A stretch of 64,000 nucleotides of DNA from Candidatus Methylomirabilota bacterium (GTDB taxonomy: Bacteria; Methylomirabilota; Methylomirabilia; Methylomirabilales; Methylomirabilaceae), in the NCBI GenBank assembly GCA_003104975.1, contig PQAM01000004.1, positions 1 to 64,000 of the forward strand, in the 5' to 3' direction. The notes under the pieces were generated by a model. The model was not told where the DNA came from. It was given only the letters and a program-made list of their open reading frames with translations, and did no database searches. Numbering within the stretch: position 1 is the stretch's first letter; each line of letters opens with the position of its first letter. The translations under genes were made by a program, and so were the position numbers. Below are positions 1 through 64,000 of the stretch, one piece after another.

Positions 1-83
1 GTCATGCTCATGGGCTCCTGGGGGGTGGCTCCGCTGTCCGACCGAGCGTCTGAGACATCCGGGCGCTTATCTTTGCTCATCCT

Positions 84-1352
84 CTAATCCTGACGACTTT
101 TGGCAAGCCTTGGACTAGAGGAGGGGCGCACACTCCCCTCCTCGTCCATCGATTTTCGACCCTGGCGGGGGTTATTATTGCCCACCGTGGCTCCTGAGGT
201 TGCGTGTGGAGCAAAGACCGATTCATCCGGCCACTGCACCGGGAGCTTGAACCCAATATACCGCTCGATCGCATCGAGCGACAGCACATACTCCTCGTCG
301 GCCAGGCTGATCGCCTTGCCGGCCGCCCCGGCACGCGCCGTTCGTCCGATTCGATGCACATAGTCTTCCGGATCCTGGGGAAGATCATAGTTGATCACGT
401 GACTGACCGCTTCGACATGCAGCCCGCGCGAGGCAACATCAGTCGCCACCAGGATCGGCAGCGTACCCGCCTTGAACTTGGCAATGATCTGAAGGCGCTT
501 GCGTTGATCAATACTGCCGCTGATCAGACCCGCCCGGTAGTCGCATCGAACCAACTTCTGGGTCAGCCGCTCAGCCCCCTGCCTGGTATTGCAAAAGATG
601 AGGATCCGTTGCCATGGCTCATGCTGGAGCAGCCAGCGGAGCAACCGGAATTTCTCCTGCTTCTCGACATGGAAAAGCAGGTGCTCCACCTTGTCCACCG
701 TCACCTGCTCTGGGGAGATGGCAATCCTGATCGGGTTATTCATAAACTCATATGATAACTCCATCTCCCGAAATGAAAGGGTCGCCGAGAAGAGGAATGA
801 CTGACGCTTGTGGTACGGGGGCAACCGCCGCAACAGGAAGCGAAGGTCTTTGATGAATCCCATATCGAACATTCGGTCGGCCTCATCGACCACCAGGACC
901 TCGACCTGAGACAGCTCGTAGACCCCCTGCTTGAAATAATCGATCAGTCGTCCCGGTGTCCCAATCAGAATGTCAATAGGCTGTTGGAGGGCACTCCGTT
1001 GCTTCTGATAGTCCACCCCTCCATAGACGGCGAGTCTCGCGAGGCCGGTGAACCCGCCCAGCAGTTCCACATCCCACAGGATCTGGACGGCCAGTTCGCG
1101 CGTCGGGGCCAGAATCAGGGCTCGAGGCGCACCGGGGAGTGTGGGGCGTTTTGAACTGAGCAGTCGAATGAACAGTGGGATGAGGAAGGCGGCGGTCTTG
1201 CCGCTGCCGGTCTGGGCCTGCCCGGCAATATCCCGCCCGGTCATGGCAAGCGGCAGCGTCTCAGCCTGAATCGGCGTACATTGGCTGAAGCCGGCCGCCT
1301 CTATCCCCTTGCGAATCGCCTCGGGAAGTGCAAAGGCGTCGAAGCTTGTCAT
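84..1352 (-). CDS. DEAD-box ATP-dependent RNA helicase (RhlE/RhlB-like)
   Basis: ATP-driven RNA unwinding, probably in ribosome assembly or mRNA turnover in the cytoplasm. All core motifs are visible in the 422-residue product: the Q motif (about 17-30), motif I AQTGSGKT (46-53), PTRELA (83-88), GTPGRLID, DEAD (156-159), SAT (189-191) and HRIGRTARAG near 330. The tail of about 50 residues after the core is short, polar and basic, as in RhlE-type enzymes. The start is the only ATG next to the Q-motif region; no strong ribosome binding site is visible upstream. The gene stands alone, divergent from the copper protein. Which RhlE/RhlB/DbpA subgroup it belongs to cannot be decided by eye. Confidence 0.95.
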   Translation of the reverse strand: MTSFDAFALPEAIRKGIEAAGFSQCTPIQAETLPLAMTGRDIAGQAQTGSGKTAAFLIPLFIRLLSSKRPTLPGAPRALILAPTRELAVQILWDVELLGGFTGLARLAVYGGVDYQKQRSALQQPIDILIGTPGRLIDYFKQGVYELSQVEVLVVDEADRMFDMGFIKDLRFLLRRLPPYHKRQSFLFSATLSFREMELSYEFMNNPIRIAISPEQVTVDKVEHLLFHVEKQEKFRLLRWLLQHEPWQRILIFCNTRQGAERLTQKLVRCDYRAGLISGSIDQRKRLQIIAKFKAGTLPILVATDVASRGLHVEAVSHVINYDLPQDPEDYVHRIGRTARAGAAGKAISLADEEYVLSLDAIERYIGFKLPVQWPDESVFAPHATSGATVGNNNPRQGRKSMDEEGSVRPSSSPRLAKSRQD

Positions 1353-1824
1353 GGGCAGCTACCCGGTAGGACCAACTCGGCACGCAGTCCCGCAGGACGC
1401 CCGCCAATCAGTCGATTGTCTCGTGCAGGCGTGTACATATGTGTCATTATTATGCCTCGCATCACGGGAATTGACAAGGCAAATCGGTTTCAGCCCCTAC
1501 CGGATCGACGCACCACCGAATAGAGCCCCCTTTTTTACACCGGATACCAGCCGTTATCCGCCAACCTTTACACACCTGCTGTGAGCCTACCATCATTGCG
1601 ATAGCATCAACTACTACCGTGTTTTCAGCTAGTTATACGTATATACGGCTCCTGGCATGATCTTGGCATATCATGGGTCATGATGCATTCATGAGGCATC
1701 TGCATTTCCAGTTGATTGAATCGCAGGATTTACAGGAGGCTATGAACAGCAGGGCCTAAGACATTATGAGTCTTTTGAAAGAGGACTCCACGTAAACAAT
1801 AAGGAAAGGAAGGAATACAAATCG
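1353..1824. other. intergenic region between divergent helicase and copper-protein genes
   Basis: 472 bases with no convincing gene. It holds one copy (1470-1485) of a 16-base direct repeat, ATTGACAAGGCAAATC, whose other copy is at 5410-5425. At 1742-1759 there is a five-codon open frame (MNSRA) with a good AGGAGG site before it; it could be a leader mini-ORF for the downstream gene or chance. AT-rich sequence around 1600-1680 is the likely promoter area, but I cannot pick out the boxes. Confidence 0.5.
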
Positions 1825-3726
1825 ATGAACATGATACTACAAGAGGCACCACCTGCAGGCGTACACCGACATGAGGCACGTCATCCTGGGTTACTGAGCC
1901 GGCCGAACGCTCGAAGGCTGGGACATGGCGTGGTCTCTATAGTCGCAGGCGCACTTCTGTTGATCGCGGCCACCATGACCGGACCGATGATTGCGGAAGC
2001 GCATGCCGATGCGGAATTTGCGATTACCGATGAGCCCGGACGCTGGTTCAAGAATACTGCCGGACCGATCGGGGGCACGCAATCCCTGGCGGTCGTCCAA
2101 CCCGGCGCCAGAGTGAAGTTCTCGTACGATAAGTCCAAGACCACCCACACAGTAACCGGCCTGATCTTCCCCACCGGCGCAACAGGCATGCCGTTTGACA
2201 CCCCGCCGACAAAGAACGGCGCCGATCTGGTCCTCCGAACGCCGGGCCTCTACGTGTTTGTGTGCAAGGTTCACCCCTATATGTTCGCCGCCGTGATTGT
2301 TGACGATCCCAATACGGCGGGCCTGGACCTCGGCGATGCCATCACTCTGGTCAACGGCATCACCGTCCCGACCAGCAGCGACCTGGCGACACGGCTGCTC
2401 AGAACGTTTTTTATTGCCACCAATCCCGCCAACTGGCAGGACTATAGATCGTCGCGGCCTTGGCATGTCACCTACCCGAACGTGGACGTCCGGATCGATG
2501 TCGGGGTGGTGAACCTGCCGGCGGTGCTTGACGCCCGGTACGGTAACGATACGACCCTCCAGGTGCTCGCCAATCCGACCATCCCCGGCGTCGGCGAGGT
2601 ATGGGTAGATACCCAGTTCGAGCTGACAGCCGGGAAAACGAAGCCCGGGACGGCGACAAAGGTCGATGCGACCACCTGGCAGGTGGCCAGGAAGGTCGCG
2701 CTCCCCAAGATCGACATGAACAATCCCCACAACATGTGGACCGACAGGAGCCAGACACTGATCTATCAGACCCAATGGTTCGACAGAAAATTGACCGTCT
2801 TCAACCGGGCAACCGGGCAATTGGTCCGCAACATCGATGTGGGCGAGGCGCCGGCCCATGTCATGACCCGGACCGATACCGATCAGCTTCATGTTACCAT
2901 CAACGGCGGCGACACACCAAATTCGGTGATTGAGTTGGCGCCGTCGGCCACGGAGGTGCAACGGTCAATCAATATCGGTCGGGCCAACCCCCACGCCCAC
3001 TGGATGAGTCACGACGGCAAGATGATGGTTACACCCAACGTCTTTACCGACGACTCCTCCATTTACGACTTTCCCAGCCGATCGCTGGCCGGCATTGTGC
3101 CGACGGGGTCCCATCCGCTCGCGACCGGGATGATGCCGGATGCAAGCAAATACTACATCGCCAACCTGCTGGACAGTACCATCACCGTCGTCGATATGGC
3201 GACCGGGAGTGTTCGGGGTACAATCAATCTCCTGACCCATTACGATCCGCTGTCCGGGACAATCACCGGTCCAGTCGGTGCCCTGCCGATCCAGACCCCG
3301 GTCAGCCCGAACGGCCGGTCAATGGTGACCGCCAACACCTTGACAGCAACCATTACCGTGGTGGATACGATGACCGATACCGTCGTCGCGATGTTACCGT
3401 GCGATCCGGGGTGTCACGGTGTCCAGTATGGCGCCAAGCAGGGCGGCGGCTATTACGCCTATGTCTCGAGTAAGTTCTCGAACGACCTGATCGTCGTCGA
3501 TCCGGACCCGAACAACGACGGTAATCCGTCGGATGCGACGATTGCGGGACGGGTGCCGCTGACCGCGTCGACCGGCACCGCAACGGACGACCGAGTCACC
3601 GGCAACCCCGGCATGGGGGGCCAGGGCATCCTCCCGATCCCGGTAGTCTATAACGGGTGGGTCCAGAATCTCCCGCCAACCTGGAAACAGGGTTTGACCG
3701 CCGACCAGCAAAATCCGCTCTTCTAA
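1825..3726 (+). CDS. secreted cupredoxin-domain / YVTN beta-propeller fusion protein
   Basis: 633 residues. A long N-terminus with one hydrophobic stretch (about 36-60, ending near A-E-A-H-A) looks like a signal peptide. Residues about 62-160 form a plastocyanin-like domain with a complete type 1 copper ligand set: H108, C147, H150 and M153 (C-K-V-H-P-Y-M). The remainder shows repeated blades of the YVTN/surface-propeller kind (for example I-T-V-V-D-M-A-T-G-S-V-R and I-T-V-V-D-T-M-T-D-T-V). Such a protein could move electrons in the periplasm or act as an oxidase with a second site on the propeller; the partner is unknown. The gene is monocistronic, with a GGAAGGA site upstream of the first ATG and a strong terminator just after it. 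Confidence 0.8.
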   Translation: MNMILQEAPPAGVHRHEARHPGLLSRPNARRLGHGVVSIVAGALLLIAATMTGPMIAEAHADAEFAITDEPGRWFKNTAGPIGGTQSLAVVQPGARVKFSYDKSKTTHTVTGLIFPTGATGMPFDTPPTKNGADLVLRTPGLYVFVCKVHPYMFAAVIVDDPNTAGLDLGDAITLVNGITVPTSSDLATRLLRTFFIATNPANWQDYRSSRPWHVTYPNVDVRIDVGVVNLPAVLDARYGNDTTLQVLANPTIPGVGEVWVDTQFELTAGKTKPGTATKVDATTWQVARKVALPKIDMNNPHNMWTDRSQTLIYQTQWFDRKLTVFNRATGQLVRNIDVGEAPAHVMTRTDTDQLHVTINGGDTPNSVIELAPSATEVQRSINIGRANPHAHWMSHDGKMMVTPNVFTDDSSIYDFPSRSLAGIVPTGSHPLATGMMPDASKYYIANLLDSTITVVDMATGSVRGTINLLTHYDPLSGTITGPVGALPIQTPVSPNGRSMVTANTLTATITVVDTMTDTVVAMLPCDPGCHGVQYGAKQGGGYYAYVSSKFSNDLIVVDPDPNNDGNPSDATIAGRVPLTASTGTATDDRVTGNPGMGGQGILPIPVVYNGWVQNLPPTWKQGLTADQQNPLF

Positions 3727-3746
3727 ACCCCCTCCTCTGTTCCACA

Positions 3747-3780
3747 CCCCCTCTCCCGACATGTCGGGAGAGGGGGTTTT
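3747..3780 (+). terminator. Rho-independent terminator after the copper protein gene
   Basis: A perfect 30-base palindrome (3747-3776; outer arms CCCCCTCTCCCGA / TCGGGAGAGGGGG) is followed by TTTT, 20 bases after the stop codon. Confidence 0.9.
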
Positions 3781-3953
3781 ACTTAGCCCAAGTCCGTCAC
3801 GAGATCGTCGACATGATGTGGGCGTTGACGCGCCGCTCCTCTCGATTTTGTTTTGATTTATCGGCGAGACCCCCTATACTTTTTCCTGGAAGTGGGCTGC
3901 CTCGAGGCAAAACGGGGTTGGGTTCGCCGATCCCATGAACGGAGTAGAGAGGA

Positions 3954-4586
3954 ATGATCCGCATTCTCATCGCCGATGATCATACGGTGGCACGGCGCGG
4001 ACTGATCCAGGTTGTGAGCGAAGAACCCGGGATGCAGGTGGTGGGCGAAGCCAAGAACGGGCAGGAGTTGTTCGCACTACTTCGACGGCAACCATGCGAT
4101 CTGGTGGTCCTGGACATCTCAATGCCCGGCAAAAGCGGCCTGGATGTGCTCAGCGAGTTAAAGCATGAGTACCGCAACCTGCCGGTACTGGTGTTGAGTA
4201 TGCATGCGGAAGAGCAGTACGCCGTACGGGCGCTCAAGTCCGGCGCGGCAGGCTATTTGACGAAAGACAGTGCGGCGGAGGAGTTGCTCAAGGCCATCAA
4301 GAAGGTGATCGGCGGCGGCCGATACATGAGCCTGGAGCTCGCCGAGCGATTGGCCTTGGAGGTGGCCGGCGGCGTCGCACGCCCACCGCATGAGGCACTC
4401 TCGCACCAGGAGTTCCGGGTACTCTGTCTGCTCGCATCCGGAAAATCGATCACCGACATCGCCACCGAGCTGTCGCTCAGCGTCAAGACCGTCAGCACCT
4501 ATCGTGCCCGCATCCTGGAGAAGATGTCGATGGAGAGCAATGTCGAACTGATCCGCTACGCGATCCAGAATCGCCTGGTGGAGTGA
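3954..4586 (+). CDS. NarL/FixJ-family response regulator
   Basis: 210 residues. The receiver domain (1-120) has the acidic pair D8-D9, phosphoacceptor D54 (VVLDISMPG) and K104 (YLTKDSA). A LuxR-type helix-turn-helix lies at about 145-205 (L-S-H-Q-E-F-R-V-L ... S-V-K-T-V-S-T-Y-R-A). It should bind DNA when phosphorylated. No histidine kinase is encoded nearby, so the partner is elsewhere. The start ATG has GGAGTAGAGAGGA upstream. A second, DNA-binding-free receiver follows at 4797 and may share the signal. The target genes are unknown; the inverted repeat at 4636-4675 is a candidate site. Confidence 0.93.
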   Translation: MIRILIADDHTVARRGLIQVVSEEPGMQVVGEAKNGQELFALLRRQPCDLVVLDISMPGKSGLDVLSELKHEYRNLPVLVLSMHAEEQYAVRALKSGAAGYLTKDSAAEELLKAIKKVIGGGRYMSLELAERLALEVAGGVARPPHEALSHQEFRVLCLLASGKSITDIATELSLSVKTVSTYRARILEKMSMESNVELIRYAIQNRLVE

Positions 4587-4635
4587 CCTCTCCGGATCGT
4601 CGTATCCCCCGGTCAGTCCTCACCCGGTGCCCCCC

Positions 4636-4675
4636 GAATGTAGGATGAAATCGGGCGACGGCATGCGCTACATTC
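4636..4675. promoter_or_regulatory. inverted repeat, possible regulator-binding site
   Basis: GAATGTAG (4636-4643) and CTACATTC (4668-4675) are perfect inverted half-sites with centres 32 bases apart, about three helical turns. They sit between the two response-regulator genes. This spacing suits a dimeric LuxR-type regulator, but no binding protein is demonstrated. Confidence 0.35.
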
Positions 4676-4796
4676 TGACAGAAAGATCGGCGTCTTACCG
4701 ACGGTCATCGTCGAGCGCTGATGCTATCTTATTGCGTAGAGTGGAGGTGAATCGGAACCCAGTACGGATGGGCGCCCGCCTCGGACTCGAGGACGT

Positions 4797-5156
4797 ATGA
4801 TGCGCATCTTTATCGTGGATGATTCAGCCGTCGTGCGGGAACGGCTCATCGAGGTGCTTTCGGGTCTGCCCACCGGCCAGATAATCGGGCAGGCGGTGGG
4901 GGCTGCTGAAGCCGTGGAGGCCATCCGGAGAATGAGGCCTGATGTGGTGATTCTGGACCTACATCTGCTGGAAGGCAACGGGATCCAGGTACTGCAACAG
5001 ATCAAAAAAGACGCACCGGGTCCCATCGTTTTAGTCCTTACCAACTACCCCTATCCCCAATATCGGAAGCAATGCCTGGAGACCGGAGCCGATTACTTCT
5101 TCGACAAATCGCTGGAATTTGATATGGTTCATGAGGTCATCCGGCAGCTCCCCTAG
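4797..5156 (+). CDS. single-domain response regulator (CheY-like)
   Basis: 119 residues, receiver domain only. D8-D9 (IVDDS), phosphoacceptor D54 (VILDLHL) and K104 (FFDKS) are all present, so phosphorylation should work. There is no output domain, so it must act by protein contact, as a phosphate sink or relay. Two adjacent ATG codons (4797 and 4800) are possible starts. It lies 210 bases downstream of a NarL-type regulator on the same strand and is not obviously in one operon with it. Confidence 0.9.
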   Translation: MMRIFIVDDSAVVRERLIEVLSGLPTGQIIGQAVGAAEAVEAIRRMRPDVVILDLHLLEGNGIQVLQQIKKDAPGPIVLVLTNYPYPQYRKQCLETGADYFFDKSLEFDMVHEVIRQLP

Positions 5157-5596
5157 CCATCCCCGACAACTGACCTGGTCGTTTCCCCAACCTACTCATT
5201 CCCACGAGATGTGCCGACCACCGAGGTCACCCGTCGAATCGTCCCTGTCCGTCCTCCTGCCTTCTGTGGTGATCTTCCTCAACCAGGCCAGGCATTGCCA
5301 AATGATCTGTTCCCTGATTTGGTGGATCAGGCGGATGACCACCGCTTTTCTCTCACAGCCGGGGGTGTTATCCAGATTTGATGACTCGACTTGTAAGCAA
5401 ATAATGGGGATTGACAAGGCAAATCCGTTATGATAGAAATACACGGTTTTTTCGAGCGCTGGACGTGGTCTTAAAGATCATACGGAAGGGTAATTGCCGA
5501 GCCTGCCCGTGGATCCCCCTCGATGGTCCACCATCCGAGGAGTGTTGATCGAAGTAGACGTTCGTCCCAACCTTTTAACACGTTACGGAGGTGACA
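5157..5596. other. intergenic region upstream of the lipoprotein gene
   Basis: 440 bases; no gene of its own is recognised. It contains the second copy (5410-5425) of the direct repeat ATTGACAAGGCAAATC and the promoter candidate described separately. Confidence 0.5.
5411..5439 (+). promoter_or_regulatory. candidate sigma-70 promoter for the lipoprotein gene
   Basis: A perfect -35 box TTGACA (5411-5416) is followed after 17 bases by TAGAAA (5434-5439), a weak -10. The -35 lies inside the direct repeat shared with 1470-1485. Confidence 0.4.
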
Positions 5597-6037
5597 GTGA
5601 AGCTGAGAAATGTTGTAACAGGAATGGTGGTCCTCACTCTGGTGTTTCTTGCTGGCTGCGGAGGAGGGGGGGGAAGTGAAGGCAAAGGGGATCCGATGGC
5701 CATAGCCGAGCAGTTCATGGATCTCTATTATAAGCAGGGCAACGTTGACGAGGCAAAGAAGTTGGCCAACGCCGAAATGGTCGAGAAGATCCAGGCGACC
5801 GCAGCCGCCGCGACGGAGCCCGCAGGAGAGCAGGAGATCTCGTATCATTTGAAGGAGAAGAGCCACGAGGGCAAGCATTCATACGCCCTGTTTCAAATGA
5901 CGATCAAGAAGAAGGAGGGTGAACCCGTTTATAAGACCGTCTCCCTCTTCGTCGATCTGGTCGACGGCGCCTGGAAGGTGACACTCTTCGACGAGAAGAT
6001 CGAGCCGGGGCCACATCAGGAAACGACAAAGGGTTAG
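5597..6037 (+). CDS. small outer-envelope lipoprotein, DUF4878-like
   Basis: 146 residues from GTG 5597, chosen because GGAGGTGACA sits just upstream (GTG 5591 would be too close to it). The signal peptide ends in the lipobox L-A-G-C and is followed by a glycine run. The mature part resembles small NTF2-like/DUF4878 lipoproteins: an alpha-helical start (A-E-Q-F-M-D-L-Y-Y) and a beta-sheet with K-K-K-E-G-E and W-K-V. Such domains often bind small ligands or partner proteins; no specific role can be given. The gene is transcribed alone and ends at a shared bidirectional terminator. Confidence 0.8.
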   Translation: MKLRNVVTGMVVLTLVFLAGCGGGGGSEGKGDPMAIAEQFMDLYYKQGNVDEAKKLANAEMVEKIQATAAAATEPAGEQEISYHLKEKSHEGKHSYALFQMTIKKKEGEPVYKTVSLFVDLVDGAWKVTLFDEKIEPGPHQETTKG

Positions 6038-6041
6038 TAAG

Positions 6042-6069
6042 AACTTCAAGGCTCAAGACTGAAGGCCAT
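6042..6069. repeat. weak 7-base-periodic repeat
   Basis: AACTTCA-AGGCTCA-AGACTGA-AGGCCAT directly after the lipoprotein stop codon; one of several degenerate heptad tracts in the window. Confidence 0.45.
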
Positions 6070-6114
6070 TAGGTATAGCTGCGGTCTTCAGCCTATTGAC
6101 CTGCCTTTCTTGGA

Positions 6115-6155
6115 AATAAAAACCCCAGGGGGTGTTTCCCCCTGGGGTTTTTATT
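6115..6155. terminator. bidirectional terminator between convergent genes
   Basis: An 18-base perfect stem (6115-6132 with 6138-6155), five-base loop TGTTT, GC-rich core flanked by A and T runs on the two sides. It can stop both the lipoprotein transcript (plus) and the groEL transcript (minus). Confidence 0.92.
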
Positions 6156-6188
6156 CTTCCTTTCAGCCTTCAGTCTATCGACCTATCT

Positions 6189-7823
<1,635 letters not shown>

Positions 7824-7893
7824 ATCAGCTCTCCTCCTCAACCTGCGTCAGTGTTTTGAAATAACGATCGTCCGGTCGATACCCGTACACCGG

Positions 7894-8181
7894 CTATTGC
7901 AGGATGCACAGGACATCTTCCTCCCGCATGATCAAGAACTCCTCGTCGTCCAGTTTCACCTCCGAACCGGAGTACTTGCCGAAGAGGATCTTATCGCCGA
8001 CCTTCACATCCATCGGCTGTCGCTTGCCGTCATCACCGACCTTACCGGGTCCGACAGCGATCACTTCACCCTCTTGAGGCTTCTCTTTGGCGGTATCAGG
8101 GATGATGATCCCGCCCTTCCTGGTCTCTTTCTCCTCCAGACGCTTCACCAGAATTCGGTCGTGCAGTGGTTTTACCTTCAC
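7894..8181 (-). CDS. groS: 10 kDa co-chaperonin GroES
   Basis: Lid of the GroEL chamber. 95 residues, the usual size, beginning [14 protein letters not shown] and carrying the mobile-loop region ([14 protein letters not shown]) that contacts GroEL. A GGAGTGG-type site precedes the ATG. First gene of the heat-shock operon; promoter and CIRCE lie about 110-165 bases upstream. Confidence 0.98.
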
Positions 8182-8289
8182 GATCGCCCACTCCTTTCTC
8201 TGCAGGGACGGGTTTCACGCCCGCCCATAACTCCGATGTAGACCACCCTCACGCACTACACAACGAACAACTCGCCGACGACAACACTG

Positions 8290-8316
8290 TTAGCACTCTA
8301 CTGTTGAGAGTGCTAA
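8290..8316 (-). promoter_or_regulatory. CIRCE operator (HrcA binding site)
   Basis: TTAGCACTC-N9-GAGTGCTAA, a perfect match to the CIRCE consensus, placed just downstream of the groES -10 box. Established role: HrcA repressor binding under non-stress conditions. hrcA itself is not in the window. Confidence 0.97.
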
Positions 8317-8318
8317 TA

Positions 8319-8347
8319 AATATAAGAGACAAGACGATCATTCGCAA
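8319..8347 (-). promoter_or_regulatory. groESL promoter
   Basis: Read on the minus strand: -35 TTGCGA (8347-8342), 17-base spacer, -10 TATATT (8324-8319). Transcription would start inside the CIRCE element, the usual arrangement for HrcA control by a vegetative sigma factor. Confidence 0.8.
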
Positions 8348-8685
8348 GGATGATTATCGGGATATAGTGGTAGACTATCGCTGATATTTGACATATCAAG
8401 ATATTATTGGTATATGAGACCGTTTTTCGCTCATATGCTCGTGGGAGCTATGCGAAAGTCGTTTTTCCGCAGTCACGTTTGGCCTGCAGGATACCGAGGT
8501 GCATGTGGTGGTGTAAATCGTGATCATCGCCTTTAATCGCTGCGGGCCTCCGACGATAATGGTCTTGACAGTATTCATCTGGGCTCCCTATACTGCTTCA
8601 GTAAGCGGAATTTTCAAAAGAAATAACGTCCGGTGTCACAGCGTACAACGTCGTGTCAACAACAGCCCGGAATGATTAAGGACGC

Positions 8686-11211
8686 GTGATGAAAGCTGTT
8701 ATCATGGCCGGCGGATTCGGTACGCGGCTGCGGCCGTTGACGACCAACATTCCCAAGCCGATGATCCCGATGGCGGTCAAGCCGTTGATGGAACATACGG
8801 TCACACTGCTCAAGGATCATGGGTTTGATCACCTCATTACCCTTCTCTACTTCCAGCCGGACAGCATCGAACGCTACTTCGGCGACGGCAGCGAATTCGG
8901 CGTCAAGATGGTCTATGCCACTGCCACCGAAGACTATGGAACAGCCGGGGCGGTCAAGAACGCCGCCGCGTTTCTCGACGAGGCGTTCCTGGTCATCAGC
9001 GGCGATGTCCTGACCGATTTCGACCTCTCACAGGCGGTCAAGTTTCACAAGGATCGCGGGGCCGTAGCGACGATGGTGTTGACCAGGGTCGAAAACCCGC
9101 TTCAATACGGCGTGGTTATCACGGCTCCCGACGGCCGCGTGACGCACTTTCTGGAGAAACCGACCTGGGGTGAGGTCATCAGCGACACCGTCAACACCGG
9201 CATCTACATCCTCGAGCCGGAGGTGCTCGAACTGATCCCGACCGGGAAAGAGTGTGACTTCAGCCGCGATCTGTTGCCGAGGCTGATGCGTGAAGGACGT
9301 CCGCTGTACGGCTATGTAGCACCCGGGTACTGGAAGGATGTGGGCGATCTGATCGAGTACCGTCTCGCGCATCGCGACATCCTGGCCGGACTGGTGAAGG
9401 TCACACCCCCCGGCAAGCTGGTGGAGGGACTCGACAAACCGATCTGGCTCGGCGAAGGGAGCCGCGTCGATTTCACCGCGTCGTTGAGAGATGGGGTCCT
9501 GATCGGCCGACATACGCAGGTGGGGCCCAACACTCACATCACCCGGAGCGTGATCGGCGACAACTGCGTCATCGAGGAGGGCGCGGTCATCATCGGATCG
9601 GTCCTCTGGAATAATGTCTTTGTCGGCGCCCGGGCGGTGTTGAAGGAGAACGTCATCGGCCGGGCCAGCGAGATCAAGGCCGACGCCCGTGTCTTCGAGG
9701 GCGCGTTGATCAGCGAACAGTGCAAGGTCGGCGAGGGATCGGTGGTGAAAGCCGACGTCAAGGTGTGGCCCCATAAGGTCGTCGACGATGGAGCCGTCCT
9801 GGCTACGAGCCTGATCTGGGGCCAGAAGTGGTCACGCTCGCTGTTCGGGGCCTACGGCGTGACCGGATTGGCGAATCTCGAGATCTCGCCGGAGTTTGGA
9901 GCCAAGCTCGGCGCCTGTTTCGGGGCGACAATGCGGATGGGATCGTTCGTCCGCACCAGCCGCGACAATCACCAGGCCTCCCACATGGTCAAACGGGCCG
10001 TGATCAGCGGCCTTCTGTCTGCGGGCGTCAACGCGCGCGATTTCCGCATTGCCCCGATCCCAGTGGTCCGGTACAAGATGAGTGCGCGCGACGTGGTAGG
10101 CGGCGTGCACGTCCGAAAATCCCCCTTCGATCCGGAGCTGATCGACATTATGTTCTTTGATGAGTACGGTATGGACATCTCATCCAGCCGGGAGAAGAGT
10201 ATTGAACGGCTCTTTTTTCGGGAGGATTTCCGCCGAGCCAAGGTTGAAGAAATCGGTCGTCTCTCCCCTCCCCCGTACGGGACCGACTTTTACCGAGACG
10301 GGATCTTGGGCTTTATCGATCAAGATGCGCTGCGCCGCTGCGGCTTCAGAATCGTTGTCGATTACGCCTATGGCTCGGCGTCGGCCGTCTTCCCGCAGAT
10401 CCTCGGGACGCTGGGGTGTGAGGTCATTGCGCTGAACGGCTGCATGGATGAAAGTCGAATCACCAAGAGCGCGGAGGAGTTCCGTCGCTCACTGCACCAG
10501 CTCTCGGAAATCGTTAAAGGCCTTCGGGCCGATCTGGGCGTCATGCTGGATGCCGGGGGGGAAAAGATTTTCATTGTGGATGACGCCGGCAACCTGTTGA
10601 GCGACGACCTGGCGCTGGCGGTCATGGCCCTGCTGGTCATGCGGACCCACCCTCGTGGCGTCATCGGCATTCCGATCACCGCCGGCTCGGTCATCGAGGA
10701 GTTGGCTCACGATTTCGGTTTCGACGTCCTGCGAACACGAACGACCCCGCGAGCGCTGACGGAGGCGGCGGCACGAGACGGTGTCGTGTTCGTAGGGGAC
10801 GGTCTTGGTGGTTTTATCTTCCCTGAGTTTCAACCGGCCTTTGACGGGATGCTGGCAATCTTGAGGCTCCTGGAGATGCTCGCAACCCAGAATCTCCGCC
10901 TGTGTCAGTTTGCCCCATCCGTCCCTCAACGCTTCAAATGCCGCGAACAGGTACCCTGCTCCTGGGAGCGAAAGGGCGGGACGATGCGGGCGCTCATCGC
11001 CGCGACCGCCGATCAACAGGTCGAGTTGGTGGACGGGGTCAAGGTCCACCTTGGTCGCGACTGGGTGATTTTGTATCCGGATCACGACCGGCCACTGTTC
11101 CATATCCTCGCCGAGGCCGATACCTTGGCGCAGGCAGAGGCCAACGCAGCCCGCTACCGGGGCCTCTTCGATCAGTGCATGAAGGGCAGCCCGGCGGAGA
11201 TAACGGCATGA
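8686..11211 (+). CDS. mannose-1-phosphate guanylyltransferase-type protein with a degenerate phosphomutase domain
   Basis: 841 residues in three parts. Residues 1-235 are a nucleotidyltransferase: AGGFGTRLRP (8-17), SGDVLTDFD (105-113), FLEKP (155-159), GYWKDVGD (214-221). Residues about 255-370 are left-handed beta-helix repeats. Residues about 385-835 align with phosphohexomutases, but all four catalytic loops are altered: GGVHVRKSPFD (472-482) replaces T-A-S-H-N-P, DAGGEK (622-627) replaces the metal loop D-G-D-G-D-R, GDGLGGF (704-710) replaces G-E-x-S-G-H, and YPDHDRP (797-803) replaces R-P-S-G-T-E-P. It probably makes NDP-hexose (GDP-mannose or NDP-glucose) for cell-surface polysaccharide, with a regulatory or structural mutase-like tail. 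The same long architecture is known in cyanobacterial Mpg proteins. It overlaps the next gene by ATGA. Confidence 0.88.
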   Translation: MMKAVIMAGGFGTRLRPLTTNIPKPMIPMAVKPLMEHTVTLLKDHGFDHLITLLYFQPDSIERYFGDGSEFGVKMVYATATEDYGTAGAVKNAAAFLDEAFLVISGDVLTDFDLSQAVKFHKDRGAVATMVLTRVENPLQYGVVITAPDGRVTHFLEKPTWGEVISDTVNTGIYILEPEVLELIPTGKECDFSRDLLPRLMREGRPLYGYVAPGYWKDVGDLIEYRLAHRDILAGLVKVTPPGKLVEGLDKPIWLGEGSRVDFTASLRDGVLIGRHTQVGPNTHITRSVIGDNCVIEEGAVIIGSVLWNNVFVGARAVLKENVIGRASEIKADARVFEGALISEQCKVGEGSVVKADVKVWPHKVVDDGAVLATSLIWGQKWSRSLFGAYGVTGLANLEISPEFGAKLGACFGATMRMGSFVRTSRDNHQASHMVKRAVISGLLSAGVNARDFRIAPIPVVRYKMSARDVVGGVHVRKSPFDPELIDIMFFDEYGMDISSSREKSIERLFFREDFRRAKVEEIGRLSPPPYGTDFYRDGILGFIDQDALRRCGFRIVVDYAYGSASAVFPQILGTLGCEVIALNGCMDESRITKSAEEFRRSLHQLSEIVKGLRADLGVMLDAGGEKIFIVDDAGNLLSDDLALAVMALLVMRTHPRGVIGIPITAGSVIEELAHDFGFDVLRTRTTPRALTEAAARDGVVFVGDGLGGFIFPEFQPAFDGMLAILRLLEMLATQNLRLCQFAPSVPQRFKCREQVPCSWERKGGTMRALIAATADQQVELVDGVKVHLGRDWVILYPDHDRPLFHILAEADTLAQAEANAARYRGLFDQCMKGSPAEITA

Positions 11212-12632
11212 AGCCCATCAGATTCGGTACCTCCGGCTGGCGAGATATCATCGCCGACAACTTCACCTTTGCTAATGTTCGCCTTGTCGCGCGGGCCATC
11301 GCGGAAGACCTGCTGGTTGAGGGCGCCGATCACCCTCAGGTCGTCGTGGGGTACGATACGCGCTTTCTGTCGGAGGCCTTCGCGGCCGAGGCGGCGGCAG
11401 TTCTGGCGGCCTGCGGCGTACGGGTCTGGCTGACCGATCGCGATACGCCGACACCCGTCATCGCATACGAGGTGATTCGCCGCGGCGCAGCGGGCGGCCT
11501 GAACATCACAGCCAGCCATAACCCGCCGGAATACAACGGGCTGAAATTTTCCGGTCCGTCCGGCGGGCCGGTCCTTCCGACAGTGACCGACCGAATCGAG
11601 AAGCGGATTCAGGCGCTGCGAGCGCAGCCCGAGCCGCCGTACCCCCCACTTGGAGAGTTGGAGGCCAAAGGTCTGGTCGTGCGGATCGACCCGCGTCCGC
11701 GCTATCTGAACCGACTGCGGGAGTTGGTGGATCTGCGCGCTATCGGGGCGGCTCGCATGAAGATCGCCGTCGACCTGCTCTATGGGACCGCCGGCGGCTA
11801 CCTCGACGAGATCCTGCGTGAGGCCGGGTGCGACGTCCAGACGCTGCACGGTTGGCGAAATCCCGCCTTCGGCGGTGCGGCCCCGGATCCCTCAGAGACC
11901 AACCTCACGGAGCTGACGAGGGTCGTCAGGGCCCACGGCTGTCATCTCGGCTTGGCGACCGACGGTGATGGCGACCGCTATGGGATCATTGACCGAGACG
12001 GCCGCTTCATCGAGCCCAACTACATCCTGGCCCTGCTGCTGAAACACCTGATCACGACTCGAGGGTGGCGCATGGGGGTGGCCCGTTCTATCGCTACCAG
12101 TCATCTGGTCGATAGGGTGGCGCAACAACAGGCGGTCCCGGTGTACGAGACCAAGGTCGGCTTCAAATATCTTGGCGAGCTTATCGCGCAGGACAAGGTG
12201 GCACTCTGCGGCGAGGAGAGCGCCGGTCTGTCGATTTTCGGGCATGTCCCTGAAAAGGACGGTATTCTGGCTGCCCTCCTGGTGGCGGAGATGATCGCTG
12301 TGGCCGAGGGTTGCAGTGTGCAGGGTCTGCTCGATACGCTTTATGCCGAGGCGGGGAGCGCGGTGTACGCTCGTCGCCTGAACCTCCAGCTTACGGCGGA
12401 ACAGCAGGGGCGCCTGGCGGATCGCCTGAATGACCTGCCGACCCGGATTGCCGGACTGGCCGTCGTGGAGGTGAACCGACTGGACGGGACAAAGCTGCTG
12501 CTCGAGGACGGCAGTTGGTTCCTCGTGCGGCCTTCGGGGACCGAACCGGTCGTCCGCCTCTATCTGGATGCGCATTCTGAGTCGCAGATCGCGGAGTTGA
12601 CGGCGGCGGCGCGGGAACTTCTGGGGATCTGA
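11208..12632 (+). CDS. phosphomannomutase / phosphoglucomutase
   Basis: 474 residues. Interconverts hexose 6- and 1-phosphates, supplying the sugar 1-phosphate for the enzyme encoded just upstream. All catalytic loops are intact: TASHNPP (101-107, phosphoserine S103), D-G-D-G-D-R around 252-257, G-E-E-S-A-G and RPSGTEP (441-447). The ATG start overlaps the stop of the upstream gene (ATGA), so the two are probably translationally coupled. Mannose versus glucose preference cannot be read from sequence. Confidence 0.93.
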   Translation: MKPIRFGTSGWRDIIADNFTFANVRLVARAIAEDLLVEGADHPQVVVGYDTRFLSEAFAAEAAAVLAACGVRVWLTDRDTPTPVIAYEVIRRGAAGGLNITASHNPPEYNGLKFSGPSGGPVLPTVTDRIEKRIQALRAQPEPPYPPLGELEAKGLVVRIDPRPRYLNRLRELVDLRAIGAARMKIAVDLLYGTAGGYLDEILREAGCDVQTLHGWRNPAFGGAAPDPSETNLTELTRVVRAHGCHLGLATDGDGDRYGIIDRDGRFIEPNYILALLLKHLITTRGWRMGVARSIATSHLVDRVAQQQAVPVYETKVGFKYLGELIAQDKVALCGEESAGLSIFGHVPEKDGILAALLVAEMIAVAEGCSVQGLLDTLYAEAGSAVYARRLNLQLTAEQQGRLADRLNDLPTRIAGLAVVEVNRLDGTKLLLEDGSWFLVRPSGTEPVVRLYLDAHSESQIAELTAAARELLGI

Positions 12633-12650
12633 CAGCCACGGAGGGCGACG

Positions 12651-13007
12651 ATGCGGACGCCGCAGGGTGTTACGGATGATATCGAGGCGAGACGGAGCGC
12701 GCGCAAACGGTGGCTGCTGTTCATTGCCGGGTTGGCCATCGTGATCGGGGTCGCCTCCGTCGTCGGACAGAAAAGTCTCGTCAAGATCGTTCAGATGAAC
12801 AGTACCAGATCCGAACTGCAACAGGAGATCATACGACTGAAGCAGGTTAACGAGAATCTGACCCTCGAGGTTCAGACCCTTGCCGATAATCCCGGCCAGG
12901 TCGAGGCGATTGCGCGGGAGGATCTCGGACTGGTCAAGCCGGGTGAGATCGTGTATCAGTTCCGTCCGTCCGGGCACCCTGCTATGCCGCCGTCCCCTTC
13001 CCGTTGA
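12651..13007 (+). CDS. septum formation initiator family protein (FtsB/DivIC-like)
   Basis: 118 residues. A short basic cytoplasmic tail, one membrane segment (about 21-40), then a coiled coil (about 48-75, heptads around L-Q-Q-E-I-I-R-L-K) and the typical end V-E-A-I-A-R-E-D-L-G-L-V-K-P-G-E. FtsB/DivIC proteins join FtsL and FtsQ/DivIB at the division site. It lies 18 bases after the phosphomutase gene, probably in the same transcript. The proline-rich end is not conserved in the family. Confidence 0.85.
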   Translation: MRTPQGVTDDIEARRSARKRWLLFIAGLAIVIGVASVVGQKSLVKIVQMNSTRSELQQEIIRLKQVNENLTLEVQTLADNPGQVEAIAREDLGLVKPGEIVYQFRPSGHPAMPPSPSR

Positions 13008-13182
13008 GTTGTGCCGCCCATTGAGTCGGTCTGTCCGCCTTTTGCGCTTGACAGCGTCGACCGGTTTCGGGTATGAGTATATGCAGCGTGATACGGTAGC
13101 GATCCGTTCGGCTACGGAGGCGCGTTCTCACCGGGGTGGCCGGTTAACCGTTATAGCAATCGTATAAAGGAGATGACGTCAC

Positions 13183-13308
13183 ATGGCAGGAATGTCGCAG
13201 GTCGTACTTGATATCCTTACCACACCAATGGGGGCGGTTGCCGGGCTGGTCGCAGTCGTCGTGATTGGTCTGTTCGCCAAGTGGGTCTTCAGCGAGCCAC
13301 AGAAATAA
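13183..13308 (+). CDS. 41-residue single-span membrane protein, unknown function
   Basis: Starts at ATG 13183 with AAAGGAG about nine bases upstream and ends at TAA 13306-13308. The product begins M-A-G-M-S-Q-V-V-L-D and has one hydrophobic helix (about 17-32, A-V-A-G-L-V-A-V-V-V-I-G-L-F-A) followed by K-W-V-F-S-E-P-Q-K. The strong ribosome site, clean hydrophobic pattern and a following hairpin argue that it is real. No family is recognised. It could be a small subunit of a membrane complex. Confidence 0.6.
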   Translation: MAGMSQVVLDILTTPMGAVAGLVAVVVIGLFAKWVFSEPQK

Positions 13309-13366
13309 TTGATAGGGGCATAAGACGTTCTACCCCCTGCCCGCATACCTTCCGTACGCACGAGAG

Positions 13367-13398
13367 GATCGAAGGCCTACCGGGGTGGGCCTTTGATC
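13367..13398 (+). terminator. hairpin after the small membrane protein gene
   Basis: An 11-base stem GATCGAAGGCC / GGCCTTTGATC with one G-T pair and a ten-base loop. Only a short pyrimidine stretch follows, so termination efficiency is uncertain. Confidence 0.5.
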
Positions 13399-13567
13399 TT
13401 CCCAGTCTCGCTGTATATCGCCTGAGCGTCGAATAAGCGGCCTATCTGATGAGCTGAAAGCGCTTGCTCAAGACCCTCGACCCGACTATACTACGTTCAT
13501 AACCGCCGGTGGACAATGGCCTTGTCGTCGATGATCGTTGCGGTGTAGCAGCGAGGGGAGACACATA

Positions 13568-14722
13568 GTGAAGCGCGTCAGCATTCTTGGCTCAACCGGA
13601 ACCATTGGGGTCAAGGCCCTGGCGATGATCGACCTGCACCGCGACGCCTTCGAGGTGGTCGCCCTTGCGGCCAGGGATAATATCGATCTTCTCGAGCAAC
13701 AGATCAGGCGGTTCTCCCCCCGCATCGTCGCCGTCGGAACGTCCAGGGCCGCAACAGCGCTGAAGGAACGGGTCAACGATCTCCCCGTCGAGATCGGGTG
13801 GGGGGACGACGGCGTACTCGGTGCGGCGACGGCGTCCGAAGCCGACATTGTCCTGACGGCGATCGTCGGCGCAGCGGGCCTGCTCCCGAGTCTCGCCGCC
13901 ATCAAGGCGGGAAAAGACATTGCCCTCGCGACAAAAGAGGTCATGGTCATGGCCGGCGAACTGGTCATCGCCGAGGCTCGATCGCGGGGGATTCGACTGC
14001 TGCCCGTCGATAGCGAACACTCGGCCATCTTCCAGTGCCTGGACGGACAGCAAAGTCGTGCGTATTTGAAGCGGGTACTCTTGACCTCCTCGGGAGGACC
14101 GTTCCGCCGCCGCCCAAAAGAAAGCTTTGCAACCATCACGCCGCAAGAGGCGTTACAGCACCCGACATGGGTGATGGGCAAGAAGATTACCATCGACTCG
14201 GCCACCCTGATGAACAAGGGCCTCGAGGTCATCGAGGCCAGTTGGTTCTTCTCTCTCGCGCCGGAACAGATCGACGTCATCATCCACCCGCAGAGCATCA
14301 TCCATTCGATGGTGGAATTCCTGGATGGCGCGATCCTGGCTCAGATGGGCGTCACCGACATGGGACTGCCGATCCTGTACGCCCTCTCGTACCCTGAGCG
14401 CCTTCAGACACCGCTACCGCCTCTCGACCTGAACAGCCTGTCGGCGCTCACCTTTGAACCGGTCGATCATGAGAGGTTCCCCTGTCTCGGCCTCGCCTAT
14501 CAGGCACTCCGAGCCGGTGGAACCTACCCCGCCGTTCTCAATGCCGCCAACGAGGTGGCGGTCGACCTGTTTCTCTCAGGCCGCGTGGCCTTCCCGGACA
14601 TTGCCACCCTCATTGCTCGAGCGATGGACAGCCACCAGGGTCGCAAGATCGATTCGCTTGAAGATGCCCTGGACGCCGATCGTGAGGCCAGGAAGCGGGT
14701 GTTGGCGACGCTGCCCACGTAA
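13568..14722 (+). CDS. dxr: 1-deoxy-D-xylulose 5-phosphate reductoisomerase
   Basis: NADPH-dependent conversion of DXP to MEP, the committed step of the non-mevalonate isoprenoid pathway. 384 residues from GTG 13568, chosen because GAGGGGAG precedes it and the NADPH fold V-K-R-V-S-I-L-G-S-T-G-T-I-G then begins at residue 1. The substrate/metal region P-V-D-S-E-H-S-A-I-F-Q and the flap T-S-S-G-G-P-F are intact, as is M-N-K-G-L-E-V-I-E-A. It is followed after 12 bases by rseP, and ispG of the same pathway is just beyond. Confidence 0.97.
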   Translation: MKRVSILGSTGTIGVKALAMIDLHRDAFEVVALAARDNIDLLEQQIRRFSPRIVAVGTSRAATALKERVNDLPVEIGWGDDGVLGAATASEADIVLTAIVGAAGLLPSLAAIKAGKDIALATKEVMVMAGELVIAEARSRGIRLLPVDSEHSAIFQCLDGQQSRAYLKRVLLTSSGGPFRRRPKESFATITPQEALQHPTWVMGKKITIDSATLMNKGLEVIEASWFFSLAPEQIDVIIHPQSIIHSMVEFLDGAILAQMGVTDMGLPILYALSYPERLQTPLPPLDLNSLSALTFEPVDHERFPCLGLAYQALRAGGTYPAVLNAANEVAVDLFLSGRVAFPDIATLIARAMDSHQGRKIDSLEDALDADREARKRVLATLPT

Positions 14723-14734
14723 GACAAGGAGAAG

Positions 14735-15883
14735 ATGTTGGACGCCGGCAGCATAACAACATTTACCCCCGCGATTGCCTTCAGCCTGCTGGAAGCGGTC
14801 GATCCCCGACCGCTCCTCTCGCGCCTCGATTACGTGCTCTGGGCTGTCCTCGTCCTGGGCGCACTCATCTTCGTTCACGAGCTGGGCCACTTCTTGGTCG
14901 CCAAACGGGCTGGGGTCAAGGTCCTGAAGTTTTCCCTCGGCTTCGGTCCAAAGATCATCGGGTTCAGGCGCGGCGAAACCGAATATCTCCTCTCCGCCAT
15001 CCCGCTGGGCGGGTATGTCAAAATGCACGGCGAGGATCCCAAGGAAGAGGTCGCCGACCCGGAAGGATCATTCTCTACGAAGCCGGTCGGGTGGCGCTCG
15101 CTGATCATCCTGGCCGGCCCGGGTTCCAATTTTCTCCTGGCTATCGTAATCTTCTGGGTGGTCTTCATGTTCGGCGTCCCGACCCTCGCCACCAAGGTCG
15201 GGGAGGTCATGGAGGGCTTCCCGGCTCACGAGGCGGGGGTGCAGAGCGGCGATCGAATTACGGCGATCGACGGACAACCTATCGAGAAGTGGGAGGAGTT
15301 GGCGGCCCAGATCCATAAGAGTCCCGGACGTCCTGTGCGCCTGACCCTCGAACGGGGGGAACGCCGGTTTGACCTGGTGGTGGCTCCGAAGGCCACCCGC
15401 CAAAAGAATGTCTTCGGTGAGGAACAGGAGGTCGGACTGCTTGGCATTGCACCGGCTGAAGAGTTCCTGACCGAGCGGACGAATCCGATGACCGCATTGG
15501 GACGGGCGATCTATAAAACCTACGATCTCAGCCGCCTGATCCTGCTCACGTTTGTCAAGTTGATCCAGGGTGTCGTCCCGGCCAAGACCATCGGCGGACC
15601 GCTTCTGGTGGCGCAGATGGCCGGTCAGCAGGCGCGCCAAGGTGTTCTGAACCTCATGTTCTTCACCGCCCTCTTGTCTATCAACCTGGGAATCCTGAAC
15701 CTGCTTCCGATCCCTATCCTGGATGGCGGGCATCTGTTCTTCTCGCTCATTGAAGCCGTTCGCGGGAAGCCGGTTAGCCTGCAGAAACGAGAGATGGCCC
15801 AACAGGTCGGGCTGGCCCTGTTGGTGGCCCTCATGATATTTGCCTTCTACAACGATATCTTCCGACTGCTTGGAAGACAGTGA
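14735..15883 (+). CDS. rseP: RseP-type site-2 zinc protease
   Basis: Intramembrane metalloprotease that cuts anti-sigma factors and leftover signal peptides. 382 residues. The zinc site HELGH is at 48-52 in the first membrane helix; a GXXXN-type loop, one PDZ domain (about 140-215) and the third zinc ligand in L-P-I-P-I-L-D-G-G-H (about 320-330) follow, with a hydrophobic C-terminus. It has one PDZ rather than the two in E. coli RseP, as in many non-enteric homologues. AAGGAG precedes the ATG. The dxr-rseP pairing is common in bacteria. Confidence 0.95.
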   Translation: MLDAGSITTFTPAIAFSLLEAVDPRPLLSRLDYVLWAVLVLGALIFVHELGHFLVAKRAGVKVLKFSLGFGPKIIGFRRGETEYLLSAIPLGGYVKMHGEDPKEEVADPEGSFSTKPVGWRSLIILAGPGSNFLLAIVIFWVVFMFGVPTLATKVGEVMEGFPAHEAGVQSGDRITAIDGQPIEKWEELAAQIHKSPGRPVRLTLERGERRFDLVVAPKATRQKNVFGEEQEVGLLGIAPAEEFLTERTNPMTALGRAIYKTYDLSRLILLTFVKLIQGVVPAKTIGGPLLVAQMAGQQARQGVLNLMFFTALLSINLGILNLLPIPILDGGHLFFSLIEAVRGKPVSLQKREMAQQVGLALLVALMIFAFYNDIFRLLGRQ

Positions 15884-15892
15884 AACAGCAGC

Positions 15893-16022
15893 ATTTAGCT
15901 GTCAGCAACCAGCACCGAGTGAAAGCGGCTGAAGGTAGATGGGCTGAAGGTTTTCAGGAGTCTGCAGCCTTCAGTCTAAATACCTGCTCTTGGCGCTGAT
16001 GGCTGAACGCTTAGGTGGCTGA
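15893..16022. repeat. 7-base-periodic tract before ispG
   Basis: ATTTAGC-TGTCAGC-AACCAGC at 15893-15913 and a second tract (G-C-T-G-A-x-G pattern) at about 15991-16022 running up to the ispG start. Between them, 15964-15992 repeats sequence also seen at 6162-6191 (CAGCCTTCAGTCTA). Confidence 0.5.
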
Positions 16023-17102
16023 ATGATGATCGAACGACGCAAGACGCGACAGATTCGAGTCGGGGCCGTCAAGATCGGCGGCAACGCGCCGGTCTCGGTC
16101 CAGTCGATGACGAAGACCGATACGCGCGATGTCCGAGCCACGGTCGATCAGATCTGGGCCTTGGAGGTCGCCGGGTGTGACATCGTTCGGGTCGGTATCC
16201 CGGGGAAAGAGGCGGCGGAAAAACTGTGGGAGATCCGCAAACAGATCCGGATTCCTCTCATCGCCGACATCCACTTCGACTACCGGCTCGCCCTGATCGC
16301 CCTGCAGCAAGGCGTCGACGGTCTGCGTCTCAACCCCGGCAACATCGGCGATCGTTCGCGCGTCGAGGAGGTCGTCAAGGCGGCGGCCGCACGAAGAATT
16401 CCGATCCGGATCGGGGTCAACGCCGGATCGCTGGAGAAGAATCTGCTGGCGAGGGACGGCGGGCCGACCCCACGAGGGATGGTGGAGAGCGCCCTGCGCC
16501 ATATCCGGATCCTCGAAGACCTGAACTATCCGGAGATCAAGGTCTCACTGAAGGCCTCCGATCCCCTGATGATGATCGAGGCCTACCGCCTGCTGGCGGA
16601 TGAGATCGAGTACCCCCTCCACCTGGGTGTGACCGAGGCCGGGACACCGGGGGTAGGAACGATCAGATCGGCGGTCGGAATCGGAACGCTGCTGGCCGAG
16701 GGGATCGGTGACACGATCCGGGTGTCGCTCTCGGCCGACCCCGTCAAGGAGATCAAGGCGGGTGTTGAAATCCTGAAATCGCTCGGACTTCGAAGGGGTG
16801 GGCTCACGCTGGTCGCCTGCCCGTCCTGCGCAAGGGCCGATATTGATCTGGTTCCGCTTGCCCAGGAGGTGGAGCGGCGACTGGCTGGGATCACCAAGGA
16901 GATCCATGTCGCCGTGATGGGGTGCGAGGTGAACGGACCGGGGGAGGCCAGAGGGGCCGATATCGGGGTAGCCGGCGGTAAGGGGATCGGTTGGATTTTC
17001 AAAAAGGGAGAGGCCCCCCGGAAAGTGAAGGAGTCCGAGATTGTGGATGCCCTGATTGAGGAGGTCAACAAGATGGTGGCGGAGGGTGACGGCTACAACT
17101 GA
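16023..17102 (+). CDS. ispG: 4-hydroxy-3-methylbut-2-enyl-diphosphate synthase
   Basis: Iron-sulfur enzyme converting MEcPP to HMBPP, the second-last step of the MEP pathway. 359 residues, the short bacterial form without the plant insert. The N-terminal TIM barrel starts R-K-T-R-Q-I-R-V-G. The [4Fe-4S] ligands are C266, C269 and C301, with E308 in G-C-E-V-N-G-P-G-E as the usual fourth ligand. Located in a dxr-rseP-ispG-proS run, an order common in bacteria. Confidence 0.97.
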   Translation: MMIERRKTRQIRVGAVKIGGNAPVSVQSMTKTDTRDVRATVDQIWALEVAGCDIVRVGIPGKEAAEKLWEIRKQIRIPLIADIHFDYRLALIALQQGVDGLRLNPGNIGDRSRVEEVVKAAAARRIPIRIGVNAGSLEKNLLARDGGPTPRGMVESALRHIRILEDLNYPEIKVSLKASDPLMMIEAYRLLADEIEYPLHLGVTEAGTPGVGTIRSAVGIGTLLAEGIGDTIRVSLSADPVKEIKAGVEILKSLGLRRGGLTLVACPSCARADIDLVPLAQEVERRLAGITKEIHVAVMGCEVNGPGEARGADIGVAGGKGIGWIFKKGEAPRKVKESEIVDALIEEVNKMVAEGDGYN

Positions 17103-17136
17103 GCTTACAGCGTTCAGCTATCAGCCATCAGCTTGT
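17102..17136. repeat. five-unit 7-base tandem repeat
   Basis: AGCTTAC-AGCGTTC-AGCTATC-AGCCATC-AGCTTGT, starting at the ispG stop codon. A related tract (GATTGCT-GATTGCT-GACGGCT-CCATGCT) lies at 17325-17352 just before proS. Confidence 0.7.
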
Positions 17137-17231
17137 AGGACACACCAAGAAGGATGAAGCGAGAGGGGCTGTCCACCACTTAGTGTTTTTCGTGCTTGGC
17201 TATTTGTAGCGTCACAAACCGCAACAATAGC

Positions 17232-17295
17232 CGTCATTCCCGCGAAAGCGGGAATCCAGAAGGGCACTGGATTCCGGGTCAAGTCCGGAATGACG
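17232..17295. repeat. dispersed palindromic repeat (CGTCATTCC...GGAATGACG type)
   Basis: An imperfect palindrome bounded by CGTCATTCC and GGAATGACG, with a second inner hairpin (TCCCGCGAAAGCGGGA). A half-copy is at 51594-51640. The pattern resembles REP-like elements seen in many genomes. Confidence 0.7.
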
Positions 17296-17369
17296 AACTG
17301 TCTGAGACTTATGTCGTCATGTATGATTGCTGATTGCTGACGGCTCCATGCTGCTTCATTGAGAATGAG

Positions 17370-19061
17370 ATGCGTTGGACACGATCACTAATCCCGACAC
17401 TGAAGGAAGAGCCGGCAGAGGCGGAGGCGCTCAGCCACGCGCTGATGATCCGCGCCGGGCTGGTCCGGCAACTTGCGGCAGGGATCTATGTCACCCTCCC
17501 GCTGGGCCAGCGCGTCATGGACAAGATCACTGCCGTCATCCGTGAGGAGATGAACCGAATCGGCGGCCAGGAGATCACTATGCCGGTTCTACACCCGGCG
17601 GAGCTGTGGCAGCAGACGGGGCGATGGACGACGATCGGAGAGGAGATGTTTCGGCTGCACGATCGCGGCAAACGGCAGATGTGTCTGGGAATGACGCATG
17701 AAGAGGTTGTCGCGTGGCTGGCGGCTCGCGAGATTCGCTCCTATCGGGATCTCCCGCAGATCTGGTATCAGATTCAGACCAAGCTTCGAGACGAAGCGAG
17801 ACCGAAGAGCGGTGTGCTGCGGACGCGGGAATTCGTCATGAAGGATTCCTATACATTGGATCGGGACGAGGCGGGGCTGGAGCGGAACTACGAGCTCCAT
17901 AAGGAGGCGTACTGTCGGATCTTCAGGCGGTGCGGGCTGGCCTTTCACGTCGTCGAAAGCGATCCGGGAATGATGGGCGGTGCGGTTGCGCACGAGTTCA
18001 TGGCCCCGAGCGCGGCCGGTGAGGACGAGATCGCCCTCTGCGATCGTTGCCGCTACTCGGCCAATGTCGAGATGGCGGTCTCCAGACCCCGACAGCCGGC
18101 ATTCCCGAACTGGGATCTGGAGGAGATCGCCACACCGGGCGTCGGGACCATTGAAGAGGTCTGCCGCTTCCTGAAGATCGACCCGGCGTTGACTATCAAA
18201 TCGTTGCTGCTCATAACGCCGGAGGGTCCGCTTCTGGCCCTTCTGAGAGGCGATCAGCGGCTTCATGAGAAGAAGCTTGCAAAGATGGTCGGAGAGACGC
18301 GCCAGGCGCATCGCGATGAAATGCTGATCCATCTCGGAGCCGGGGCCGGCAGCATCGGACCTGTCGGGGTGAAGCTCGAGATTTTCGCCGACGAGTCGTT
18401 GCGCACCGGACGGTATGTGGCTGGAGCCAATAAGGATGGATTCCACCTGCGCGGCGTCGAGCCTGGCGTCCACTTCCAGCCGCAGTGGGCCGATATGCAT
18501 CAGGTGTCGAGCGGGGATGGGTGTCCGCATTGCGAGGGCAGCCTGAGCGTGGAGCGGGTCATTGAGGTAGGGAATATCTTCAGGCTCGGGACGAAATACT
18601 CCGGCCCGATGAAGGCGGTCTATTTGAATGAAGCGGGAGCGGAATGTCCGATTGTGATGGGCAGCTACGGGATCGGGGTCGCGCGTATTGCGGCAGCGGC
18701 GATTGAGCAGCGCCATGACGATCTGGGGATCGTCTGGCCGCCGGCCCTCGCACCCTTTCAGCTTCATCTGCTGCCGGTTAATGTGCGCGAACCGCGGATC
18801 GCCGAGGTCGCCGAGGCGCTGTACACCCAGCTTCAGCACGAAGGGGTCGAAACCCTGTACGACGACCGTGACGAGCGGGCAGGCGTGAAATTCAAGGATG
18901 CGGATCTGCTCGGCTTACCCCTTCGAATGACCGTTGGGACCCGTACCGTGAAGGACGGCATGATCGACCTGAAGATACGAAAGACCGGCGAGGAGATACG
19001 GACCCCGGTCTCTGAAGCGATCTCGAGGGCGCATACCCTGCTGTCCGGTCTTACCGACTGA
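17370..19061 (+). CDS. proS: prolyl-tRNA synthetase (bacterial type)
   Basis: Charges tRNA-Pro. 563 residues, the usual length of the bacterial form with an editing insert. The start M-R-W-T-R-S-L-I-P-T-L-K-E is preferred over an upstream TTG because family members begin here. Class II motif 2 (R-D-E-A-R-P-K-S-G-V-L-R-T-R-E-F) and motif 3 (G-S-Y-G-I-G-V-A-R) are present. A YbaK-type editing domain lies between, and the anticodon-binding domain is at the end. A long hairpin follows the gene. Confidence 0.97.
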   Translation: MRWTRSLIPTLKEEPAEAEALSHALMIRAGLVRQLAAGIYVTLPLGQRVMDKITAVIREEMNRIGGQEITMPVLHPAELWQQTGRWTTIGEEMFRLHDRGKRQMCLGMTHEEVVAWLAAREIRSYRDLPQIWYQIQTKLRDEARPKSGVLRTREFVMKDSYTLDRDEAGLERNYELHKEAYCRIFRRCGLAFHVVESDPGMMGGAVAHEFMAPSAAGEDEIALCDRCRYSANVEMAVSRPRQPAFPNWDLEEIATPGVGTIEEVCRFLKIDPALTIKSLLLITPEGPLLALLRGDQRLHEKKLAKMVGETRQAHRDEMLIHLGAGAGSIGPVGVKLEIFADESLRTGRYVAGANKDGFHLRGVEPGVHFQPQWADMHQVSSGDGCPHCEGSLSVERVIEVGNIFRLGTKYSGPMKAVYLNEAGAECPIVMGSYGIGVARIAAAAIEQRHDDLGIVWPPALAPFQLHLLPVNVREPRIAEVAEALYTQLQHEGVETLYDDRDERAGVKFKDADLLGLPLRMTVGTRTVKDGMIDLKIRKTGEEIRTPVSEAISRAHTLLSGLTD

Positions 19062-19070
19062 CGACATCAA

Positions 19071-19118
19071 AAGCCGACCCCCCGTGAGTCCGTTACCTCG
19101 ACGGGGGGTCTCCGGCTT
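19071..19118. terminator. long hairpin between proS and the cold-shock gene
   Basis: Arms AAGCCGACCCCCCGT and ACGGGGGGTCTCCGGCTT with a three-base bulge and a 15-base loop. It lies between convergent genes and may end both transcripts, although there is no long T run. Confidence 0.6.
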
Positions 19119-19137
19119 GACACCAACCAGCTATGCG

Positions 19138-19341
19138 TTACAGCTTGACGACGTTGGCAGCCTGCTTTCCCTTCGGCCCCTCCACGACATCAAACTCTAC
19201 CTCCTGGCCCTCAGTCAGCGTCCTGAAGCCGTTTCCCTGAATGGCGGAGTAATGCACGAACAGATCGCCGCCCTCCGGTCGCTCGATAAAGCCGTATCCC
19301 TTCGCCTCATTAAACCATTTGACCTTCCCGGTGCCTCGCAC
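19138..19341 (-). CDS. cold-shock protein (CspA family)
   Basis: 67 residues, a single OB-fold that binds single-stranded RNA/DNA. RNP1 K-G-Y-G-F-I-E and RNP2 L-F-V-H-Y-S-A-I are intact. It starts at GTG with GGAGGTG a few bases upstream. The gene is monocistronic with a roughly 320-base region upstream that could carry a regulatory leader, which I cannot resolve. Confidence 0.95.
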
Positions 19342-19664
19342 GTCTTCACCTCCTCTCTGTAGACCCTCAACGCTCCTTCGCCGTCGAGTCGCTTCCTTCC
19401 ATTCCGTCAGGCCCCGGGTCTTCGCATAGACACAACCGTCGCCTCGCGTGTTGCCGACATCGACGGTCCCTCAGCGTCCCGATAAGCCGCATCTATCATC
19501 GGAAGCGGCGAAAATCTATCGTATCCTTCGGATGCTGTCAAGCGATTTTTGGGGGCGTGCGGTCAACCGGAAGGGGCGTGTATCACGCGAAAATCGTTCA
19601 TAGAAATAAAGCTTGGGATATGCCAGATGTGGAAGAGAACAGGCAGATCAGACCTTCTCGCCGG
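19342..19664. other. gap upstream of the cold-shock gene
   Basis: 323 bases holding the cold-shock gene's upstream region and the 3' flank of the 19665 gene. I see no gene, repeat or clear promoter boxes. Confidence 0.4.
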
Positions 19665-20438
19665 TCAGGCCGGTTTGCTTCGACGGCCGTTCATCAGGTA
19701 TCGTACGCCGAATGCCAAGGCGCAAAGCACCAGCAACGAGACGGCCAACTGGAACCCGAGATTGGACAGGAACCACGGCAGACGACTGTACGCCCGCACC
19801 TCCAGGCCTACGGTGAAGGGGAAGCTGTAGATCGGGTCAACGGCCTGCATCTGAGCTTCGGTGGGGTCGGTCCCTGGGCCGTGTGTGTGACTGACCCGCT
19901 GCCATTCCCCGATCTCGGATCCGCGATGCGGCTTGTGCGCGATACCAGGGCCCACCTTTTCCAACTTCATGATGGCAATATAGTGTCCAGGATTCGGGAT
20001 CTCGGCATCGATCCTGATCGATCCGTCGCCGTAGACGGTTGGAGGTCGAGAGAACACAACGTGCGAGTGCTCACCTCCACCCTTGTCCTCATGAGCCTCA
20101 GCCTCAACAATCTGAACCGAGATGGGCAGCGATCGCATCTCTTCATTGTACAGGTCAAAGGCTATGGAGAACTTACCGATCTTCGGAACGCCTTCGCAGT
20201 AGGACTGAAACTCCTTCTTTACCTGCTCCGAGCCCACTTCGTGCATCAAGGGGATCATTCCCGAGCCGATAAGCTCCTGATAGGCTGTAAAATGTACGGT
20301 ATAATGACCCTTTACGGCGGTGCACTTGTCCGCAGCGTCCCAGTCACCCATCACGTCCCCGCCGCCGTGGCCAAATGCCTGAGACGCCACAAACATCGGA
20401 ATGAGGGCGCTAACCGCCAATAACATCACGCGTTTCAT
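19665..20438 (-). CDS. secreted, C-terminally anchored protein of unknown function
   Basis: 257 residues. The signal peptide ends near F-V-A-S-Q-A-F-G-H-G-G-G-D. The mature part looks like two beta-sandwich stretches (F-S-I-A-F-D-L-Y-N, G-D-G-S-I-R-I-D-A-E-I-P) rich in His and Asp/Glu (H-E-D-K-G-G-G-E-H-S-H, H-T-H-G-P-G-T-D), suggesting metal binding. One membrane helix at about 225-247 precedes a basic tail, so the body faces the periplasm. AAAGGAG precedes the ATG. Two Cys residues could form a disulfide. I do not recognise the family; a copper or other metal handling role is a guess from composition. Confidence 0.7.
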   Translation of the reverse strand: MKRVMLLAVSALIPMFVASQAFGHGGGDVMGDWDAADKCTAVKGHYTVHFTAYQELIGSGMIPLMHEVGSEQVKKEFQSYCEGVPKIGKFSIAFDLYNEEMRSLPISVQIVEAEAHEDKGGGEHSHVVFSRPPTVYGDGSIRIDAEIPNPGHYIAIMKLEKVGPGIAHKPHRGSEIGEWQRVSHTHGPGTDPTEAQMQAVDPIYSFPFTVGLEVRAYSRLPWFLSNLGFQLAVSLLVLCALAFGVRYLMNGRRSKPA

Positions 20439-20537
20439 CTTACAAACGCTCCTTTCCCTTTTAATGTAGAGCGCCCATTCTCGATCGTCAAGCTCAATCT
20501 TTCAATATTGCCGGCAAGCACGATGTTCACCGGGCTC

Positions 20538-21950
20538 TCATCGGAACTGATCCGGCCGGCCGGGTAGTCCGGGTTCGGTCAGGTTCATCGGCTCAAGGAT
20601 CTGGGCGATCTGGGCCTCGGTCAGCAGGCTTTCCTCCCGGACCACGTCGATGATGCTCTTTCGATCGCGTACAGCGCGCCTCACCACCTCGGCGGCCCTG
20701 GCATAGCCGAGGGAGATATTCAAGGCGGCCGCCAGCGCCATACTCCCCTCGGCATATCGCCGGCATCGGTCGACATCGGCGATGATTCCCCGGACGCAAC
20801 GGTCCGTAAAGACCCGTACGGCGTTTTTCAGGATTTCAATCGACTGATGAAGGTTGTGGGCCATAACCGGCATCATGACATTCAGTTCAAGCTGCCCGGC
20901 CTGAACCGCCATCGAGATGGCTAGATCATTTCCAATCACCTGAAAACAGACCATGTTCAACATCTCCGCCATGGAGGGGTTAACCTTGCCCGGCATGATT
21001 GACGAGCCCGGTTGGACGGCAGGCAGGACGATCTCGGCAAACCCGGTGGTCGGCCCAGAGGCGAGCAGGCGAAGATCGTTACAGATCCTGATCAGTTCAA
21101 GCGCGAGCAGCCGCAGGGCCGACGAGCTTTCGGCGATTGGCAGATTCGACTGCATCGCTTCGCGCATATCGGACGCGGTACGCCACTCGATTCCCGTCCA
21201 GGTATGTAGGTACTCCACCAGCCTGCTACGATACTCCGGGTGGGTATTCAGGCCGGTACCGGCGGCGCTCCCGCCGATCCCCAGCTCCTCCAGCGATCGT
21301 ACGGCACCGGCGATCCGCTCCCGACATTTGCCGACGGTCGCCGCATAGGCCGCGAACTCCTGCCCCAACCGTATCGGAACCGCGTCCTGCAGATGCGTGC
21401 GCCCCGACTTCAGGATACCATCGAACTCCGTTGCCTTTTGTGCCAAGGCGGTCTTCAGATCATCGAGGATCGGCAGTAGCTCCGCAAAAAGCAGGCGAGC
21501 CGCGATCCGCATGGCGGTCGGAAAGACGTCGTTGGTAGACTGGGCCATATTCACATGGTCATGGGGGTGAACAACCGTGTACTCGCCCTTCTGACCGCCT
21601 AACAGCTCGATGGCCCGGTTGGCCAGGACCTCATTCACGTTCATGTTGCACGATGTCCCGGCCCCCATCTGGTAGACGTCTACCGCAAACTGATCGCGGA
21701 GTTGGCCGGCCAGGACCTCGTCGGCCGCCGCGGCGATTGCCCGCCCTATCTCCGGCTTCATGAGCCCCAGGTCGGTGTTCACCAGCGCGGCCACCTTCTT
21801 CACCCCGACCATTGCCTCCACCATCCGGGGATGCAGTCTGAGTCCGCTGATGGGAAAGTTTTCCATCGCCCTGACCGTCTGAATGCCATAGTAGGCCCCG
21901 GACGGGACCTCCTTTTGCCCCAATACGTCCTTTTCGATCCGCGTCGCCAT
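20538..21950 (-). CDS. aspA: aspartate ammonia-lyase / class II fumarase family enzyme
   Basis: 470 residues. Removes ammonia from aspartate to give fumarate, or hydrates fumarate; the two enzymes share a fold. The signature loop G-S-S-I-M-P-G-K-V-N-P and M-G-A-G-T-S-C-N-M-N-V-N-E are present. The motif H-P-H-D-H-V-N-M-A-Q-S-T-N-D lies between typical FumC (N-D-H-V-N-M) and AspA versions. The overall length and the M-N-V-N-E-V-L-A-N-R-A run favour aspartase. GGAGAGGAGG precedes the ATG. It lies only 17 bases downstream of the stop of the phosphoesterase-domain gene on the same strand. Confidence 0.85.
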   Translation of the reverse strand: MATRIEKDVLGQKEVPSGAYYGIQTVRAMENFPISGLRLHPRMVEAMVGVKKVAALVNTDLGLMKPEIGRAIAAAADEVLAGQLRDQFAVDVYQMGAGTSCNMNVNEVLANRAIELLGGQKGEYTVVHPHDHVNMAQSTNDVFPTAMRIAARLLFAELLPILDDLKTALAQKATEFDGILKSGRTHLQDAVPIRLGQEFAAYAATVGKCRERIAGAVRSLEELGIGGSAAGTGLNTHPEYRSRLVEYLHTWTGIEWRTASDMREAMQSNLPIAESSSALRLLALELIRICNDLRLLASGPTTGFAEIVLPAVQPGSSIMPGKVNPSMAEMLNMVCFQVIGNDLAISMAVQAGQLELNVMMPVMAHNLHQSIEILKNAVRVFTDRCVRGIIADVDRCRRYAEGSMALAAALNISLGYARAAEVVRRAVRDRKSIIDVVREESLLTEAQIAQILEPMNLTEPGLPGRPDQFR

Positions 21951-21967
21951 CCTCCTCTCCCCACTGG

Positions 21968-22480
21968 CTATGAGGTTTCACACGATGGCGTCTTCATCGC
22001 CAACGCCTTGAGTCGAGTAGCCGTCAGCTCACTCTTGAGCGTCCACGCCTGGTCGGCATACTGATCGCCCTTCTTCATCAGCAGCCACTCCCTTCCGGTC
22101 TCGCCTCCGGCAAACCGGGCCAGCGTAAAAATGCCCCTCAGCTTCCGTCCTTTCAGGAGAATAGTGAGTTTCCCGCTGTCGAGTTGAACCTCCGGTGATC
22201 TGGACTCGACCATCTCATACGTCCCCTCATCCCAGACGATAACCGGACCGGCGCCGTAGTGCCCTTCCGGGATGATTCCCTCGAAGTCGATATAGTCAAC
22301 CGGATGATCGGCGACCATGACGGCCAGGCGCTTGTCGGCCGGATTCATGGAGGGTCCCTTGGGAACCGCCCACGATTTGAGGACCCCGCCCATCTCAAGC
22401 CGGAAGTCGTAATGTAAGCGGGTGGCGTTATGCTCATGGACAACGAATCGTAGCATCACGCTTGTCGCAGGCATCGACAT
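21968..22480 (-). CDS. stand-alone LigD-type 3'-phosphoesterase domain protein
   Basis: 170 residues matching the phosphoesterase module of bacterial DNA ligase D, which trims 3' phosphates and ribonucleotides at breaks. Catalytic-region motifs are H-x-A-T-R-L-H-Y-D-F-R-L-E near 18-30, then H-P-V-D-Y-I-D-F-E-G-I-I-P-E-G-H-Y-G. The ligase and polymerase modules are absent, and no Ku gene is visible in the window. It probably cleans DNA ends in cooperation with a separate ligase. It shares an operon with the downstream aspartase-type gene. Confidence 0.88.
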   Translation of the reverse strand: MSMPATSVMLRFVVHEHNATRLHYDFRLEMGGVLKSWAVPKGPSMNPADKRLAVMVADHPVDYIDFEGIIPEGHYGAGPVIVWDEGTYEMVESRSPEVQLDSGKLTILLKGRKLRGIFTLARFAGGETGREWLLMKKGDQYADQAWTLKSELTATRLKALAMKTPSCETS

Positions 22481-22755
22481 CTTCTGACCCCTTCCCTGAA
22501 TATGATTCTCGCTTACCTGGCATTATGTCATAAGAAAAAGGGATGGAGCAAACATCTCATTGGCATTGCAACTTTCAACGGAGAATGGTATTAACCCAAG
22601 GGAGGTTACCATAGATGTAATAAATCATCGGCGGTGCAGGTGGTGTGGCAGCCGGAGCCCTCTGGGAAGACATCAACAGGACTCTGGGTGGTGGGCAGAC
22701 ATCGAGGCCTGCGTGCGAGGTTTGCCTTTACAAGACAAGAAAGGAGGATGGTCCC

Positions 22756-23196
22756 ATGCGAAAAACTCTCATTGCTGTCGTATTGGCCCTGACGATGGGG
22801 GGGATGCTTTTTCCTGCCAGCGCCCTTGCCAAGCGCGTCTTCATCTTCGGGAGCCTGACGATTGCCAAGTGCACCGACGTAGCGTGCACAAACACAACAG
22901 GGCTGACCACTGAGTTCAATGGGGTGGTGTTCCTCGCCAACCCCGGGCTAGAAAAAACCATCGCGTTGCAGGTTCCGCCCTTCGCGTTTCCGGTCTTTGT
23001 GAACACGGACACGGTCAGCCCTGGCGGCGGCGATCTGGACACGACCCTGGCCCTGGTGAATGTCAGCGGAGGCTCCCAGACGATCAAGTTGATACTCCGA
23101 GATTCGAACGGGACTCTCATCACGCTCACACAGGATATCTTCACGGTGGATGCCGACCACACACTCAACCTCTCTCTATCGAGTCTGCTGCCGTAG
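22756..23196 (+). CDS. secreted protein of unknown function
   Basis: 146 residues from ATG 22756, chosen for the AAAGGAGG site upstream and the signal peptide (M-R-K-T-L-I-A-V-V-L ... P-A-S-A-L-A) that starts there. The mature part is small, beta-rich and threonine/valine-rich, with one Cys pair (K-C-T-D-V-A-C). It has the feel of an adhesin or spore-coat-like beta-sandwich, but I recognise no family. The next gene starts only six bases after its stop, so the two may be co-transcribed. Confidence 0.7.
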   Translation: MRKTLIAVVLALTMGGMLFPASALAKRVFIFGSLTIAKCTDVACTNTTGLTTEFNGVVFLANPGLEKTIALQVPPFAFPVFVNTDTVSPGGGDLDTTLALVNVSGGSQTIKLILRDSNGTLITLTQDIFTVDADHTLNLSLSSLLP

Positions 23197-23201
23197 GGGG
23201 A

Positions 23202-23975
23202 GTGAGACAAAAAGGTGACCACACTATCAGCGCACGTGTAGCCGGAAAACCGCTCCAGCGTCGTCTCACTCGTGAGGCGGGAGATCTGGAGACGTTGTGT
23301 CGACAGATCATCGCCTGCCGGCGTTGTCCGAGGCTGGTGCGGCATCGGGAACGGACGGCCCGAGAGAAGGTACGCCGTTACCGTGATTGGACCTACTGGG
23401 GGCGGCCGGTTCCCGGTTTTGGCGATCCGACCGCGCGCCTGCTCGTAGTCGGCCTAGCGCCGGCGGCCCACGGCGGTAATCGGACAGGCCGGGTCTTCAC
23501 GGGGGATCGGAGCGGCGACTTCCTCTATCGGGCACTCTACCGGGCGGGGTTCGCCAATCAGCCGACGTCAACCGACCGCGACGACGGTCTGCGTCTCACG
23601 GATTGCTACATCGCGGCAGCCGTTCGATGCGCGCCCCCGGATAACCGACCGACCCCCGTCGAACTGAGGCGCTGTCGCCCCTTCCTCGTGGAGGAACTGT
23701 CGCTGCTCCGGCAGGTTCGAGTCATTATAGCCCTGGGTCAGATCGCCTTCCGGGCCTGCCTGGATGCCCTGGAGACCTGCGGCGCTACACTCCCGACCCC
23801 CAGGCCGCGCTTCGGACATGGACAGGTCACGGTCTTCCCTGATGGCCTCGTGCTGGTCGCCTCCTATCATCCCAGTCAACAGAATACCCAGACCGGCAGG
23901 CTGACCGAGCCGATGTTCCAGCAGATTTTTGACATCGCACGAGATGCCGCCTCAGGCACATCAGCACATGGATAA
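23202..23975 (+). CDS. family 5 uracil-DNA glycosylase (UDGb)
   Basis: Removes uracil and other deaminated bases from DNA. 257 residues. The N-terminal Cys motif (C-R-R-C-P-R-L) and C-Y-I-A-A-A-V-R-C supply iron-sulfur ligands. Motif A, G-L-A-P-A-A-H-G-G-N-R-T-G-R, is diagnostic for family 5 and lacks the catalytic Asp of family 1. The second motif is S-Y-H-P-S-Q-Q-N-T-Q-T-G. It starts at GTG 23202 after an AGGGGGA stretch. Its end overlaps the start of the next gene by eight bases. Confidence 0.92.
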   Translation: MRQKGDHTISARVAGKPLQRRLTREAGDLETLCRQIIACRRCPRLVRHRERTAREKVRRYRDWTYWGRPVPGFGDPTARLLVVGLAPAAHGGNRTGRVFTGDRSGDFLYRALYRAGFANQPTSTDRDDGLRLTDCYIAAAVRCAPPDNRPTPVELRRCRPFLVEELSLLRQVRVIIALGQIAFRACLDALETCGATLPTPRPRFGHGQVTVFPDGLVLVASYHPSQQNTQTGRLTEPMFQQIFDIARDAASGTSAHG

Positions 23976-24669
23976 CAATACCGCGGGGACGGCATCAGGC
24001 GCTCGGCACGGCATCCTGCTGGATTTCGATCATACGCTCTTTGACACCGATCGCTTCTTCTGGGTCGATCTTAAGGCTGCCTTCGCACAATTCGGCATCT
24101 CCGCTGACGCCTGGGAACGAAGCTATGAAGCGATCTGGCCGACCGGCTATTCGCTGCAGAAGCATCTTGATGCCCTTGTCGGTCTGGGCGCTGTTGAATC
24201 CTCGTTCGTCGCGCCTGCCATGCATACGATCCTCGAACAGACCTTTTCCGATCTGCGTCCATACCTGTTTCCCGATGTGGTAGAGTTCCTGAATACAGCG
24301 CGCCGTCGGACGTTCGATCTCATCCTGCTCTCTTTTGGCGACCCGGCCTGGCAAGGTTATAAGGTGCAGGCCTGCGCGCTTACCCCGTACTTCACGCAGA
24401 TCGTCTATACCCCGCACGAATCAGGGAAGGCAGGAAGACTCGACACGCTTACGTCTGACTATGTGAAGATGTACGCTATCGACAACAATCCGGCCGATCT
24501 CGATGCCATGAAGACTGTGATCCCTCGGCTGCGGACCTACCTGATCTGCCGCGTCGAGCCATCCGCGATTGCGGGAGACCGCTTTCGTGAGGCTGCCAGG
24601 TATCTCACCATTCCATCCCGCTTGCCGCATCGGCGATGCCGGAGCCTACAGGAGATATGTCTCGTATGA
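23968..24669 (+). CDS. HAD-superfamily phosphatase
   Basis: 233 residues. The nucleophile motif I is L-L-D-F-D-H-T-L-F-D-T-D; motif II serine in L-L-S-F-G-D; motif III/IV Y-A-I-D-N-N-P-A-D-L-D. A helical cap follows motif I, as in subfamily I. The substrate is not evident. The start is placed at ATG 23968, overlapping the glycosylase stop. Its stop overlaps the start of the GHMP kinase gene (ATGA), which suggests both act on a related phosphorylated metabolite. Confidence 0.85.
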   Translation: MDNNTAGTASGARHGILLDFDHTLFDTDRFFWVDLKAAFAQFGISADAWERSYEAIWPTGYSLQKHLDALVGLGAVESSFVAPAMHTILEQTFSDLRPYLFPDVVEFLNTARRRTFDLILLSFGDPAWQGYKVQACALTPYFTQIVYTPHESGKAGRLDTLTSDYVKMYAIDNNPADLDAMKTVIPRLRTYLICRVEPSAIAGDRFREAARYLTIPSRLPHRRCRSLQEICLV

Positions 24670-25688
24670 CCGAACTGATTGTCGCCACGGCACCGACGCG
24701 CCTCGACTTTGCAGGCGGCACGCTCGACATCCCACCGCTGTACCTCTTCCACCAACCGGCCATGACCGTCAACGTCGCCATCAACCTTGTCGCCAAAGTG
24801 ACGGTGACGCGACGGCCGGGACGCGCCATTCGATTGGTGGCATCCGACCAGGGGCGGCAACTAACCTGGTCGTCGCGCGACACGATCGCCTGGGCGCGCC
24901 AACCGTTTCTGGAGATGCTGGCCAGACTGATCCGATCGCTCGCGCCCGATACCGGCCTGGAGATCCGAACCGACTGCCAGGCGCCGGCCGGCGCCGGGAC
25001 CGGCGGCTCGTCGGCGCTGGCGGTCGCCGCGGCAGCCGCTTTAGCGGCGGTCGGCGGCCGCGCTCTGGACCGTCGGACGCTCATTGAACATGCAAAGGCT
25101 GTTGAGACGCAGGCGATCCGTGTCCCGACCGGCTATCAGGATTACTACGCCGCCGCCTACGGCGGCGCCGGCAGCATCGAATTCGGACTCATCGGTATTC
25201 ATAGGACCGCCATTGCCGACCGGGCGTTTCTTGACGAGCTTCAGCAACATCTCCTGCTGCTGTATCTCGGCAAGCCCCGCTTTTCAGGCGCCAACAACTG
25301 GGACCTGTTCAAGCGCCATATGGACGGCGACCGAAAGACATTCGCCTTCTTTGACGCCTTACGAGACAATGCCCTCGCTATGCGGGACGCCTTCGTTCAA
25401 CGAGACCTGGCCGGCATTGCCAGGCTCCTGAACCGGGATTGGACGATCCGGCGGCGGGCGCTTCCCACTATGAGCAGCCCGGCCATCGATCGATTGATTC
25501 ATTCGCTGCGGCGAGCCGGCGCCATCGCGGCCAGGATTTGCGGCGCCGGCGGCGGAGGGTGCCTTGCCCTCGTCATCCGACCGGAGGCCAGGGCGACGCT
25601 CAACGCCTTGGCCGAGACCGCAGGCGCGACGGTCCTACCCTGCATCGTGAATACGCGAGGTCTGGTCGTTCGTCGCAGCAAGGTATAA
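24666..25688 (+). CDS. GHMP-family sugar kinase
   Basis: 340 residues from ATG 24666, preferred because AGGAG then sits 11 bases upstream and the ATGA overlap couples it to the HAD gene; ATG 24657 is only two bases from the same site. Motifs: A-P-T-R-L-D-F-A-G-G at the N-terminus, ATP loop P-A-G-A-G-T-G-G-S-S-A-L-A and C-terminal G-A-G-G-G-G-C-L. This resembles D-glycero-D-manno-heptose 7-phosphate kinase and galactokinase-like proteins. Pairing with a phosphatase would fit a heptose or sugar-phosphate step, but the HAD partner lacks the GmhB motif, so the substrate is open. Confidence 0.85.
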   Translation: MTELIVATAPTRLDFAGGTLDIPPLYLFHQPAMTVNVAINLVAKVTVTRRPGRAIRLVASDQGRQLTWSSRDTIAWARQPFLEMLARLIRSLAPDTGLEIRTDCQAPAGAGTGGSSALAVAAAAALAAVGGRALDRRTLIEHAKAVETQAIRVPTGYQDYYAAAYGGAGSIEFGLIGIHRTAIADRAFLDELQQHLLLLYLGKPRFSGANNWDLFKRHMDGDRKTFAFFDALRDNALAMRDAFVQRDLAGIARLLNRDWTIRRRALPTMSSPAIDRLIHSLRRAGAIAARICGAGGGGCLALVIRPEARATLNALAETAGATVLPCIVNTRGLVVRRSKV

Positions 25689-25728
25689 CAGTCCAAACCC
25701 TGCGGCACGAGGCCATCACTCCCTGGCT

Positions 25729-25840
25729 CGTCATTGCGAGCGACCAACGGGAGCGCGGCAATCTCACCGTTTTTTCCGGCAGCCACGCACTCCAAAGACT
25801 GTGAGATTGCTTCAGTCGCTATGCTCCTTCGCAATGACCC
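25729..25840. repeat. dispersed palindromic repeat, copy 1 (GTCATTGCGAG type)
   Basis: An imperfect palindrome with nested arms: outer CGTCATTGCGAG / CTTCGCAATGAC, inner GCAATCTCA / TGAGATTGC. The same element is at 59504-59606 in the opposite arm order. Confidence 0.8.
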
Positions 25841-25952
25841 GCGAGGGAGATTTGCTGGGCAGGAGACAATGGGGAAGCGTGATTACATTTTTTGCTTGCG
25901 TTACGCCCCTGCCTTCGATACGGTAGACGTACACAAGAAAGGAGGTGATCCA

Positions 25953-26000
25953 GTGGGCTTATCGTTAACCATCTGGACATGTGAGGTGATTGTAACGTAG
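25953..26000 (+). CDS. possible 15-residue peptide with an ideal ribosome site
   Basis: GTG start one base after AGAAAGGAGGTGATCC, product M-G-L-S-L-T-I-W-T-C-E-V-I-V-T. The spacing from GGAGG to GTG is seven bases. Nothing in the peptide is recognised; the case rests on the ribosome site alone and on the terminator 64 bases downstream. Confidence 0.3.
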   Translation: MGLSLTIWTCEVIVT

Positions 26001-26063
26001 GCGTGTCCTCCGCACCGGATCGGCTGCCTATGGGTTCCGCCTACGGAATTCCAGCAGTCACCG

Positions 26064-26138
26064 AGCCCTGAAGCCCTGGCCCTGTCCAGCCAGGCCCTGC
26101 AACGTCGTTGCGAGGAAGCGCTTCGGGGCTTTTTATTT
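26064..26138 (+). terminator. Rho-independent terminator, convergent with the 26133 gene
   Basis: AGCCCTGAAGC (26064-26074) pairs with GCTTCGGGGCT (26120-26130), with a smaller inner hairpin (CCTGG...CCAGG), then a T-rich tail (TTTTTATTT). Confidence 0.7.
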
Positions 26139-26531
26139 CATAAGATTGATGCCGAAGCTGTCCTTCAGCCGCATCACCGGCCCCTTCATCCAGTCGCCGC
26201 AGCCGCCCTTCTCTTCACGGTTCCAAGTCTCGGCAAAGGTGTCATATTCCACCCAGTACACTCGGTTGTCGTAAAAATGGACCCTCAGAACCTCTACATG
26301 TCCCGGCTTTGCCCCTGGAATCCAGCGTCCCCAAACCTCCTGTTTAAGGTCCATCGGTCCCTGAGAGCCGACAACCTTCGCTACCTGGTCCCGCATCATG
26401 CCCGGCATGAGCGCCTGAAACGTCTGGCGCGTGGACGTGACTGCCGCCTGCGTCGGCGCCTGCTGCGCGAAGGCCGGAACGGCTACACCTGCTATCACTG
26501 CCAGCAACACGACGCTGGCTACTCGGATCAT
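26133..26531 (-). CDS. small secreted protein of unknown function
   Basis: 132 residues with a clear signal peptide (M-I-R-V-A-S-V-V-L-L-A ... V-P-A-F-A-Q-Q). The mature part has G-M-M-R-D-Q-V-A-K-V-V-G, a pattern like SmpA/BamE-type folds, and V-H-F-Y-D-N-R-V-Y-W-V-E-Y. A BamE-like or small lipoprotein-like fold is possible but there is no lipobox Cys. AAAGGAGG precedes the ATG. It follows gspD by 62 bases on the same strand and could be a late addition to the secretion operon. Confidence 0.7.
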   Translation of the reverse strand: MIRVASVVLLAVIAGVAVPAFAQQAPTQAAVTSTRQTFQALMPGMMRDQVAKVVGSQGPMDLKQEVWGRWIPGAKPGHVEVLRVHFYDNRVYWVEYDTFAETWNREEKGGCGDWMKGPVMRLKDSFGINLMK

Positions 26532-26593
26532 GAGAGCCTCCTTTTGTCCAATATGAAATCTTGGGTCCGCAGTCTGGATCTGTCGTTTAACAT

Positions 26594-28762
26594 CTACTGT
26601 CCGGGGTCGTCCTTCTTGTCACCATTGAGCAGCGGCGCAAGCCCCGATGGCGAGGTCGTCGGTGACGATTTCATGAGCAACTCCAGCGTCTCGACCCGCC
26701 CTCTAAATTGCTCAGTAAGTGCCCGGCCTTCCTCCGGTGAAGCGACAACATGGGGCGTAATCAGAATAACTAGTTCGTTTCGATTCAGGTTGCTGGATGT
26801 GCTACGAAACAGATAGCCCAACAGCGGGATCGCACTGAGGAACGGGATGCCGGAGTAGCCCTTCGACTTATCGGTTCGAATGATACCGCCAATTACCAAC
26901 GACTGGCCGTCTTCGACCACAATGGCGGTCTTCGTAATCGTCTTCAGGAAGGACGGCGAGCCCGTGCTTCCGAAGGAGGCTTGATCGACAGCCGTGTTCT
27001 CCGCTTCCACGTCTAGGGTTACCAATCGTTTCTCATTCACGTGCGGTTTGATCTTGAGAATGATCCCGATATCCTTTTGCTGGAGGGACCGAAAAACCCC
27101 CGAACTCGGCGTCGTTCCCCCGCTGGACAAGGTGGTGAGGCTGGCCTGTTCGTTTGTGACGATCGGCACTTCGTTGCCAATCTGGATATTAGCCTCCTTG
27201 TTGTTCGCGGTCAGTAAATGGGGATTAGCCAGCACCTCGACCTTGGTTACGGCTGCCAGGTTGTTCAGCACAAGGCGGAACTGCTCCTTGTCCACAAAGG
27301 TCGTAAACGTTAAGCCGGAGGGCGGCAAGACACCGGCAGGATCCTTAAAAGCGGCGACTGCCGCAGCGGCTGGACCCCCGTTAATGCTCGACAAGAGGAT
27401 GGTCCCGCTCCTGAGCACCTGCTCCAGACTGAAGTTAAAATCATCCGTTAGCCGGATCTGGGCCAATAACAACTCGATCAGGACCTGCTTCGGGATGATA
27501 TCAAGTTGCTTGATCGTCGCCTCGATGATCTCGTAGTTGCGGGGCGAGGTCTTGACGATCAGCGAATTGGTGGTCTCGTCCGAGACGATGGTCACCTCCC
27601 CCACCACCTCTCCCGGCGCAGCCTCGGCGCCCGACGGCAGCGGCGCCCCCGGCGGAGGCGACGGTTGGCCTGCAACAGGGGTCGGCGGAGGCTGACCGGT
27701 ACCCGGGGCTGGAGGCGGCGGCATTCCCGGCGTCAGACCCACGCCGGGCTGGCCGGGCCGAGCTGTAGGTACCGCGCCGCGTACCAGATCCCGCCGACCG
27801 TACAGGGTGTTGAGGGTATTCGCCAGTTCGGCGGCCTTGGCATTCTCGACAAAATAGACAAAGATCCGCTGGATGTTGTCGCGTTTGGTTGGGACATCGA
27901 GGGCCTTGATGGTCTCGAGCACCCGTTGGAGGGTGGAGCTGAAGCCGGCAATGATCAGACTGTTGGTCTCTTTGTGGACCAGCATCTTGGCGCCCCTGGC
28001 CAGGAACGGCTGCATCAGCTTCGTCATCTCGTCGGCCGAGAGGTAGTCGAGGCGGACAATCTGCGTCACATACCGCTCGCGTTCCTCGGTGCGCTCTTTC
28101 CCCACCTGGACGTCTTGCGGCTCCTGCTGGGCGACGGCGATCGGAACGATCTTATAGTACAAGCCGTCCTTCACCGCCGCCAGATTATTGACCTCCAGCA
28201 CCGACTCCAGGATAGAGAAGACCTCGGTCGACGGCACCCTCGTCGTCGTCCGCATCGTGACATTCGCCTTGACGCCGGGACCGATAATAAAATTGATTTT
28301 CGTGATGTCGGCAATGGAACGCAGAACCAGTTCCAGATCGGCGTTGTCGAAGTTTAACGAGACATACTGTACAGCTTCGGGATGGACCGGTACTCCCCTG
28401 GCCGCGTCACCGCGGCGAGCCCCCGGTTCGCCCAGGGGGATCGGTGCGCCTTCCAAGACGCCCGTCGATGGTAAAGGAACCGGTGCAGGCTCTATCACCT
28501 TGGGGGGAGCGGTCTCTTCCGCGTTTTCGGTATCTTCAGCCTCTTCGGTGTCTTCCGTGTCTTCGGCTTCCTCCTCTGGAGGCGCAGGTGACGTGGCGGC
28601 GGCCGGGATCGGCGCCGGTACCGGCCTCGGCGTAATGACTTCGGGCTTCGCGGGCGACGGCTGAGCCTCGGCGGTAGAACGTCCGAACGTCTGAAGCGCG
28701 GTACAAGCGGGAAGGAATGCCGCCATCGTCACGATCACAAGAAGTGCTCTTCGGGTAATCAA
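26594..28762 (-). CDS. gspD: type II secretion outer-membrane secretin GspD
   Basis: Forms the outer-membrane channel. 722 residues from TTG 28762, where AGGAAGGAGAG lies six bases upstream and the product begins with a lipoprotein signal (M-I-T-R-R-A-L-L-V-I ... F-L-P-A-C); GTG 28813 is in frame but lacks a ribosome site. A Glu/Pro-rich linker follows, then N0-N3 domains (F-D-N-A-D-L-E-L-V-L-R-S-I near the start of N0) and a Pro/Gly-rich N3 loop. The secretin core includes V-P-I-V-T-N and the closing V-I-G-G-I-I-R-T and E-L-V-I-L-I-T-P-H motifs. A lipidated secretin would not need a separate pilotin. Confidence 0.93.
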   Translation of the reverse strand: MITRRALLVIVTMAAFLPACTALQTFGRSTAEAQPSPAKPEVITPRPVPAPIPAAATSPAPPEEEAEDTEDTEEAEDTENAEETAPPKVIEPAPVPLPSTGVLEGAPIPLGEPGARRGDAARGVPVHPEAVQYVSLNFDNADLELVLRSIADITKINFIIGPGVKANVTMRTTTRVPSTEVFSILESVLEVNNLAAVKDGLYYKIVPIAVAQQEPQDVQVGKERTEERERYVTQIVRLDYLSADEMTKLMQPFLARGAKMLVHKETNSLIIAGFSSTLQRVLETIKALDVPTKRDNIQRIFVYFVENAKAAELANTLNTLYGRRDLVRGAVPTARPGQPGVGLTPGMPPPPAPGTGQPPPTPVAGQPSPPPGAPLPSGAEAAPGEVVGEVTIVSDETTNSLIVKTSPRNYEIIEATIKQLDIIPKQVLIELLLAQIRLTDDFNFSLEQVLRSGTILLSSINGGPAAAAVAAFKDPAGVLPPSGLTFTTFVDKEQFRLVLNNLAAVTKVEVLANPHLLTANNKEANIQIGNEVPIVTNEQASLTTLSSGGTTPSSGVFRSLQQKDIGIILKIKPHVNEKRLVTLDVEAENTAVDQASFGSTGSPSFLKTITKTAIVVEDGQSLVIGGIIRTDKSKGYSGIPFLSAIPLLGYLFRSTSSNLNRNELVILITPHVVASPEEGRALTEQFRGRVETLELLMKSSPTTSPSGLAPLLNGDKKDDPGQ

Positions 28763-28844
28763 TCCTCTCTCCTTCCTCCTATCCTGCCAGTTCAGGTCTG
28801 AATGCTTCCCCACAGCAGGCGGACGACGGCCGCTCTTCTACCAG

Positions 28845-29450
28845 CTACTCTACCGATCTTCGCTGACGCCGCTCCAGACGCTCCTGTCGGCGTCGTTGAA
28901 TCTCTGCCCTATCGGGCCTCTCGGATCCCTCAACCCGATTGACGACAGGCTCCGGCGCTTTCACGGCGGGGGAAGCCGGCGCTGCAGGCTCGATCGCCGC
29001 CTTGAGGATGATCTCACGCGTCGTATCACCACGTTTGTAGATGATCCGATCCTCCCTGATCTCCGAGATCGTTCCTCCCGCCACCTCTTGACCGATTGCA
29101 TAGATATTCGCTTTACCCCGGTCGTTCAGGATCGCTTTACGCTCATGATCGACGAGTATCGTTCCGACGAGTGTCGGCATTGGAATGGGAGGGGGTGCCG
29201 GAGGACCGGGCCTTACAGCCTGTGGAGGCGGCTGCTTGAACGGATTCTTCTCCAGCAGGACATCGAATTGCGTGAGAGGAGGACGAGCGGTTGGATTATA
29301 GGCGACCGCCTCTACCTCCGGCGAGGACCTCTTGACCGGCCGGCTTGGCGTCGAGGCGACTGGCGTCACCCAGCTCTTTATCAGAGCGGCCGTCATCGCC
29401 ACCAACACGACACCCAACAGAAGGTTGACCAGCCTGAGTGGTCTACGCAC
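28845..29450 (-). CDS. GspC-like inner-membrane component of type II secretion
   Basis: 201 residues from GTG 29450, which overlaps the gspM stop; a TTG 15 codons further upstream is possible but poorly supported. One membrane helix (about 7-29), a Pro-rich linker, then an HR-type beta domain (L-V-G-T-I-L ... A-I-L-N-D-R-G-K-A ... Y-A-I-G-Q-E-V-A-G-G-T-I-S-E-I) that in GspC contacts the secretin. No PDZ or coiled-coil domain follows; the tail is Ala/Pro/Arg-rich. Placed between gspM and gspD, as expected for a C component moved from the operon front. Confidence 0.8.
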   Translation of the reverse strand: MRRPLRLVNLLLGVVLVAMTAALIKSWVTPVASTPSRPVKRSSPEVEAVAYNPTARPPLTQFDVLLEKNPFKQPPPQAVRPGPPAPPPIPMPTLVGTILVDHERKAILNDRGKANIYAIGQEVAGGTISEIREDRIIYKRGDTTREIILKAAIEPAAPASPAVKAPEPVVNRVEGSERPDRAEIQRRRQERLERRQRRSVE

Positions 29451-30015
29451 CGGCGCTCTTTTCCTCCAACCCAAGGGTATAGCCGCTGACGACAACCGTG
29501 ACCTGCAGTTCGGCGCCGATCCTGGGAAACGAGGCGTTTACCTGAAGCTTCGGGACGGTCAACAACTTCGGAGCGCTCTCAACCTTGTACAGGAAATCGC
29601 GAAGTTTCTTCAGGTCGGCGTTTAAAGAGAGCTCCACCGCAACCTGCGTGAATCCCTCGGCCTTCTTCGGCGCATGAATGCTCTCACTGACGATAGTCAC
29701 CCCGCTCTCCCCGGCCGCCTTGTGCAACATCGCCTGAAGGTCAGCCGCAGCCAGCGTCAACTTCTCGCCCGTCAACAGTCGCTGCTGCAGCTGCTTGAAC
29801 AGCGCTTCGGTCTCCGCGTACTTCTTTTCGTAACGCCTTTTGCCGTCCACAACCAGTTGGAAGCGTTCGAGGGCATCGAGCTTTTCCCGGTACTCGTTTC
29901 GAACCTCCATCTGGTTTGAAATGGCCGGCATGATAAGATAATTGCCGGTGAGAAACAGGGCCACCGCGACCCCACCCACAACCAGAAACCTACGCTCACG
30001 GGACGAGAAGGTCAC
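29443..30015 (-). CDS. gspM: GspM/PilO-like type II secretion component
   Basis: 190 residues. A short cytoplasmic start, one membrane helix (about 10-30), a long coiled coil (about 34-85) and a ferredoxin-like periplasmic domain (V-E-L-S-L-N-A-D-L-K-K-L-R-D-F-L-Y-K-V-E is typical of PilO/GspM). Partner of GspL in the inner-membrane platform. GTG start overlaps the gspL stop (GTGA). Confidence 0.85.
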   Translation of the reverse strand: MTFSSRERRFLVVGGVAVALFLTGNYLIMPAISNQMEVRNEYREKLDALERFQLVVDGKRRYEKKYAETEALFKQLQQRLLTGEKLTLAAADLQAMLHKAAGESGVTIVSESIHAPKKAEGFTQVAVELSLNADLKKLRDFLYKVESAPKLLTVPKLQVNASFPRIGAELQVTVVVSGYTLGLEEKSAGA

Positions 30016-31487
30016 GGCCGCTTCTCCTTCTCCTCAATCCGGCGACTGCCCTCAGGCCGTGGCGTAGTCTTCATCTCAAGGACCGCCTTCATCTGAAACT
30101 CCTGACCCTCGGCGCCTCGCTGGGCCACCGGCGACGTGAACTGGGCATTTTCGAAGAGCGGAGACTGTTCCAGGATCGAGATCAGATCCGAGGCGGAACC
30201 GGGGATCGTACCGCCGATCCGGACCTCCCGCTTCTCGACCACCAAGAGCGTAAGCACGACGCCTTTAGGTAAGATCTGGACCAGTTCACGCAGAACATCC
30301 AGTTTCCTGGTCTCCTCCTGATCGATCATCTGCAGGGCGGCAATCTGGCCGGCGAGGACGCCGACCTCGCCCTTGAGCTGTTCGACCCTGGCCGCTTCGG
30401 TCTTCACCTGATCGAGCGTGGCGCTTAAATCGGTAAGGGCTCGGCGCTCCCGAATCGCACCGTTCACCAGAAAGACCAGACCCAATACCACGATGAGGGC
30501 CACAAGGCGGATGGTCGTCGCAAGGCTCGGATCGCGGCGGGGCGGGGCGAGCTCCTTGGGGAGCAGGTCGATGCCAAGCGGTAGGGTGACAAGACCGTTC
30601 AACGCGAGTCCAACGGCACTTCCAAGCGAATGGGCCGTCTGCGGATCCACGTCTTTTGCCTGAATCCTCTGAAACGGTTGAAAAAACTCCACCTCAAGAC
30701 CGGTCCGTTCGGCCAGGTGGTGCAGCAGATCCCCCTTACCGGCACCGGTTCCCGAGAGAGAGATGCGCCCCGTGCGTCGGTCGCCGTTGGCGTCAAGGTG
30801 ACCGACCAACATAGAAAGCTCCGAGACAAGTCGATCAAGCGGCGCGGCCGGATCAAGGGTCAGCCACTTGGAATATCGAAGGATCCCCTGCTTGGCCAGG
30901 CCCAGTTCCGCCTCACCATCCCGAAGATCGATAAGGGCCCTCAGGGATTCTGCGCCAGATCCCTGGTTATAGAACAGCGCATTGAACGAGGCAAACGCCG
31001 AGACGCCAAGAGCGGTCGGCGTGATCCCCGCCTCGTGCAGCAGCGCAAGATACCGACCGATCTCCTCTTTTTTTGTTGCCGCCAGCAGGACCGTGGCCTG
31101 TTCGGCATCGCGTGCCAGCACCTGGAAATCGTACTGCGCCTCCTCCAGGGGAAAGGGAATATGGCGTTCAACCTCGTAGTCGACAATCCCCTTCATCTCC
31201 TCGTCGCCCACTGCGGGGATACCGACTGAACGCATGGTGATAAGACGCCGCGGCAGGCCGAGGGTTACGAAGGCGGGCCGTTTGGGCAATCGAGACAACA
31301 GGCCGGTCAGCCGCTCTTTGAGCGCTTCCGGCCTGTCTTTCTCATCGGCCGGCAACGATTCGATACCCCAATCGAGGAGCTGAATTCGCCCAAATGCCTT
31401 ACTCAATAAGGCGTGACACAACAGCCCTCCTCGAATGTCGATACCCAGACCGACCTTTGGTGCCGGGATCAGGTCGCCGAGCTTCAT
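30012..31487 (-). CDS. gspL: GspL-type platform protein, PilM-PilN fusion
   Basis: 491 residues. The first ~300 form an actin-like ATPase domain like PilM (G-L-G-I-D-I-R-G-G-L at the start, I-D-L-R-D-G-E-A-E-L, I-S-L-S-G-T-G-A). A membrane helix at about 325-345 (L-V-A-L-I-V-V-L-G-L-V-F-L-V) is followed by a coiled coil and a PilN-like ferredoxin fold (V-V-L-T-L-L-V-V-E-K-R-E-V-R-I-G-G-T). This is the GspL layout: cytoplasmic cup that grips GspE, helix, periplasmic partner for GspM. ATGA coupling to gspK and GTGA to gspM. Confidence 0.9.
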   Translation of the reverse strand: MKLGDLIPAPKVGLGIDIRGGLLCHALLSKAFGRIQLLDWGIESLPADEKDRPEALKERLTGLLSRLPKRPAFVTLGLPRRLITMRSVGIPAVGDEEMKGIVDYEVERHIPFPLEEAQYDFQVLARDAEQATVLLAATKKEEIGRYLALLHEAGITPTALGVSAFASFNALFYNQGSGAESLRALIDLRDGEAELGLAKQGILRYSKWLTLDPAAPLDRLVSELSMLVGHLDANGDRRTGRISLSGTGAGKGDLLHHLAERTGLEVEFFQPFQRIQAKDVDPQTAHSLGSAVGLALNGLVTLPLGIDLLPKELAPPRRDPSLATTIRLVALIVVLGLVFLVNGAIRERRALTDLSATLDQVKTEAARVEQLKGEVGVLAGQIAALQMIDQEETRKLDVLRELVQILPKGVVLTLLVVEKREVRIGGTIPGSASDLISILEQSPLFENAQFTSPVAQRGAEGQEFQMKAVLEMKTTPRPEGSRRIEEKEKRP

Positions 31488-32713
31488 ACGCCGGCCTGCC
31501 TCGGATCGAGACTCCAGAGCTGGATCGAGAGCTTCGGTCGCCCGGCCAGCCCGTCGTTTCGCAAAATGGCCCCTATGCGAACCGTCAACCGCGATCCCTC
31601 CATTCGTCCGCTCGACCGGACCGCAAAACTCTTTGATCGTACGTCAGCGATCTGATTCAGCATGGCGCGAACCTGCCCCGGACTCGTTGCCCCGGTTTGG
31701 CCCGCAGGTAACATCTGGAACCCCTGCCGACCCCCTCCTGAGATGGAGGTGAGGTGGAGGGTAAATTCACCGGGGCTCTTGAACGCCGCCGCCGTACGCC
31801 GATCCAGGACCGATTTCGTCTCAACAGCCGTCAGTCCAAGGGCCATCATTATTTCCGGGCTGGCCGTATTGACATTGATCCTGCCCGAACTGAAGACCGA
31901 CAGGTAACGGGCCACTCCAAGATATTCCCCCGCTTTGATATCCCGTTCCCAGGGAAGCTGCGCCTGTAACTCCGTCCGTCGTTGTTGATTGGTCACATTG
32001 CCGTAGAGGATCTCCGGCGTCATTCCCTTGACCAACAGCAACTCGTCAATAGCGGTGAAGTCGCCGTTCTTCGACCGATATGGAGTAGGTCGCGACAGGT
32101 AGTAATCATCCTCAGCGCCATTGACGCGATGGAGGGTATCGGCATCGCGCCAGTCCTGGATCGAATCGACAATGGTCGCGACCACTTTCTCGTCCGTGAC
32201 GCCGGCATTGGAGAAGAGCCGACGGAGTATCGCATCGTAGTGGGGGATGAGCGCGGGTGGCGGGTTCAGGGGGATCTTGCCCTCTTCGTCCGTCACAGCG
32301 ACCCAGTAATGCCCGCCGCCCAATGCAACATTCTCATAGGCGGCCGGATTGGTGTGCCAGCGCTCGGTTGTCGCGTCATACAGCGTAGAGTCCGGGACAA
32401 CGTTGCGGTCGGCATTGATGATCTCCGCCGCCGCCCTGTAGACACCCGCCTCGGCCAGGTAGTACGCCTCCGCCTCCTGTCGGAAGTTGCCGGCTGCAGC
32501 CAGCTCTGTGCGCATCGAGAAGGTAAAGGTCGTAAATACGACGCCCAGAAATGTCAGGATCCAGAGGACGACGATGAGCGCCAGGCCGCGCTCATCACCT
32601 GAGGGTGTAGGGTGTAGGGTGTAGGGTGTAGAATACTGAACAGCCCAAATACCCCGCCATCCCTTCCGACTCGAAACTGAACACTGGACACTGAACACTG
32701 AACACTTTTTCAT
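31484..32713 (-). CDS. gspK: minor pseudopilin GspK
   Basis: 409 residues. The mature part starts near R-G-L-A-L-I-V-V-L-W-I-L and has the large GspK insert with SAM-like helices (I-N-V-N-T-A-S-P-E-I-M-M-A-L-G-L). It caps the pseudopilus tip with GspI and GspJ. The 45 or so residues before the cleavage site are unusual: they are largely encoded by 7-base tandem repeats (32604-32631, 32677-32704). ATG start overlaps the gspJ stop (ATGA). Confidence 0.92.
   Translation of the reverse strand: MKKCSVFSVQCSVSSRKGWRGIWAVQYSTPYTLHPTPSGDERGLALIVVLWILTFLGVVFTTFTFSMRTELAAAGNFRQEAEAYYLAEAGVYRAAAEIINADRNVVPDSTLYDATTERWHTNPAAYENVALGGGHYWVAVTDEEGKIPLNPPPALIPHYDAILRRLFSNAGVTDEKVVATIVDSIQDWRDADTLHRVNGAEDDYYLSRPTPYRSKNGDFTAIDELLLVKGMTPEILYGNVTNQQRRTELQAQLPWERDIKAGEYLGVARYLSVFSSGRINVNTASPEIMMALGLTAVETKSVLDRRTAAAFKSPGEFTLHLTSISGGGRQGFQMLPAGQTGATSPGQVRAMLNQIADVRSKSFAVRSSGRMEGSRLTVRIGAILRNDGLAGRPKLSIQLWSLDPRQAGV
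32604..32704. repeat. 7-base tandem repeats inside the gspK leader
   Basis: Four GGTGTAG units (32604-32631) and, nearer the start codon, CTGAACA-CTGGACA-CTGAACA-CTGAACA (32677-32704). Both tracts are translated as part of the prepilin leader. Confidence 0.85.
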
Positions 32714-33504
32714 AAAGTTCGCCCCACTTGCACCGGAAAGACCAATGGCGGCAGAATCAACTCGCGGATGCCCTGCGCCTTCGTCTGCCTGATCGTCAGG
32801 GTGAGTTCAACGGCCGACGGCAGGCGGTCAGAGCCTTTGAGGGACCGCTGACCGGGCGACGCGGTGACTCTGCGCGGCAGAGGCTGAGAGGTTTCATCGA
32901 GCGAGGGGTCCCACATATCACGCCAGACGGGGGGGCGGTTCTCGTCCGGTCTACCCTCCGGTACCAGATACCGAAAGCGCACTTCCGTAACCCGCTCGTC
33001 AACGGATCTGGTCCGCTCTTCAAATGGCGTCGATGCCGAATCGGTCAGGGGATAGCTTGTCGTGGCCACCAGTCCCCCTCCGGACTCGATGCTATAGCCT
33101 ACCATTCTGATCATGTGATTGAACGGTTCGCTTCCATAGATCTGCGGGAGGGCGGCAAACTCAATAGAGTCCGACTTACCATGAAACACAACCACATCCC
33201 TGTCCTGCTCTTTCACGCGCAACGGATAGATCATCGCCAGATCCCGCGCGAGCGTATCGATAAGGGTGCGATTGCGCTGATTCTCCTCCGCCCGCGCCTC
33301 CCCGCTCTCCCAGGACTTCACACCGATCTGGATCGCCCCCAACACAGCAGCGAAGATCAGTGCTACGATCGTGAGGGAGATCAGCAACTCCATCAACGTG
33401 AAGCCGCCCGCACCGGCTGGCACAGAGGGGTGAGGGCGAAGCCCGACACGCACCTCCCTTAATACTGGACACTTGACACTGGACACTGTCTTACTGGACG
33501 ACAC
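32710..33504 (-). CDS. gspJ: minor pseudopilin GspJ
   Basis: 264 residues. Prepilin cleavage site G-G/F-T-L-M-E-L-L-I-S. The globular part carries R-L-x-R-D-L-A-M-I-Y-type GspJ sequence and a W-D-P-x-x motif. The GTG start at 33504 gives an atypically long leader of about 35 residues that includes repeat-encoded sequence (33465-33485). An in-frame GTG seven codons before the cleavage site (V in P-S-V-P-A-G-A-G-G) would give a normal 7-residue leader but has no ribosome site. Confidence 0.9.
   Translation of the reverse strand: MSSSKTVSSVKCPVLREVRVGLRPHPSVPAGAGGFTLMELLISLTIVALIFAAVLGAIQIGVKSWESGEARAEENQRNRTLIDTLARDLAMIYPLRVKEQDRDVVVFHGKSDSIEFAALPQIYGSEPFNHMIRMVGYSIESGGGLVATTSYPLTDSASTPFEERTRSVDERVTEVRFRYLVPEGRPDENRPPVWRDMWDPSLDETSQPLPRRVTASPGQRSLKGSDRLPSAVELTLTIRQTKAQGIRELILPPLVFPVQVGRTL
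33465..33485. repeat. 7-base tandem repeat inside the gspJ leader
   Basis: CTGGACA-CTTGACA-CTGGACA, in the first codons of gspJ. Confidence 0.8.
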
Positions 33505-33997
33505 GCGTTTGCCCCAATTTTTTCTCGTCCACCGCCATCCTCAAGGTCTGCAGATTCACAGACTTCTCTCCGCGACGACTCGGCCATGAAATACGAACAC
33601 TCACACTATAGAGTCGACCGGGAAGCTCTTCCGCCTGTTCGAGCGCCCGGATCTCCGATGCCCAACGGAATCCGCCGCCCAGTTCCCCTCCGTCGGCCGC
33701 GCGCGTCAGATCTCGCGCAACGGATACCTCGGCCATCTTATGTTGGGCCAGCAGAACCGCTTGGGTGTACTCCTCAGACGCCTTCGCCGAGCGAACGCCC
33801 GTCGCCAGCAACTCCATCGCCAGGGCGAATCCGATACCAAGAATCGCTAAAGCAATAATGACCTCCAGCAACGTAAAGCCGGCTTTGCCGGACGGTGTTG
33901 AGTGTTGAGCGTGACGTGTTGCGTATTGTGTCGGCAACTCGAAACGTTCTCCTCTTGGCACGTGACACTTAACCCTCGACACGTGGCACTTCTTCAT
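33491..33997 (-). CDS. gspI: minor pseudopilin GspI
   Basis: 168 residues. Cleavage site K-A-G/F-T-L-L-E-V-I-I-A-L followed by the small GspI globular fold (I-R-A-L-E-Q-A-E). The ATG start gives a leader of about 40 residues, of which two tracts are encoded by heptad repeats (33896-33930 and 33959-33993). A TTG at the L in F-E-L-P-T-Q, 11 bases after AGGAG, would shorten it. The start of gspJ lies inside its 3' end. Confidence 0.9.
   Translation of the reverse strand: MKKCHVSRVKCHVPRGERFELPTQYATRHAQHSTPSGKAGFTLLEVIIALAILGIGFALAMELLATGVRSAKASEEYTQAVLLAQHKMAEVSVARDLTRAADGGELGGGFRWASEIRALEQAEELPGRLYSVSVRISWPSRRGEKSVNLQTLRMAVDEKKLGQTRVVQ
33896..33993. repeat. 7-base tandem repeats inside the gspI leader
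   Basis: TGTTGAG-TGTTGAG-CGTGACG-TGTTGCG-TATTGTG (33896-33930) and CACGTGA-CACTTAA-CCCTCGA-CACGTGG-CACTTCT (33959-33993). Confidence 0.8.
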
Positions 33998-34001
33998 GGT
34001 A

Positions 34002-34562
34002 CTAGGCGGCTTCTCCGGTACTGATGCGAACCAACCCTACCGATGCATCCACCACAATTCGATAGCCTCTTCCCTTCTCGTCGGCGAGGTCGATCGATCC
34101 GCCCGTCGAACTCCCCTGCGGAAAGAAGACGATGACGCCGCGCTCATCCGGCAAAAGAGGGCCGGTTGCAAGCAGAACGGACTTGAGACTCACACCGGGC
34201 GGAAGCGAACGGACCCGCGCCTGCCGAATCTGAGCCAGCCAAGGCTGCTCGGGATCCTCGACCGTCTCTACCCGGTCGATCCCGCCGAGTCGGCTGACGA
34301 TCCAGTCCGGTCCGCGGAGCCAGTAACGATTTGTCTGCCGGTCGAAGACCACCTCTAAGATGTCCTGGTTGGCAATGGCCTGGGTCCTGGCCAACCGACA
34401 GAGCGCGGCGATATCCCTGGTCGTCGCCTTAAGCTGAGCCTGCCCGAATGATCGGTTGAAGGCCGGCGCCACCAGGACTGTTGCCAACATGAGAATAAAG
34501 AGAACGACGGTGAGCTCGAGGAGTGTGAATCCCCCCGCCTCTCGCCTCGCCCTATTGTTCAA
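34002..34562 (-). CDS. gspH: minor pseudopilin GspH
   Basis: 186 residues. A normal 11-residue leader (M-N-N-R-A-R-R-E-A-G-G) precedes F-T-L-L-E-L-T-V-V-L-F. The C-terminal beta domain has G-x-V-V-F-F-P-Q-G-S-S-T-G-G, typical of GspH/FimT. TTG start with AAGGAGG upstream; it overlaps the end of gspG by 11 bases. It is the only pseudopilin gene here without a heptad tract. Confidence 0.92.
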   Translation of the reverse strand: MNNRARREAGGFTLLELTVVLFILMLATVLVAPAFNRSFGQAQLKATTRDIAALCRLARTQAIANQDILEVVFDRQTNRYWLRGPDWIVSRLGGIDRVETVEDPEQPWLAQIRQARVRSLPPGVSLKSVLLATGPLLPDERGVIVFFPQGSSTGGSIDLADEKGRGYRIVVDASVGLVRISTGEAA

Positions 34563-35139
34563 CCTTCCCCCCTCCTTGCCTGATGCTCTTCCAGCTTACA
34601 ACGTCCTGATTCTCCCCTTCGCCCCCCGCCACACCGTCACCGCCATATGAGACAATATCGTAGTCTCCGTGCTCTCCGGGCGCCTTGTAAACATATGAAT
34701 GGGTCCACGGATCAACAGGAAGCTCTTCCTTTTTCAGATACGGCCCGTCCCAGTTTTCCACCCCTCCGGGATTCGTGAGGAGCGCCTTTAATCCTTCATC
34801 GCTGGTCGGGTAGCGGCCAACATCCAACCGAAAGTTATCGAGGGCTGCGCCGAACAACTCAATTTGGGCCTGAGCCGCCGCCTGCTTACCCTTTCCCACC
34901 CTGCCAAAAAGCTGGGGACCGACCAGGGCTGCCAACAGGCCGATGATAATGATGACAACCAGCAGCTCAATAAGGGTAAAACCGGCCTGACGGCGGGATG
35001 TTGAGTGTTGAGTGTTGAGTGTTGAGTGTTGAGTTCCAGACTGTTGAGACGTGCCGTCTAATGGAGGCTTATCCACTACCCCCGCTAAGGTCGATTGGTA
35101 CAGCGACACCTGTGTTTCGTCACACTGCATAATGGCCAA
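34552..35139 (-). CDS. gspG: major pseudopilin GspG
   Basis: 195 residues. Main subunit of the secretion pseudopilus: cleavage site Q-A-G/F-T-L-I-E-L-L-V-V-I-I-I, then the GspG core with Y-P-T-S-D-E-G-L-K-A-L and D-P-W-T-H-S-Y-V-Y-K and a calcium-loop end (S-Y-G-G-D-G). Start TTG 35139 lies eight bases after GGAGG. The leader is about 53 residues, much longer than the usual 6-15, and holds a five-unit heptad repeat (34999-35033). Confidence 0.95.
   Translation of the reverse strand: MAIMQCDETQVSLYQSTLAGVVDKPPLDGTSQQSGTQHSTLNTQHSTSRRQAGFTLIELLVVIIIIGLLAALVGPQLFGRVGKGKQAAAQAQIELFGAALDNFRLDVGRYPTSDEGLKALLTNPGGVENWDGPYLKKEELPVDPWTHSYVYKAPGEHGDYDIVSYGGDGVAGGEGENQDVVSWKSIRQGGGKVEQ
34999..35033. 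repeat. five TGTTGAG units inside the gspG leader
   Basis: Five perfect tandem copies of TGTTGAG; on the coding strand they read T-Q-H-S-T-L-N-T-Q-H-S-T. A looser heptad tract (35164-35191) lies just upstream of gspG. Confidence 0.92.
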
Positions 35140-35194
35140 AGGTCATCCCTCCTGTGCGCTAGTAACTCAACACTCGAAACTGACAACTGTTGTA

Positions 35195-36421
35195 TTATAG
35201 TGGAAGCTCGTTAATGCTGAAGATGGCAAGCAGCATCGACAGCACAATGAACCCGACGATAAGCCCAAGAGAGAGGATCAGGACCGGCTCCAGCAACGAG
35301 GTCAGGCGCTTGACGGTCCGTCGCACGCGCTCGTCGTACGTGTCGGCTACCCGTATCAGCATTTCCTCGAGTCGTCCGGTCTCCTCCCCCACCTTGGCCA
35401 TATGGATGGCAAAGGATGGAAAGGCGGCCGCGGCTCGCAGCGGACCGCTGATCCCCTCGCCCCGCTTCACCCCCTCTTGCAACCTGGACATGGCGGCGGC
35501 AATCACCCGATTGGTAATCGTCTCTTTGACAATAGAAACGGCGGCAAGCACCGGGACGCCGCTTTGGAGAAGCGTCCCAAACGTTCGCGCGAAGCGAGAG
35601 ACCTCAATCTCCTGGATCAGGCGCCCGAGTATCGGTAGCGCTAACTTCCACTGATCCCACTGCGTCTTACCCTGCTCCGTCTGTAAATAGGCCCGGAGAC
35701 CGACCCAACCGAGGATGATCAGCCCTGCAAACAACCACCAGTAGCTGGTGGTCAACGCGCTGATCGCCAACAGCATCCTGGTCGGCAGCGGCATGAGTTG
35801 CTTGGTATCCGCAAATATCTGAGCAAATCGCGGAATCACAAAGTTCATCATGACCATGACGGCGCCGCCACCCACACCAAGCAGCAAAATCGGGTAGATC
35901 AGGGCCGACGTCACCTCATCCCGCACCGCCTTTGAACGCTCAAGAAACCCGGCCAGACGAGTGAGGATCACCTCCAATACACCGCTCGCCTCCCCCGCCT
36001 TGACCATATTGATATACAGTCGGGAGAAGAGTCGAGGGTACTTGGCCAAACCGTCGGCAAAGGCATTGCCCGCCTGGATATCGGTCAGGATACCACGAAG
36101 AATCGACCGAAACCGTTGGTTATCGGTCAAGTCCACAAGAATCGCCAGGCTCCGGTCCAACTCCATTCCGGCCTCAAGCAACGTGGCGAGTTGCTGCGTA
36201 AAGGCCAACACATCTTGCGCCGATGGGCCTCTCGTCAGTCGGATCTGAAACCGAGCGGCGCCGGGTCCGGTGTCTGCGGCAGCACCCGCCTGTCCGATCT
36301 TGATCGGGTAGTAGCCGTTGGATCGGAGCCACGCGACGACGGCCCGTTCATCAGAGGCCTCCATGGTCCCCTGAACGAGTTTGGCAGTGCGATCGGTAGC
36401 AGTATATTGGAACGTTCCCAT
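35195..36421 (-). CDS. gspF: type II secretion inner-membrane platform protein GspF
   Basis: 408 residues. Two repeated GspF cytoplasmic helical domains, each followed by membrane helices (about 170-200, 220-245, 375-400). Motifs V-L-A-F-T-Q-Q-L-A-T-L-L-E-A-G and R-F-A-R-T-F-G-T-L-L-Q-S-G-V-P are typical. It links GspE to the pseudopilus base. First gene after a good promoter at 36469-36496, so F onward may be transcribed separately from gspE. Confidence 0.96.
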   Translation of the reverse strand: MGTFQYTATDRTAKLVQGTMEASDERAVVAWLRSNGYYPIKIGQAGAAADTGPGAARFQIRLTRGPSAQDVLAFTQQLATLLEAGMELDRSLAILVDLTDNQRFRSILRGILTDIQAGNAFADGLAKYPRLFSRLYINMVKAGEASGVLEVILTRLAGFLERSKAVRDEVTSALIYPILLLGVGGGAVMVMMNFVIPRFAQIFADTKQLMPLPTRMLLAISALTTSYWWLFAGLIILGWVGLRAYLQTEQGKTQWDQWKLALPILGRLIQEIEVSRFARTFGTLLQSGVPVLAAVSIVKETITNRVIAAAMSRLQEGVKRGEGISGPLRAAAAFPSFAIHMAKVGEETGRLEEMLIRVADTYDERVRRTVKRLTSLLEPVLILSLGLIVGFIVLSMLLAIFSINELPL

Positions 36422-36468
36422 ATGTACGTACCGTTGTTACTGACACGGAACAGGACGGTAAGTTTAGG

Positions 36469-36496
36469 ACTATAGCAACTAGCGGTGGGCTGTCAA
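36469..36496 (-). promoter_or_regulatory. promoter for gspF and the downstream secretion genes
   Basis: On the minus strand TTGACA (36496-36491), 16-base spacer, TATAGT (36474-36469). Close to consensus and about 48 bases from the gspF ATG. Confidence 0.75.
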
Positions 36497-36618
36497 CACA
36501 AATCAGGCTCTAGCTGTTGCGTGAACTTAGCGAAAAACAAAGCAGATTGGGGTTACCCTGTCTGTTCTGTGCTGCAACCGAAATGAATGCACGATTTCGC
36601 ATCACACCGCGACTCGAC

Positions 36619-38340
36619 CTACGCCTCCTCTTTGGTGACCCGAAGCAGGTCTTCCACGGTGGTAATCCCCTGCCGGACCTTCAGCCAACCGTCTTCCCAT
36701 AGGGTGTTCATGCCGAATGCTATCGCCGTCTGCCGAATCGCGTTCGAATCCGCCTTCGTCAGGATCAACCGCTGGATCTCTTCGTTGACCACCAAGAACT
36801 CATAGATGCCGCTACGGCCATGGTATCCGGTAAAGTTGCAGGCGGCACATCCTTTCCCTCGAAAGACCTGCAGCGAACCGTCGACCTCGATCTTCATCCC
36901 CATTTTCCGGACCGCTGCTGCATCCAAATAGTAGGGCTCCCGGCACTCGGGACAGATGACGCGAACCAGACGTTGAGCGAGAACGGCTACCAGGACACTG
37001 GACACCAGGTAGTTTTCGATGCCCATATCCAGGAGTCGCGTGATAGCGCCTGGCGCATCGTTGGTGTGCAGTGTACTGAACACCAAATGCCCGGTCAGTG
37101 CCGAATGGATGGCAATGTCTGCGGTCTCCGCATCGCGAATCTCTCCGACCATAATAACATCGGGATCCTGACGAACAATCGAGCGCAGGCCGCTGGCGAA
37201 GGTCAGGCCGATCTTCGACTTGACATGGATCTGATTAACCCCTTGAAGCTGATACTCTACCGGGTCTTCGATCGTAATGATCTTTTTATCGGCCGAGTTA
37301 ATCTCGCTCAGCGCCGTATACAGGGTGGTGGTCTTCCCGCTTCCGGTCGGACCGGTTACCAGGATCATGCCGTGCGGCTTTCTGATCAGCCGCTGGAACT
37401 GTACACGAACATCCTCCGGCATGCCCATATCCCCAAGACTCACCAGGAGGCTGCTGCGATCCAGGATTCGCATGACCACGCTTTCCCCGTGCAAGGTGGG
37501 AACCGTGGACACGCGGAGGTCCAAGTCCTTGCCCTGCATCTGCAGTCTGATCCGGCCGTCCTGCGGAAGCCGCCGTTCCGCAATATTCATCTTAGCCATG
37601 ATCTTCACGCGGGAGATGACCGCCCGTTGCAGCCGCTTGGGAGGCGACTCCTGATCCAGCAGCACGCCATCCACCCGATAGCGGATTCGAAGCGCATCCT
37701 CGAAGGGCTCAATATGAATATCGCTGGCTCGGGCCTCTACGGCACGGGTGATGAGCAGGTTCACCAGCTGAATGACCGGCGCCTCGGAGGCCAGGTCGCG
37801 GAGGTGGTCGATATCCTCACGATCCTCGCCGGCCCCTCCGCCCTCCTCCTCGCCGTACCCTTTGACGATCTTCTCGATCGTTGTCTGGCCATCGCCATAC
37901 AGTTGGTCGATCGCCTCAAGAATCTCTCGTTCATTCGCTATGCAGACACTGACCGCAAGCCCTGTGCTCAGTCGAATATCATCCAGTGTATACGGATCGG
38001 TCAGATCGCTCATGGCCACGGTCAATACACCGTCTTTCACGTCAATCGGAAAGACCTTGTGTTCCCGCAGGTATTTTGGCGAAAGGCGATCGCGGATTGG
38101 AACAGGCGTGATTGAGAGAGAGGCGAGCGGCAGGTAGGGAAGCGAATATTGTGTGGCGAGGGCCTTACCTACGTCCTCTTCCGAGGTGTATCCGATCTCT
38201 ACAAGGGTCTCGCCCAGCCGTTTGCCGATTTCCCGTTGGTGACTAAGCCCCCGCTGGAGTTGCTCTCGTGTGATGGAGCCGTCACGAATCAGGATTTCAC
38301 CGATGGGTTCGCGTCCCTCGCCGGCTTGCCCACTGCTCAT
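36619..38340 (-). CDS. gspE: type II secretion ATPase GspE
   Basis: Cytoplasmic hexameric ATPase that powers the pseudopilus. 573 residues from ATG 38340; an upstream TTG (38397) is in frame but unsupported. An N-terminal MshEN-like domain (G-E-I-L-I-R-D-G-S-I-T ...), the N2 domain, Walker A GPTGSGKTTT, Asp box and Walker B (V-G-E-I-R-D-A-E-T-A-D-I-A) and a tetracysteine zinc site (C-P-E-C ... C-A-A-C) are all present. First in order, separated from gspF by 197 bases. Confidence 0.96.
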   Translation of the reverse strand: MSSGQAGEGREPIGEILIRDGSITREQLQRGLSHQREIGKRLGETLVEIGYTSEEDVGKALATQYSLPYLPLASLSITPVPIRDRLSPKYLREHKVFPIDVKDGVLTVAMSDLTDPYTLDDIRLSTGLAVSVCIANEREILEAIDQLYGDGQTTIEKIVKGYGEEEGGGAGEDREDIDHLRDLASEAPVIQLVNLLITRAVEARASDIHIEPFEDALRIRYRVDGVLLDQESPPKRLQRAVISRVKIMAKMNIAERRLPQDGRIRLQMQGKDLDLRVSTVPTLHGESVVMRILDRSSLLVSLGDMGMPEDVRVQFQRLIRKPHGMILVTGPTGSGKTTTLYTALSEINSADKKIITIEDPVEYQLQGVNQIHVKSKIGLTFASGLRSIVRQDPDVIMVGEIRDAETADIAIHSALTGHLVFSTLHTNDAPGAITRLLDMGIENYLVSSVLVAVLAQRLVRVICPECREPYYLDAAAVRKMGMKIEVDGSLQVFRGKGCAACNFTGYHGRSGIYEFLVVNEEIQRLILTKADSNAIRQTAIAFGMNTLWEDGWLKVRQGITTVEDLLRVTKEEA

Positions 38341-38782
38341 TGTACGATCCGTCTTGTTGACATAGTAAGGACTTCCGCCGCTCAACTGGCCCACCAACCC
38401 ATGAGATTATCGACCGATCGAACCGGTAAGATGATAGATCGGCCCGAAAGAACGTGTCAAGGACTTAACGCTGCCCCACAATAGACATAGACAATCTACC
38501 CTATTCGCAGGTTTATCATCAGCTCGACAGTCGCCGGCATCCCCCATGACGAGGCGACAAGAAAGCCAGGAGGGTGACAGTCCTCGATGACGACAACGGT
38601 GAGCGCGCCGCACGTCCGGAAGTCGTTCGTCATGACGCGGCGCCATCCCTATTCCGGCAGATCGAATCCGCTTGACATTTCGACAGGTTACCTGATAAAG
38701 AAATAGCTCTACGAACGTCCCAAGTGGCGATGCCTGCATGGACCACGGTAATACCCTCAGTCATGATACTGCGAAGGGACGA
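38341..38782. other. divergent region between gspE and the RiPP locus
   Basis: 442 bases holding the RiPP promoter (38672-38701) and presumably that of gspE. No gene is recognised. Confidence 0.5.
38672..38701 (+). promoter_or_regulatory. candidate promoter of the RiPP operon
   Basis: TTGACA (38672-38677), 18-base spacer, TAAAGA (38696-38701); about 80 bases before the PqqD-like gene. Confidence 0.5.
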
Positions 38783-39103
38783 ATGGCAATGTACGATCTC
38801 ATGACGACCCACCCAATCAGAAGTGAGCATGTGACCTGGAAGGTCATCGAGGGTGAGAGCGTCCTCCTCGATCTGAAAACCGGTGTCTATTTCAGCCTGA
38901 ATGAGACCGGGACGCTCGCCTGGGAACAGTTCGACGGCTCAACCTCGCTCGCAACGGTCGGCCACGCCCTTTCCGGCCGATTTGACGTTTCGGCGGAACA
39001 GGTGCGCCAAGATCTCTGTGATTTAACGGAGACGCTCCTGAAAGAAGGACTGGTGAAGATCCGTGAAGACCGTCCGCCGTCTTCGGGAACTGACCGATCC
39101 TGA
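38783..39103 (+). CDS. PqqD-family leader-binding protein (RiPP recognition element, B1-like)
   Basis: 106 residues from ATG 38783 (AAGGGA upstream). The winged-helix PqqD fold is clear: V-T-W-K-V-I-E-G-E-S-V-L-L-D-L-K-T-G-V-Y-F-S-L-N near 15-40, then T-G-x-L-A-W-E-Q-F-D. Such proteins grip the leader of a precursor peptide and hand it to the modifying enzymes. No pqq genes are near; the next gene is a lasso-type B2 protease, so this is B1-like rather than for PQQ. It overlaps the B2 gene by 41 bases. Confidence 0.92.
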   Translation: MAMYDLMTTHPIRSEHVTWKVIEGESVLLDLKTGVYFSLNETGTLAWEQFDGSTSLATVGHALSGRFDVSAEQVRQDLCDLTETLLKEGLVKIREDRPPSSGTDRS

Positions 39104-39566
39104 GTCGCTTCGGCTCTTTGGTTGGTCCATGCTGACTATCTGCCTGGCGGCAGTCCTCTTGCGTACCAGGAGGTTGCCTGCATTGCTCTGCTATTTGAGC
39201 AGGCCGTCTCATTCGTGCACCGGCGGCAACGCGCGACTGGGATGTGATGCCCGTTCGTTAGACCGGGTCCGCCGATATAGCCATGCGATCATCACATGCC
39301 TCCTCCGTTCGCGGCGCCCGTGCTTGCTGCGTTCCATGGTCCTGTATCGATACTGTTGGAAACGAGGTAGGCCGGTCGCGATACACTTTGGGGTAAGACC
39401 AGGCACTGATGGGTTGGAAGGTCATAGCTGGGTCACACTTGACGGGACGCCGGTTGGTGAATCGGAAGAGGCATTGCGTCCCTACGTTGCTGTTTATTCC
39501 TACCCGCCGGATTTCGCTGAAACCCTCCATCAGCAAGCCTTGGCAATAGCCGACTGGCAACCATGA
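39063..39566 (+). CDS. lasso-type B2 leader protease (transglutaminase-like cysteine protease)
   Basis: 167 residues. N-terminal membrane-like helix (about 20-43), then the papain/transglutaminase-like fold of lasso peptide B2 proteins. The proposed triad is C87 (R-R-P-C-L-L-R-S), H121 (G-H-S-W-V) and D127 (T-L-D-G). It should cut precursor peptides two residues after the conserved Thr. Its stop overlaps the ATG of the next frame (ATGA), the same coupling seen with the radical SAM gene. A truncated second copy of its C-terminus is at 44050-44187. Confidence 0.88.
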   Translation: MKTVRRLRELTDPESLRLFGWSMLTICLAAVLLRTRRLPALLCYLSRPSHSCTGGNARLGCDARSLDRVRRYSHAIITCLLRSRRPCLLRSMVLYRYCWKRGRPVAIHFGVRPGTDGLEGHSWVTLDGTPVGESEEALRPYVAVYSYPPDFAETLHQQALAIADWQP

Positions 39567-39788
39567 TCGGACAACTTGTCGAAGCGGGATGCCGCGCCAT
39601 CCATCCTCAGGCTGAGTGGGGGGCTTTCATTTGAGAGTATCGCCCGGCTGATTCGGGAGATGAAGGCAATGGGAGTCACAATCCTGATCATCGGCGATCT
39701 CCATGCCTGTGGAGGCGGGACATTCGGCGTGCGCGTGGGGAGCCGGCATTGCCTGAAACGACTCTGGGACGGAGGAGGAACTGCATGA
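39563..39788 (+). pseudogene. gutted copy of the radical SAM RiPP enzyme
   Basis: Begins ATGATCGGACA like the intact gene at 44192. Only three pieces remain: codons matching residues 1-13, then 69-97 (A-E-W-G ... I-A-R-L-I-R-E-M-K) and then about 338-365 (H-A-C-G-G-G-T-F ... H-C-L-K-R-L-W). Two internal deletions removed the CxxxCxxC core and most of the barrel. An extra G in the tract after G-A-G-T-G-G also shifts the frame. The 3' end still overlaps precursor 1 by ATGA. Confidence 0.9.
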
Positions 39789-39901
39789 AAAAAGATATCG
39801 CCATAGAAAGCCAGAAGACGCCCTACACGAAGCCAGCCTTGACGAAGCACAAGCCGCTGCGGGACATTACGGCCGGAGATCTCTCGACTACTCGCGGGTA
39901 A
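39785..39901 (+). CDS. RiPP precursor peptide 1 (lasso-type leader)
   Basis: 38 residues. GGAGGAGGAA precedes the ATG, which overlaps the radical SAM remnant (ATGA). Leader block P-Y-T-K-P-A-L-T-K-H-K-P-L-R-D-I-T, then A-G-D-L-S-T-T-R-G. It matches the lasso leader rule Y1-x2-P4-x-L6 ... T16, with K where lasso leaders have G10. Confidence 0.85.
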   Translation: MKKDIAIESQKTPYTKPALTKHKPLRDITAGDLSTTRG

Positions 39902-39977
39902 GGCAATAGGTAGGTGGCTACTTCCCGACATGATACAGTCTTTGGCATGGTATGCGCGCACGGCAAGGAACAATCCG

Positions 39978-40085
39978 ATGAAGAGCGTTCCATCTGACAT
40001 GAAAGCGCCATGCGTGGAACCAACGCTGACGAAGCACAAGCCGCTGCGGGATATTGCGGCGCAAAACCAATCAGATTTGGGTTAG
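39978..40085 (+). CDS. RiPP precursor peptide 2 (diverged leader)
   Basis: 35 residues, ATG with AAGGAA upstream. Leader block P-C-V-E-P-T-L-T-K-H-K-P-L-R-D-I-A: the key Tyr is Cys and the final Thr is Ala. Tail A-Q-N-Q-S-D-L-G. The 18 bases encoding T-K-H-K-P-L are near-identical to precursor 1, so it is a recent duplicate; the lost Tyr and Thr may mean it is no longer recognised. Confidence 0.7.
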   Translation: MKSVPSDMKAPCVEPTLTKHKPLRDIAAQNQSDLG

Positions 40086-40179
40086 CGTACACGATAGGAC
40101 CGACAGCGTCGCCGGTCTGAATCAATAGCCGTGTTGGTCCGGTTGTCGGTAGCGGCATTTGTGGGGTGAGAACAGTTTG

Positions 40180-41187
40180 ATGAGGCAAACATTTGACCTA
40201 TACGGCGTCGGTATCCGAGTAGACACCGATATTCCATTGCTCGCCGCCGGGATTGGCGATTTGCTGCGTCAGTTTGCTCAGGCGTCCGTTACTGGCAATC
40301 AGCCGCTGCAGTTTACCTACGCCAGGGGCAAAAAGATCCCGGAGTACTCTCCAAACGGATCAGTCGAAAGAGACGAGTCGCTGCTCTTCTCTACCTCATG
40401 GGAGAATGCCTTCGATCTTGCCGGTCGACTGGGCATTGACTGGGACGTCTACGCCAGGGATGGCGGTCTGCTGCTGGATTACCATCGGCGGGGCCGGTTA
40501 TGGCTCGATACATCCGGCGGACGGCTGGATGGATCCCTGATTGAGCCGCTGGATCTGCACCAGGCGTTGCTCCCCAGCATATTTTTCTTCTTCCCGTTCG
40601 CGCAGCTATTGGCCCGACGCGGACTCCATGTCGTACACGCGGCAGCTCTGGAGCGGAACGGGCGCGGTGTGCTGATCCCCGGGGTAAGCGGGAGCGGGAA
40701 GAGCACGAGTTGCGTCTCCCTCATGCGGGCAGGGTATCGCTGCCTCTCAGACGACAAACCGTTTCTACGGGAGAACGGAAGCGGTATCGAACTTCTTCCT
40801 TTTCCCGAGATGATCGACGTCACCGATCAGTCCGTTGCCTTCTTTCCCGAACTCAGCAAAGCGGCAACAGCTCTCGAGTCAGGCTTCCGAAAGAAGCGGT
40901 TTTGCGCCGAGGCCCTGTATCCCGGCTCTACAGCCGACGCCGTGAGACCCAGTGTTATCCTGTTTCCGAAAATCACTCAAAAATCGACAAGCAGCGTTGA
41001 GGCGCTGTCGCGAGTGCAGGCACTCCAGATGCTCCTGCCGCATAGCCTGCTCTGCTTTGACCGAACGATCGCGGCACGTCATTTTGAACTGCTTGCGCAT
41101 CTTGTCGAGACGACCACCTGCTATCGTCTTCATTTTGGTCGCGACGTCTTAGACCTCCCACGCCTGGTCGATCGGCTTCTGGAATGA
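40180..41187 (+). CDS. HprK-related kinase
   Basis: 335 residues from ATG 40180 (GGGGTGAG upstream). The kinase half has the P-loop G-V-S-G-S-G-K-S (168-175) and the HprK-type S-D-D-K (about 193). The first half is a poorly conserved region usual in this family. Related kinases phosphorylate the C-terminal serine of some lasso peptides (paeninodin-type clusters), and others belong to the HPr-rel-A systems that pair with PqqD-like and nucleotidyltransferase-family proteins. The Ser residues in precursor tails are possible targets. ATGA coupling to the next gene. Confidence 0.85.
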   Translation: MRQTFDLYGVGIRVDTDIPLLAAGIGDLLRQFAQASVTGNQPLQFTYARGKKIPEYSPNGSVERDESLLFSTSWENAFDLAGRLGIDWDVYARDGGLLLDYHRRGRLWLDTSGGRLDGSLIEPLDLHQALLPSIFFFFPFAQLLARRGLHVVHAAALERNGRGVLIPGVSGSGKSTSCVSLMRAGYRCLSDDKPFLRENGSGIELLPFPEMIDVTDQSVAFFPELSKAATALESGFRKKRFCAEALYPGSTADAVRPSVILFPKITQKSTSSVEALSRVQALQMLLPHSLLCFDRTIAARHFELLAHLVETTTCYRLHFGRDVLDLPRLVDRLLE

Positions 41188-42287
41188 TCCGTTCGCCGGA
41201 GCGAGAGACTCTTCTGAACATGCTCCGAGCCTCGCTTCATGACGAGCCGATAGTCACCGCACCGACGTTGCCCCCTTTTGACTGGTACTCACTTCAGCGA
41301 CTGGTCCGTCATCACCGGGTCGGGCCGCTCCTCGCGTACGGTCTCCGTCGTACCCGATTTGCCGGGGTACCCGATTGGGTACGTTCGGAATGGGACGCAC
41401 AGCGCCGCGAAGCGGTCGCTAATGACCTGTACCATGTGCAGGCGCTGGAGGAGTTGGCAATACTTTTCGAGGCCCATGATATCCCGTTCATCCTGCTCAA
41501 GGGCGAGGCGCTCTCGAAGACATACTATCCGGTCGAAGGGCTGCGGCCCTATAACGACATCGATATCCTGATCACACAAGACACGTACGAGGCGGCGAAA
41601 GCCGCGCTGACGGCGGTCGGATTTCTACCGAGATACCCACATCTCGAATCCGAGAAGCGCGAACTGTTCGGAGAGATAGAATTCGATCGGCAGGGTCCAC
41701 GAACGCTGACGGTAGACCTCCATTGGGATACCCTGATGGCCTCTTGGGGGCCGCCATCGCTTCTGCATGAGACACTCGTGTGGGAATGCGTCGATCGGAT
41801 TCACGTCGGCGGGCGAATCGTACCGGTCCTCAGTGGCGAGATTCTCTTACTGTACCTCTGCGTTCACTTTGCGTTTCATCATGTGTTTGATGGGTTGATC
41901 CTCCTGTGCGATCTGTTTCTCACCCTCAGACGCGACGGCAATCACACCGACTGGGATCGTTTTTTTCGGATGGCCCACCGCCATCAGTGCCGCCAGGCCG
42001 CCTACTACGCGCTGAGCTGCGTTCAAGCGCTTCTGGATGCGCCGGTCCCGACACTCGTCTTGGACCGTTTGCGACCGCCGGCTCAGGTCCGGCTTCTGAT
42101 GCCAACGGACAGACTGCTCGTGCGTGACAAGGCGGTCCCGCAGATACTGGAGCGGTTTGTCAAGTTCCTGCTGATTGACACTGAGGCGGGCCGCTGGCGG
42201 GCGGCGCGGAGTTGGTGGCAGTCGAGTAAGCCGTGGATGACCAAGCGGGAGTCGACCGTTCCGTTCTCTCCCTTGCATTGGAAGTGA
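41184..42287 (+). CDS. nucleotidyltransferase-family protein (NTP_transf_5-like)
   Basis: 367 residues. Motifs L-L-K-G-E-A-L-S-K-T-Y-Y-P (104-116) and R-P-Y-N-D-I-D-I-L-I (121-130) with the acidic pair D125/D127 match the uncharacterised nucleotidyltransferase family often found beside HprK-related kinases and lasso operons. It may transfer a nucleotide to the phosphorylated peptide or to a sugar; the substrate is unknown. Coupled to the kinase gene by ATGA. Its stop lies where the enoyl reductase tail copy begins. Confidence 0.85.
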   Translation: MIRSPERETLLNMLRASLHDEPIVTAPTLPPFDWYSLQRLVRHHRVGPLLAYGLRRTRFAGVPDWVRSEWDAQRREAVANDLYHVQALEELAILFEAHDIPFILLKGEALSKTYYPVEGLRPYNDIDILITQDTYEAAKAALTAVGFLPRYPHLESEKRELFGEIEFDRQGPRTLTVDLHWDTLMASWGPPSLLHETLVWECVDRIHVGGRIVPVLSGEILLLYLCVHFAFHHVFDGLILLCDLFLTLRRDGNHTDWDRFFRMAHRHQCRQAAYYALSCVQALLDAPVPTLVLDRLRPPAQVRLLMPTDRLLVRDKAVPQILERFVKFLLIDTEAGRWRAARSWWQSSKPWMTKRESTVPFSPLHWK

Positions 42288-42363
42288 TGGAGAACCCCAC
42301 AATATCTTCGCCCCCATCCACCCCGATAACATTCCCTGTCGTCCAGTAGGTCTCCGGACGACT
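42286..42363 (-). pseudogene. 3' end fragment of the enoyl reductase gene
   Basis: 78 bases that match 45548-45625, the end of the enoyl reductase gene, with about eight differences. The encoded stretch S-R-P-E-T-Y-W-x-T-G-N-V-I-G-V-D-G-G is conserved. No other part of that gene is present. Confidence 0.88.
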
Positions 42364-42429
42364 TAACCCAAACATTGCCGTTGACTTCACACGGTAGCCT
42401 TTAATGCTTGAACTGCATGCTGATATGGG

Positions 42430-42458
42430 TTGACAGAATCCTCCAGCAAGGATATCTT
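42430..42458 (+). promoter_or_regulatory. promoter for precursor 3 and the Mur-ligase gene
   Basis: TTGACA (42430-42435), 17-base spacer, TATCTT (42453-42458); 57 bases before the precursor 3 ATG. Confidence 0.65.
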
Positions 42459-42515
42459 TTTCGGGTATGTGTCGCTTACGAGGCAGCCCGATAACCCATT
42501 GTCCAGGAGTGAGAA

Positions 42516-42656
42516 ATGAGAGAGACAGAAGAGCTTCGTCGGCTTGTTAACGGTGAGGTCGAGGAAGGCAAGGCCCCCTACCATCGGCCTATCCTCAGGC
42601 GTATAGGGTGGCTTCGGGATGTGACCGCTCAGGCAAGTCCTGATCTGGCGCAGTAG
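42516..42656 (+). CDS. RiPP precursor peptide 3 (canonical lasso-type leader)
   Basis: 46 residues, ATG six bases after AGGAG. Leader block P-Y-H-R-P-I-L-R-R-I-G-W-L-R-D-V-T fits the lasso leader rule exactly: Y1, P4, L6, G10, T16. Tail A-Q-A-S-P-D-L-A-Q. It has its own promoter and is not next to a radical SAM gene, so it may serve the Mur-ligase branch of the locus. The N-terminus is acidic (E-T-E-E-L ... E-V-E-E-G). Confidence 0.85.
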   Translation: MRETEELRRLVNGEVEEGKAPYHRPILRRIGWLRDVTAQASPDLAQ

Positions 42657-42712
42657 CCCCTTGTCTCTTCACTGAACCGCCTGACCCCTGGGCGCCTGCA
42701 AGGCGAAGCCGG

Positions 42713-44065
42713 GTGGATGTGACAATAGTTGCACTGGGAAGGCGCCTGCGCGCGTTTCTCCGATCGCCGCACAAGCTACAGAAGCTGCAGGACTCCTTCC
42801 ATGATTTAGGTTGGCGCGCCCTCACGATCTGGTCCCGCTGGAGACTGAAGGGATACCACGGGCGCCTTATCACGATCACCGGCACCAAAGGGAAGACCAC
42901 GACTGCCCGCCTGATCTCCAGAATATTTGCGGATGCCGGTTATCAGGTGGGGACGGCCTGCAGCGGAGGCGTTTATGTCAACGGTCGCTGTGTTCTGAGG
43001 GGGCCATTCTCAGGTGCAGACGGCCCCATCAGGGCCTGCCGAGCCGGAGGGCGCGATCTTCTCGTGCTGGAGACCGCCCATGGCGGGATACAGCGGTATG
43101 GGTTCGGATTCTCCGGCTGTGACGTCGCCATCTTCACCAATATTACCGATGGGCACCTGGGCGAGTTGGGGATCGAAACCCTGGAGGAGATGTTGGCGCT
43201 GAAATGGAGGTTGGCGTCCACTATCCGTCCGGGAGGGACTGTGATTCTGAATGCCGATGATCCCCTTCTGGCCGCGTTGCGTCCTCCGCAAGGTGTTGCG
43301 GTGGTCTATGTCAGCCTCACTGGAGGACTTACGCGGGGCAATGCCGACATCGAGGCGCCTCTTTATCAATGCTCCGACCATGGAACGGTGGTGAAAGCAT
43401 GTGCCGGATTCTCCTCCACTGTTGCCGAGGTCCCGGACGCACCCCTGCTTGGCAAGGGCTTTGCTTCATACAACGCCTACAACCTGCTGGCAGCCGTCGC
43501 TTGCGTGGAGGCTTTGGATCGCTTCCTGCCCGTCTCACGGGAGTCGCTTCTCAAGAGTCTCTTGTCTTTCGGGGCGGTCCCTGACGATAATCCCGGGCAC
43601 TTCAATCTGTTCGAGGGTTCACGGGGAAGAGTGCTCCTCCTGGGAGGGAGCAACAGGGACAGTTATCAGCGAGACGCCCAGGCCCTTGCCCGAATACGAG
43701 CCTGCCAGCCTTTTCCTGTGGGACGCATTGTCGGGGTCATCACAGCCATCGGGATGCAGTCAACATCTTACATCCGTGATCTTGTCGGGATTGTCGCCAC
43801 TGTGTGCGACGAGGTCATCATTCGGGAACCACTACCACGATACCGGTACGGGAAAGCTCCGGGAGCGATCTCTTCCATCCTGAAGACGGCGGCGTTGGAA
43901 TCCGGCATCCCTCATCACGCCATTCGCATATGTGACGAGACATCTGATCTCATCGAAGACGTCATTCTTCCTAGTGGAGAGTCAGACTTTTTGTTTGCGG
44001 TCTTTTGTGCATTTGCCCAGGAGCCTATAGTGGAGCTCTGTCGGCGGTTGGGGCGACTTGGGTAA
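42713..44065 (+). CDS. Mur-ligase-family ATP-dependent amide ligase (cyanophycin synthetase-like C-half)
   Basis: 450 residues. P-loop G-T-K-G-K-T-T-T (57-64), L-E-T-A-H-G-G-I-Q-R-Y-G and T-N-I-T-D-G-H-L-G (about 140-148), then D-D-N-P-G-H-F and a C-terminal ligase domain. It resembles the Mur-ligase half of cyanophycin synthetase and PgsB-like enzymes, which form amide bonds through acyl phosphates. Peptidoglycan Mur genes are not nearby. Inside a RiPP locus without lasso cyclase, it is a candidate for closing or extending the peptide. GTG start; the 3' end runs into the B2 remnant. Confidence 0.85.
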   Translation: MDVTIVALGRRLRAFLRSPHKLQKLQDSFHDLGWRALTIWSRWRLKGYHGRLITITGTKGKTTTARLISRIFADAGYQVGTACSGGVYVNGRCVLRGPFSGADGPIRACRAGGRDLLVLETAHGGIQRYGFGFSGCDVAIFTNITDGHLGELGIETLEEMLALKWRLASTIRPGGTVILNADDPLLAALRPPQGVAVVYVSLTGGLTRGNADIEAPLYQCSDHGTVVKACAGFSSTVAEVPDAPLLGKGFASYNAYNLLAAVACVEALDRFLPVSRESLLKSLLSFGAVPDDNPGHFNLFEGSRGRVLLLGGSNRDSYQRDAQALARIRACQPFPVGRIVGVITAIGMQSTSYIRDLVGIVATVCDEVIIREPLPRYRYGKAPGAISSILKTAALESGIPHHAIRICDETSDLIEDVILPSGESDFLFAVFCAFAQEPIVELCRRLGRLG

Positions 44066-44187
44066 CGCTTAACGGCGCCCCCTTGGATGAGTCGGAAGAA
44101 GGGCCGTGTCCATACGTGGACTTCTATTCGTACCCTGCAGCTACCGCCAAGGCCGTCCCCCAGCAAGCCTTGGTGGTGGTCGCCTGA
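44050..44187 (+). pseudogene. C-terminal remnant of a second B2 protease
   Basis: W-V-T-L-N-G-A-P-L-D-E-S-E-E ... Y-S-Y-P ... Q-Q-A-L matches residues 121-167 of the B2 protein at 39063, but the Cys and His part is missing. The stop TGA lies five bases before the radical SAM ATG. Confidence 0.88.
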
Positions 44188-44191
44188 AGCC

Positions 44192-45289
44192 ATGATCGGA
44201 CATCTCATCGAAATAGGATGTCGCGTCACACCCGGTCTCAGCCGCTGGTACCTGGACCATTACGTCAGCATCAAGCGTTTCGAGAAACAGGTCCGACGCA
44301 ACTTGGGGTTCCCTGCCCCCCCATCCTCGGTTACGCTCCTCATCACCTACACCTGTAACTTTGGCTGCTACCATTGCGAATCGACCTCCGACCCCAAAGC
44401 CGAGTGGGGACTTCCATTCGAGACCATCGCCCGACTGATTCGAGAGATAAAGGAGATGGGGGTCAAGACCCTGATCATCTCTGGCGGTGAACCGCTCGTC
44501 AGGCCCGATCTGTTTGAGATTCTCGAATTGGTTAATCAACATGGTTTTAACGTGATGTTGTGTACGAACGGCAGTCTGGTGGAGCGGCATCGGGACCGGC
44601 TGGCGCGGGCCCACCTGGATTGTGTTATGACCAGCGTCGATGGCCTGGAGGAGACCAATGATCGGTTCCGGCACTACCCTGGGGCGTACAAGCAGACGTT
44701 CCGAGCACTTGAGCTGTTTCAGCAGATAGGTGTCGGCGGCCGAGTGGTGAATACAATGCTGCACCCCGACAATCTTGACGAACTCGAGGAACTTGGCGAC
44801 CGGATCATGCATTCGGCTGCAACGCGCTGGCGGATCGCCCTGGCGCTCCCGTCAGGAAGAGCCAAGGGGCAGGATCGCTTCTGCCTCACCGACGACCAGA
44901 TTCGATCGGTCCTGCGGTTCATCCGTGATCGATGCGCACGATTCCCCGTGTATCTGAGTGAAGAGGTCGGTTACGTGGGGCCGTGGGCCCTTCAAGTGCG
45001 ACCAAGACCGTTCAGTTCCGGCGATGGGCTGAGTCACTTTGCCATTATGCCGACGGGCGATGTGATCGGCTCTGCGGTGCTTCATGATGTCGCCTATTCG
45101 GAAGGGAACATCAAGGAGCAGACCCTCAAGGAGATCTGGCGAGATGGCTTCCAGCGATATCGGCAGCCGGTCCTCCCGGATGCCTGCTATGAGTGCCGTT
45201 ATCTTTATGCCTGCGGAGGGGGCACGTATGCAATGCGCGTCGGCAATCGTCACTGCCTAAAACAACTTTGGGAAGGGGGAGACCAATGA
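44192..45289 (+). CDS. radical SAM / SPASM-like peptide-modifying enzyme
   Basis: 365 residues from ATG 44192. The SAM cluster motif is C55-x3-C59-x2-C62 (T-C-N-F-G-C-Y-H-C), with S-G-G-E-P (98-102) for SAM binding. A C-terminal group C332, C335, C341 and C355 (C-Y-E-C ... A-C-G-G-G) is of the SPASM/twitch kind and should hold an auxiliary cluster. Reaction unknown: thioether, C-C crosslink or epimerisation are family possibilities. It is translationally coupled (ATGA) to precursor 4, which is its most likely substrate. Confidence 0.93.
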   Translation: MIGHLIEIGCRVTPGLSRWYLDHYVSIKRFEKQVRRNLGFPAPPSSVTLLITYTCNFGCYHCESTSDPKAEWGLPFETIARLIREIKEMGVKTLIISGGEPLVRPDLFEILELVNQHGFNVMLCTNGSLVERHRDRLARAHLDCVMTSVDGLEETNDRFRHYPGAYKQTFRALELFQQIGVGGRVVNTMLHPDNLDELEELGDRIMHSAATRWRIALALPSGRAKGQDRFCLTDDQIRSVLRFIRDRCARFPVYLSEEVGYVGPWALQVRPRPFSSGDGLSHFAIMPTGDVIGSAVLHDVAYSEGNIKEQTLKEIWRDGFQRYRQPVLPDACYECRYLYACGGGTYAMRVGNRHCLKQLWEGGDQ

Positions 45290-45411
45290 GGGAAGTCCAG
45301 GAACAGCACGTCTGTGAGACCGACCCGAAACAGCCCTATATCAAGCCGATGCTTACGAAGCACAAGCCGCTGCGGGATATTACCGGCGTCGCCCAGAGCC
45401 CCATTAACTAA
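45286..45411 (+). CDS. RiPP precursor peptide 4 (lasso-type leader)
   Basis: 41 residues. GGAAGGGGGA precedes the ATG, which overlaps the radical SAM stop. Leader block P-Y-I-K-P-M-L-T-K-H-K-P-L-R-D-I-T, then G-V-A-Q-S-P-I-N. It keeps Y1, P4, L6 and T16 of the lasso leader rule. The tail has no Asp/Glu that could close a lasso ring. Confidence 0.88.
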   Translation: MREVQEQHVCETDPKQPYIKPMLTKHKPLRDITGVAQSPIN

Positions 45412-45502
45412 GAGGGACAACCGAGTCGTTCTCGCGGCACCTGACCGACCGGGCCGCCGTTGACAATCTTTGCTGTGCAGATCGCAGCCGACGCGGGCCT
45501 CA

Positions 45503-46372
45503 TCAGGCGGTCGGTGACTTCTCTGTGCCTGCCGCCGCAAAAGGTGAGATGCAGAATCCCACAATATCCTCGCCCCCATCCACCCCGATAACGTTCCCTG
45601 TTATCCAGTAGGTCTCCGGGCGGCTCAAGACGACGAGCGCCGCCGCAACATCTTCCGGCGTGGTGAGGCGTCCGGAAGGGTTGAGTCCCTGCGCCGTCCG
45701 AATAATCTCATCATTTCCCGGAATCTTCCGAAGCGCTGGCGTGTCGGTGACCCCGGCTCGGATAGTGTTCGCCGTAATCCCCAGAGGGGCCAACTCCATC
45801 GCGAGCTGCCGGATGTGCGACTCCAGGGCCGCCTTGGCCGCCGATACAGCCCCATAGCCGGACCAGACCCGCGTCCCCCCCGAACTGGTCATGGCGTAGA
45901 CTCGACCGCCGCGAATCATTAACTGTCGCATCACCAGATCCTGAACCCAATAGACGAGGCTATGCGCCATCACATCCAGGGTCATATCCATCTGCGCCTG
46001 TGTAATGGCGCCCTTCGGCGACGACGCGAGGAACGGCTTCAGGGTCCCGAAGGCGAGGGAGTGCAGGATGACCTTCACCGAGGAGGGCTCGCCGCGATCG
46101 GCCAGGATCTTCTCGATCTGATCCAGCACCTCGCGCCGCTTCTCCGGATCGGAGGCATTGACGTTGAAGAAGATCGCCCCCCGCCCCTTCTGTTGAATCC
46201 CGGTGACGATCCGTTCGACATTCGGCATGGTGGCCTTGCGGTCCAGATGTACGCCGACGATGTCCATCCCTGCGTCGGCCAACGCAAGGCAGGCGGCCTC
46301 ACCGAAACCGCTGGAGGCCCCCAGGATCAGGGCCCACCCCTGGAGTTCCGAACTCTGTGATGGTATGGTCAT
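45503..46372 (-). CDS. fabI: enoyl-ACP reductase-like short-chain dehydrogenase
   Basis: 289 residues. NAD(P)H-binding G-A-S-S-G-F-G and the active-site pattern Y-G-A-V-S-A-A-K, i.e. Y-x6-K, which marks enoyl-ACP reductases (FabI/FabL) rather than the Y-x3-K of ordinary SDRs. V-T-D-T-P-A-L-R-K-I-P-G is also FabI/FabL-like. It should complete fatty acid elongation. Convergent with the RiPP operon; its last 78 bases are copied at 42286-42363. Confidence 0.85.
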   Translation of the reverse strand: MTIPSQSSELQGWALILGASSGFGEAACLALADAGMDIVGVHLDRKATMPNVERIVTGIQQKGRGAIFFNVNASDPEKRREVLDQIEKILADRGEPSSVKVILHSLAFGTLKPFLASSPKGAITQAQMDMTLDVMAHSLVYWVQDLVMRQLMIRGGRVYAMTSSGGTRVWSGYGAVSAAKAALESHIRQLAMELAPLGITANTIRAGVTDTPALRKIPGNDEIIRTAQGLNPSGRLTTPEDVAAALVVLSRPETYWITGNVIGVDGGEDIVGFCISPFAAAGTEKSPTA

Positions 46373-46380
46373 GTACGCCT

Positions 46381-46848
46381 CTACGCAGCCGCGCTGAACT
46401 TCTGCTGGTCAGGCCGGGGTGAAGACTCGTGCCCACTCGAACCTATCAAGCCTAGCTGGTGCATGAGTCCAAGAAAGTCATGCTGTGCCCATCGCTCTAC
46501 AATCTTACCATTCTCGAATCGGTAGATCACGATACCGGTCATCTCCAACCGCTTTCCGGTCGGTGGGACTCCAAAAAGCTCGCCGGTATGCAGTCCCGCC
46601 GCGGTCATCCGGACCACTACAAAGTCCCCCTCGGCGATCAGTTCGTGGATGACGGGGTTACCCTCCGGCGCCGCAGACGCAAAGGTCCTGAATGTCTGCT
46701 TGATCGCCTCGAGTCCCGGCTGAAGCCCGGGGATCGGCGGCGGATCGTGATACACAAAGTTCGGAGAGAAAAACTCATCCATCGCCGAGAATTTGAACCC
46801 CTCGGCATAGAGGCGACGCACCAGTTGCTTGTTGTCTTCTGTCGACAT
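46381..46848 (-). CDS. SnoaL-like / ester cyclase fold protein
   Basis: 155 residues from ATG 46848 with AGGAGGTCACAG upstream. NTF2-like fold: L-V-R-R-L-Y-A-E-G-F, F-V-Y-H-D-P-P-P-I-P-G, V-V-R-M-T-A-A-G-L-H-T-G, R-W-A-Q-H-D-F-L-G-L. The family includes polyketide cyclases and many uncharacterised proteins; no polyketide genes are present, so the role is unknown. It lies eight bases upstream of the enoyl reductase on the same strand and may share its transcript. Confidence 0.85.
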   Translation of the reverse strand: MSTEDNKQLVRRLYAEGFKFSAMDEFFSPNFVYHDPPPIPGLQPGLEAIKQTFRTFASAAPEGNPVIHELIAEGDFVVVRMTAAGLHTGELFGVPPTGKRLEMTGIVIYRFENGKIVERWAQHDFLGLMHQLGLIGSSGHESSPRPDQQKFSAAA

Positions 46849-47101
46849 CTGTGACCTCCTACATGCTGTCATATGAGCGGCGCTGCGCGCCGCGCCGTTC
46901 TGGCGCCCGGTCGGTCGCCACGAATTGCTTGTCAGTCAAGCAGAAAGCGTCCGATTGGTCAAGAAATAAATGCAGGCAGGACCATACGTTGACAACCCGG
47001 ATTCACATAGTTATGATGGTGATTACGTAATTCAATACAACATGAACCGTTCTGCGTGCCCGCTACGACGATCGTAGCGCAGCCGAGCATTGGAGGGAAT
47101 C

Positions 47102-47410
47102 ATGATTGTCGTCGCGAACAGGGTGCCCGTGACAAAAGGGTATGAAGGCGCGTTTGAGAAGCGGTTCGACGACCGCCTGAAGGTTGTCGAGAGTAGGCCC
47201 GGTTTCATCCGCAATGAAATCCTACGGCCTATCGTAGGCGACTATTATATCCTCATGACCCATTGGGAAAGCCGAGAGGACTTCGAGGCCTGGACCCAGA
47301 GCGAAGAGTTCAAACAGGTCCATGCCAACATGGCGCCGAAGGAGATGTGCCCCGGTCCCAACGGCTTTGAGATCCACGAGGTCATCCTGGTCTCGGAGAA
47401 GAAACCATAA
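47102..47410 (+). CDS. antibiotic biosynthesis monooxygenase-domain protein (HmoA-like)
   Basis: 102 residues from ATG 47102, GGAGGG upstream. The dimeric ferredoxin-like ABM fold: N-R-V-P-V-T-K-G-Y-E, P-G-F-I-R-N-E-I-L-R, T-H-W-E-S-R-E-D-F-E-A-W. It resembles HmoA-type haem-degrading enzymes; the conserved N and W positions support this, but a haem substrate is not shown by the sequence. Monocistronic with its own terminator. Confidence 0.85.
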   Translation: MIVVANRVPVTKGYEGAFEKRFDDRLKVVESRPGFIRNEILRPIVGDYYILMTHWESREDFEAWTQSEEFKQVHANMAPKEMCPGPNGFEIHEVILVSEKKP

Positions 47411-47439
47411 GAACGGTACCAATCCCCCCCTCACCTTCG

Positions 47440-47474
47440 TCCTCTCCCCCACTTGGGGGAGAGGATGCTTTTTT
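47440..47474 (+). terminator. Rho-independent terminator after the ABM gene
   Basis: Stem TCCTCTCCCCC / GGGGGAGAGGA, loop ACTT, followed by a TTTTTT run. Confidence 0.92.
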
Positions 47475-47640
47475 GTTCCCGCCAAATTGCGGTCAATCTT
47501 TTTCTCATGTCTACTCGCGCCGTGCCGTGAAGCGAGCAGATCGAGGCCCGAGGGAGGAGGGCACCGGAGGTGTACGCAGTTGTACATTGAGGATGCCCGA
47601 CGACCGAAAACGAAGAGATGCGATGTTTCACGGCACGGCG

Positions 47641-49422
47641 CTAGGCCAGCGGCTGGTACTGCATCTCGTAGAGCCGGCTATAGATCCCACCATGGGCCAG
47701 GAGTTCCTGGTGGGTTCCCTCCTCCCGAATCCGCCCCTTGTGCAGGACGATGATCCGATCAACAAACCGGATGGTCGAGAGCCGGTGCGCGATAATCAGG
47801 GCGGTCCGGCCGAGCAGCAGCGTTTTCAGAGCGTCCCGAATCAACAGCTCTGTCGCCGTGTCCACCGAACTGGTCGCCTCATCCAGGATCAGGATCGGTC
47901 GATCGAATGCCAGGGCCCTGGCAAAGGAGAGGAGCTGGCGTTCGCCTTGAGACAGCGTCGAGCCGCGCTCCTCCACAACGGCGTGGAAGCCCCCAGGCAA
48001 CCGTTCGATGAAACCGTGGGCGTGAACGCGCTGTGCCGCCTCGGTAACCCGCCCTTCGGAGACAACAGGATCGCCAAGGTTGATATTGTGGGCGATATCG
48101 CCGGAAAAGAGAAAAACGTCTTGCAGCACCAGCCCGATCTGCCGACGTAACGTCCGCTTGTCCCATTCCCGCACATCAATCCCATCGATCCGGATGCTGC
48201 CGCGCTCGACATCGTAGAAGCGACAGAGGGCCGAGATGATCGAGGTCTTGCCGGCGCCCGTTGCGCCCACCAGCGCGACCTTTTCACCGGGGTCCACCCG
48301 AAACGAGATCTCCTTGAGGACCGGCTCGCCGGCCGTATAGGAAAGCCAGGCATCCCTGAACTCGATCTCGCCGCGCACGCGAACGGGATGGGTGGGCACG
48401 GCAGGTTCCACCAGCGATTCCTGCACATCAAGCAGCTTGAACACCCGTTCGCTGGAGGCCATCCCGGCCTGCAGGATGTTGTACTTCTCCGCCAGATCCC
48501 GGATCGGCGTAAACAGGCGGTGGACATACTGAACAAAGGCGACGACGACACCGGGAAGGACCCGATCGTCGAGGATCATGGCGCCGCCCGCCCACAGTAC
48601 CAGACCCACCGAGATGGCGCTGAACAGCTCGATCGACGGAAAGAAGACCGCGTTGTACTGGATGCTCTTCAGCAGCGCGTCCCGATGCTGGGTGTTAATC
48701 CCTTGGAACTTCTTGAAGTGACGCGCCTCTTGGCCGAAGGCCTGGACCGTCGCCATTCCGGAGATGCTTTCCTGCAGGTAGGCATTCATCCGGGCCAGAA
48801 TCCGCCGACTGTCGCGATAGTTGTCGCGCGCCCGCGTGCGATAGGCGGCTGTCGCCCGCAGCATGAACGGAAACGTGACGAACGAGATCAACGCCAGGCG
48901 CCAATCCATCGCGAACATCGCTGCCGCCACGCCCACCAGCGTCAACAGGTCGCCAAGCAGCGCAATCACCCCCGATCCGAACATCTCGTTCAGGGTCTCT
49001 ATATCGTTGATGACCCTGGTCATCAGCCGGCCGACCGGATTCTTGTCGAAGAAGGCGAGATCCTGCCGTTGCAGGTGGGTGAAGAGACGAGTTCTCAGAT
49101 CGTGCATGGCCCGCTGGCCGGTATACTGCATCGTATAGCTCTGGGCGTATTGGGACAGAAAGCCGACGACGACCGTGATCAGATAGGCCAGCACCGCGAG
49201 ATTGAGACCGTGCAGATCGCGGGCCGCGATATGGGTATCGATGGCGACCTTGGTGATATACGGCCCGAGCAGTTGCATCCCCGTCGTCAGGAACAGCAGC
49301 ACCAGGGAGGCTATAAGCCACCACCGATACGGCGCGACATACCTGAGCAACTGCCGTATCAGCCGGACATCGTAGGCCTTTCCCAGCAGTTCCTCTTCCT
49401 GGTGGCCCTGCGGCTCCCTCAT
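47641..49422 (-). CDS. ABC exporter subunit B (canonical ATPase half)
   Basis: 593 residues: six-helix membrane domain (1-320) and ATPase domain. Walker A G-A-T-G-A-G-K-T, Walker B with catalytic Glu (L-I-L-D-E-A-T-S-S), but a non-canonical signature L-S-Q-G-E-R-Q instead of LSGGQ. This is the B partner of a heterodimeric exporter of the BmrCD/TM287-288 kind. It overlaps the partner gene by four bases and must be co-expressed. Substrate unknown (drug, lipid or peptide). Confidence 0.93.
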   Translation of the reverse strand: MREPQGHQEEELLGKAYDVRLIRQLLRYVAPYRWWLIASLVLLFLTTGMQLLGPYITKVAIDTHIAARDLHGLNLAVLAYLITVVVGFLSQYAQSYTMQYTGQRAMHDLRTRLFTHLQRQDLAFFDKNPVGRLMTRVINDIETLNEMFGSGVIALLGDLLTLVGVAAAMFAMDWRLALISFVTFPFMLRATAAYRTRARDNYRDSRRILARMNAYLQESISGMATVQAFGQEARHFKKFQGINTQHRDALLKSIQYNAVFFPSIELFSAISVGLVLWAGGAMILDDRVLPGVVVAFVQYVHRLFTPIRDLAEKYNILQAGMASSERVFKLLDVQESLVEPAVPTHPVRVRGEIEFRDAWLSYTAGEPVLKEISFRVDPGEKVALVGATGAGKTSIISALCRFYDVERGSIRIDGIDVREWDKRTLRRQIGLVLQDVFLFSGDIAHNINLGDPVVSEGRVTEAAQRVHAHGFIERLPGGFHAVVEERGSTLSQGERQLLSFARALAFDRPILILDEATSSVDTATELLIRDALKTLLLGRTALIIAHRLSTIRFVDRIIVLHKGRIREEGTHQELLAHGGIYSRLYEMQYQPLA

Positions 49423-51194
49423 AACATGCCCCCCCCATTGTCGCCCATGGCGTCCAGCTCCCGGGTCAGAAGCTGTCGACGATACAGACGGTAGTAGTGG
49501 CCGCGCAGGGTGAGCAGCTCTTCGTGGCTGCCACGTTCGACAATCCGACCATCCTTCAGGTAAACGATCTGATCGGCCTCCATCACGGTCGAGATCCGAT
49601 GTGAGATCAGGACGGCGGTCCGGCCGCGCATGAACCCTTTCAATTGCTCAAGGATCCGCTCCTCGGTCTCAACATCCACACTGGAGAAGGCATCGTCGAG
49701 AATCAGGATGGGCGGATTCTTGATGATGGCGCGCGCCAGGGCGGTCCGCTGTTTCTGTCCACCGGACAGCCTGACCCCCCGCTCACCGAGTACCGTATCG
49801 AACTGCTGCGTAAACTGCTGGATGCTGGACGTCAGTTGGGCGAGATCGGCCGCCGTCTCCAGATCCTCCGAGGTGGCGCCCCCGTTGCCGAACAGGATGT
49901 TGTCCCGAATCGTCTCCGAAAACAGAAAGATATCCTGAGAGACATAGCCGATGGCCTGCTTCAGGGTCTGCAAGGGGAACTCACGCAGTTCGATCCCGTC
50001 GATAAAAATGGTTCCCGGCGGCGACTCATACAGGCGAGGCAACAGGCTCACCAGCGTACTCTTACCGGCGCCGGTCTCCCCCACGACCCCGCACCAGGTG
50101 CCGGCCGGGATTCGCAGTGTAATGTCTTGCAGCGTACACGGCGCCTCGGGGCCATAGCGAAAGGAGAGGTTGCGGAACTCGATCTCGCCGCGCACCGTCG
50201 TGACTACGGCGGTCCCCGGCGTCTGGTACCCTGCCGCCACCGGCGTATCCAGGATCTCCAGGAGGCGGGCCAGCGCCGCCGAGCCGCGCTGATAGAGATT
50301 GATCACGTAGCCGACCGCCAGCATAGGCCAGGTGAGCATGCCGAGATAGCCGTAGAAGCCGACCAGTTCCCCGAGTGACATCGTACCCATAGCGACCTGT
50401 CGCCCCCCAAGCCATAAGACGATCGTCGCGGCCAGGCCGGACAGGACGGTCATCACCGGCGACACATACCCCCAGCGTTTGACCAGATCGAGGTTCTTAT
50501 CCTGATACTCCCGGCTTAACCCGTCGAAATGCCGCTGCTGGTTTTCCTCCTGTACATAGGCCTGGACCACCCGGATACCGGCCAGGTTCTCCTGAACAAA
50601 CGTGCTGAGGGTGCTGAGGTGCCGCTGGACGTCTCGATACCGGTCGAAGATGCGGTTGCCGATGAGCAGCACGAGAATCGTAATGCTGGGCAGCGGCAGC
50701 AGGCTCCACAGCGTCAGCCACGGATCGATCACCACCATCAGCGCCAGGCTGGTAACAATCACGAAGGCGGCGTCGATAACAGCCATGACCCCCATCCCCA
50801 ACATCTCGCGGAAGGAGACCATGTCGTTGGTCAGCCGTGACATCAGGTCGCCCGTCTTGGTGTGGGTGAAGTAGCTGAGCGGCAGGCGTTGCAGGTGGGC
50901 GACGATCGCGTTTCTGAAATCCCACTCGATGTGCCGCGAGAACCCGAACAGATGAGTCCGCCAGTAGTAGCGAAACACGACCTGCACGCCGGCGGCCAGC
51001 ACGATCAGGGCGGGATACTTCCAGAGCACCGCCGTCCGTTCCGGACCGGCCAGATAGGTATCCAGGGCATCCTTGGTCAGCCACGGGATGGCCAGCCCGC
51101 CCACATCGGTCACCAGCAGCGCCGCAAGGCCGATAATGACGAACCGCTGCTGCCGCTGTAGGTATGGTCGAATCCGGGCGAACTTCGTGAAAAT
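49419..51194 (-). CDS. ABC exporter subunit A (degenerate ATPase half), probable ATT start
   Basis: 591 residues if read from ATT 51194. The first in-frame ATG/GTG/TTG is GTG 51113, inside membrane helix 1, which would remove F-A-R-I-R-P-Y-L-Q and R-F-V-I-I-G-L-A-A-L-L. ATT 51194 lies six bases after GGAGG and restores the normal exporter length. Walker A G-E-T-G-A-G-K-S and signature L-S-G-G-Q-K-Q are canonical, but the catalytic Glu is Asp (L-I-L-D-D-A-F). With the partner's L-S-Q-G-E this gives one dead and one live ATP site. Confidence 0.9.
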   Translation of the reverse strand: MFTKFARIRPYLQRQQRFVIIGLAALLVTDVGGLAIPWLTKDALDTYLAGPERTAVLWKYPALIVLAAGVQVVFRYYWRTHLFGFSRHIEWDFRNAIVAHLQRLPLSYFTHTKTGDLMSRLTNDMVSFREMLGMGVMAVIDAAFVIVTSLALMVVIDPWLTLWSLLPLPSITILVLLIGNRIFDRYRDVQRHLSTLSTFVQENLAGIRVVQAYVQEENQQRHFDGLSREYQDKNLDLVKRWGYVSPVMTVLSGLAATIVLWLGGRQVAMGTMSLGELVGFYGYLGMLTWPMLAVGYVINLYQRGSAALARLLEILDTPVAAGYQTPGTAVVTTVRGEIEFRNLSFRYGPEAPCTLQDITLRIPAGTWCGVVGETGAGKSTLVSLLPRLYESPPGTIFIDGIELREFPLQTLKQAIGYVSQDIFLFSETIRDNILFGNGGATSEDLETAADLAQLTSSIQQFTQQFDTVLGERGVRLSGGQKQRTALARAIIKNPPILILDDAFSSVDVETEERILEQLKGFMRGRTAVLISHRISTVMEADQIVYLKDGRIVERGSHEELLTLRGHYYRLYRRQLLTRELDAMGDNGGGML

Positions 51195-51347
51195 CTTACG
51201 CCTCCGCGTTCGGATGAAAGAGAATGGGATCGGTCAATGGAATAATTGTACGTTACTCCACGCCCCTTGCAAAGCGATTGTAGGGTTTCAAAACCAGAGA
51301 AGGATATTGCGGGGATGAACTGGTGGGTCAGTTACTGTGGTTTTCGC

Positions 51348-51558
51348 CTAGTGTAGTGTATCCAGCGCTTCTTTACATATCCCGTTCACCCTGAGCCTGT
51401 CGAAGGGTGCAGTATTGCAATAGGTTCCGTTCATGGGTTCGACAAGCCTGTCCTGAGCAACGCAGCCGTCTCCTTCGACACGCTCAGGACGCACGGCTGC
51501 GTTATCGAAGGGCTCACCACGAACGGATTGTAGGGGTATGTCTGGGACACTACACTAG
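51348..51558. mobile_element. MITE-like element with 12-bp perfect terminal inverted repeats
   Basis: 211 bases bounded by CTAGTGTAGTGT (51348-51359) and ACACTACACTAG (51547-51558); allowing one gap, the repeats extend to about 17 bases (…CCAG). Inside, 51381-51407 and 51504-51527 form a second imperfect inverted pair (GTTCACCCTGAGCC / GGGCTCACCACGAAC). No transposase frame. Confidence 0.6.
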
Positions 51559-51593
51559 TGACCTGTTTCTGAAACTCGTTACATACATTACGA

Positions 51594-51640
51594 CGTCATT
51601 CCGGCCAAGCCTGTATAGCGGGCGCGAGCCGGAATCCAGG
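51594..51640. repeat. half-copy of the CGTCATTCC repeat
   Basis: CGTCATTCCGG ... CCGGAATCCAGG, related to 17232-17295 but with a different centre. Confidence 0.55.
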
Positions 51641-51704
51641 ACAATGGACTATCTACTTCTACGCCGTACTTCTGACTTGCAACACCAGCCAGCTACACCT
51701 TCGT

Positions 51705-52157
51705 TCAGGTCCACAAGAACTCTCGAATTTCGACAAGGCGGTGGAGATTGCGCTGATCCTCCTCGCGCCACTTCTGTTCTAATCGCGCATGCTGTTTGAG
51801 CGCCCGATAATAGGCTGCATACTTCTTCTTATCCGGCGTCACCAACTCGCTGAGCGTCGTCCCGGCGATCTTCTCAAACCGCAGCGGTGGGACGGCAATC
51901 TTCTTGTCATCCAGCGGACTGCGTCGGCTTGGGCGTGTCGTCGTCCACCATCGATAGAGGGCACGTATCTCCTTCCACGCCCGTCGATGATTGTCGTCGT
52001 GGCTCCAGTCGATGTACTTGTCGGGCTGCTCTTGCTCCATGAAGTCCACCAATAACTGGAACGCCGCGTGAAGCATCACCTCATCCTTATCATGCCACCC
52101 GGCCTTCAGCGTACGAATGACCAGGCGCATATTTCTGGTTTTCTTGTTCTGTGTCAT
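51705..52157 (-). CDS. protein of unknown function
   Basis: 150 residues, highly charged and Trp-rich (Y-R-W-W, E-Q-K-W-R). No membrane segment or known motif. It lies three bases downstream of the RelE/ParE-type toxin stop on the same strand, so it may be the third gene of that small operon. The early part (H-D-K-D-E-V-M-L-H-A-A-F-Q-L-L) is helical. I do not recognise the family. Confidence 0.6.
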   Translation of the reverse strand: MTQNKKTRNMRLVIRTLKAGWHDKDEVMLHAAFQLLVDFMEQEQPDKYIDWSHDDNHRRAWKEIRALYRWWTTTRPSRRSPLDDKKIAVPPLRFEKIAGTTLSELVTPDKKKYAAYYRALKQHARLEQKWREEDQRNLHRLVEIREFLWT

Positions 52158-52160
52158 CGG

Positions 52161-52463
52161 TTAGACGCCTTCCACATTCTCGGGAACAGTCGGAAGTTGT
52201 GCGCCATGCCAGACGCCAACGATCCAGACAGCCTTTCCCTTGACGCGATAGAAAAAGCGGTACGGCGCAACCACTACTTCACGTTGAGGAAGTTCGGGGA
52301 ACTCGGGAATTACCCGGCCTGATTCCGGGAATTGGACCAGTCTTTTCAAGGCGGTCTCCACGCGTCGTCGGAACCGTAATGCGGCCTCAGGTTTGTCGCG
52401 GCGGATATCGGCGAGAGCAGAAAGGAACTGAGCCAGGGCGGATGGGGTGAAGAGGATTTTCAC
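52161..52463 (-). CDS. RelE/ParE-family toxin
   Basis: 100 residues: F-T-P-S-A-L-A-Q-F, R-F-R-R-R-V-E-T-A-L-K-R-L and V-V-A-P-Y-R-F-F-Y-R-V-K-G are characteristic of the ParE/RelE fold, with a His (V-W-H-G) near the end. It would cut mRNA at the ribosome or block gyrase; which one is not decided. GTG start three bases after the antitoxin stop. Confidence 0.88.
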   Translation of the reverse strand: MKILFTPSALAQFLSALADIRRDKPEAALRFRRRVETALKRLVQFPESGRVIPEFPELPQREVVVAPYRFFYRVKGKAVWIVGVWHGAQLPTVPENVEGV

Positions 52464-52466
52464 CGG

Positions 52467-52742
52467 TCAATCTTCTGCCAATAGCCGATCGGCCTCCGCC
52501 ATTACGCTGTCCAGATCGTACCCCTTCCCGGAGGCGATCTCCTTGTCCCCGCGTGCAAGGAGGAGAAGGAGCTGCCGGTCGCGCTCCGCCTTCTCGTAGG
52601 CGTCTGTGCTCATCATCACCGCAGCCGCCCGACCGCGTTGAGTAATGATGACCGGCTCCTTCGCGCCCTTTACTCGCTTGAGCACACTCGCCGCGTCCTG
52701 CCGCAGGTCAGTGATCGGAATGATATCCGGCACTTTGCCCAT
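52467..52742 (-). CDS. Phd/YefM-family antitoxin
   Basis: 91 residues. I-I-P-I-T-D-L-R-Q-D-A-A-S-V-L, P-V-I-I-T-Q-R-G-R-A-A-A-V and M-S-T-D-A-Y-E are the Phd/YefM DNA-binding signature; the acidic tail (M-A-E-A-D-R-L-L-A-E-D) should wrap the toxin and is typically protease-sensitive. It normally represses its own promoter. AGGAGGTAAC precedes the ATG. Confidence 0.92.
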   Translation of the reverse strand: MGKVPDIIPITDLRQDAASVLKRVKGAKEPVIITQRGRAAAVMMSTDAYEKAERDRQLLLLLARGDKEIASGKGYDLDSVMAEADRLLAED

Positions 52743-52818
52743 TAGTGTTACCTCCTACGATACGTGTAAATGTACCATGAGTGTCCCCTTACAGCAAGAT
52801 GCTTAACAGGTTTTTGGG

Positions 52819-53874
52819 CTAATTCCAGACGCCGGGGATGGGGGTCCGACAGGTCGGGCAGGCGCCCTCCTGGAGGGCGTTCTTAAGAATAGTGTAGCCG
52901 TGCCGCCGGACCAGCAAGGCGCAACAGGCGGGACAGTAGGTGTTTTCGTGATGACCGACGCGACCAGGCAGGTTGCCGGCATAGACATAACGCAGACCGG
53001 CCTTTTTTCCGACCCCAGCCGCACGAAACAGGGTGACGGCTGTGGTGTTGGCGTGGTCCAACATCTTGTAATCCTGGTGAAAGGCCGTAACATGCCAGGG
53101 CACATCGACGGAGACGGACGCCAGAAACTCGGCGATCTGAGTCAGCTCCTTATCGGAATCGTTGAATCCCGGCACAACGAGCGTCACGATCTCGACCCAG
53201 AACCGCTTTTCCACAAGCAGCTTAATCGTGTCCAGGACGTTTTCCAGCACCCCACCCAGCTTTCGGTAGTTGGCCTCGTTGAACCCCTTCAGATCCACCT
53301 TGTACAGGTCCACCCAGGGCTTCAGATAATCGAGCACCTCGGGCGTGCCGTTACCGTTGCTGATGTAGGCGGTTTTCAGGCCGCGCGCTTTGGCTGCGCG
53401 GAAGATCTCGACGGCCCACTCGCTGGTGATCAAAGGCTCATTGTAGGTACTCGCAACGATCGGCGCACAGTACCGCTCGGCCATGCCGACCAGGCCGTCA
53501 GCCGTCACCAGCTCGGGAGGACTCACCGCCTCCGGATCGCGCAACGCCTGCGACGTGATCCAATTCTGGCAGTAACCGCAATGAAAGTCGCATCCGAGCA
53601 TTCCGAAGCTCAGGGCCAGCGATCCCGGAAGGGCATGGAAGAACGGCTTCTTCTCGACCGGGTCGATCTGCAACGCCCCGACGTAGCCGCTGGGAACCTG
53701 CAGGACACCCCCCTTGTTGTACCGGACCCGACAGACGCCTTGCCGTCCCTCCGGGATCAGGCATCGGTGACCGCAGGCATAACACCGCACCCGCTGGTTG
53801 GGGAGCCTGTCGTACAGTTCCCCTTCTTTGGTCAGTTGGGTCAAGACCTCTGCAAGGGTCATCGTGGCCGGCAT
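52819..53874 (-). CDS. AmmeMemoRadiSam-type radical SAM enzyme (pyruvate-formate-lyase-activase-like)
   Basis: 351 residues. A Cys-rich N-terminus (C-Y-A-C-G-H-R-C ... G-V-C-R-V-R) precedes the SAM cluster motif C-D-F-H-C-G-Y-C and Y-N-E-P. A further Cys group near the end (C-P-A-C-C, C-P-T-C) may bind zinc or a second cluster. Family members are linked to AMMECR1 and MEMO proteins, whose genes are not in this window; the reaction is unknown. Confidence 0.9.
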   Translation of the reverse strand: MPATMTLAEVLTQLTKEGELYDRLPNQRVRCYACGHRCLIPEGRQGVCRVRYNKGGVLQVPSGYVGALQIDPVEKKPFFHALPGSLALSFGMLGCDFHCGYCQNWITSQALRDPEAVSPPELVTADGLVGMAERYCAPIVASTYNEPLITSEWAVEIFRAAKARGLKTAYISNGNGTPEVLDYLKPWVDLYKVDLKGFNEANYRKLGGVLENVLDTIKLLVEKRFWVEIVTLVVPGFNDSDKELTQIAEFLASVSVDVPWHVTAFHQDYKMLDHANTTAVTLFRAAGVGKKAGLRYVYAGNLPGRVGHHENTYCPACCALLVRRHGYTILKNALQEGACPTCRTPIPGVWN

Positions 53875-53981
53875 AACGTCCTCTACCCCCCCACACTTCG
53901 CGTAACTACGCTCCTATTCACAATATAGCTCCGCGTAACGCGTCCCACAAGCCGATTAAATGTGGAACTGTCGTACTCTGA

Positions 53982-54401
53982 TCACGAGTCCCGAGCTTCC
54001 TCGAGGTCTATCAGGGCCCGGATAATATCGGTTTCGGTGATAATACCGACTAATTTCGACTCTTTCACAACCGGGAGCGCCCCGATCCTCCTGTTGAGGA
54101 GCAGTCGCGCCGCGTCGGCGATGGGCGTCTCCGGCGTCACCGTCACCACCTTCTTGGTCATGATCTCCTTTACCTTCAATTTTTCAAGCAGGTAGTGAAC
54201 CTCGTAGATAGACAGACTCGTGGCAGGGGACGGACGCGCCAGACGAAAGTCCCGATCGGTGACGATCCCCAGCAGCTTGCTGTTGTCGGTGACCAGAAGA
54301 TGTCGAATCCCCTTTTTCTTCATCATGTACAGCGCCGCATTGGCCCGTTCATCGGAGCCGACGGTCACCAGCTTGGTCTGCATGTACCGTTTTACCAGCA
54401 T
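53982..54401 (-). CDS. CBS-domain pair protein
   Basis: 139 residues with two CBS motifs (G-I-R-H-L-L-V-T-D ... L-G-I-V-T-D-R-D and V-V-T-V-T-P-E ... V-G-I-I-T-E-T-D-I). Such pairs bind adenine nucleotides or SAM and act as sensors. No enzyme domain is fused. Downstream of the ThDP enzyme by about 60 bases on the same strand, so it may sense for that pathway. Confidence 0.93.
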   Translation of the reverse strand: MLVKRYMQTKLVTVGSDERANAALYMMKKKGIRHLLVTDNSKLLGIVTDRDFRLARPSPATSLSIYEVHYLLEKLKVKEIMTKKVVTVTPETPIADAARLLLNRRIGALPVVKESKLVGIITETDIIRALIDLEEARDS

Positions 54402-54460
54402 CGCTTCTCCTTTACGTTGAGGCGGTTCTTGTCGATATCCTGCCCGTATTCAACCACCAC

Positions 54461-56077
54461 TTATCTGCCCCTCGAGCGATGAACGACGACGCCCAGGCGC
54501 TGCATCGGGGCCGAGTAGGTCCCGGTCGGGATAATCGTCTCGATCAGGATGGTAGCCCCAACATCCTCGAACGCCTCCGTCAGAGCCCGATCGAGTTCCT
54601 CCGACGTGCGGACACGGAAGGCGCGGGCCCCCAAACTCTCGGCCAGTTGCACGTAATCGGGAGCCGGCAACTCGTAGGATCGGGCCGGTCCATCCATCGC
54701 GGCCAGCATCCCATGACTCCGATTATTAAAGAGGATCACAACGGCGTGCAGCCCCAGGCGCACGCATGTCACCAGGTCCAGGCCGGTCATCAGGAACGCG
54801 CCATCGCCCACCAAGGCAACGGGCCGCCGCCCCGGTTCGGCCAATCCCGCACCGATGGCCGCCGGTACTGCGAAGCCCATGCTGGAATAGTAGCCCGGTC
54901 CCAGAAACATATCCGTCTCCAACTCCACGCTGGCAAAGAGCGCATCGCCCACATCGGCGGCGTACAGGACCGGTCGGCCGGCCGCGACCCGATTGAGTAC
55001 GGCAATAATAGCATCCGGCGTGAGCGTTTCAGACGTGGCGGGCTGAGGCGTCATGGGCGGCGGAATCGACTCCATACGCTTCGGCGGCTCCGGCAGGGCA
55101 AGGAGCGCGTCCATCAACTCCTCCAGGCTGACATCCGAGAACCGGTGGTAGCTCACGGTCACGCCCTCATGGACGGCCGAGATGACCTTACGCCGATCAA
55201 AGCGGGCCGTATACATGCCGGTATTCACATCGGTCATCAAGGCGCCAAGCATCAGAACGCAGTCGGCCGTCTCCAGCACCTTGCGGGCCCGGGGCGACCC
55301 GATTTCGCCAAGGTAGTTCCCCGCAAAGAGAGGATGCCGCTCCGGAAAGACCGCCTTGCCGTCCAGGGAGGTGGCCACCGGCAGTCCATACTTTTCGGCG
55401 AGCGCCACCAGTTTGTCGTGGAGCCGAAAGCGACGGATCTCAGCGCCCGCATAGATGGCCGGCAACTCCGCGACGCGCAGGCGAGCGATCACCTCGGCCA
55501 GCGCCTCATTGGCGGCGCGTTCATCTCTTGGTCGGACTTCCGGCTCACGTCTGACAGGCACGGGCACGTCCGCCCGTATCATGTCCCGCGGGATCTCGAT
55601 ATAGCCGGGACGCTTGGTCCGAAGCACACTGTCGATCACGCGATCCACTTCGGCGATGGCATGAGCCGGGTCATCGAGGGCCGCCGTTGCACCCGTCACC
55701 TCGCGGTAGACCCGAAGCTGGCTGTCAAAGGTCTTGACCCGATGATGCAGGAGGGCATCGGGATCGCGATGGGCGATCTCAGGCGCGCCGGACAGCACAA
55801 GGACCGGCGATCGTTCGGCGTAGGCCTGCGCGGTAGCGTTCACCATATTGAGGGCGCCGGCGCCCCAGGTGACTGCCGCCACGCCCAGCCCCTGGACACG
55901 CGCATAGGCGTCCGCCGCGTACCCCACGGACGGTTCATGGGTAAGGATCACCGGCTCGATCCCCGGCTCCTCTTCCAGGGCTCGGAAGAACGGCAGGAAA
56001 AAATCACCCGGCAGCCCGAAGACATGCCGCACCCCGGCTTCCCTAAATCGTCCGAACAGATACCGACACAGCTCCAT
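54461..56077 (-). CDS. thiamine-diphosphate-dependent 2-oxoacid decarboxylase-type enzyme
   Basis: 538 residues. N-terminal PYR domain with the catalytic Glu in H-E-P-S-V-G-Y-A-A-D-A-Y-A-R, a middle domain, and the ThDP/Mg motif G-D-G-A-F ... F-N-N (about 425-450). It looks closest to pyruvate/indolepyruvate decarboxylases and acetolactate-synthase-like proteins; no regulatory subunit gene is adjacent. Substrate is uncertain. AGGTAAGGC precedes the ATG. Confidence 0.88.
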   Translation of the reverse strand: MELCRYLFGRFREAGVRHVFGLPGDFFLPFFRALEEEPGIEPVILTHEPSVGYAADAYARVQGLGVAAVTWGAGALNMVNATAQAYAERSPVLVLSGAPEIAHRDPDALLHHRVKTFDSQLRVYREVTGATAALDDPAHAIAEVDRVIDSVLRTKRPGYIEIPRDMIRADVPVPVRREPEVRPRDERAANEALAEVIARLRVAELPAIYAGAEIRRFRLHDKLVALAEKYGLPVATSLDGKAVFPERHPLFAGNYLGEIGSPRARKVLETADCVLMLGALMTDVNTGMYTARFDRRKVISAVHEGVTVSYHRFSDVSLEELMDALLALPEPPKRMESIPPPMTPQPATSETLTPDAIIAVLNRVAAGRPVLYAADVGDALFASVELETDMFLGPGYYSSMGFAVPAAIGAGLAEPGRRPVALVGDGAFLMTGLDLVTCVRLGLHAVVILFNNRSHGMLAAMDGPARSYELPAPDYVQLAESLGARAFRVRTSEELDRALTEAFEDVGATILIETIIPTGTYSAPMQRLGVVVHRSRGR

Positions 56078-56162
56078 GCCTTACCTTTTACCGTACCGCG
56101 ATGGGACAGGTCAATGTCAAGTCCTCAGAACGGACCATACGGTCAGACACGCAGTGAGCGGA

Positions 56163-56867
56163 CTATCGTCCGCTCGTCCCGTCGCCGTCGGTTCCTGGCA
56201 ACAGGTCGGCGAAGACGAAGCCGTCGCGGGTGACAACCTCCCCAATACTCACCGGGATCGGATGGGCAAACATCGGCCCCGCGCAGGCAAAGGTGTGAAA
56301 CTCCCCCCGTTCGCCGCAGGGATCGACTCCGTCGGACAATTCATCCAACAGATTGCCGTCGAACAGGCATCCCGCATACGAGGGGGACAGCTTGTTCGGA
56401 TCGACGCACGTGATTCTGGCCTTGAGGCCTGACGCAATCATGGTGCGGGCGAGCGCAGTCGTCGGTATCCCCCACAGCGGAAACAGTGGTGTGATCCCGG
56501 TACCCTGCATCCGACTCTCACGATATTGCCGGACATCCTCGAGGAACAGGTCGCCGAAGGCGACATGCGTAATGTTAAGGCTTGCACGGACCTCGGCCAA
56601 AGCCCGGCCCATCGCCTCCTCGTAGGCCGTATTCGAGCAGGGCCATGGGAGCGATACATCGATGAGCGGCAGGCCCGCAGCCCTCGCCTGCGCCTCGACC
56701 AGCTCGCGCCGGACGGCGTGCATGGCCACGCGGTCGAACGCCTCATTAAAGGTGGTGAGCAGGCCGACGACCGCCACCTCACCCGCCTGCCGTAAGACCT
56801 GAAGTGCCCAGGCCGAGTCCTTCCCGCTGCTCCAGGCGACCAGCACCCGCGGACGGCCCGTCAACAC
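56163..56867 (-). CDS. PP-loop ATPase of the Dph6/diphthine-ammonia ligase family
   Basis: 234 residues from GTG 56867, overlapping the upstream kinase stop; a longer frame starts at 56930 but lacks support. ATP loop S-S-G-K-D-S, then G-L-L-T-T-F-N-E and F-G-D-L-F-L-E-D. In eukaryotes and archaea such enzymes amidate diphthine; bacteria lack diphthamide, so the bacterial substrate is unknown. Coupled to a PfkB kinase gene. Confidence 0.85.
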   Translation of the reverse strand: MLTGRPRVLVAWSSGKDSAWALQVLRQAGEVAVVGLLTTFNEAFDRVAMHAVRRELVEAQARAAGLPLIDVSLPWPCSNTAYEEAMGRALAEVRASLNITHVAFGDLFLEDVRQYRESRMQGTGITPLFPLWGIPTTALARTMIASGLKARITCVDPNKLSPSYAGCLFDGNLLDELSDGVDPCGERGEFHTFACAGPMFAHPIPVSIGEVVTRDGFVFADLLPGTDGDGTSGR

Positions 56868-57760
56868 AGCGTCCCGCCTGACGTCTGACGCCCCTTTTCC
56901 ACCAACCCCTCCAGACCAATCTGGCCGCATTTGTTGCCGGCCAGACGGCAGGCGCGTAAGAGCACGTCATCCATACCAAGGCCTTTGAGACAGGCATCGA
57001 TCAGCCCCGCGTTGAAGGTATCCCCCGCGCCCAGCGTATCTTTGACCTCGATCGGAGGAGACGCAGGACCGTGGTGAATCGCTCCTCGCCGATCAAGACC
57101 ATAGGCGCCCTCCTTGCCCCATGGCAGGACCAGGTCAGCCTGCGGCGCCTGCTCCCGCATTGCCAGCAGGAAGGGATGGGGTGTATCGAACCCGCAATGG
57201 GCGGCATACGCGCGCGAAAAGATCAGTACGTTTGCGTCCGAGAAGACCGCGTCGATCCCGGGACGCGGCTTCTCCACCTCGACCGAGCACGGGAGGTTCG
57301 GACTGTTCTCGCGGGTTTTGCGGACCATACGAACCGTTTCCGGCCCGTCGCGGGCCTCAAAATGGACCCAGTCAAACGGCGCGCGATCAATCCGACGGAA
57401 GTCATCATCGCTATACTCCGGCAGGTCTCGATAGTGCACGATGGTCCGCGAGCCGCCTTCGACACTCAGCAGAACACAGGAGATCGGCGGTCGGCCTCGA
57501 ACAGAGCGGCAGGCGGTCAGGTTGATGCGATGGCGCACCAGGCGCTCAAGAATTAGAGCGGCCTCCGGGCCATCCGCCAACACCCCCCCAAAAGCGCACG
57601 TATGACCCAATTGACTCAGGACAACCAGGGTGTTGGCGGCATTGCCGCCAGGGCTGACGCGCAATCCCTTCGCGCGAAGTTCGGCATCCTCATCAGGATA
57701 GTGCGCAAGCGTGAAGATGTAGTCGAGCGTGGCAGTACCGACCGCCAGGATGCGCGCCAT
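56861..57760 (-). CDS. PfkB-family sugar or nucleoside kinase
   Basis: 299 residues. Both signatures are present: G-G-N-A-A-N-T in the substrate region and D-T-L-G-A-G-D-T-F-N-A-G near 244 with the catalytic Asp. It resembles ketohexokinase-type members; the sugar is not identified. Second gene of a cupin-kinase-Dph6-like operon, ATG start. Confidence 0.9.
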   Translation of the reverse strand: MARILAVGTATLDYIFTLAHYPDEDAELRAKGLRVSPGGNAANTLVVLSQLGHTCAFGGVLADGPEAALILERLVRHRINLTACRSVRGRPPISCVLLSVEGGSRTIVHYRDLPEYSDDDFRRIDRAPFDWVHFEARDGPETVRMVRKTRENSPNLPCSVEVEKPRPGIDAVFSDANVLIFSRAYAAHCGFDTPHPFLLAMREQAPQADLVLPWGKEGAYGLDRRGAIHHGPASPPIEVKDTLGAGDTFNAGLIDACLKGLGMDDVLLRACRLAGNKCGQIGLEGLVEKGRQTSGGTLC

Positions 57761-57784
57761 GCCGGTCCCCTCTCGCGGGCGGGT

Positions 57785-58057
57785 TCAGTCGAATCGATAA
57801 TGCTTGTGGACGGGGCGGCGGATGTCCCAGGTGCAGGTCATCCCAGCCGGGAACGCGACCAGATCGCCTTTGCCGACCCGCACCGGCTCTCCGCCATCTG
57901 GTGTCACAATGACATCCCCTTCCAGGAAGTAGCAGGTCTCGGTGCTGTCGTAGCTCCAGGGGAAGATCGAGACCTCTTTGCTCCAGGTCGGCCAACTCTG
58001 CACCGTAAGCGCGGCAAGTCGGTCCGGGGAAGGGTGATGCTCGATCCGAATCTCCAT
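57785..58057 (-). CDS. small cupin-domain protein
   Basis: 90 residues from ATG 58057, AGGAGGACGG upstream. One cupin barrel: S-T-E-T-C-Y-F-L-E-G-D-V-I-V-T and G-D-L-V-A-F-P-A-G-M-T-C-T-W. It resembles the DUF861 ureidoglycine-type cupins; metal ligands are partly replaced (Cys/Tyr at the first position), so it may bind rather than convert its ligand. First gene of the kinase operon. Confidence 0.88.
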   Translation of the reverse strand: MEIRIEHHPSPDRLAALTVQSWPTWSKEVSIFPWSYDSTETCYFLEGDVIVTPDGGEPVRVGKGDLVAFPAGMTCTWDIRRPVHKHYRFD

Positions 58058-58243
58058 CGATCCGTCCTCCTTTCGTTTCCGTATGCTTGTTCGGTCAGCA
58101 GCCGCATGGTAAGACGGCCGCAATGACGCCGTCAACCCCAAACTGCGGCGGCAGGTGGGTGATAATGTACTGTTCGTCACGATCCTTGGAATCGGTCGCG
58201 CCCTTTGCTATGATAACAGGAGGATAACGATGCAGGAGCAGTC

Positions 58244-58483
58244 ATGCCGACCCCGGAAGAGCTTAAGGAAGAGGAGAGAAAGCTGCGACAGCTTCGGCTG
58301 GTAATCAACCTTACTATGAGTACGATCAGCCAGACGACACTGTCGTTGGAGGAGGCCTCGCAGATGGTCGTCGCAACAAGGGAGTTGGCGCTTCGCCTCT
58401 TTCCCGGGAAGGAGCTGGCCTTCGATCTGATCTATCAGCCCCGCTTCCGGAGACTCCTGGCTGAACGGTTCCGCCTCCATTGA
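58244..58483 (+). CDS. small protein of unknown function
   Basis: 79 residues, ATG with CAGGAG upstream. Entirely helical and charged (E-E-E-R-K-L-R-Q-L-R), ends with Y-Q-P-R-F-R-R-L-L-A-E-R-F. Probably a cytoplasmic adaptor. It lies 51 bases upstream of endonuclease IV and may be co-transcribed. Confidence 0.65.
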   Translation: MPTPEELKEEERKLRQLRLVINLTMSTISQTTLSLEEASQMVVATRELALRLFPGKELAFDLIYQPRFRRLLAERFRLH

Positions 58484-58534
58484 CCCTGCTCGCTGCGGTC
58501 TCATCGCGTCGCCGCAGTCAGACTCTCCGAATAG

Positions 58535-59452
58535 ATGACACCACAGCAGCGACCGCGTATCCAGCCCGACGACCTGATCCTCGGCGCGCATATGTCGATC
58601 GCGGGAGGGGTCGATCTGGCGCCCCTGAGAGGCCGGCAGGTCGGCTGTCGGACGATCCAGCTCTTTACAAAAAACAGTAACCAGTGGCGGGCGAGATCCT
58701 TACCTCCTGAAGAAATCGACCGATTTCGTACGAACCTTCAGACCGCTGCCATTGCGCCGGCCGTCGCCCACGCGGCATACCTGATCAATCTGGCCTCCAC
58801 CGATTCTGCGTTACATCAGAAGTCGATTACGGCCTGCCTGGAAGAGTTGGAGCGCGCTGAAGCGCTGGACATCCCATACCTGGTCATTCACCCGGGGGCC
58901 CACATCGGGGCCGGCGAAGCGGCAGGCATACGGCAGGCAGTAGATAGTGTTCGGGAACTGCTGAATCGGACGGAGGGCTATCGGGTACGGGTAGTACTCG
59001 AGACTACCGCCGGTCAAGGCACGACCTTGGGGTATCGTTTCGAGCAGATCGCCGCACTGCTCGACCAGATCGGTCTGCCGGAGCGGACCGGTGTCTGTCT
59101 GGATACCTGTCATCTGTTTGCAGCCGGTTATGATATCCGGACGCCGCACCAATACCACGATACGTTGAATCTGTTCGACCGGATCGTCGGTCTCTCATCG
59201 CTCAAGGTCATTCACGTGAACGACTCGAAGAAGGGGTTGGGGTGCCGTGTGGACCGCCACGAACACATTGGAGAGGGTGCGATCGGCCTCGAGGCATTCC
59301 GTTCCCTGATCACCGATCCCCGTCTACACGGAATCCCGATGATTATCGAAACCCCGAAGGAGGGCGATTTCCTCACGGCGGATCGGCGAAATCTCCAGAC
59401 CCTCCGCGATCTTGCGAAACAGCAGCGAGCTGCAGGATCACCCACCGGCTGA
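58535..59452 (+). CDS. nfo: endonuclease IV (AP endonuclease)
   Basis: Cuts DNA 5' of abasic sites, following glycosylases such as the one at 23202. 305 residues, zinc TIM barrel. G-A-H-M-S-I-A-G-G-V near the start, then V-I-H-P-G-A-H, L-E-T-T-A-G-Q-G, C-L-D-T-C-H-L-F-A-A-G-Y-D, H-V-N-D-S-K and R-H-E-H-I-G-E-G-A-I-G hold the zinc ligands. Complete. Confidence 0.97.
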   Translation: MTPQQRPRIQPDDLILGAHMSIAGGVDLAPLRGRQVGCRTIQLFTKNSNQWRARSLPPEEIDRFRTNLQTAAIAPAVAHAAYLINLASTDSALHQKSITACLEELERAEALDIPYLVIHPGAHIGAGEAAGIRQAVDSVRELLNRTEGYRVRVVLETTAGQGTTLGYRFEQIAALLDQIGLPERTGVCLDTCHLFAAGYDIRTPHQYHDTLNLFDRIVGLSSLKVIHVNDSKKGLGCRVDRHEHIGEGAIGLEAFRSLITDPRLHGIPMIIETPKEGDFLTADRRNLQTLRDLAKQQRAAGSPTG

Positions 59453-59503
59453 ACGTGTCGATGTGAAAGTCCCCCGCGGTATTGTTCCGACAGTCTCCCG
59501 TAT

Positions 59504-59606
59504 CGGTCATTGCGAGGGAGCATAACGACCGAAGCAATCTCACCGTTCTTCACGGCTTCAAAAACGCTGAGATTGCCGCGCTCCCGGTGGTCGCTCGCAA
59601 TGACCG
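59504..59606. repeat. dispersed palindromic repeat, copy 2 (GTCATTGCGAG type)
   Basis: Outer arms CGGTCATTGCGAG / CTCGCAATGACCG, inner GCAATCTCA / TGAGATTGC. Same element as 25729-25840. Confidence 0.85.
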
Positions 59607-59754
59607 TCAAAGGACCGAGATTTGTGATTGCATTTGCCACAAAAACGAGTTAACGTGAATCCGCGAGGAGATGTGAGAAGCGCCCCGCGTGTATGGTTCG
59701 GCGGCGGGCCGGCGGGGCAGAAGACGCAAGGAGGTTGTCTGGGGCCGTTTCGCC

Positions 59755-60462
59755 ATGATCCAGATGTTCCATGTGTACAAAACGTTTGGAAAAGATCTGG
59801 AGGCCCTGGTCGACATCGATCTGCATATTCACAAAGGGGAGATGGTCTTCCTGGCCGGTCCGAATGGCGCCGGAAAAAGCACGCTACTCCGCTTGATCTT
59901 TTGCGACGAGCCTCCCACCTCCGGCCAGATCCTCGTCAACGGCCGCAATATTGTCCGCATGAAACCGAGGGGTATTCCGGAACTGAGGCGGACCCTGGGG
60001 GTCGTCTTTCAGGATTTCAAACTCCTTCGCGATCGAACTGTCGAGGAGAACCTTACCCTGGTTGCCAAGGTGGTCGGTATGACAACGCTGCACGCCCGGA
60101 GTAAGGTTGCGCAACTGCTGAAGCTGGTGGGGCTGTCTCACAAGGCCCAGATGATGCCATACAGGCTGTCGAGTGGCGAGCAGCAGCGGGTGGCCATGGC
60201 CAGAGCACTGATGAACGACCCGCTGATTCTTCTGGCCGACGAGCCGACGGGGAATCTGGACGCCGAGTTGACTGCGGACGTCCTGCGACTCCTCTTTGAG
60301 ATCAATGCGCAGGGGACGACGGTTCTGGTAGCCACCCACAATCTCGCGCTGGCAGAGGAGGCGGGCTGCCGAACGGTGTTCCTCACACAAGGCAGGATTG
60401 TTGGGGAATGGCCGCAGGTCAATCGGCCGACGGATCCGATTCAACGTAATGGTCTGGGATAG
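59755..60462 (+). CDS. ftsE: cell-division ATP-binding protein FtsE
   Basis: 235 residues. Walker A G-P-N-G-A-G-K-S-T, signature L-S-S-G-E-Q-Q-R, Walker B L-L-A-D-E-P-T-G-N-L-D. With FtsX it forms a type VII ABC complex that drives periplasmic amidase activators at the division septum. Start ATG; the good GGAGG lies further upstream than usual. 12 bases before ftsX. Confidence 0.96.
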   Translation: MIQMFHVYKTFGKDLEALVDIDLHIHKGEMVFLAGPNGAGKSTLLRLIFCDEPPTSGQILVNGRNIVRMKPRGIPELRRTLGVVFQDFKLLRDRTVEENLTLVAKVVGMTTLHARSKVAQLLKLVGLSHKAQMMPYRLSSGEQQRVAMARALMNDPLILLADEPTGNLDAELTADVLRLLFEINAQGTTVLVATHNLALAEEAGCRTVFLTQGRIVGEWPQVNRPTDPIQRNGLG

Positions 60463-60474
60463 GATGTCGAACGG

Positions 60475-61371
60475 ATGAGTGAGAAGCTGAAATATCTGTT
60501 GACGTATGCCCTCACGAACCTGGTTCGGGCCGGGTGGGGCGGCTTGGCGTCGATCACCAGCATCGCGGTATCGTTTGTTATCATCGGCATTTTTGTCCTG
60601 TTGATCCAGCATGTCAACGCACTGGTTGCACAGTGGCAGGAACAATTTCAGGTCTCTGTTTTTCTCGACGACCAGATTACGCCTCTGCAGATGGACATAT
60701 TGAAGCGAAGGATCGAGAACGAGGCGGCCGTGAAGGCCTTTACGTTTACGACGAAGGAAGAGGCGCTCGTAAACTTCCGTCGAGAGCTGAAAGGGCAGGA
60801 AAGTCTCCTCGAGGGTCTGGGGGATAATCCGCTGCCTGCGTCCTTCCAACTGAAGATTCATGAGGGGTATCAAAGCCCGGAGGCCCTCAAAGGATTGAGC
60901 GCATATCTGGGCCGCCTCGAGGGCGTGGAGGAGATTCAGTACGGGCAGGAGTGGGTCGAGCGTATGTCACAGGCTGCGCAACTCATCAAGCTGCTCGGCA
61001 CCATTATCGGTGCGGTGCTGACGCTCGGGTCGGCAATGATCGTATCGAATACCATTCGACTTGCCGTCTACGCGCGCGCGCAGGAGATCGAGATCATGCG
61101 CCTTGTCGGCGCCACCAAGGCGTTCGTTCGCGCCCCCTTCCTGGTGGAGGGGATGCTTCAGGGCGGCCTCGGCGCCGGACTTGCGCTGGGTATCCTGTTT
61201 GCGGCCTACCGATACGTCACGCCGACCTTTCATATCGCCTCTCCGCTCTTCTTGCGAGCGGCGGGTCCGGGATTTTTGGAGTCGTCGATGATGATCGGGT
61301 TGGTCGGTGGTGGTGCGCTGACCGGCGCGCTCGGCAGCTCAATGGCCGTCAGCCGCTTCCTGAAGATGTAG
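60475..61371 (+). CDS. ftsX: cell-division membrane protein FtsX
   Basis: 298 residues, four membrane helices: one at about 24-46 and three between about 165 and 295. The large periplasmic domain between helix 1 and 2 (about 50-160) is the activator-binding part. M-R-L-V-G-A-T and F-V-R-A-P-F-L-V-E-G are FtsX hallmarks. Next gene is the envC-like activator. Confidence 0.96.
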   Translation: MSEKLKYLLTYALTNLVRAGWGGLASITSIAVSFVIIGIFVLLIQHVNALVAQWQEQFQVSVFLDDQITPLQMDILKRRIENEAAVKAFTFTTKEEALVNFRRELKGQESLLEGLGDNPLPASFQLKIHEGYQSPEALKGLSAYLGRLEGVEEIQYGQEWVERMSQAAQLIKLLGTIIGAVLTLGSAMIVSNTIRLAVYARAQEIEIMRLVGATKAFVRAPFLVEGMLQGGLGAGLALGILFAAYRYVTPTFHIASPLFLRAAGPGFLESSMMIGLVGGGALTGALGSSMAVSRFLKM

Positions 61372-61394
61372 TGGGCAGCGACTGGAACAGAGCC

Positions 61395-62627
61395 ATGGCT
61401 CGTTCGCCTCGTATCCTGCGGGTGATCGCTGTTGTTGCCGCACTGCTTGTCGGTCCTCCGTGTAGTCTGGCGGCCGGCACGAAGTCCAAGCCCTCGTCAC
61501 GCCTCCGGGAGAAGCGCGAAGAACTGAGCCGGGTGCAAAAAGAGCTGGACCATGAGCGTAAGCGCGCGCAGCAGGTCGCGCGGAAAGAGCGGACACTGTC
61601 CGATGAGTTGGACCGAATCGATCGGGAGCTTCAGCAGAAAGGAAGGGAGCTGAAGGCGCTCCAGACGAAGCTGAAGGCGAGTACGGAACGGCTACAAACG
61701 ACGGAGCGCGACATCAGATTGACGAGGGCTCACCTCGACTATATTCAGGACCTGTTCCGGAAACGGGTTCGCGCCATCTATAAGCAGGGACAGCACGGGT
61801 ATATTCAGGCCCTCCTATCCTCAGAGGATATATCGGGTGCCGAACGCCGTATCCGATACCTCGCAACCATCGCGAATCAGGACCAGCGTATGGCGGCGAA
61901 CTATACGGCGACCCTCGACACGCTGGGGCGTCAGCAAGCCGAACTGGAACGTTCGCGGACTGAGCTGACGATGGGTCAACAGGCCGTCGCGAAAAAACGG
62001 CAAGAGATCCTGCGTGAGCAGCAGGCCAGACGCGTATTGTTGGTCAAGGTACAAGAAGAGAAGCAAGGTCATCTGGCAGCGGTGCGGGAACTGGAATCGG
62101 CAGCCGGCGAGCTTCAGCGTCTCATCGCCCGCTTGCAGCGACAGAAGCGGCCGCAGGTCGGGCGGACACCGCTTCGCGTGCCGTCGCAGACACCCGGGCC
62201 GCCTGACGAGTCGAATGGGCCGTTTGCATCGCTTAAGGGTCGTCTGCCCTGGCCGACGTCCGGCGCGCTTGCCTCGACGTTCGGCCGTCAGGAGCACGCA
62301 CGATACAGGACGGTCACCTTCAACCGCGGTATCGAGATCACGGCGCCGGAGGGACAACGGATCGTGTCGGTCTTCGACGGCGTTGTCGTATACGCCGATT
62401 GGTTCAGGGGATATGGCCGCATGATCGTCATCGACCACAGCGATGGGTATTATACTGTCTATGCGCACGCTGCGGAGATCCTCGTCAAGGTCGGCGATCG
62501 GGTGACGAAGGGACAGCGCATCGCAGTGGTGGGTCACACGGGATCGGCGAACGGATCACAACTCTATTTCGAAGTTCGGTATCGGGGCGGGCCTCAGGAT
62601 CCCGTCGCATGGCTTGCCCCCATGTGA
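61395..62627 (+). CDS. envC: EnvC-like murein hydrolase activator
   Basis: 410 residues from ATG 61395. Signal peptide (to about A-A-G-T-K), long coiled coil (about 35-245) and a degenerate LytM domain. In the place of the first zinc ligands (H-x-G-I-D) it has N-R-G-I-E-I, so it cannot be a working peptidase; that is typical of EnvC, which activates amidases instead. Adjacent to FtsEX as in many bacteria. Confidence 0.93.
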   Translation: MARSPRILRVIAVVAALLVGPPCSLAAGTKSKPSSRLREKREELSRVQKELDHERKRAQQVARKERTLSDELDRIDRELQQKGRELKALQTKLKASTERLQTTERDIRLTRAHLDYIQDLFRKRVRAIYKQGQHGYIQALLSSEDISGAERRIRYLATIANQDQRMAANYTATLDTLGRQQAELERSRTELTMGQQAVAKKRQEILREQQARRVLLVKVQEEKQGHLAAVRELESAAGELQRLIARLQRQKRPQVGRTPLRVPSQTPGPPDESNGPFASLKGRLPWPTSGALASTFGRQEHARYRTVTFNRGIEITAPEGQRIVSVFDGVVVYADWFRGYGRMIVIDHSDGYYTVYAHAAEILVKVGDRVTKGQRIAVVGHTGSANGSQLYFEVRYRGGPQDPVAWLAPM

Positions 62628-62670
62628 TAGAGGGTCCAGGGTTAAAGGTGTGACGTCAGCAGGAGTTCTT

Positions 62671-62705
62671 ACACCCTATCCCCTATCCCCTATACCCTCT
62701 ACCCA
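62671..62705. repeat. 7-base tandem repeat before ctpA
   Basis: ACACCCT-ATCCCCT-ATCCCCT-ATACCCT-CTACCCA, intergenic; same style as the gspK leader tract. Confidence 0.85.
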
Positions 62706-62723
62706 GTCTTTGAGGAGGAATCA

Positions 62724-64000
62724 ATGAGATTTAGAGGTCGGTTTCAGAGAGGACGAAAGTATGTGGTCATCGTATTGACCCTGGTGCTCTTGGTCATCGG
62801 TGGCGGCGGCCACCATGAGGTCACGGCGGTCGAGGACAGCTATGAACGGCTCAAGGTCTTCGCTGAGGTTCTGTCGTTGATCCAGGCGAATTACGTCGAT
62901 GAGACGAAACCCCGCGATCTGATCTACAGCGGCATCAAAGGAATGCTGGAGTCGCTCGACCCCCACAGCGCATTCATGGCTCCCGATATCTTCAAAGAGA
63001 TGCAGGTTGAAACTCATGGCTCATTCGGAGGCCTGGGGATCGAAATCACCGTCAAGGATCGAATGCTGACGGTGGTGGCGCCCATTGAAGGGACGCCGGC
63101 CGATCGGGCCGGGATTCACCCCGGCGACCGGATCGTAAAGATCGACGGAAATCCAACCAAAGATATGACCCTCATGGAGGCGGTCAAAAAGCTCCGAGGG
63201 CCAAAGGGCACAAGCGTCGCCCTGGTCATTCTCCGTGAGGATTCCCCGGGGCCGTTCGAGCTGACGCTGGTTCGGGAGATTATCGAGGTCAAAAGTGTCA
63301 AGACCAAAGACCTTGGCGATGGAATAGCCTATGTCCGGATCAGCGCATTCCAGGAGCGGACCGGCAAGGACCTCCTGAAGGCGATCGAGCAGTTAGGGCA
63401 GAACAACATGTCTGCAATGGTGCTGGATCTCCGCAACAACCCCGGCGGCCTCCTGAATCAGGCCGTCCAGGTGGCCGATCTGTTTTTGGATCATGGGCAA
63501 CTCATCGTCTACACCCAGGGTCGGCTCAAGAATCAGGATCTCCGTTTCTCGGCCGAACGTGAGGCTCAGATTCCCAAGATCCCCATCGTCGTGTTGGTAA
63601 ATGGAGGCTCAGCCAGCGCCTCCGAGATCGTTGCAGGCGCACTTCAGGACTGGAAGAGGGCAGTCATCCTCGGAACCAAGACCTTTGGAAAGGGGTCGGT
63701 GCAAACGGTGGTTCCGCTGAGCGATGGATCAGGTCTGCGTTTGACCACGGCAAAGTACTTTACGCCGAATGGGCGATCAATCCATGGCACCGGACTCGTC
63801 CCTGACATTATTGTAGAGGTCCCGCGACCCACCCTGGCAAAGGCGCCAAGCGGGCCTGGCGATAAGGACAAAGAGGGTGAAATGAGCAGAGAGCGGCCCG
63901 AGCGGCGGGAGGAGAAGAAGATCTCGGAAGAGGAGGGGGACGTGACGCTTCAGATCGGCAAGCGCGAGGGGCCCGATCCCGCCACCGACATCCAGTTGAA
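62724..64000 (+). CDS. ctpA: carboxyl-terminal processing protease (S41), partial at window end
   Basis: At least 425 residues, running off the window without a stop. Start ATG 62724 with GAGGAGGAA upstream. Signal/membrane segment (about 13-29), PDZ domain (about 95-175, F-G-G-L-G-I-E-I), then the catalytic Ser in G-G-S-A-S-A-S-E-I-V-A-G-A and the Lys in G-T-K-T-F-G-K-G. A charged Lys/Glu-rich segment follows near the end. Periplasmic protease; with EnvC upstream a role in septal hydrolase control is likely. Confidence 0.95.
   Translation, partial: MRFRGRFQRGRKYVVIVLTLVLLVIGGGGHHEVTAVEDSYERLKVFAEVLSLIQANYVDETKPRDLIYSGIKGMLESLDPHSAFMAPDIFKEMQVETHGSFGGLGIEITVKDRMLTVVAPIEGTPADRAGIHPGDRIVKIDGNPTKDMTLMEAVKKLRGPKGTSVALVILREDSPGPFELTLVREIIEVKSVKTKDLGDGIAYVRISAFQERTGKDLLKAIEQLGQNNMSAMVLDLRNNPGGLLNQAVQVADLFLDHGQLIVYTQGRLKNQDLRFSAEREAQIPKIPIVVLVNGGSASASEIVAGALQDWKRAVILGTKTFGKGSVQTVVPLSDGSGLRLTTAKYFTPNGRSIHGTGLVPDIIVEVPRPTLAKAPSGPGDKDKEGEMSRERPERREEKKISEEEGDVTLQIGKREGPDPATDIQL

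Follow-up and report, generated by a model that had tools for sequence, protein, structure and literature searches.

A lasso-type leader-processing locus without a lasso cyclase in Candidatus Methylomirabilis suggests a hitherto undescribed type of small modified peptide

Gene content and setting of the locus

The window, which is the whole 64,000-nucleotide stretch analysed, forms the start of contig C4 in the genome of a methane-oxidising bacterium, Ca. Methylomirabilis (G000; 3.0 Mb, 99.99% complete). Between 38.78 and 45.41 kb it carries a RiPP locus whose genes all lie on the + strand, flanked by genes for a GspE-like ATPase and a short-chain dehydrogenase (SDR). The genes follow one another in this order:

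38783..39103, + strand: PqqD-type RiPP recognition element (RRE), B1 (PF05402, 5.6e-17, 62 bits)
39063..39566, + strand: B2 leader peptidase, transglutaminase-like (PF13471, 56 bits; NF033537, 54 bits, above its cut-off of 33)
39564..39787, + strand: radical SAM pseudogene that has suffered internal deletions and precedes preA1 (what is left corresponds to 44193-44228, 44399-44479 and 45201-45281 in the intact copy)
39785..39901, + strand: precursor preA1, core GDLSTTRG, leader YTKPALTKHKPLRDIT (family model E 7.7e-17)
39978..40085, + strand: precursor preA2, core QNQSDLG (family model E 2.4e-15)
40180..41187, + strand: predicted HprK-like peptide kinase (PF07475, partial; TIGR04352, 81 bits, under cut-off)
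41184..42287, + strand: NTP_transf_5 protein (PF14907, 2.9e-54)
42286..42366, no strand assigned: second copy of the SDR gene's 3' end, left by rearrangement (88.9% identical to 45548-45628)
42516..42656, + strand: precursor preA3 of the Mur-linked subtype, core QASPDLAQ, leader YHRPILRRIGWLRDVT
42713..44065, + strand: enzyme of the Mur ligase family, resembling cyanophycin synthetase's C-terminal half (PF08245; PDB 7lg5, 3e-33)
44059..44189, + strand: remnant, a duplicated B2 3' end (68% identical to 39429-39599 over 171 bp)
44192..45289, + strand: radical SAM enzyme with CX3CX2C and 4/7 SPASM cysteines (PF04055, 2.1e-27; PF13186, 1.3e-5)
45286..45411, + strand: precursor preA4, core VAQSPIN, leader YIKPMLTKHKPLRDIT; its start overlaps the radical SAM stop

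Profile matches confirm every protein named in the preliminary description, namely PqqD, B2, a radical SAM protein with a partial SPASM domain, the HprK-like protein, NTP_transf_5 and Mur_ligase_M. Self-comparison of the locus adds the duplicated and deleted pieces, which that description did not list; the 171-bp stretch from which the B2 remnant derives extends into the start of a radical SAM gene. In related genomes the layout is PqqD-B2-radical SAM-precursors, followed by kinase and NTP_transf_5 where the contig reaches, and in view of its duplicated and deleted pieces the window locus is a rearranged form of this plainer operon.

Leader recognition and precursor peptides

The best NCBIfam matches of B1 are the lasso PqqD chaperones NF033530 and NF033536, both under cut-off. 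In B2 the catalytic triad C87/H121/D127 had been assigned correctly and is invariant in seven homologues; a search by sequence returned no relative of solved structure. The locus thus holds the B1 RRE and the transglutaminase-like B2 leader peptidase that belong to a lasso cluster. A YxxPxL motif at -17 to -12 together with a Thr at -2 is the published spacing of lasso leaders (PMC10368454), and the window leaders have it, retaining Y-17, P-14, L-12 and T-2. The exception is preA2, in whose partly degenerate leader Y-17 is replaced by Cys and T-2 by Ala.

The four precursors, described earlier as carrying lasso-type leaders, are genuine short genes; a fifth precursor of the same genome sits on another contig (C9). 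We collected 35 precursors from eight Methylomirabilis genomes, related sequences that do not represent 35 independent events. Their leaders are under purifying selection at the protein level (pN/pS 0.133, 29 copies). By analogy B2 is predicted to cut after Thr(-2)-x(-1), and with this cut the post-leader parts of the four window precursors are as short as had been noted (8, 7, 8 and 7 residues). In the whole set the cores are hypervariable and mostly 5-13 residues long, with one of 21. Asp/Glu at ring position 7-9 occurs in just 6 of the first 29 cores, so that the cores as a rule lack both the length (~13 or more residues) and the acidic residue of a lasso core.

One feature of the cores is nearly constant. 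Of the 35 cores, 34 have a Ser between +3 and +5, compared with a mean of 14.8 and a maximum of 27 in 20,000 within-core shuffles, and we read this bias in the sequences as a pattern of constraint. Cys and Tyr are absent from all 35 cores, and the 303 core residues include only 3 Phe, 1 Trp and 1 His. Without Cys and Tyr in the cores, radical SAM chemistry that forms thioethers or acts on Tyr is disfavoured, and such cross-links were rejected on this ground; the cores have neither the Cys needed for a sactipeptide or ranthipeptide thioether nor the conserved aromatic residue of triceptides and aromatic cyclophanes.

Search for a lasso cyclase

The usual signature of a lasso peptide cluster is the joint presence of B1, B2 and the cyclase. 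No Asn-synthetase homologue is present at the window locus. In the rest of the source genome the single full-length relative, on contig C3, is an XrtA/PEP-CTERM-type amidotransferase/AsnB, which scores 519 bits with TIGR01536 and 245 bits with the lasso-cyclase model NF033535 (cut-off 525); the same search gave one additional, QueC-like hit. In the complete genome G006, NF033535 has no match anywhere, and PF00733 finds only two weak short hits that by size are of the QueC/GuaA kind. The asparagine-synthetase-like macrolactam cyclase is therefore missing from the locus and from G006, and the source genome holds just the PEP-CTERM-type AsnB. The preliminary description had likewise seen no cyclase at the locus and had named one elsewhere in the genome as the finding that would overturn its reading; none was found in either genome, and a lasso cyclase acting in trans was rejected. 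By its defining feature the locus is not a lasso cluster; it resembles such a cluster in its front half and its kinase branch.

A lasso peptide whose cyclase is encoded elsewhere in the genome is, on these results, largely refuted and scarcely credible. The leader, B1, B2, kinase and NTP_transf_5 are all typical of lasso clusters in the phylum, but both genomes speak against it, as do cores of mostly 5-13 residues where cyclase loci have 14-23.

Distribution in Methylomirabilis and Bacillota

The preliminary description had made its reading depend on recurrence of the gene set in related genomes, and the B1-B2 clade with precursors does recur, in seven Methylomirabilis genomes. Between species dN/dS is low for all genes, with 0.17-0.46 for B2, 0.12-0.18 for the kinase, 0.16-0.20 for NTP_transf_5 and about 0.11-0.14 for the radical SAM enzyme. 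G006 carries a PqqD-B2-precursor-kinase set (precursor core GDVSVIGGVRV) at a place other than the GspE-SDR site, where all that is left is a degraded precursor and fragments of the radical SAM gene; no radical SAM gene was detected in this genome at E<=1e-40, and it has lost the enzyme. Two genomes of the same genus (G004, G007) have ordinary lasso loci with a cyclase and long cores. In other genera of the phylum, cyclase-like sequence accompanies B2 at all loci inspected (only weakly so on the short contig L108) apart from L114, which has just B2 and NTP_transf_5.

A model of the window-type B2 was searched over the 398 genomes of the phylum that holds Peptococcaceae contig L013 and yielded two Bacillota loci, L162 and L163. 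Their content is PqqD, B2, HprK-like kinase, NTP_transf_5, DUF362 and a B12-binding radical SAM protein, with no Asn-synthetase detected within about 15 kb. Precursor-like ORFs at the two loci have lasso leaders and the cores GMPSEGGT, GEYNISDNGLG, GNGSGINGRS, GNVSGIVVNDQPV and GNYYPSNIGV, with Ser at +4 in three and at +6 in two. Matches on plasmids were also sought by tblastn with the precursor consensus, the window B2 and the L163 B2, and none was found.

In both the B2 tree and the kinase tree the cyclase-less loci of the two phyla share one side of a branch (support 100/99), a grouping that for B2 is partly by construction, as the Bacillota loci were found with the window-type B2 model. 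The kinase grouping, the short cores and the missing cyclase are not built in by that search; the kinase tree has long branches at the joins, a narrow sample of lasso kinases and no characterised Bacillota lasso kinase. As the radical SAM type differs in Bacillota and the enzyme is lost in G006, the kinase and the short Ser-containing core are the constant parts of the system.

Kinase and NTP_transf_5 protein

All eight residues of the kinase motif H/G/G/G/K/S/D/D are present with exactly the BsfK spacing in five homologues, as in lasso kinases. Characterised lasso kinases target a C-terminal Ser; the conserved core Ser here is internal (+3 to +5), which counts against the kinase as its user. 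The NTP_transf_5 protein is of the same annotated type as the pseudomycoidin nucleotidyltransferase. In pseudomycoidin PsmK phosphorylates the peptide and PsmN is needed for a hexose on the phosphate (PMC8498205, PMC9266682), while in the experimentally studied system of the lasso kinase BsfK, B1 speeds precursor phosphorylation (PMC10368454).

Radical SAM enzyme and Mur ligase

Orthologues of the radical SAM enzyme (74-83%) occur in G008, G009, G012, G013 and G014, and none was found in other genera among 95 genomes of the phylum at 1e-40. Its score with the mycofactocin maturase MftC model TIGR03962 is 130.6 bits, below the cut-off of 265. Distant relatives at L011-L014 have no adjoining B2 or PqqD, and the best match of a B2 search in those genomes reached 20.7 bits and contained stop codons. 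Its matches on plasmids stay under 30% identity and fall into families such as mycofactocin and GDL-motif. An AlphaFold model from a 6-row alignment had a mean pLDDT of 50, too low for a fold search.

The Mur ligase scores 212 bits with TIGR02068 (cut-off 850) and covers only model positions 481-848, so it is not a full-length cyanophycin synthetase. The Mur-like half of cyanophycin synthetase, which joins Arg to Asp, can be aligned with it, whereas the window protein is a stand-alone enzyme of 450 aa that lacks the ATP-grasp half and lies beside RiPP precursors. A Mur-type ligase adjoins precursors in six genomes (G000, G009, G011, G008, G013, G014), and the pairing with preA3 is also present in G009 and G011. 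An acidic residue after the Ser is found in 9 of 10 Mur-adjacent cores and in 4 of 25 others (Fisher p 9e-5, a descriptive value as the sequences are related). The main B1-B2-radical SAM loci of G013, G008, G014 and G012 have no Mur gene, nor has G006. The Mur ligase therefore belongs to a subset of precursors, a sub-branch in which, as a guess, an amide is placed on the acidic residue after the Ser. The Mur-linked precursors of G011 keep the Ser in a genome (80% complete) where B2 was not found, an observation that sits uneasily with the kinase model.

Proposed pathway and alternatives

The conserved core Ser together with the kinase, which the preliminary description listed and did not use, is the best lead to the chemistry. 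With both constant, phosphorylation at the Ser, elaboration by NTP_transf_5 and release by B2 is the simplest reading. On balance we lean towards a non-lasso RiPP pathway that combines lasso-type leader recognition and cleavage with modification of the Ser by the kinase and NTP_transf_5 and tailoring by the radical SAM enzyme. The PqqD-type B1 would bind the YxxPxL leader and hand the precursor to the HprK-like kinase, which would phosphorylate the conserved Ser near core +4. NTP_transf_5 would then elaborate the Ser phosphate, a sugar being the probable addition by analogy to pseudomycoidin; the radical SAM enzyme would add a further change, and cleavage by B2 after Thr(-2)-x(-1) would release a short linear peptide, mostly of 5-13 residues. 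In the sub-branch, the cyanophycin-synthetase-like Mur ligase probably joins an amine to the acidic residue of its own precursors. We infer every chemical step of this pathway; the gene content, the missing cyclase, the leader spacing, the intact catalytic motifs, the purifying selection, the near-universal core Ser and the occurrence in two phyla are directly supported.

The Ser may instead be the substrate of the radical SAM enzyme (for oxidation, epimerisation or an ether cross-link, for example), with the kinase and NTP_transf_5 in another or secondary role. That the radical SAM enzyme could be the user of the Ser is a point against the kinase model: relatives encode it directly between B2 and a precursor, its reading frame in the window ends inside the first codons of preA4, its tails have been duplicated together with precursors, it is under strong purifying selection, and in cores without Cys and Tyr the Ser is the sole near-constant candidate residue. 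However, G006 keeps a Ser precursor and the kinase without this enzyme, and the Bacillota loci pair a different radical SAM type with a Ser at the same spacing in 3 of 5 cores; we consider this alternative unlikely, though it carries some weight. A further idea, in which the Mur ligase forms the ring or bond throughout the system, draws on its place beside precursors in six genomes and on the acidic residues of the adjoining cores, but with the main loci lacking the gene it would explain only the sub-branch and is improbable.

The broken copies of radical SAM, B2 and SDR sequence that the window contains, like the fragments at the GspE-SDR site of G006, could also be taken for signs that the locus is a decaying, functionless relic of a lasso cluster. 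Against this, intact copies persist in several species with low dN/dS, constrained leaders and invariant catalytic residues, and precursors have multiplied rather than vanished; the relic was rejected and is very improbable.

The earlier proposal that a lasso leader-processing pair serves a different chemistry in the absence of a lasso cyclase is supported. Its assignment of that chemistry to the radical SAM enzyme, with the Mur ligase as a possible contributor, is not supported in that form, with G006 lacking the former, another type in Bacillota and the latter tied to a precursor subset. The statement that the pair was recruited implies a direction of change that finds no support, as the B2 proteins from loci without a cyclase lie on a separate, deep branch.

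Taken more broadly, the locus suggests an undescribed kind of small modified peptide, with the Ser probably there for a phosphate or phospho-sugar. It is plausible, and we put it forward tentatively, that this is a separate RiPP class of at least two phyla in which lasso B1/B2 machinery makes a very short linear peptide with a phosphate or phospho-sugar on a conserved internal Ser, with an interchangeable radical SAM enzyme and one branch where a Mur ligase adds an amine to an acidic residue. The gene kit is small enough for testing by co-expression.

Comparison with known systems

As the preliminary description had supposed, no account of this combination was found in the literature searched; searches on Methylomirabilis gave no paper with lasso peptides and nothing relevant with RiPP. 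The SynChlorMet cassette (Haft models ScmC, ScmD, ScmE/F) likewise combines HprK-like, PqqD-like and radical SAM/SPASM proteins, but the window proteins match these models weakly, all far under cut-off, and we know of no B2 or lasso leader in that cassette. Mycofactocin MftB/MftC, PQQ PqqD/PqqE and the sactipeptides share the PqqD-like RRE and a radical SAM/SPASM maturase, whereas the window system has different precursors, a lasso B2, the kinase and NTP_transf_5, a SPASM domain with 4/7 Cys, and cores free of Cys and Tyr.

Closer are the phospho- and phosphoglyco-lasso clusters (paeninodin, BsfA of Bradymonas, pseudomycoidin), which have B1, B2, a YxxPxL leader, an HprK-like kinase and a nucleotidyltransferase-type protein in common with the window. 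In contrast to them, the window system lacks the cyclase, has far shorter cores mostly without Asp/Glu at the ring position, and combines an internal instead of a C-terminal Ser with an added radical SAM enzyme. Lasso loci of the canonical kind in this genus and phylum (L037, L038 and most of L109-L126) use the same kit, often including kinase and NTP_transf_5, but have a cyclase and 14-23-residue cores, and their B2 and kinase lie across the supported branch. In the system described here leader, B1, B2, kinase and NTP_transf_5 occur in two phyla with no cyclase close by, and the short cores are numerous and hypervariable. The nearest published hint of such systems comes from RRE-Finder, where only about 4,000 of about 8,000 lasso-type RRE hits had peptidase and cyclase, and the lasso RRE model often hit cyclase-less RREs, about 300 of them beside radical SAM enzymes (PMC7470986). 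If our reading is true, part of these cyclase-less lasso-type RREs may be a real separate pathway and not false positives, and the HprK/NTP pair gains a role outside lassos.

Precursor copies and their surroundings

The features, with coordinates in the extracted loci (L numbers), are as follows.

L015 6836-6895, L016 5587-5661, L017 2671-5000, L104 4993-5443: radical SAM 3' remnant and extra precursor
L103 5942-6233 (G006): radical SAM fragments and degraded precursor
L015 5459-6679, L017 3012-4268, L105 3987-5318, strand opposite to precursors: PAP2/vanadium-haloperoxidase-like gene
L106 3200-4453 (G008, C158): transposase-like gene
L102 5447-5325 (source genome G000, contig C9, ~14.33-14.45 kb): fifth same-family precursor, core GAGGSPQGPQ
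L114 7627-8040 (G072): B2 protease gene
L110 4816-9709, L112 4032-7792, L115 2367-6151, L116 4453-8021, L122 1240-4554: tandem cyclase-like gene pairs

As extra precursors often have a residual radical SAM 3' end upstream of them, a 'radical SAM tail plus precursor' seems to be the unit of amplification. In the complete genome G006, the listed fragments and degraded precursor are the sole remains at the site between the GspE-like ATPase and short-chain dehydrogenase genes.

The PAP2/vanadium-haloperoxidase-like gene, a call based on a Pfam test of the L015 copy, is interspersed with precursors in three genomes. The transposase-like gene separates the Mur-ligase-family paralogue from its precursor in G008, and in L107, the G014 copy, just ~0.5 kb lies between paralogue and precursor. 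The fifth precursor is solitary, with a PEP-CTERM protein gene convergent to it.

Comparison with other loci of the phylum

In G072, from another genus, the B2 gene adjoins NTP_transf_5, and neither PqqD nor a cyclase was detected beside it in L114. In several of the phylum's ordinary lasso loci, cyclase-like genes occur as a tandem pair.
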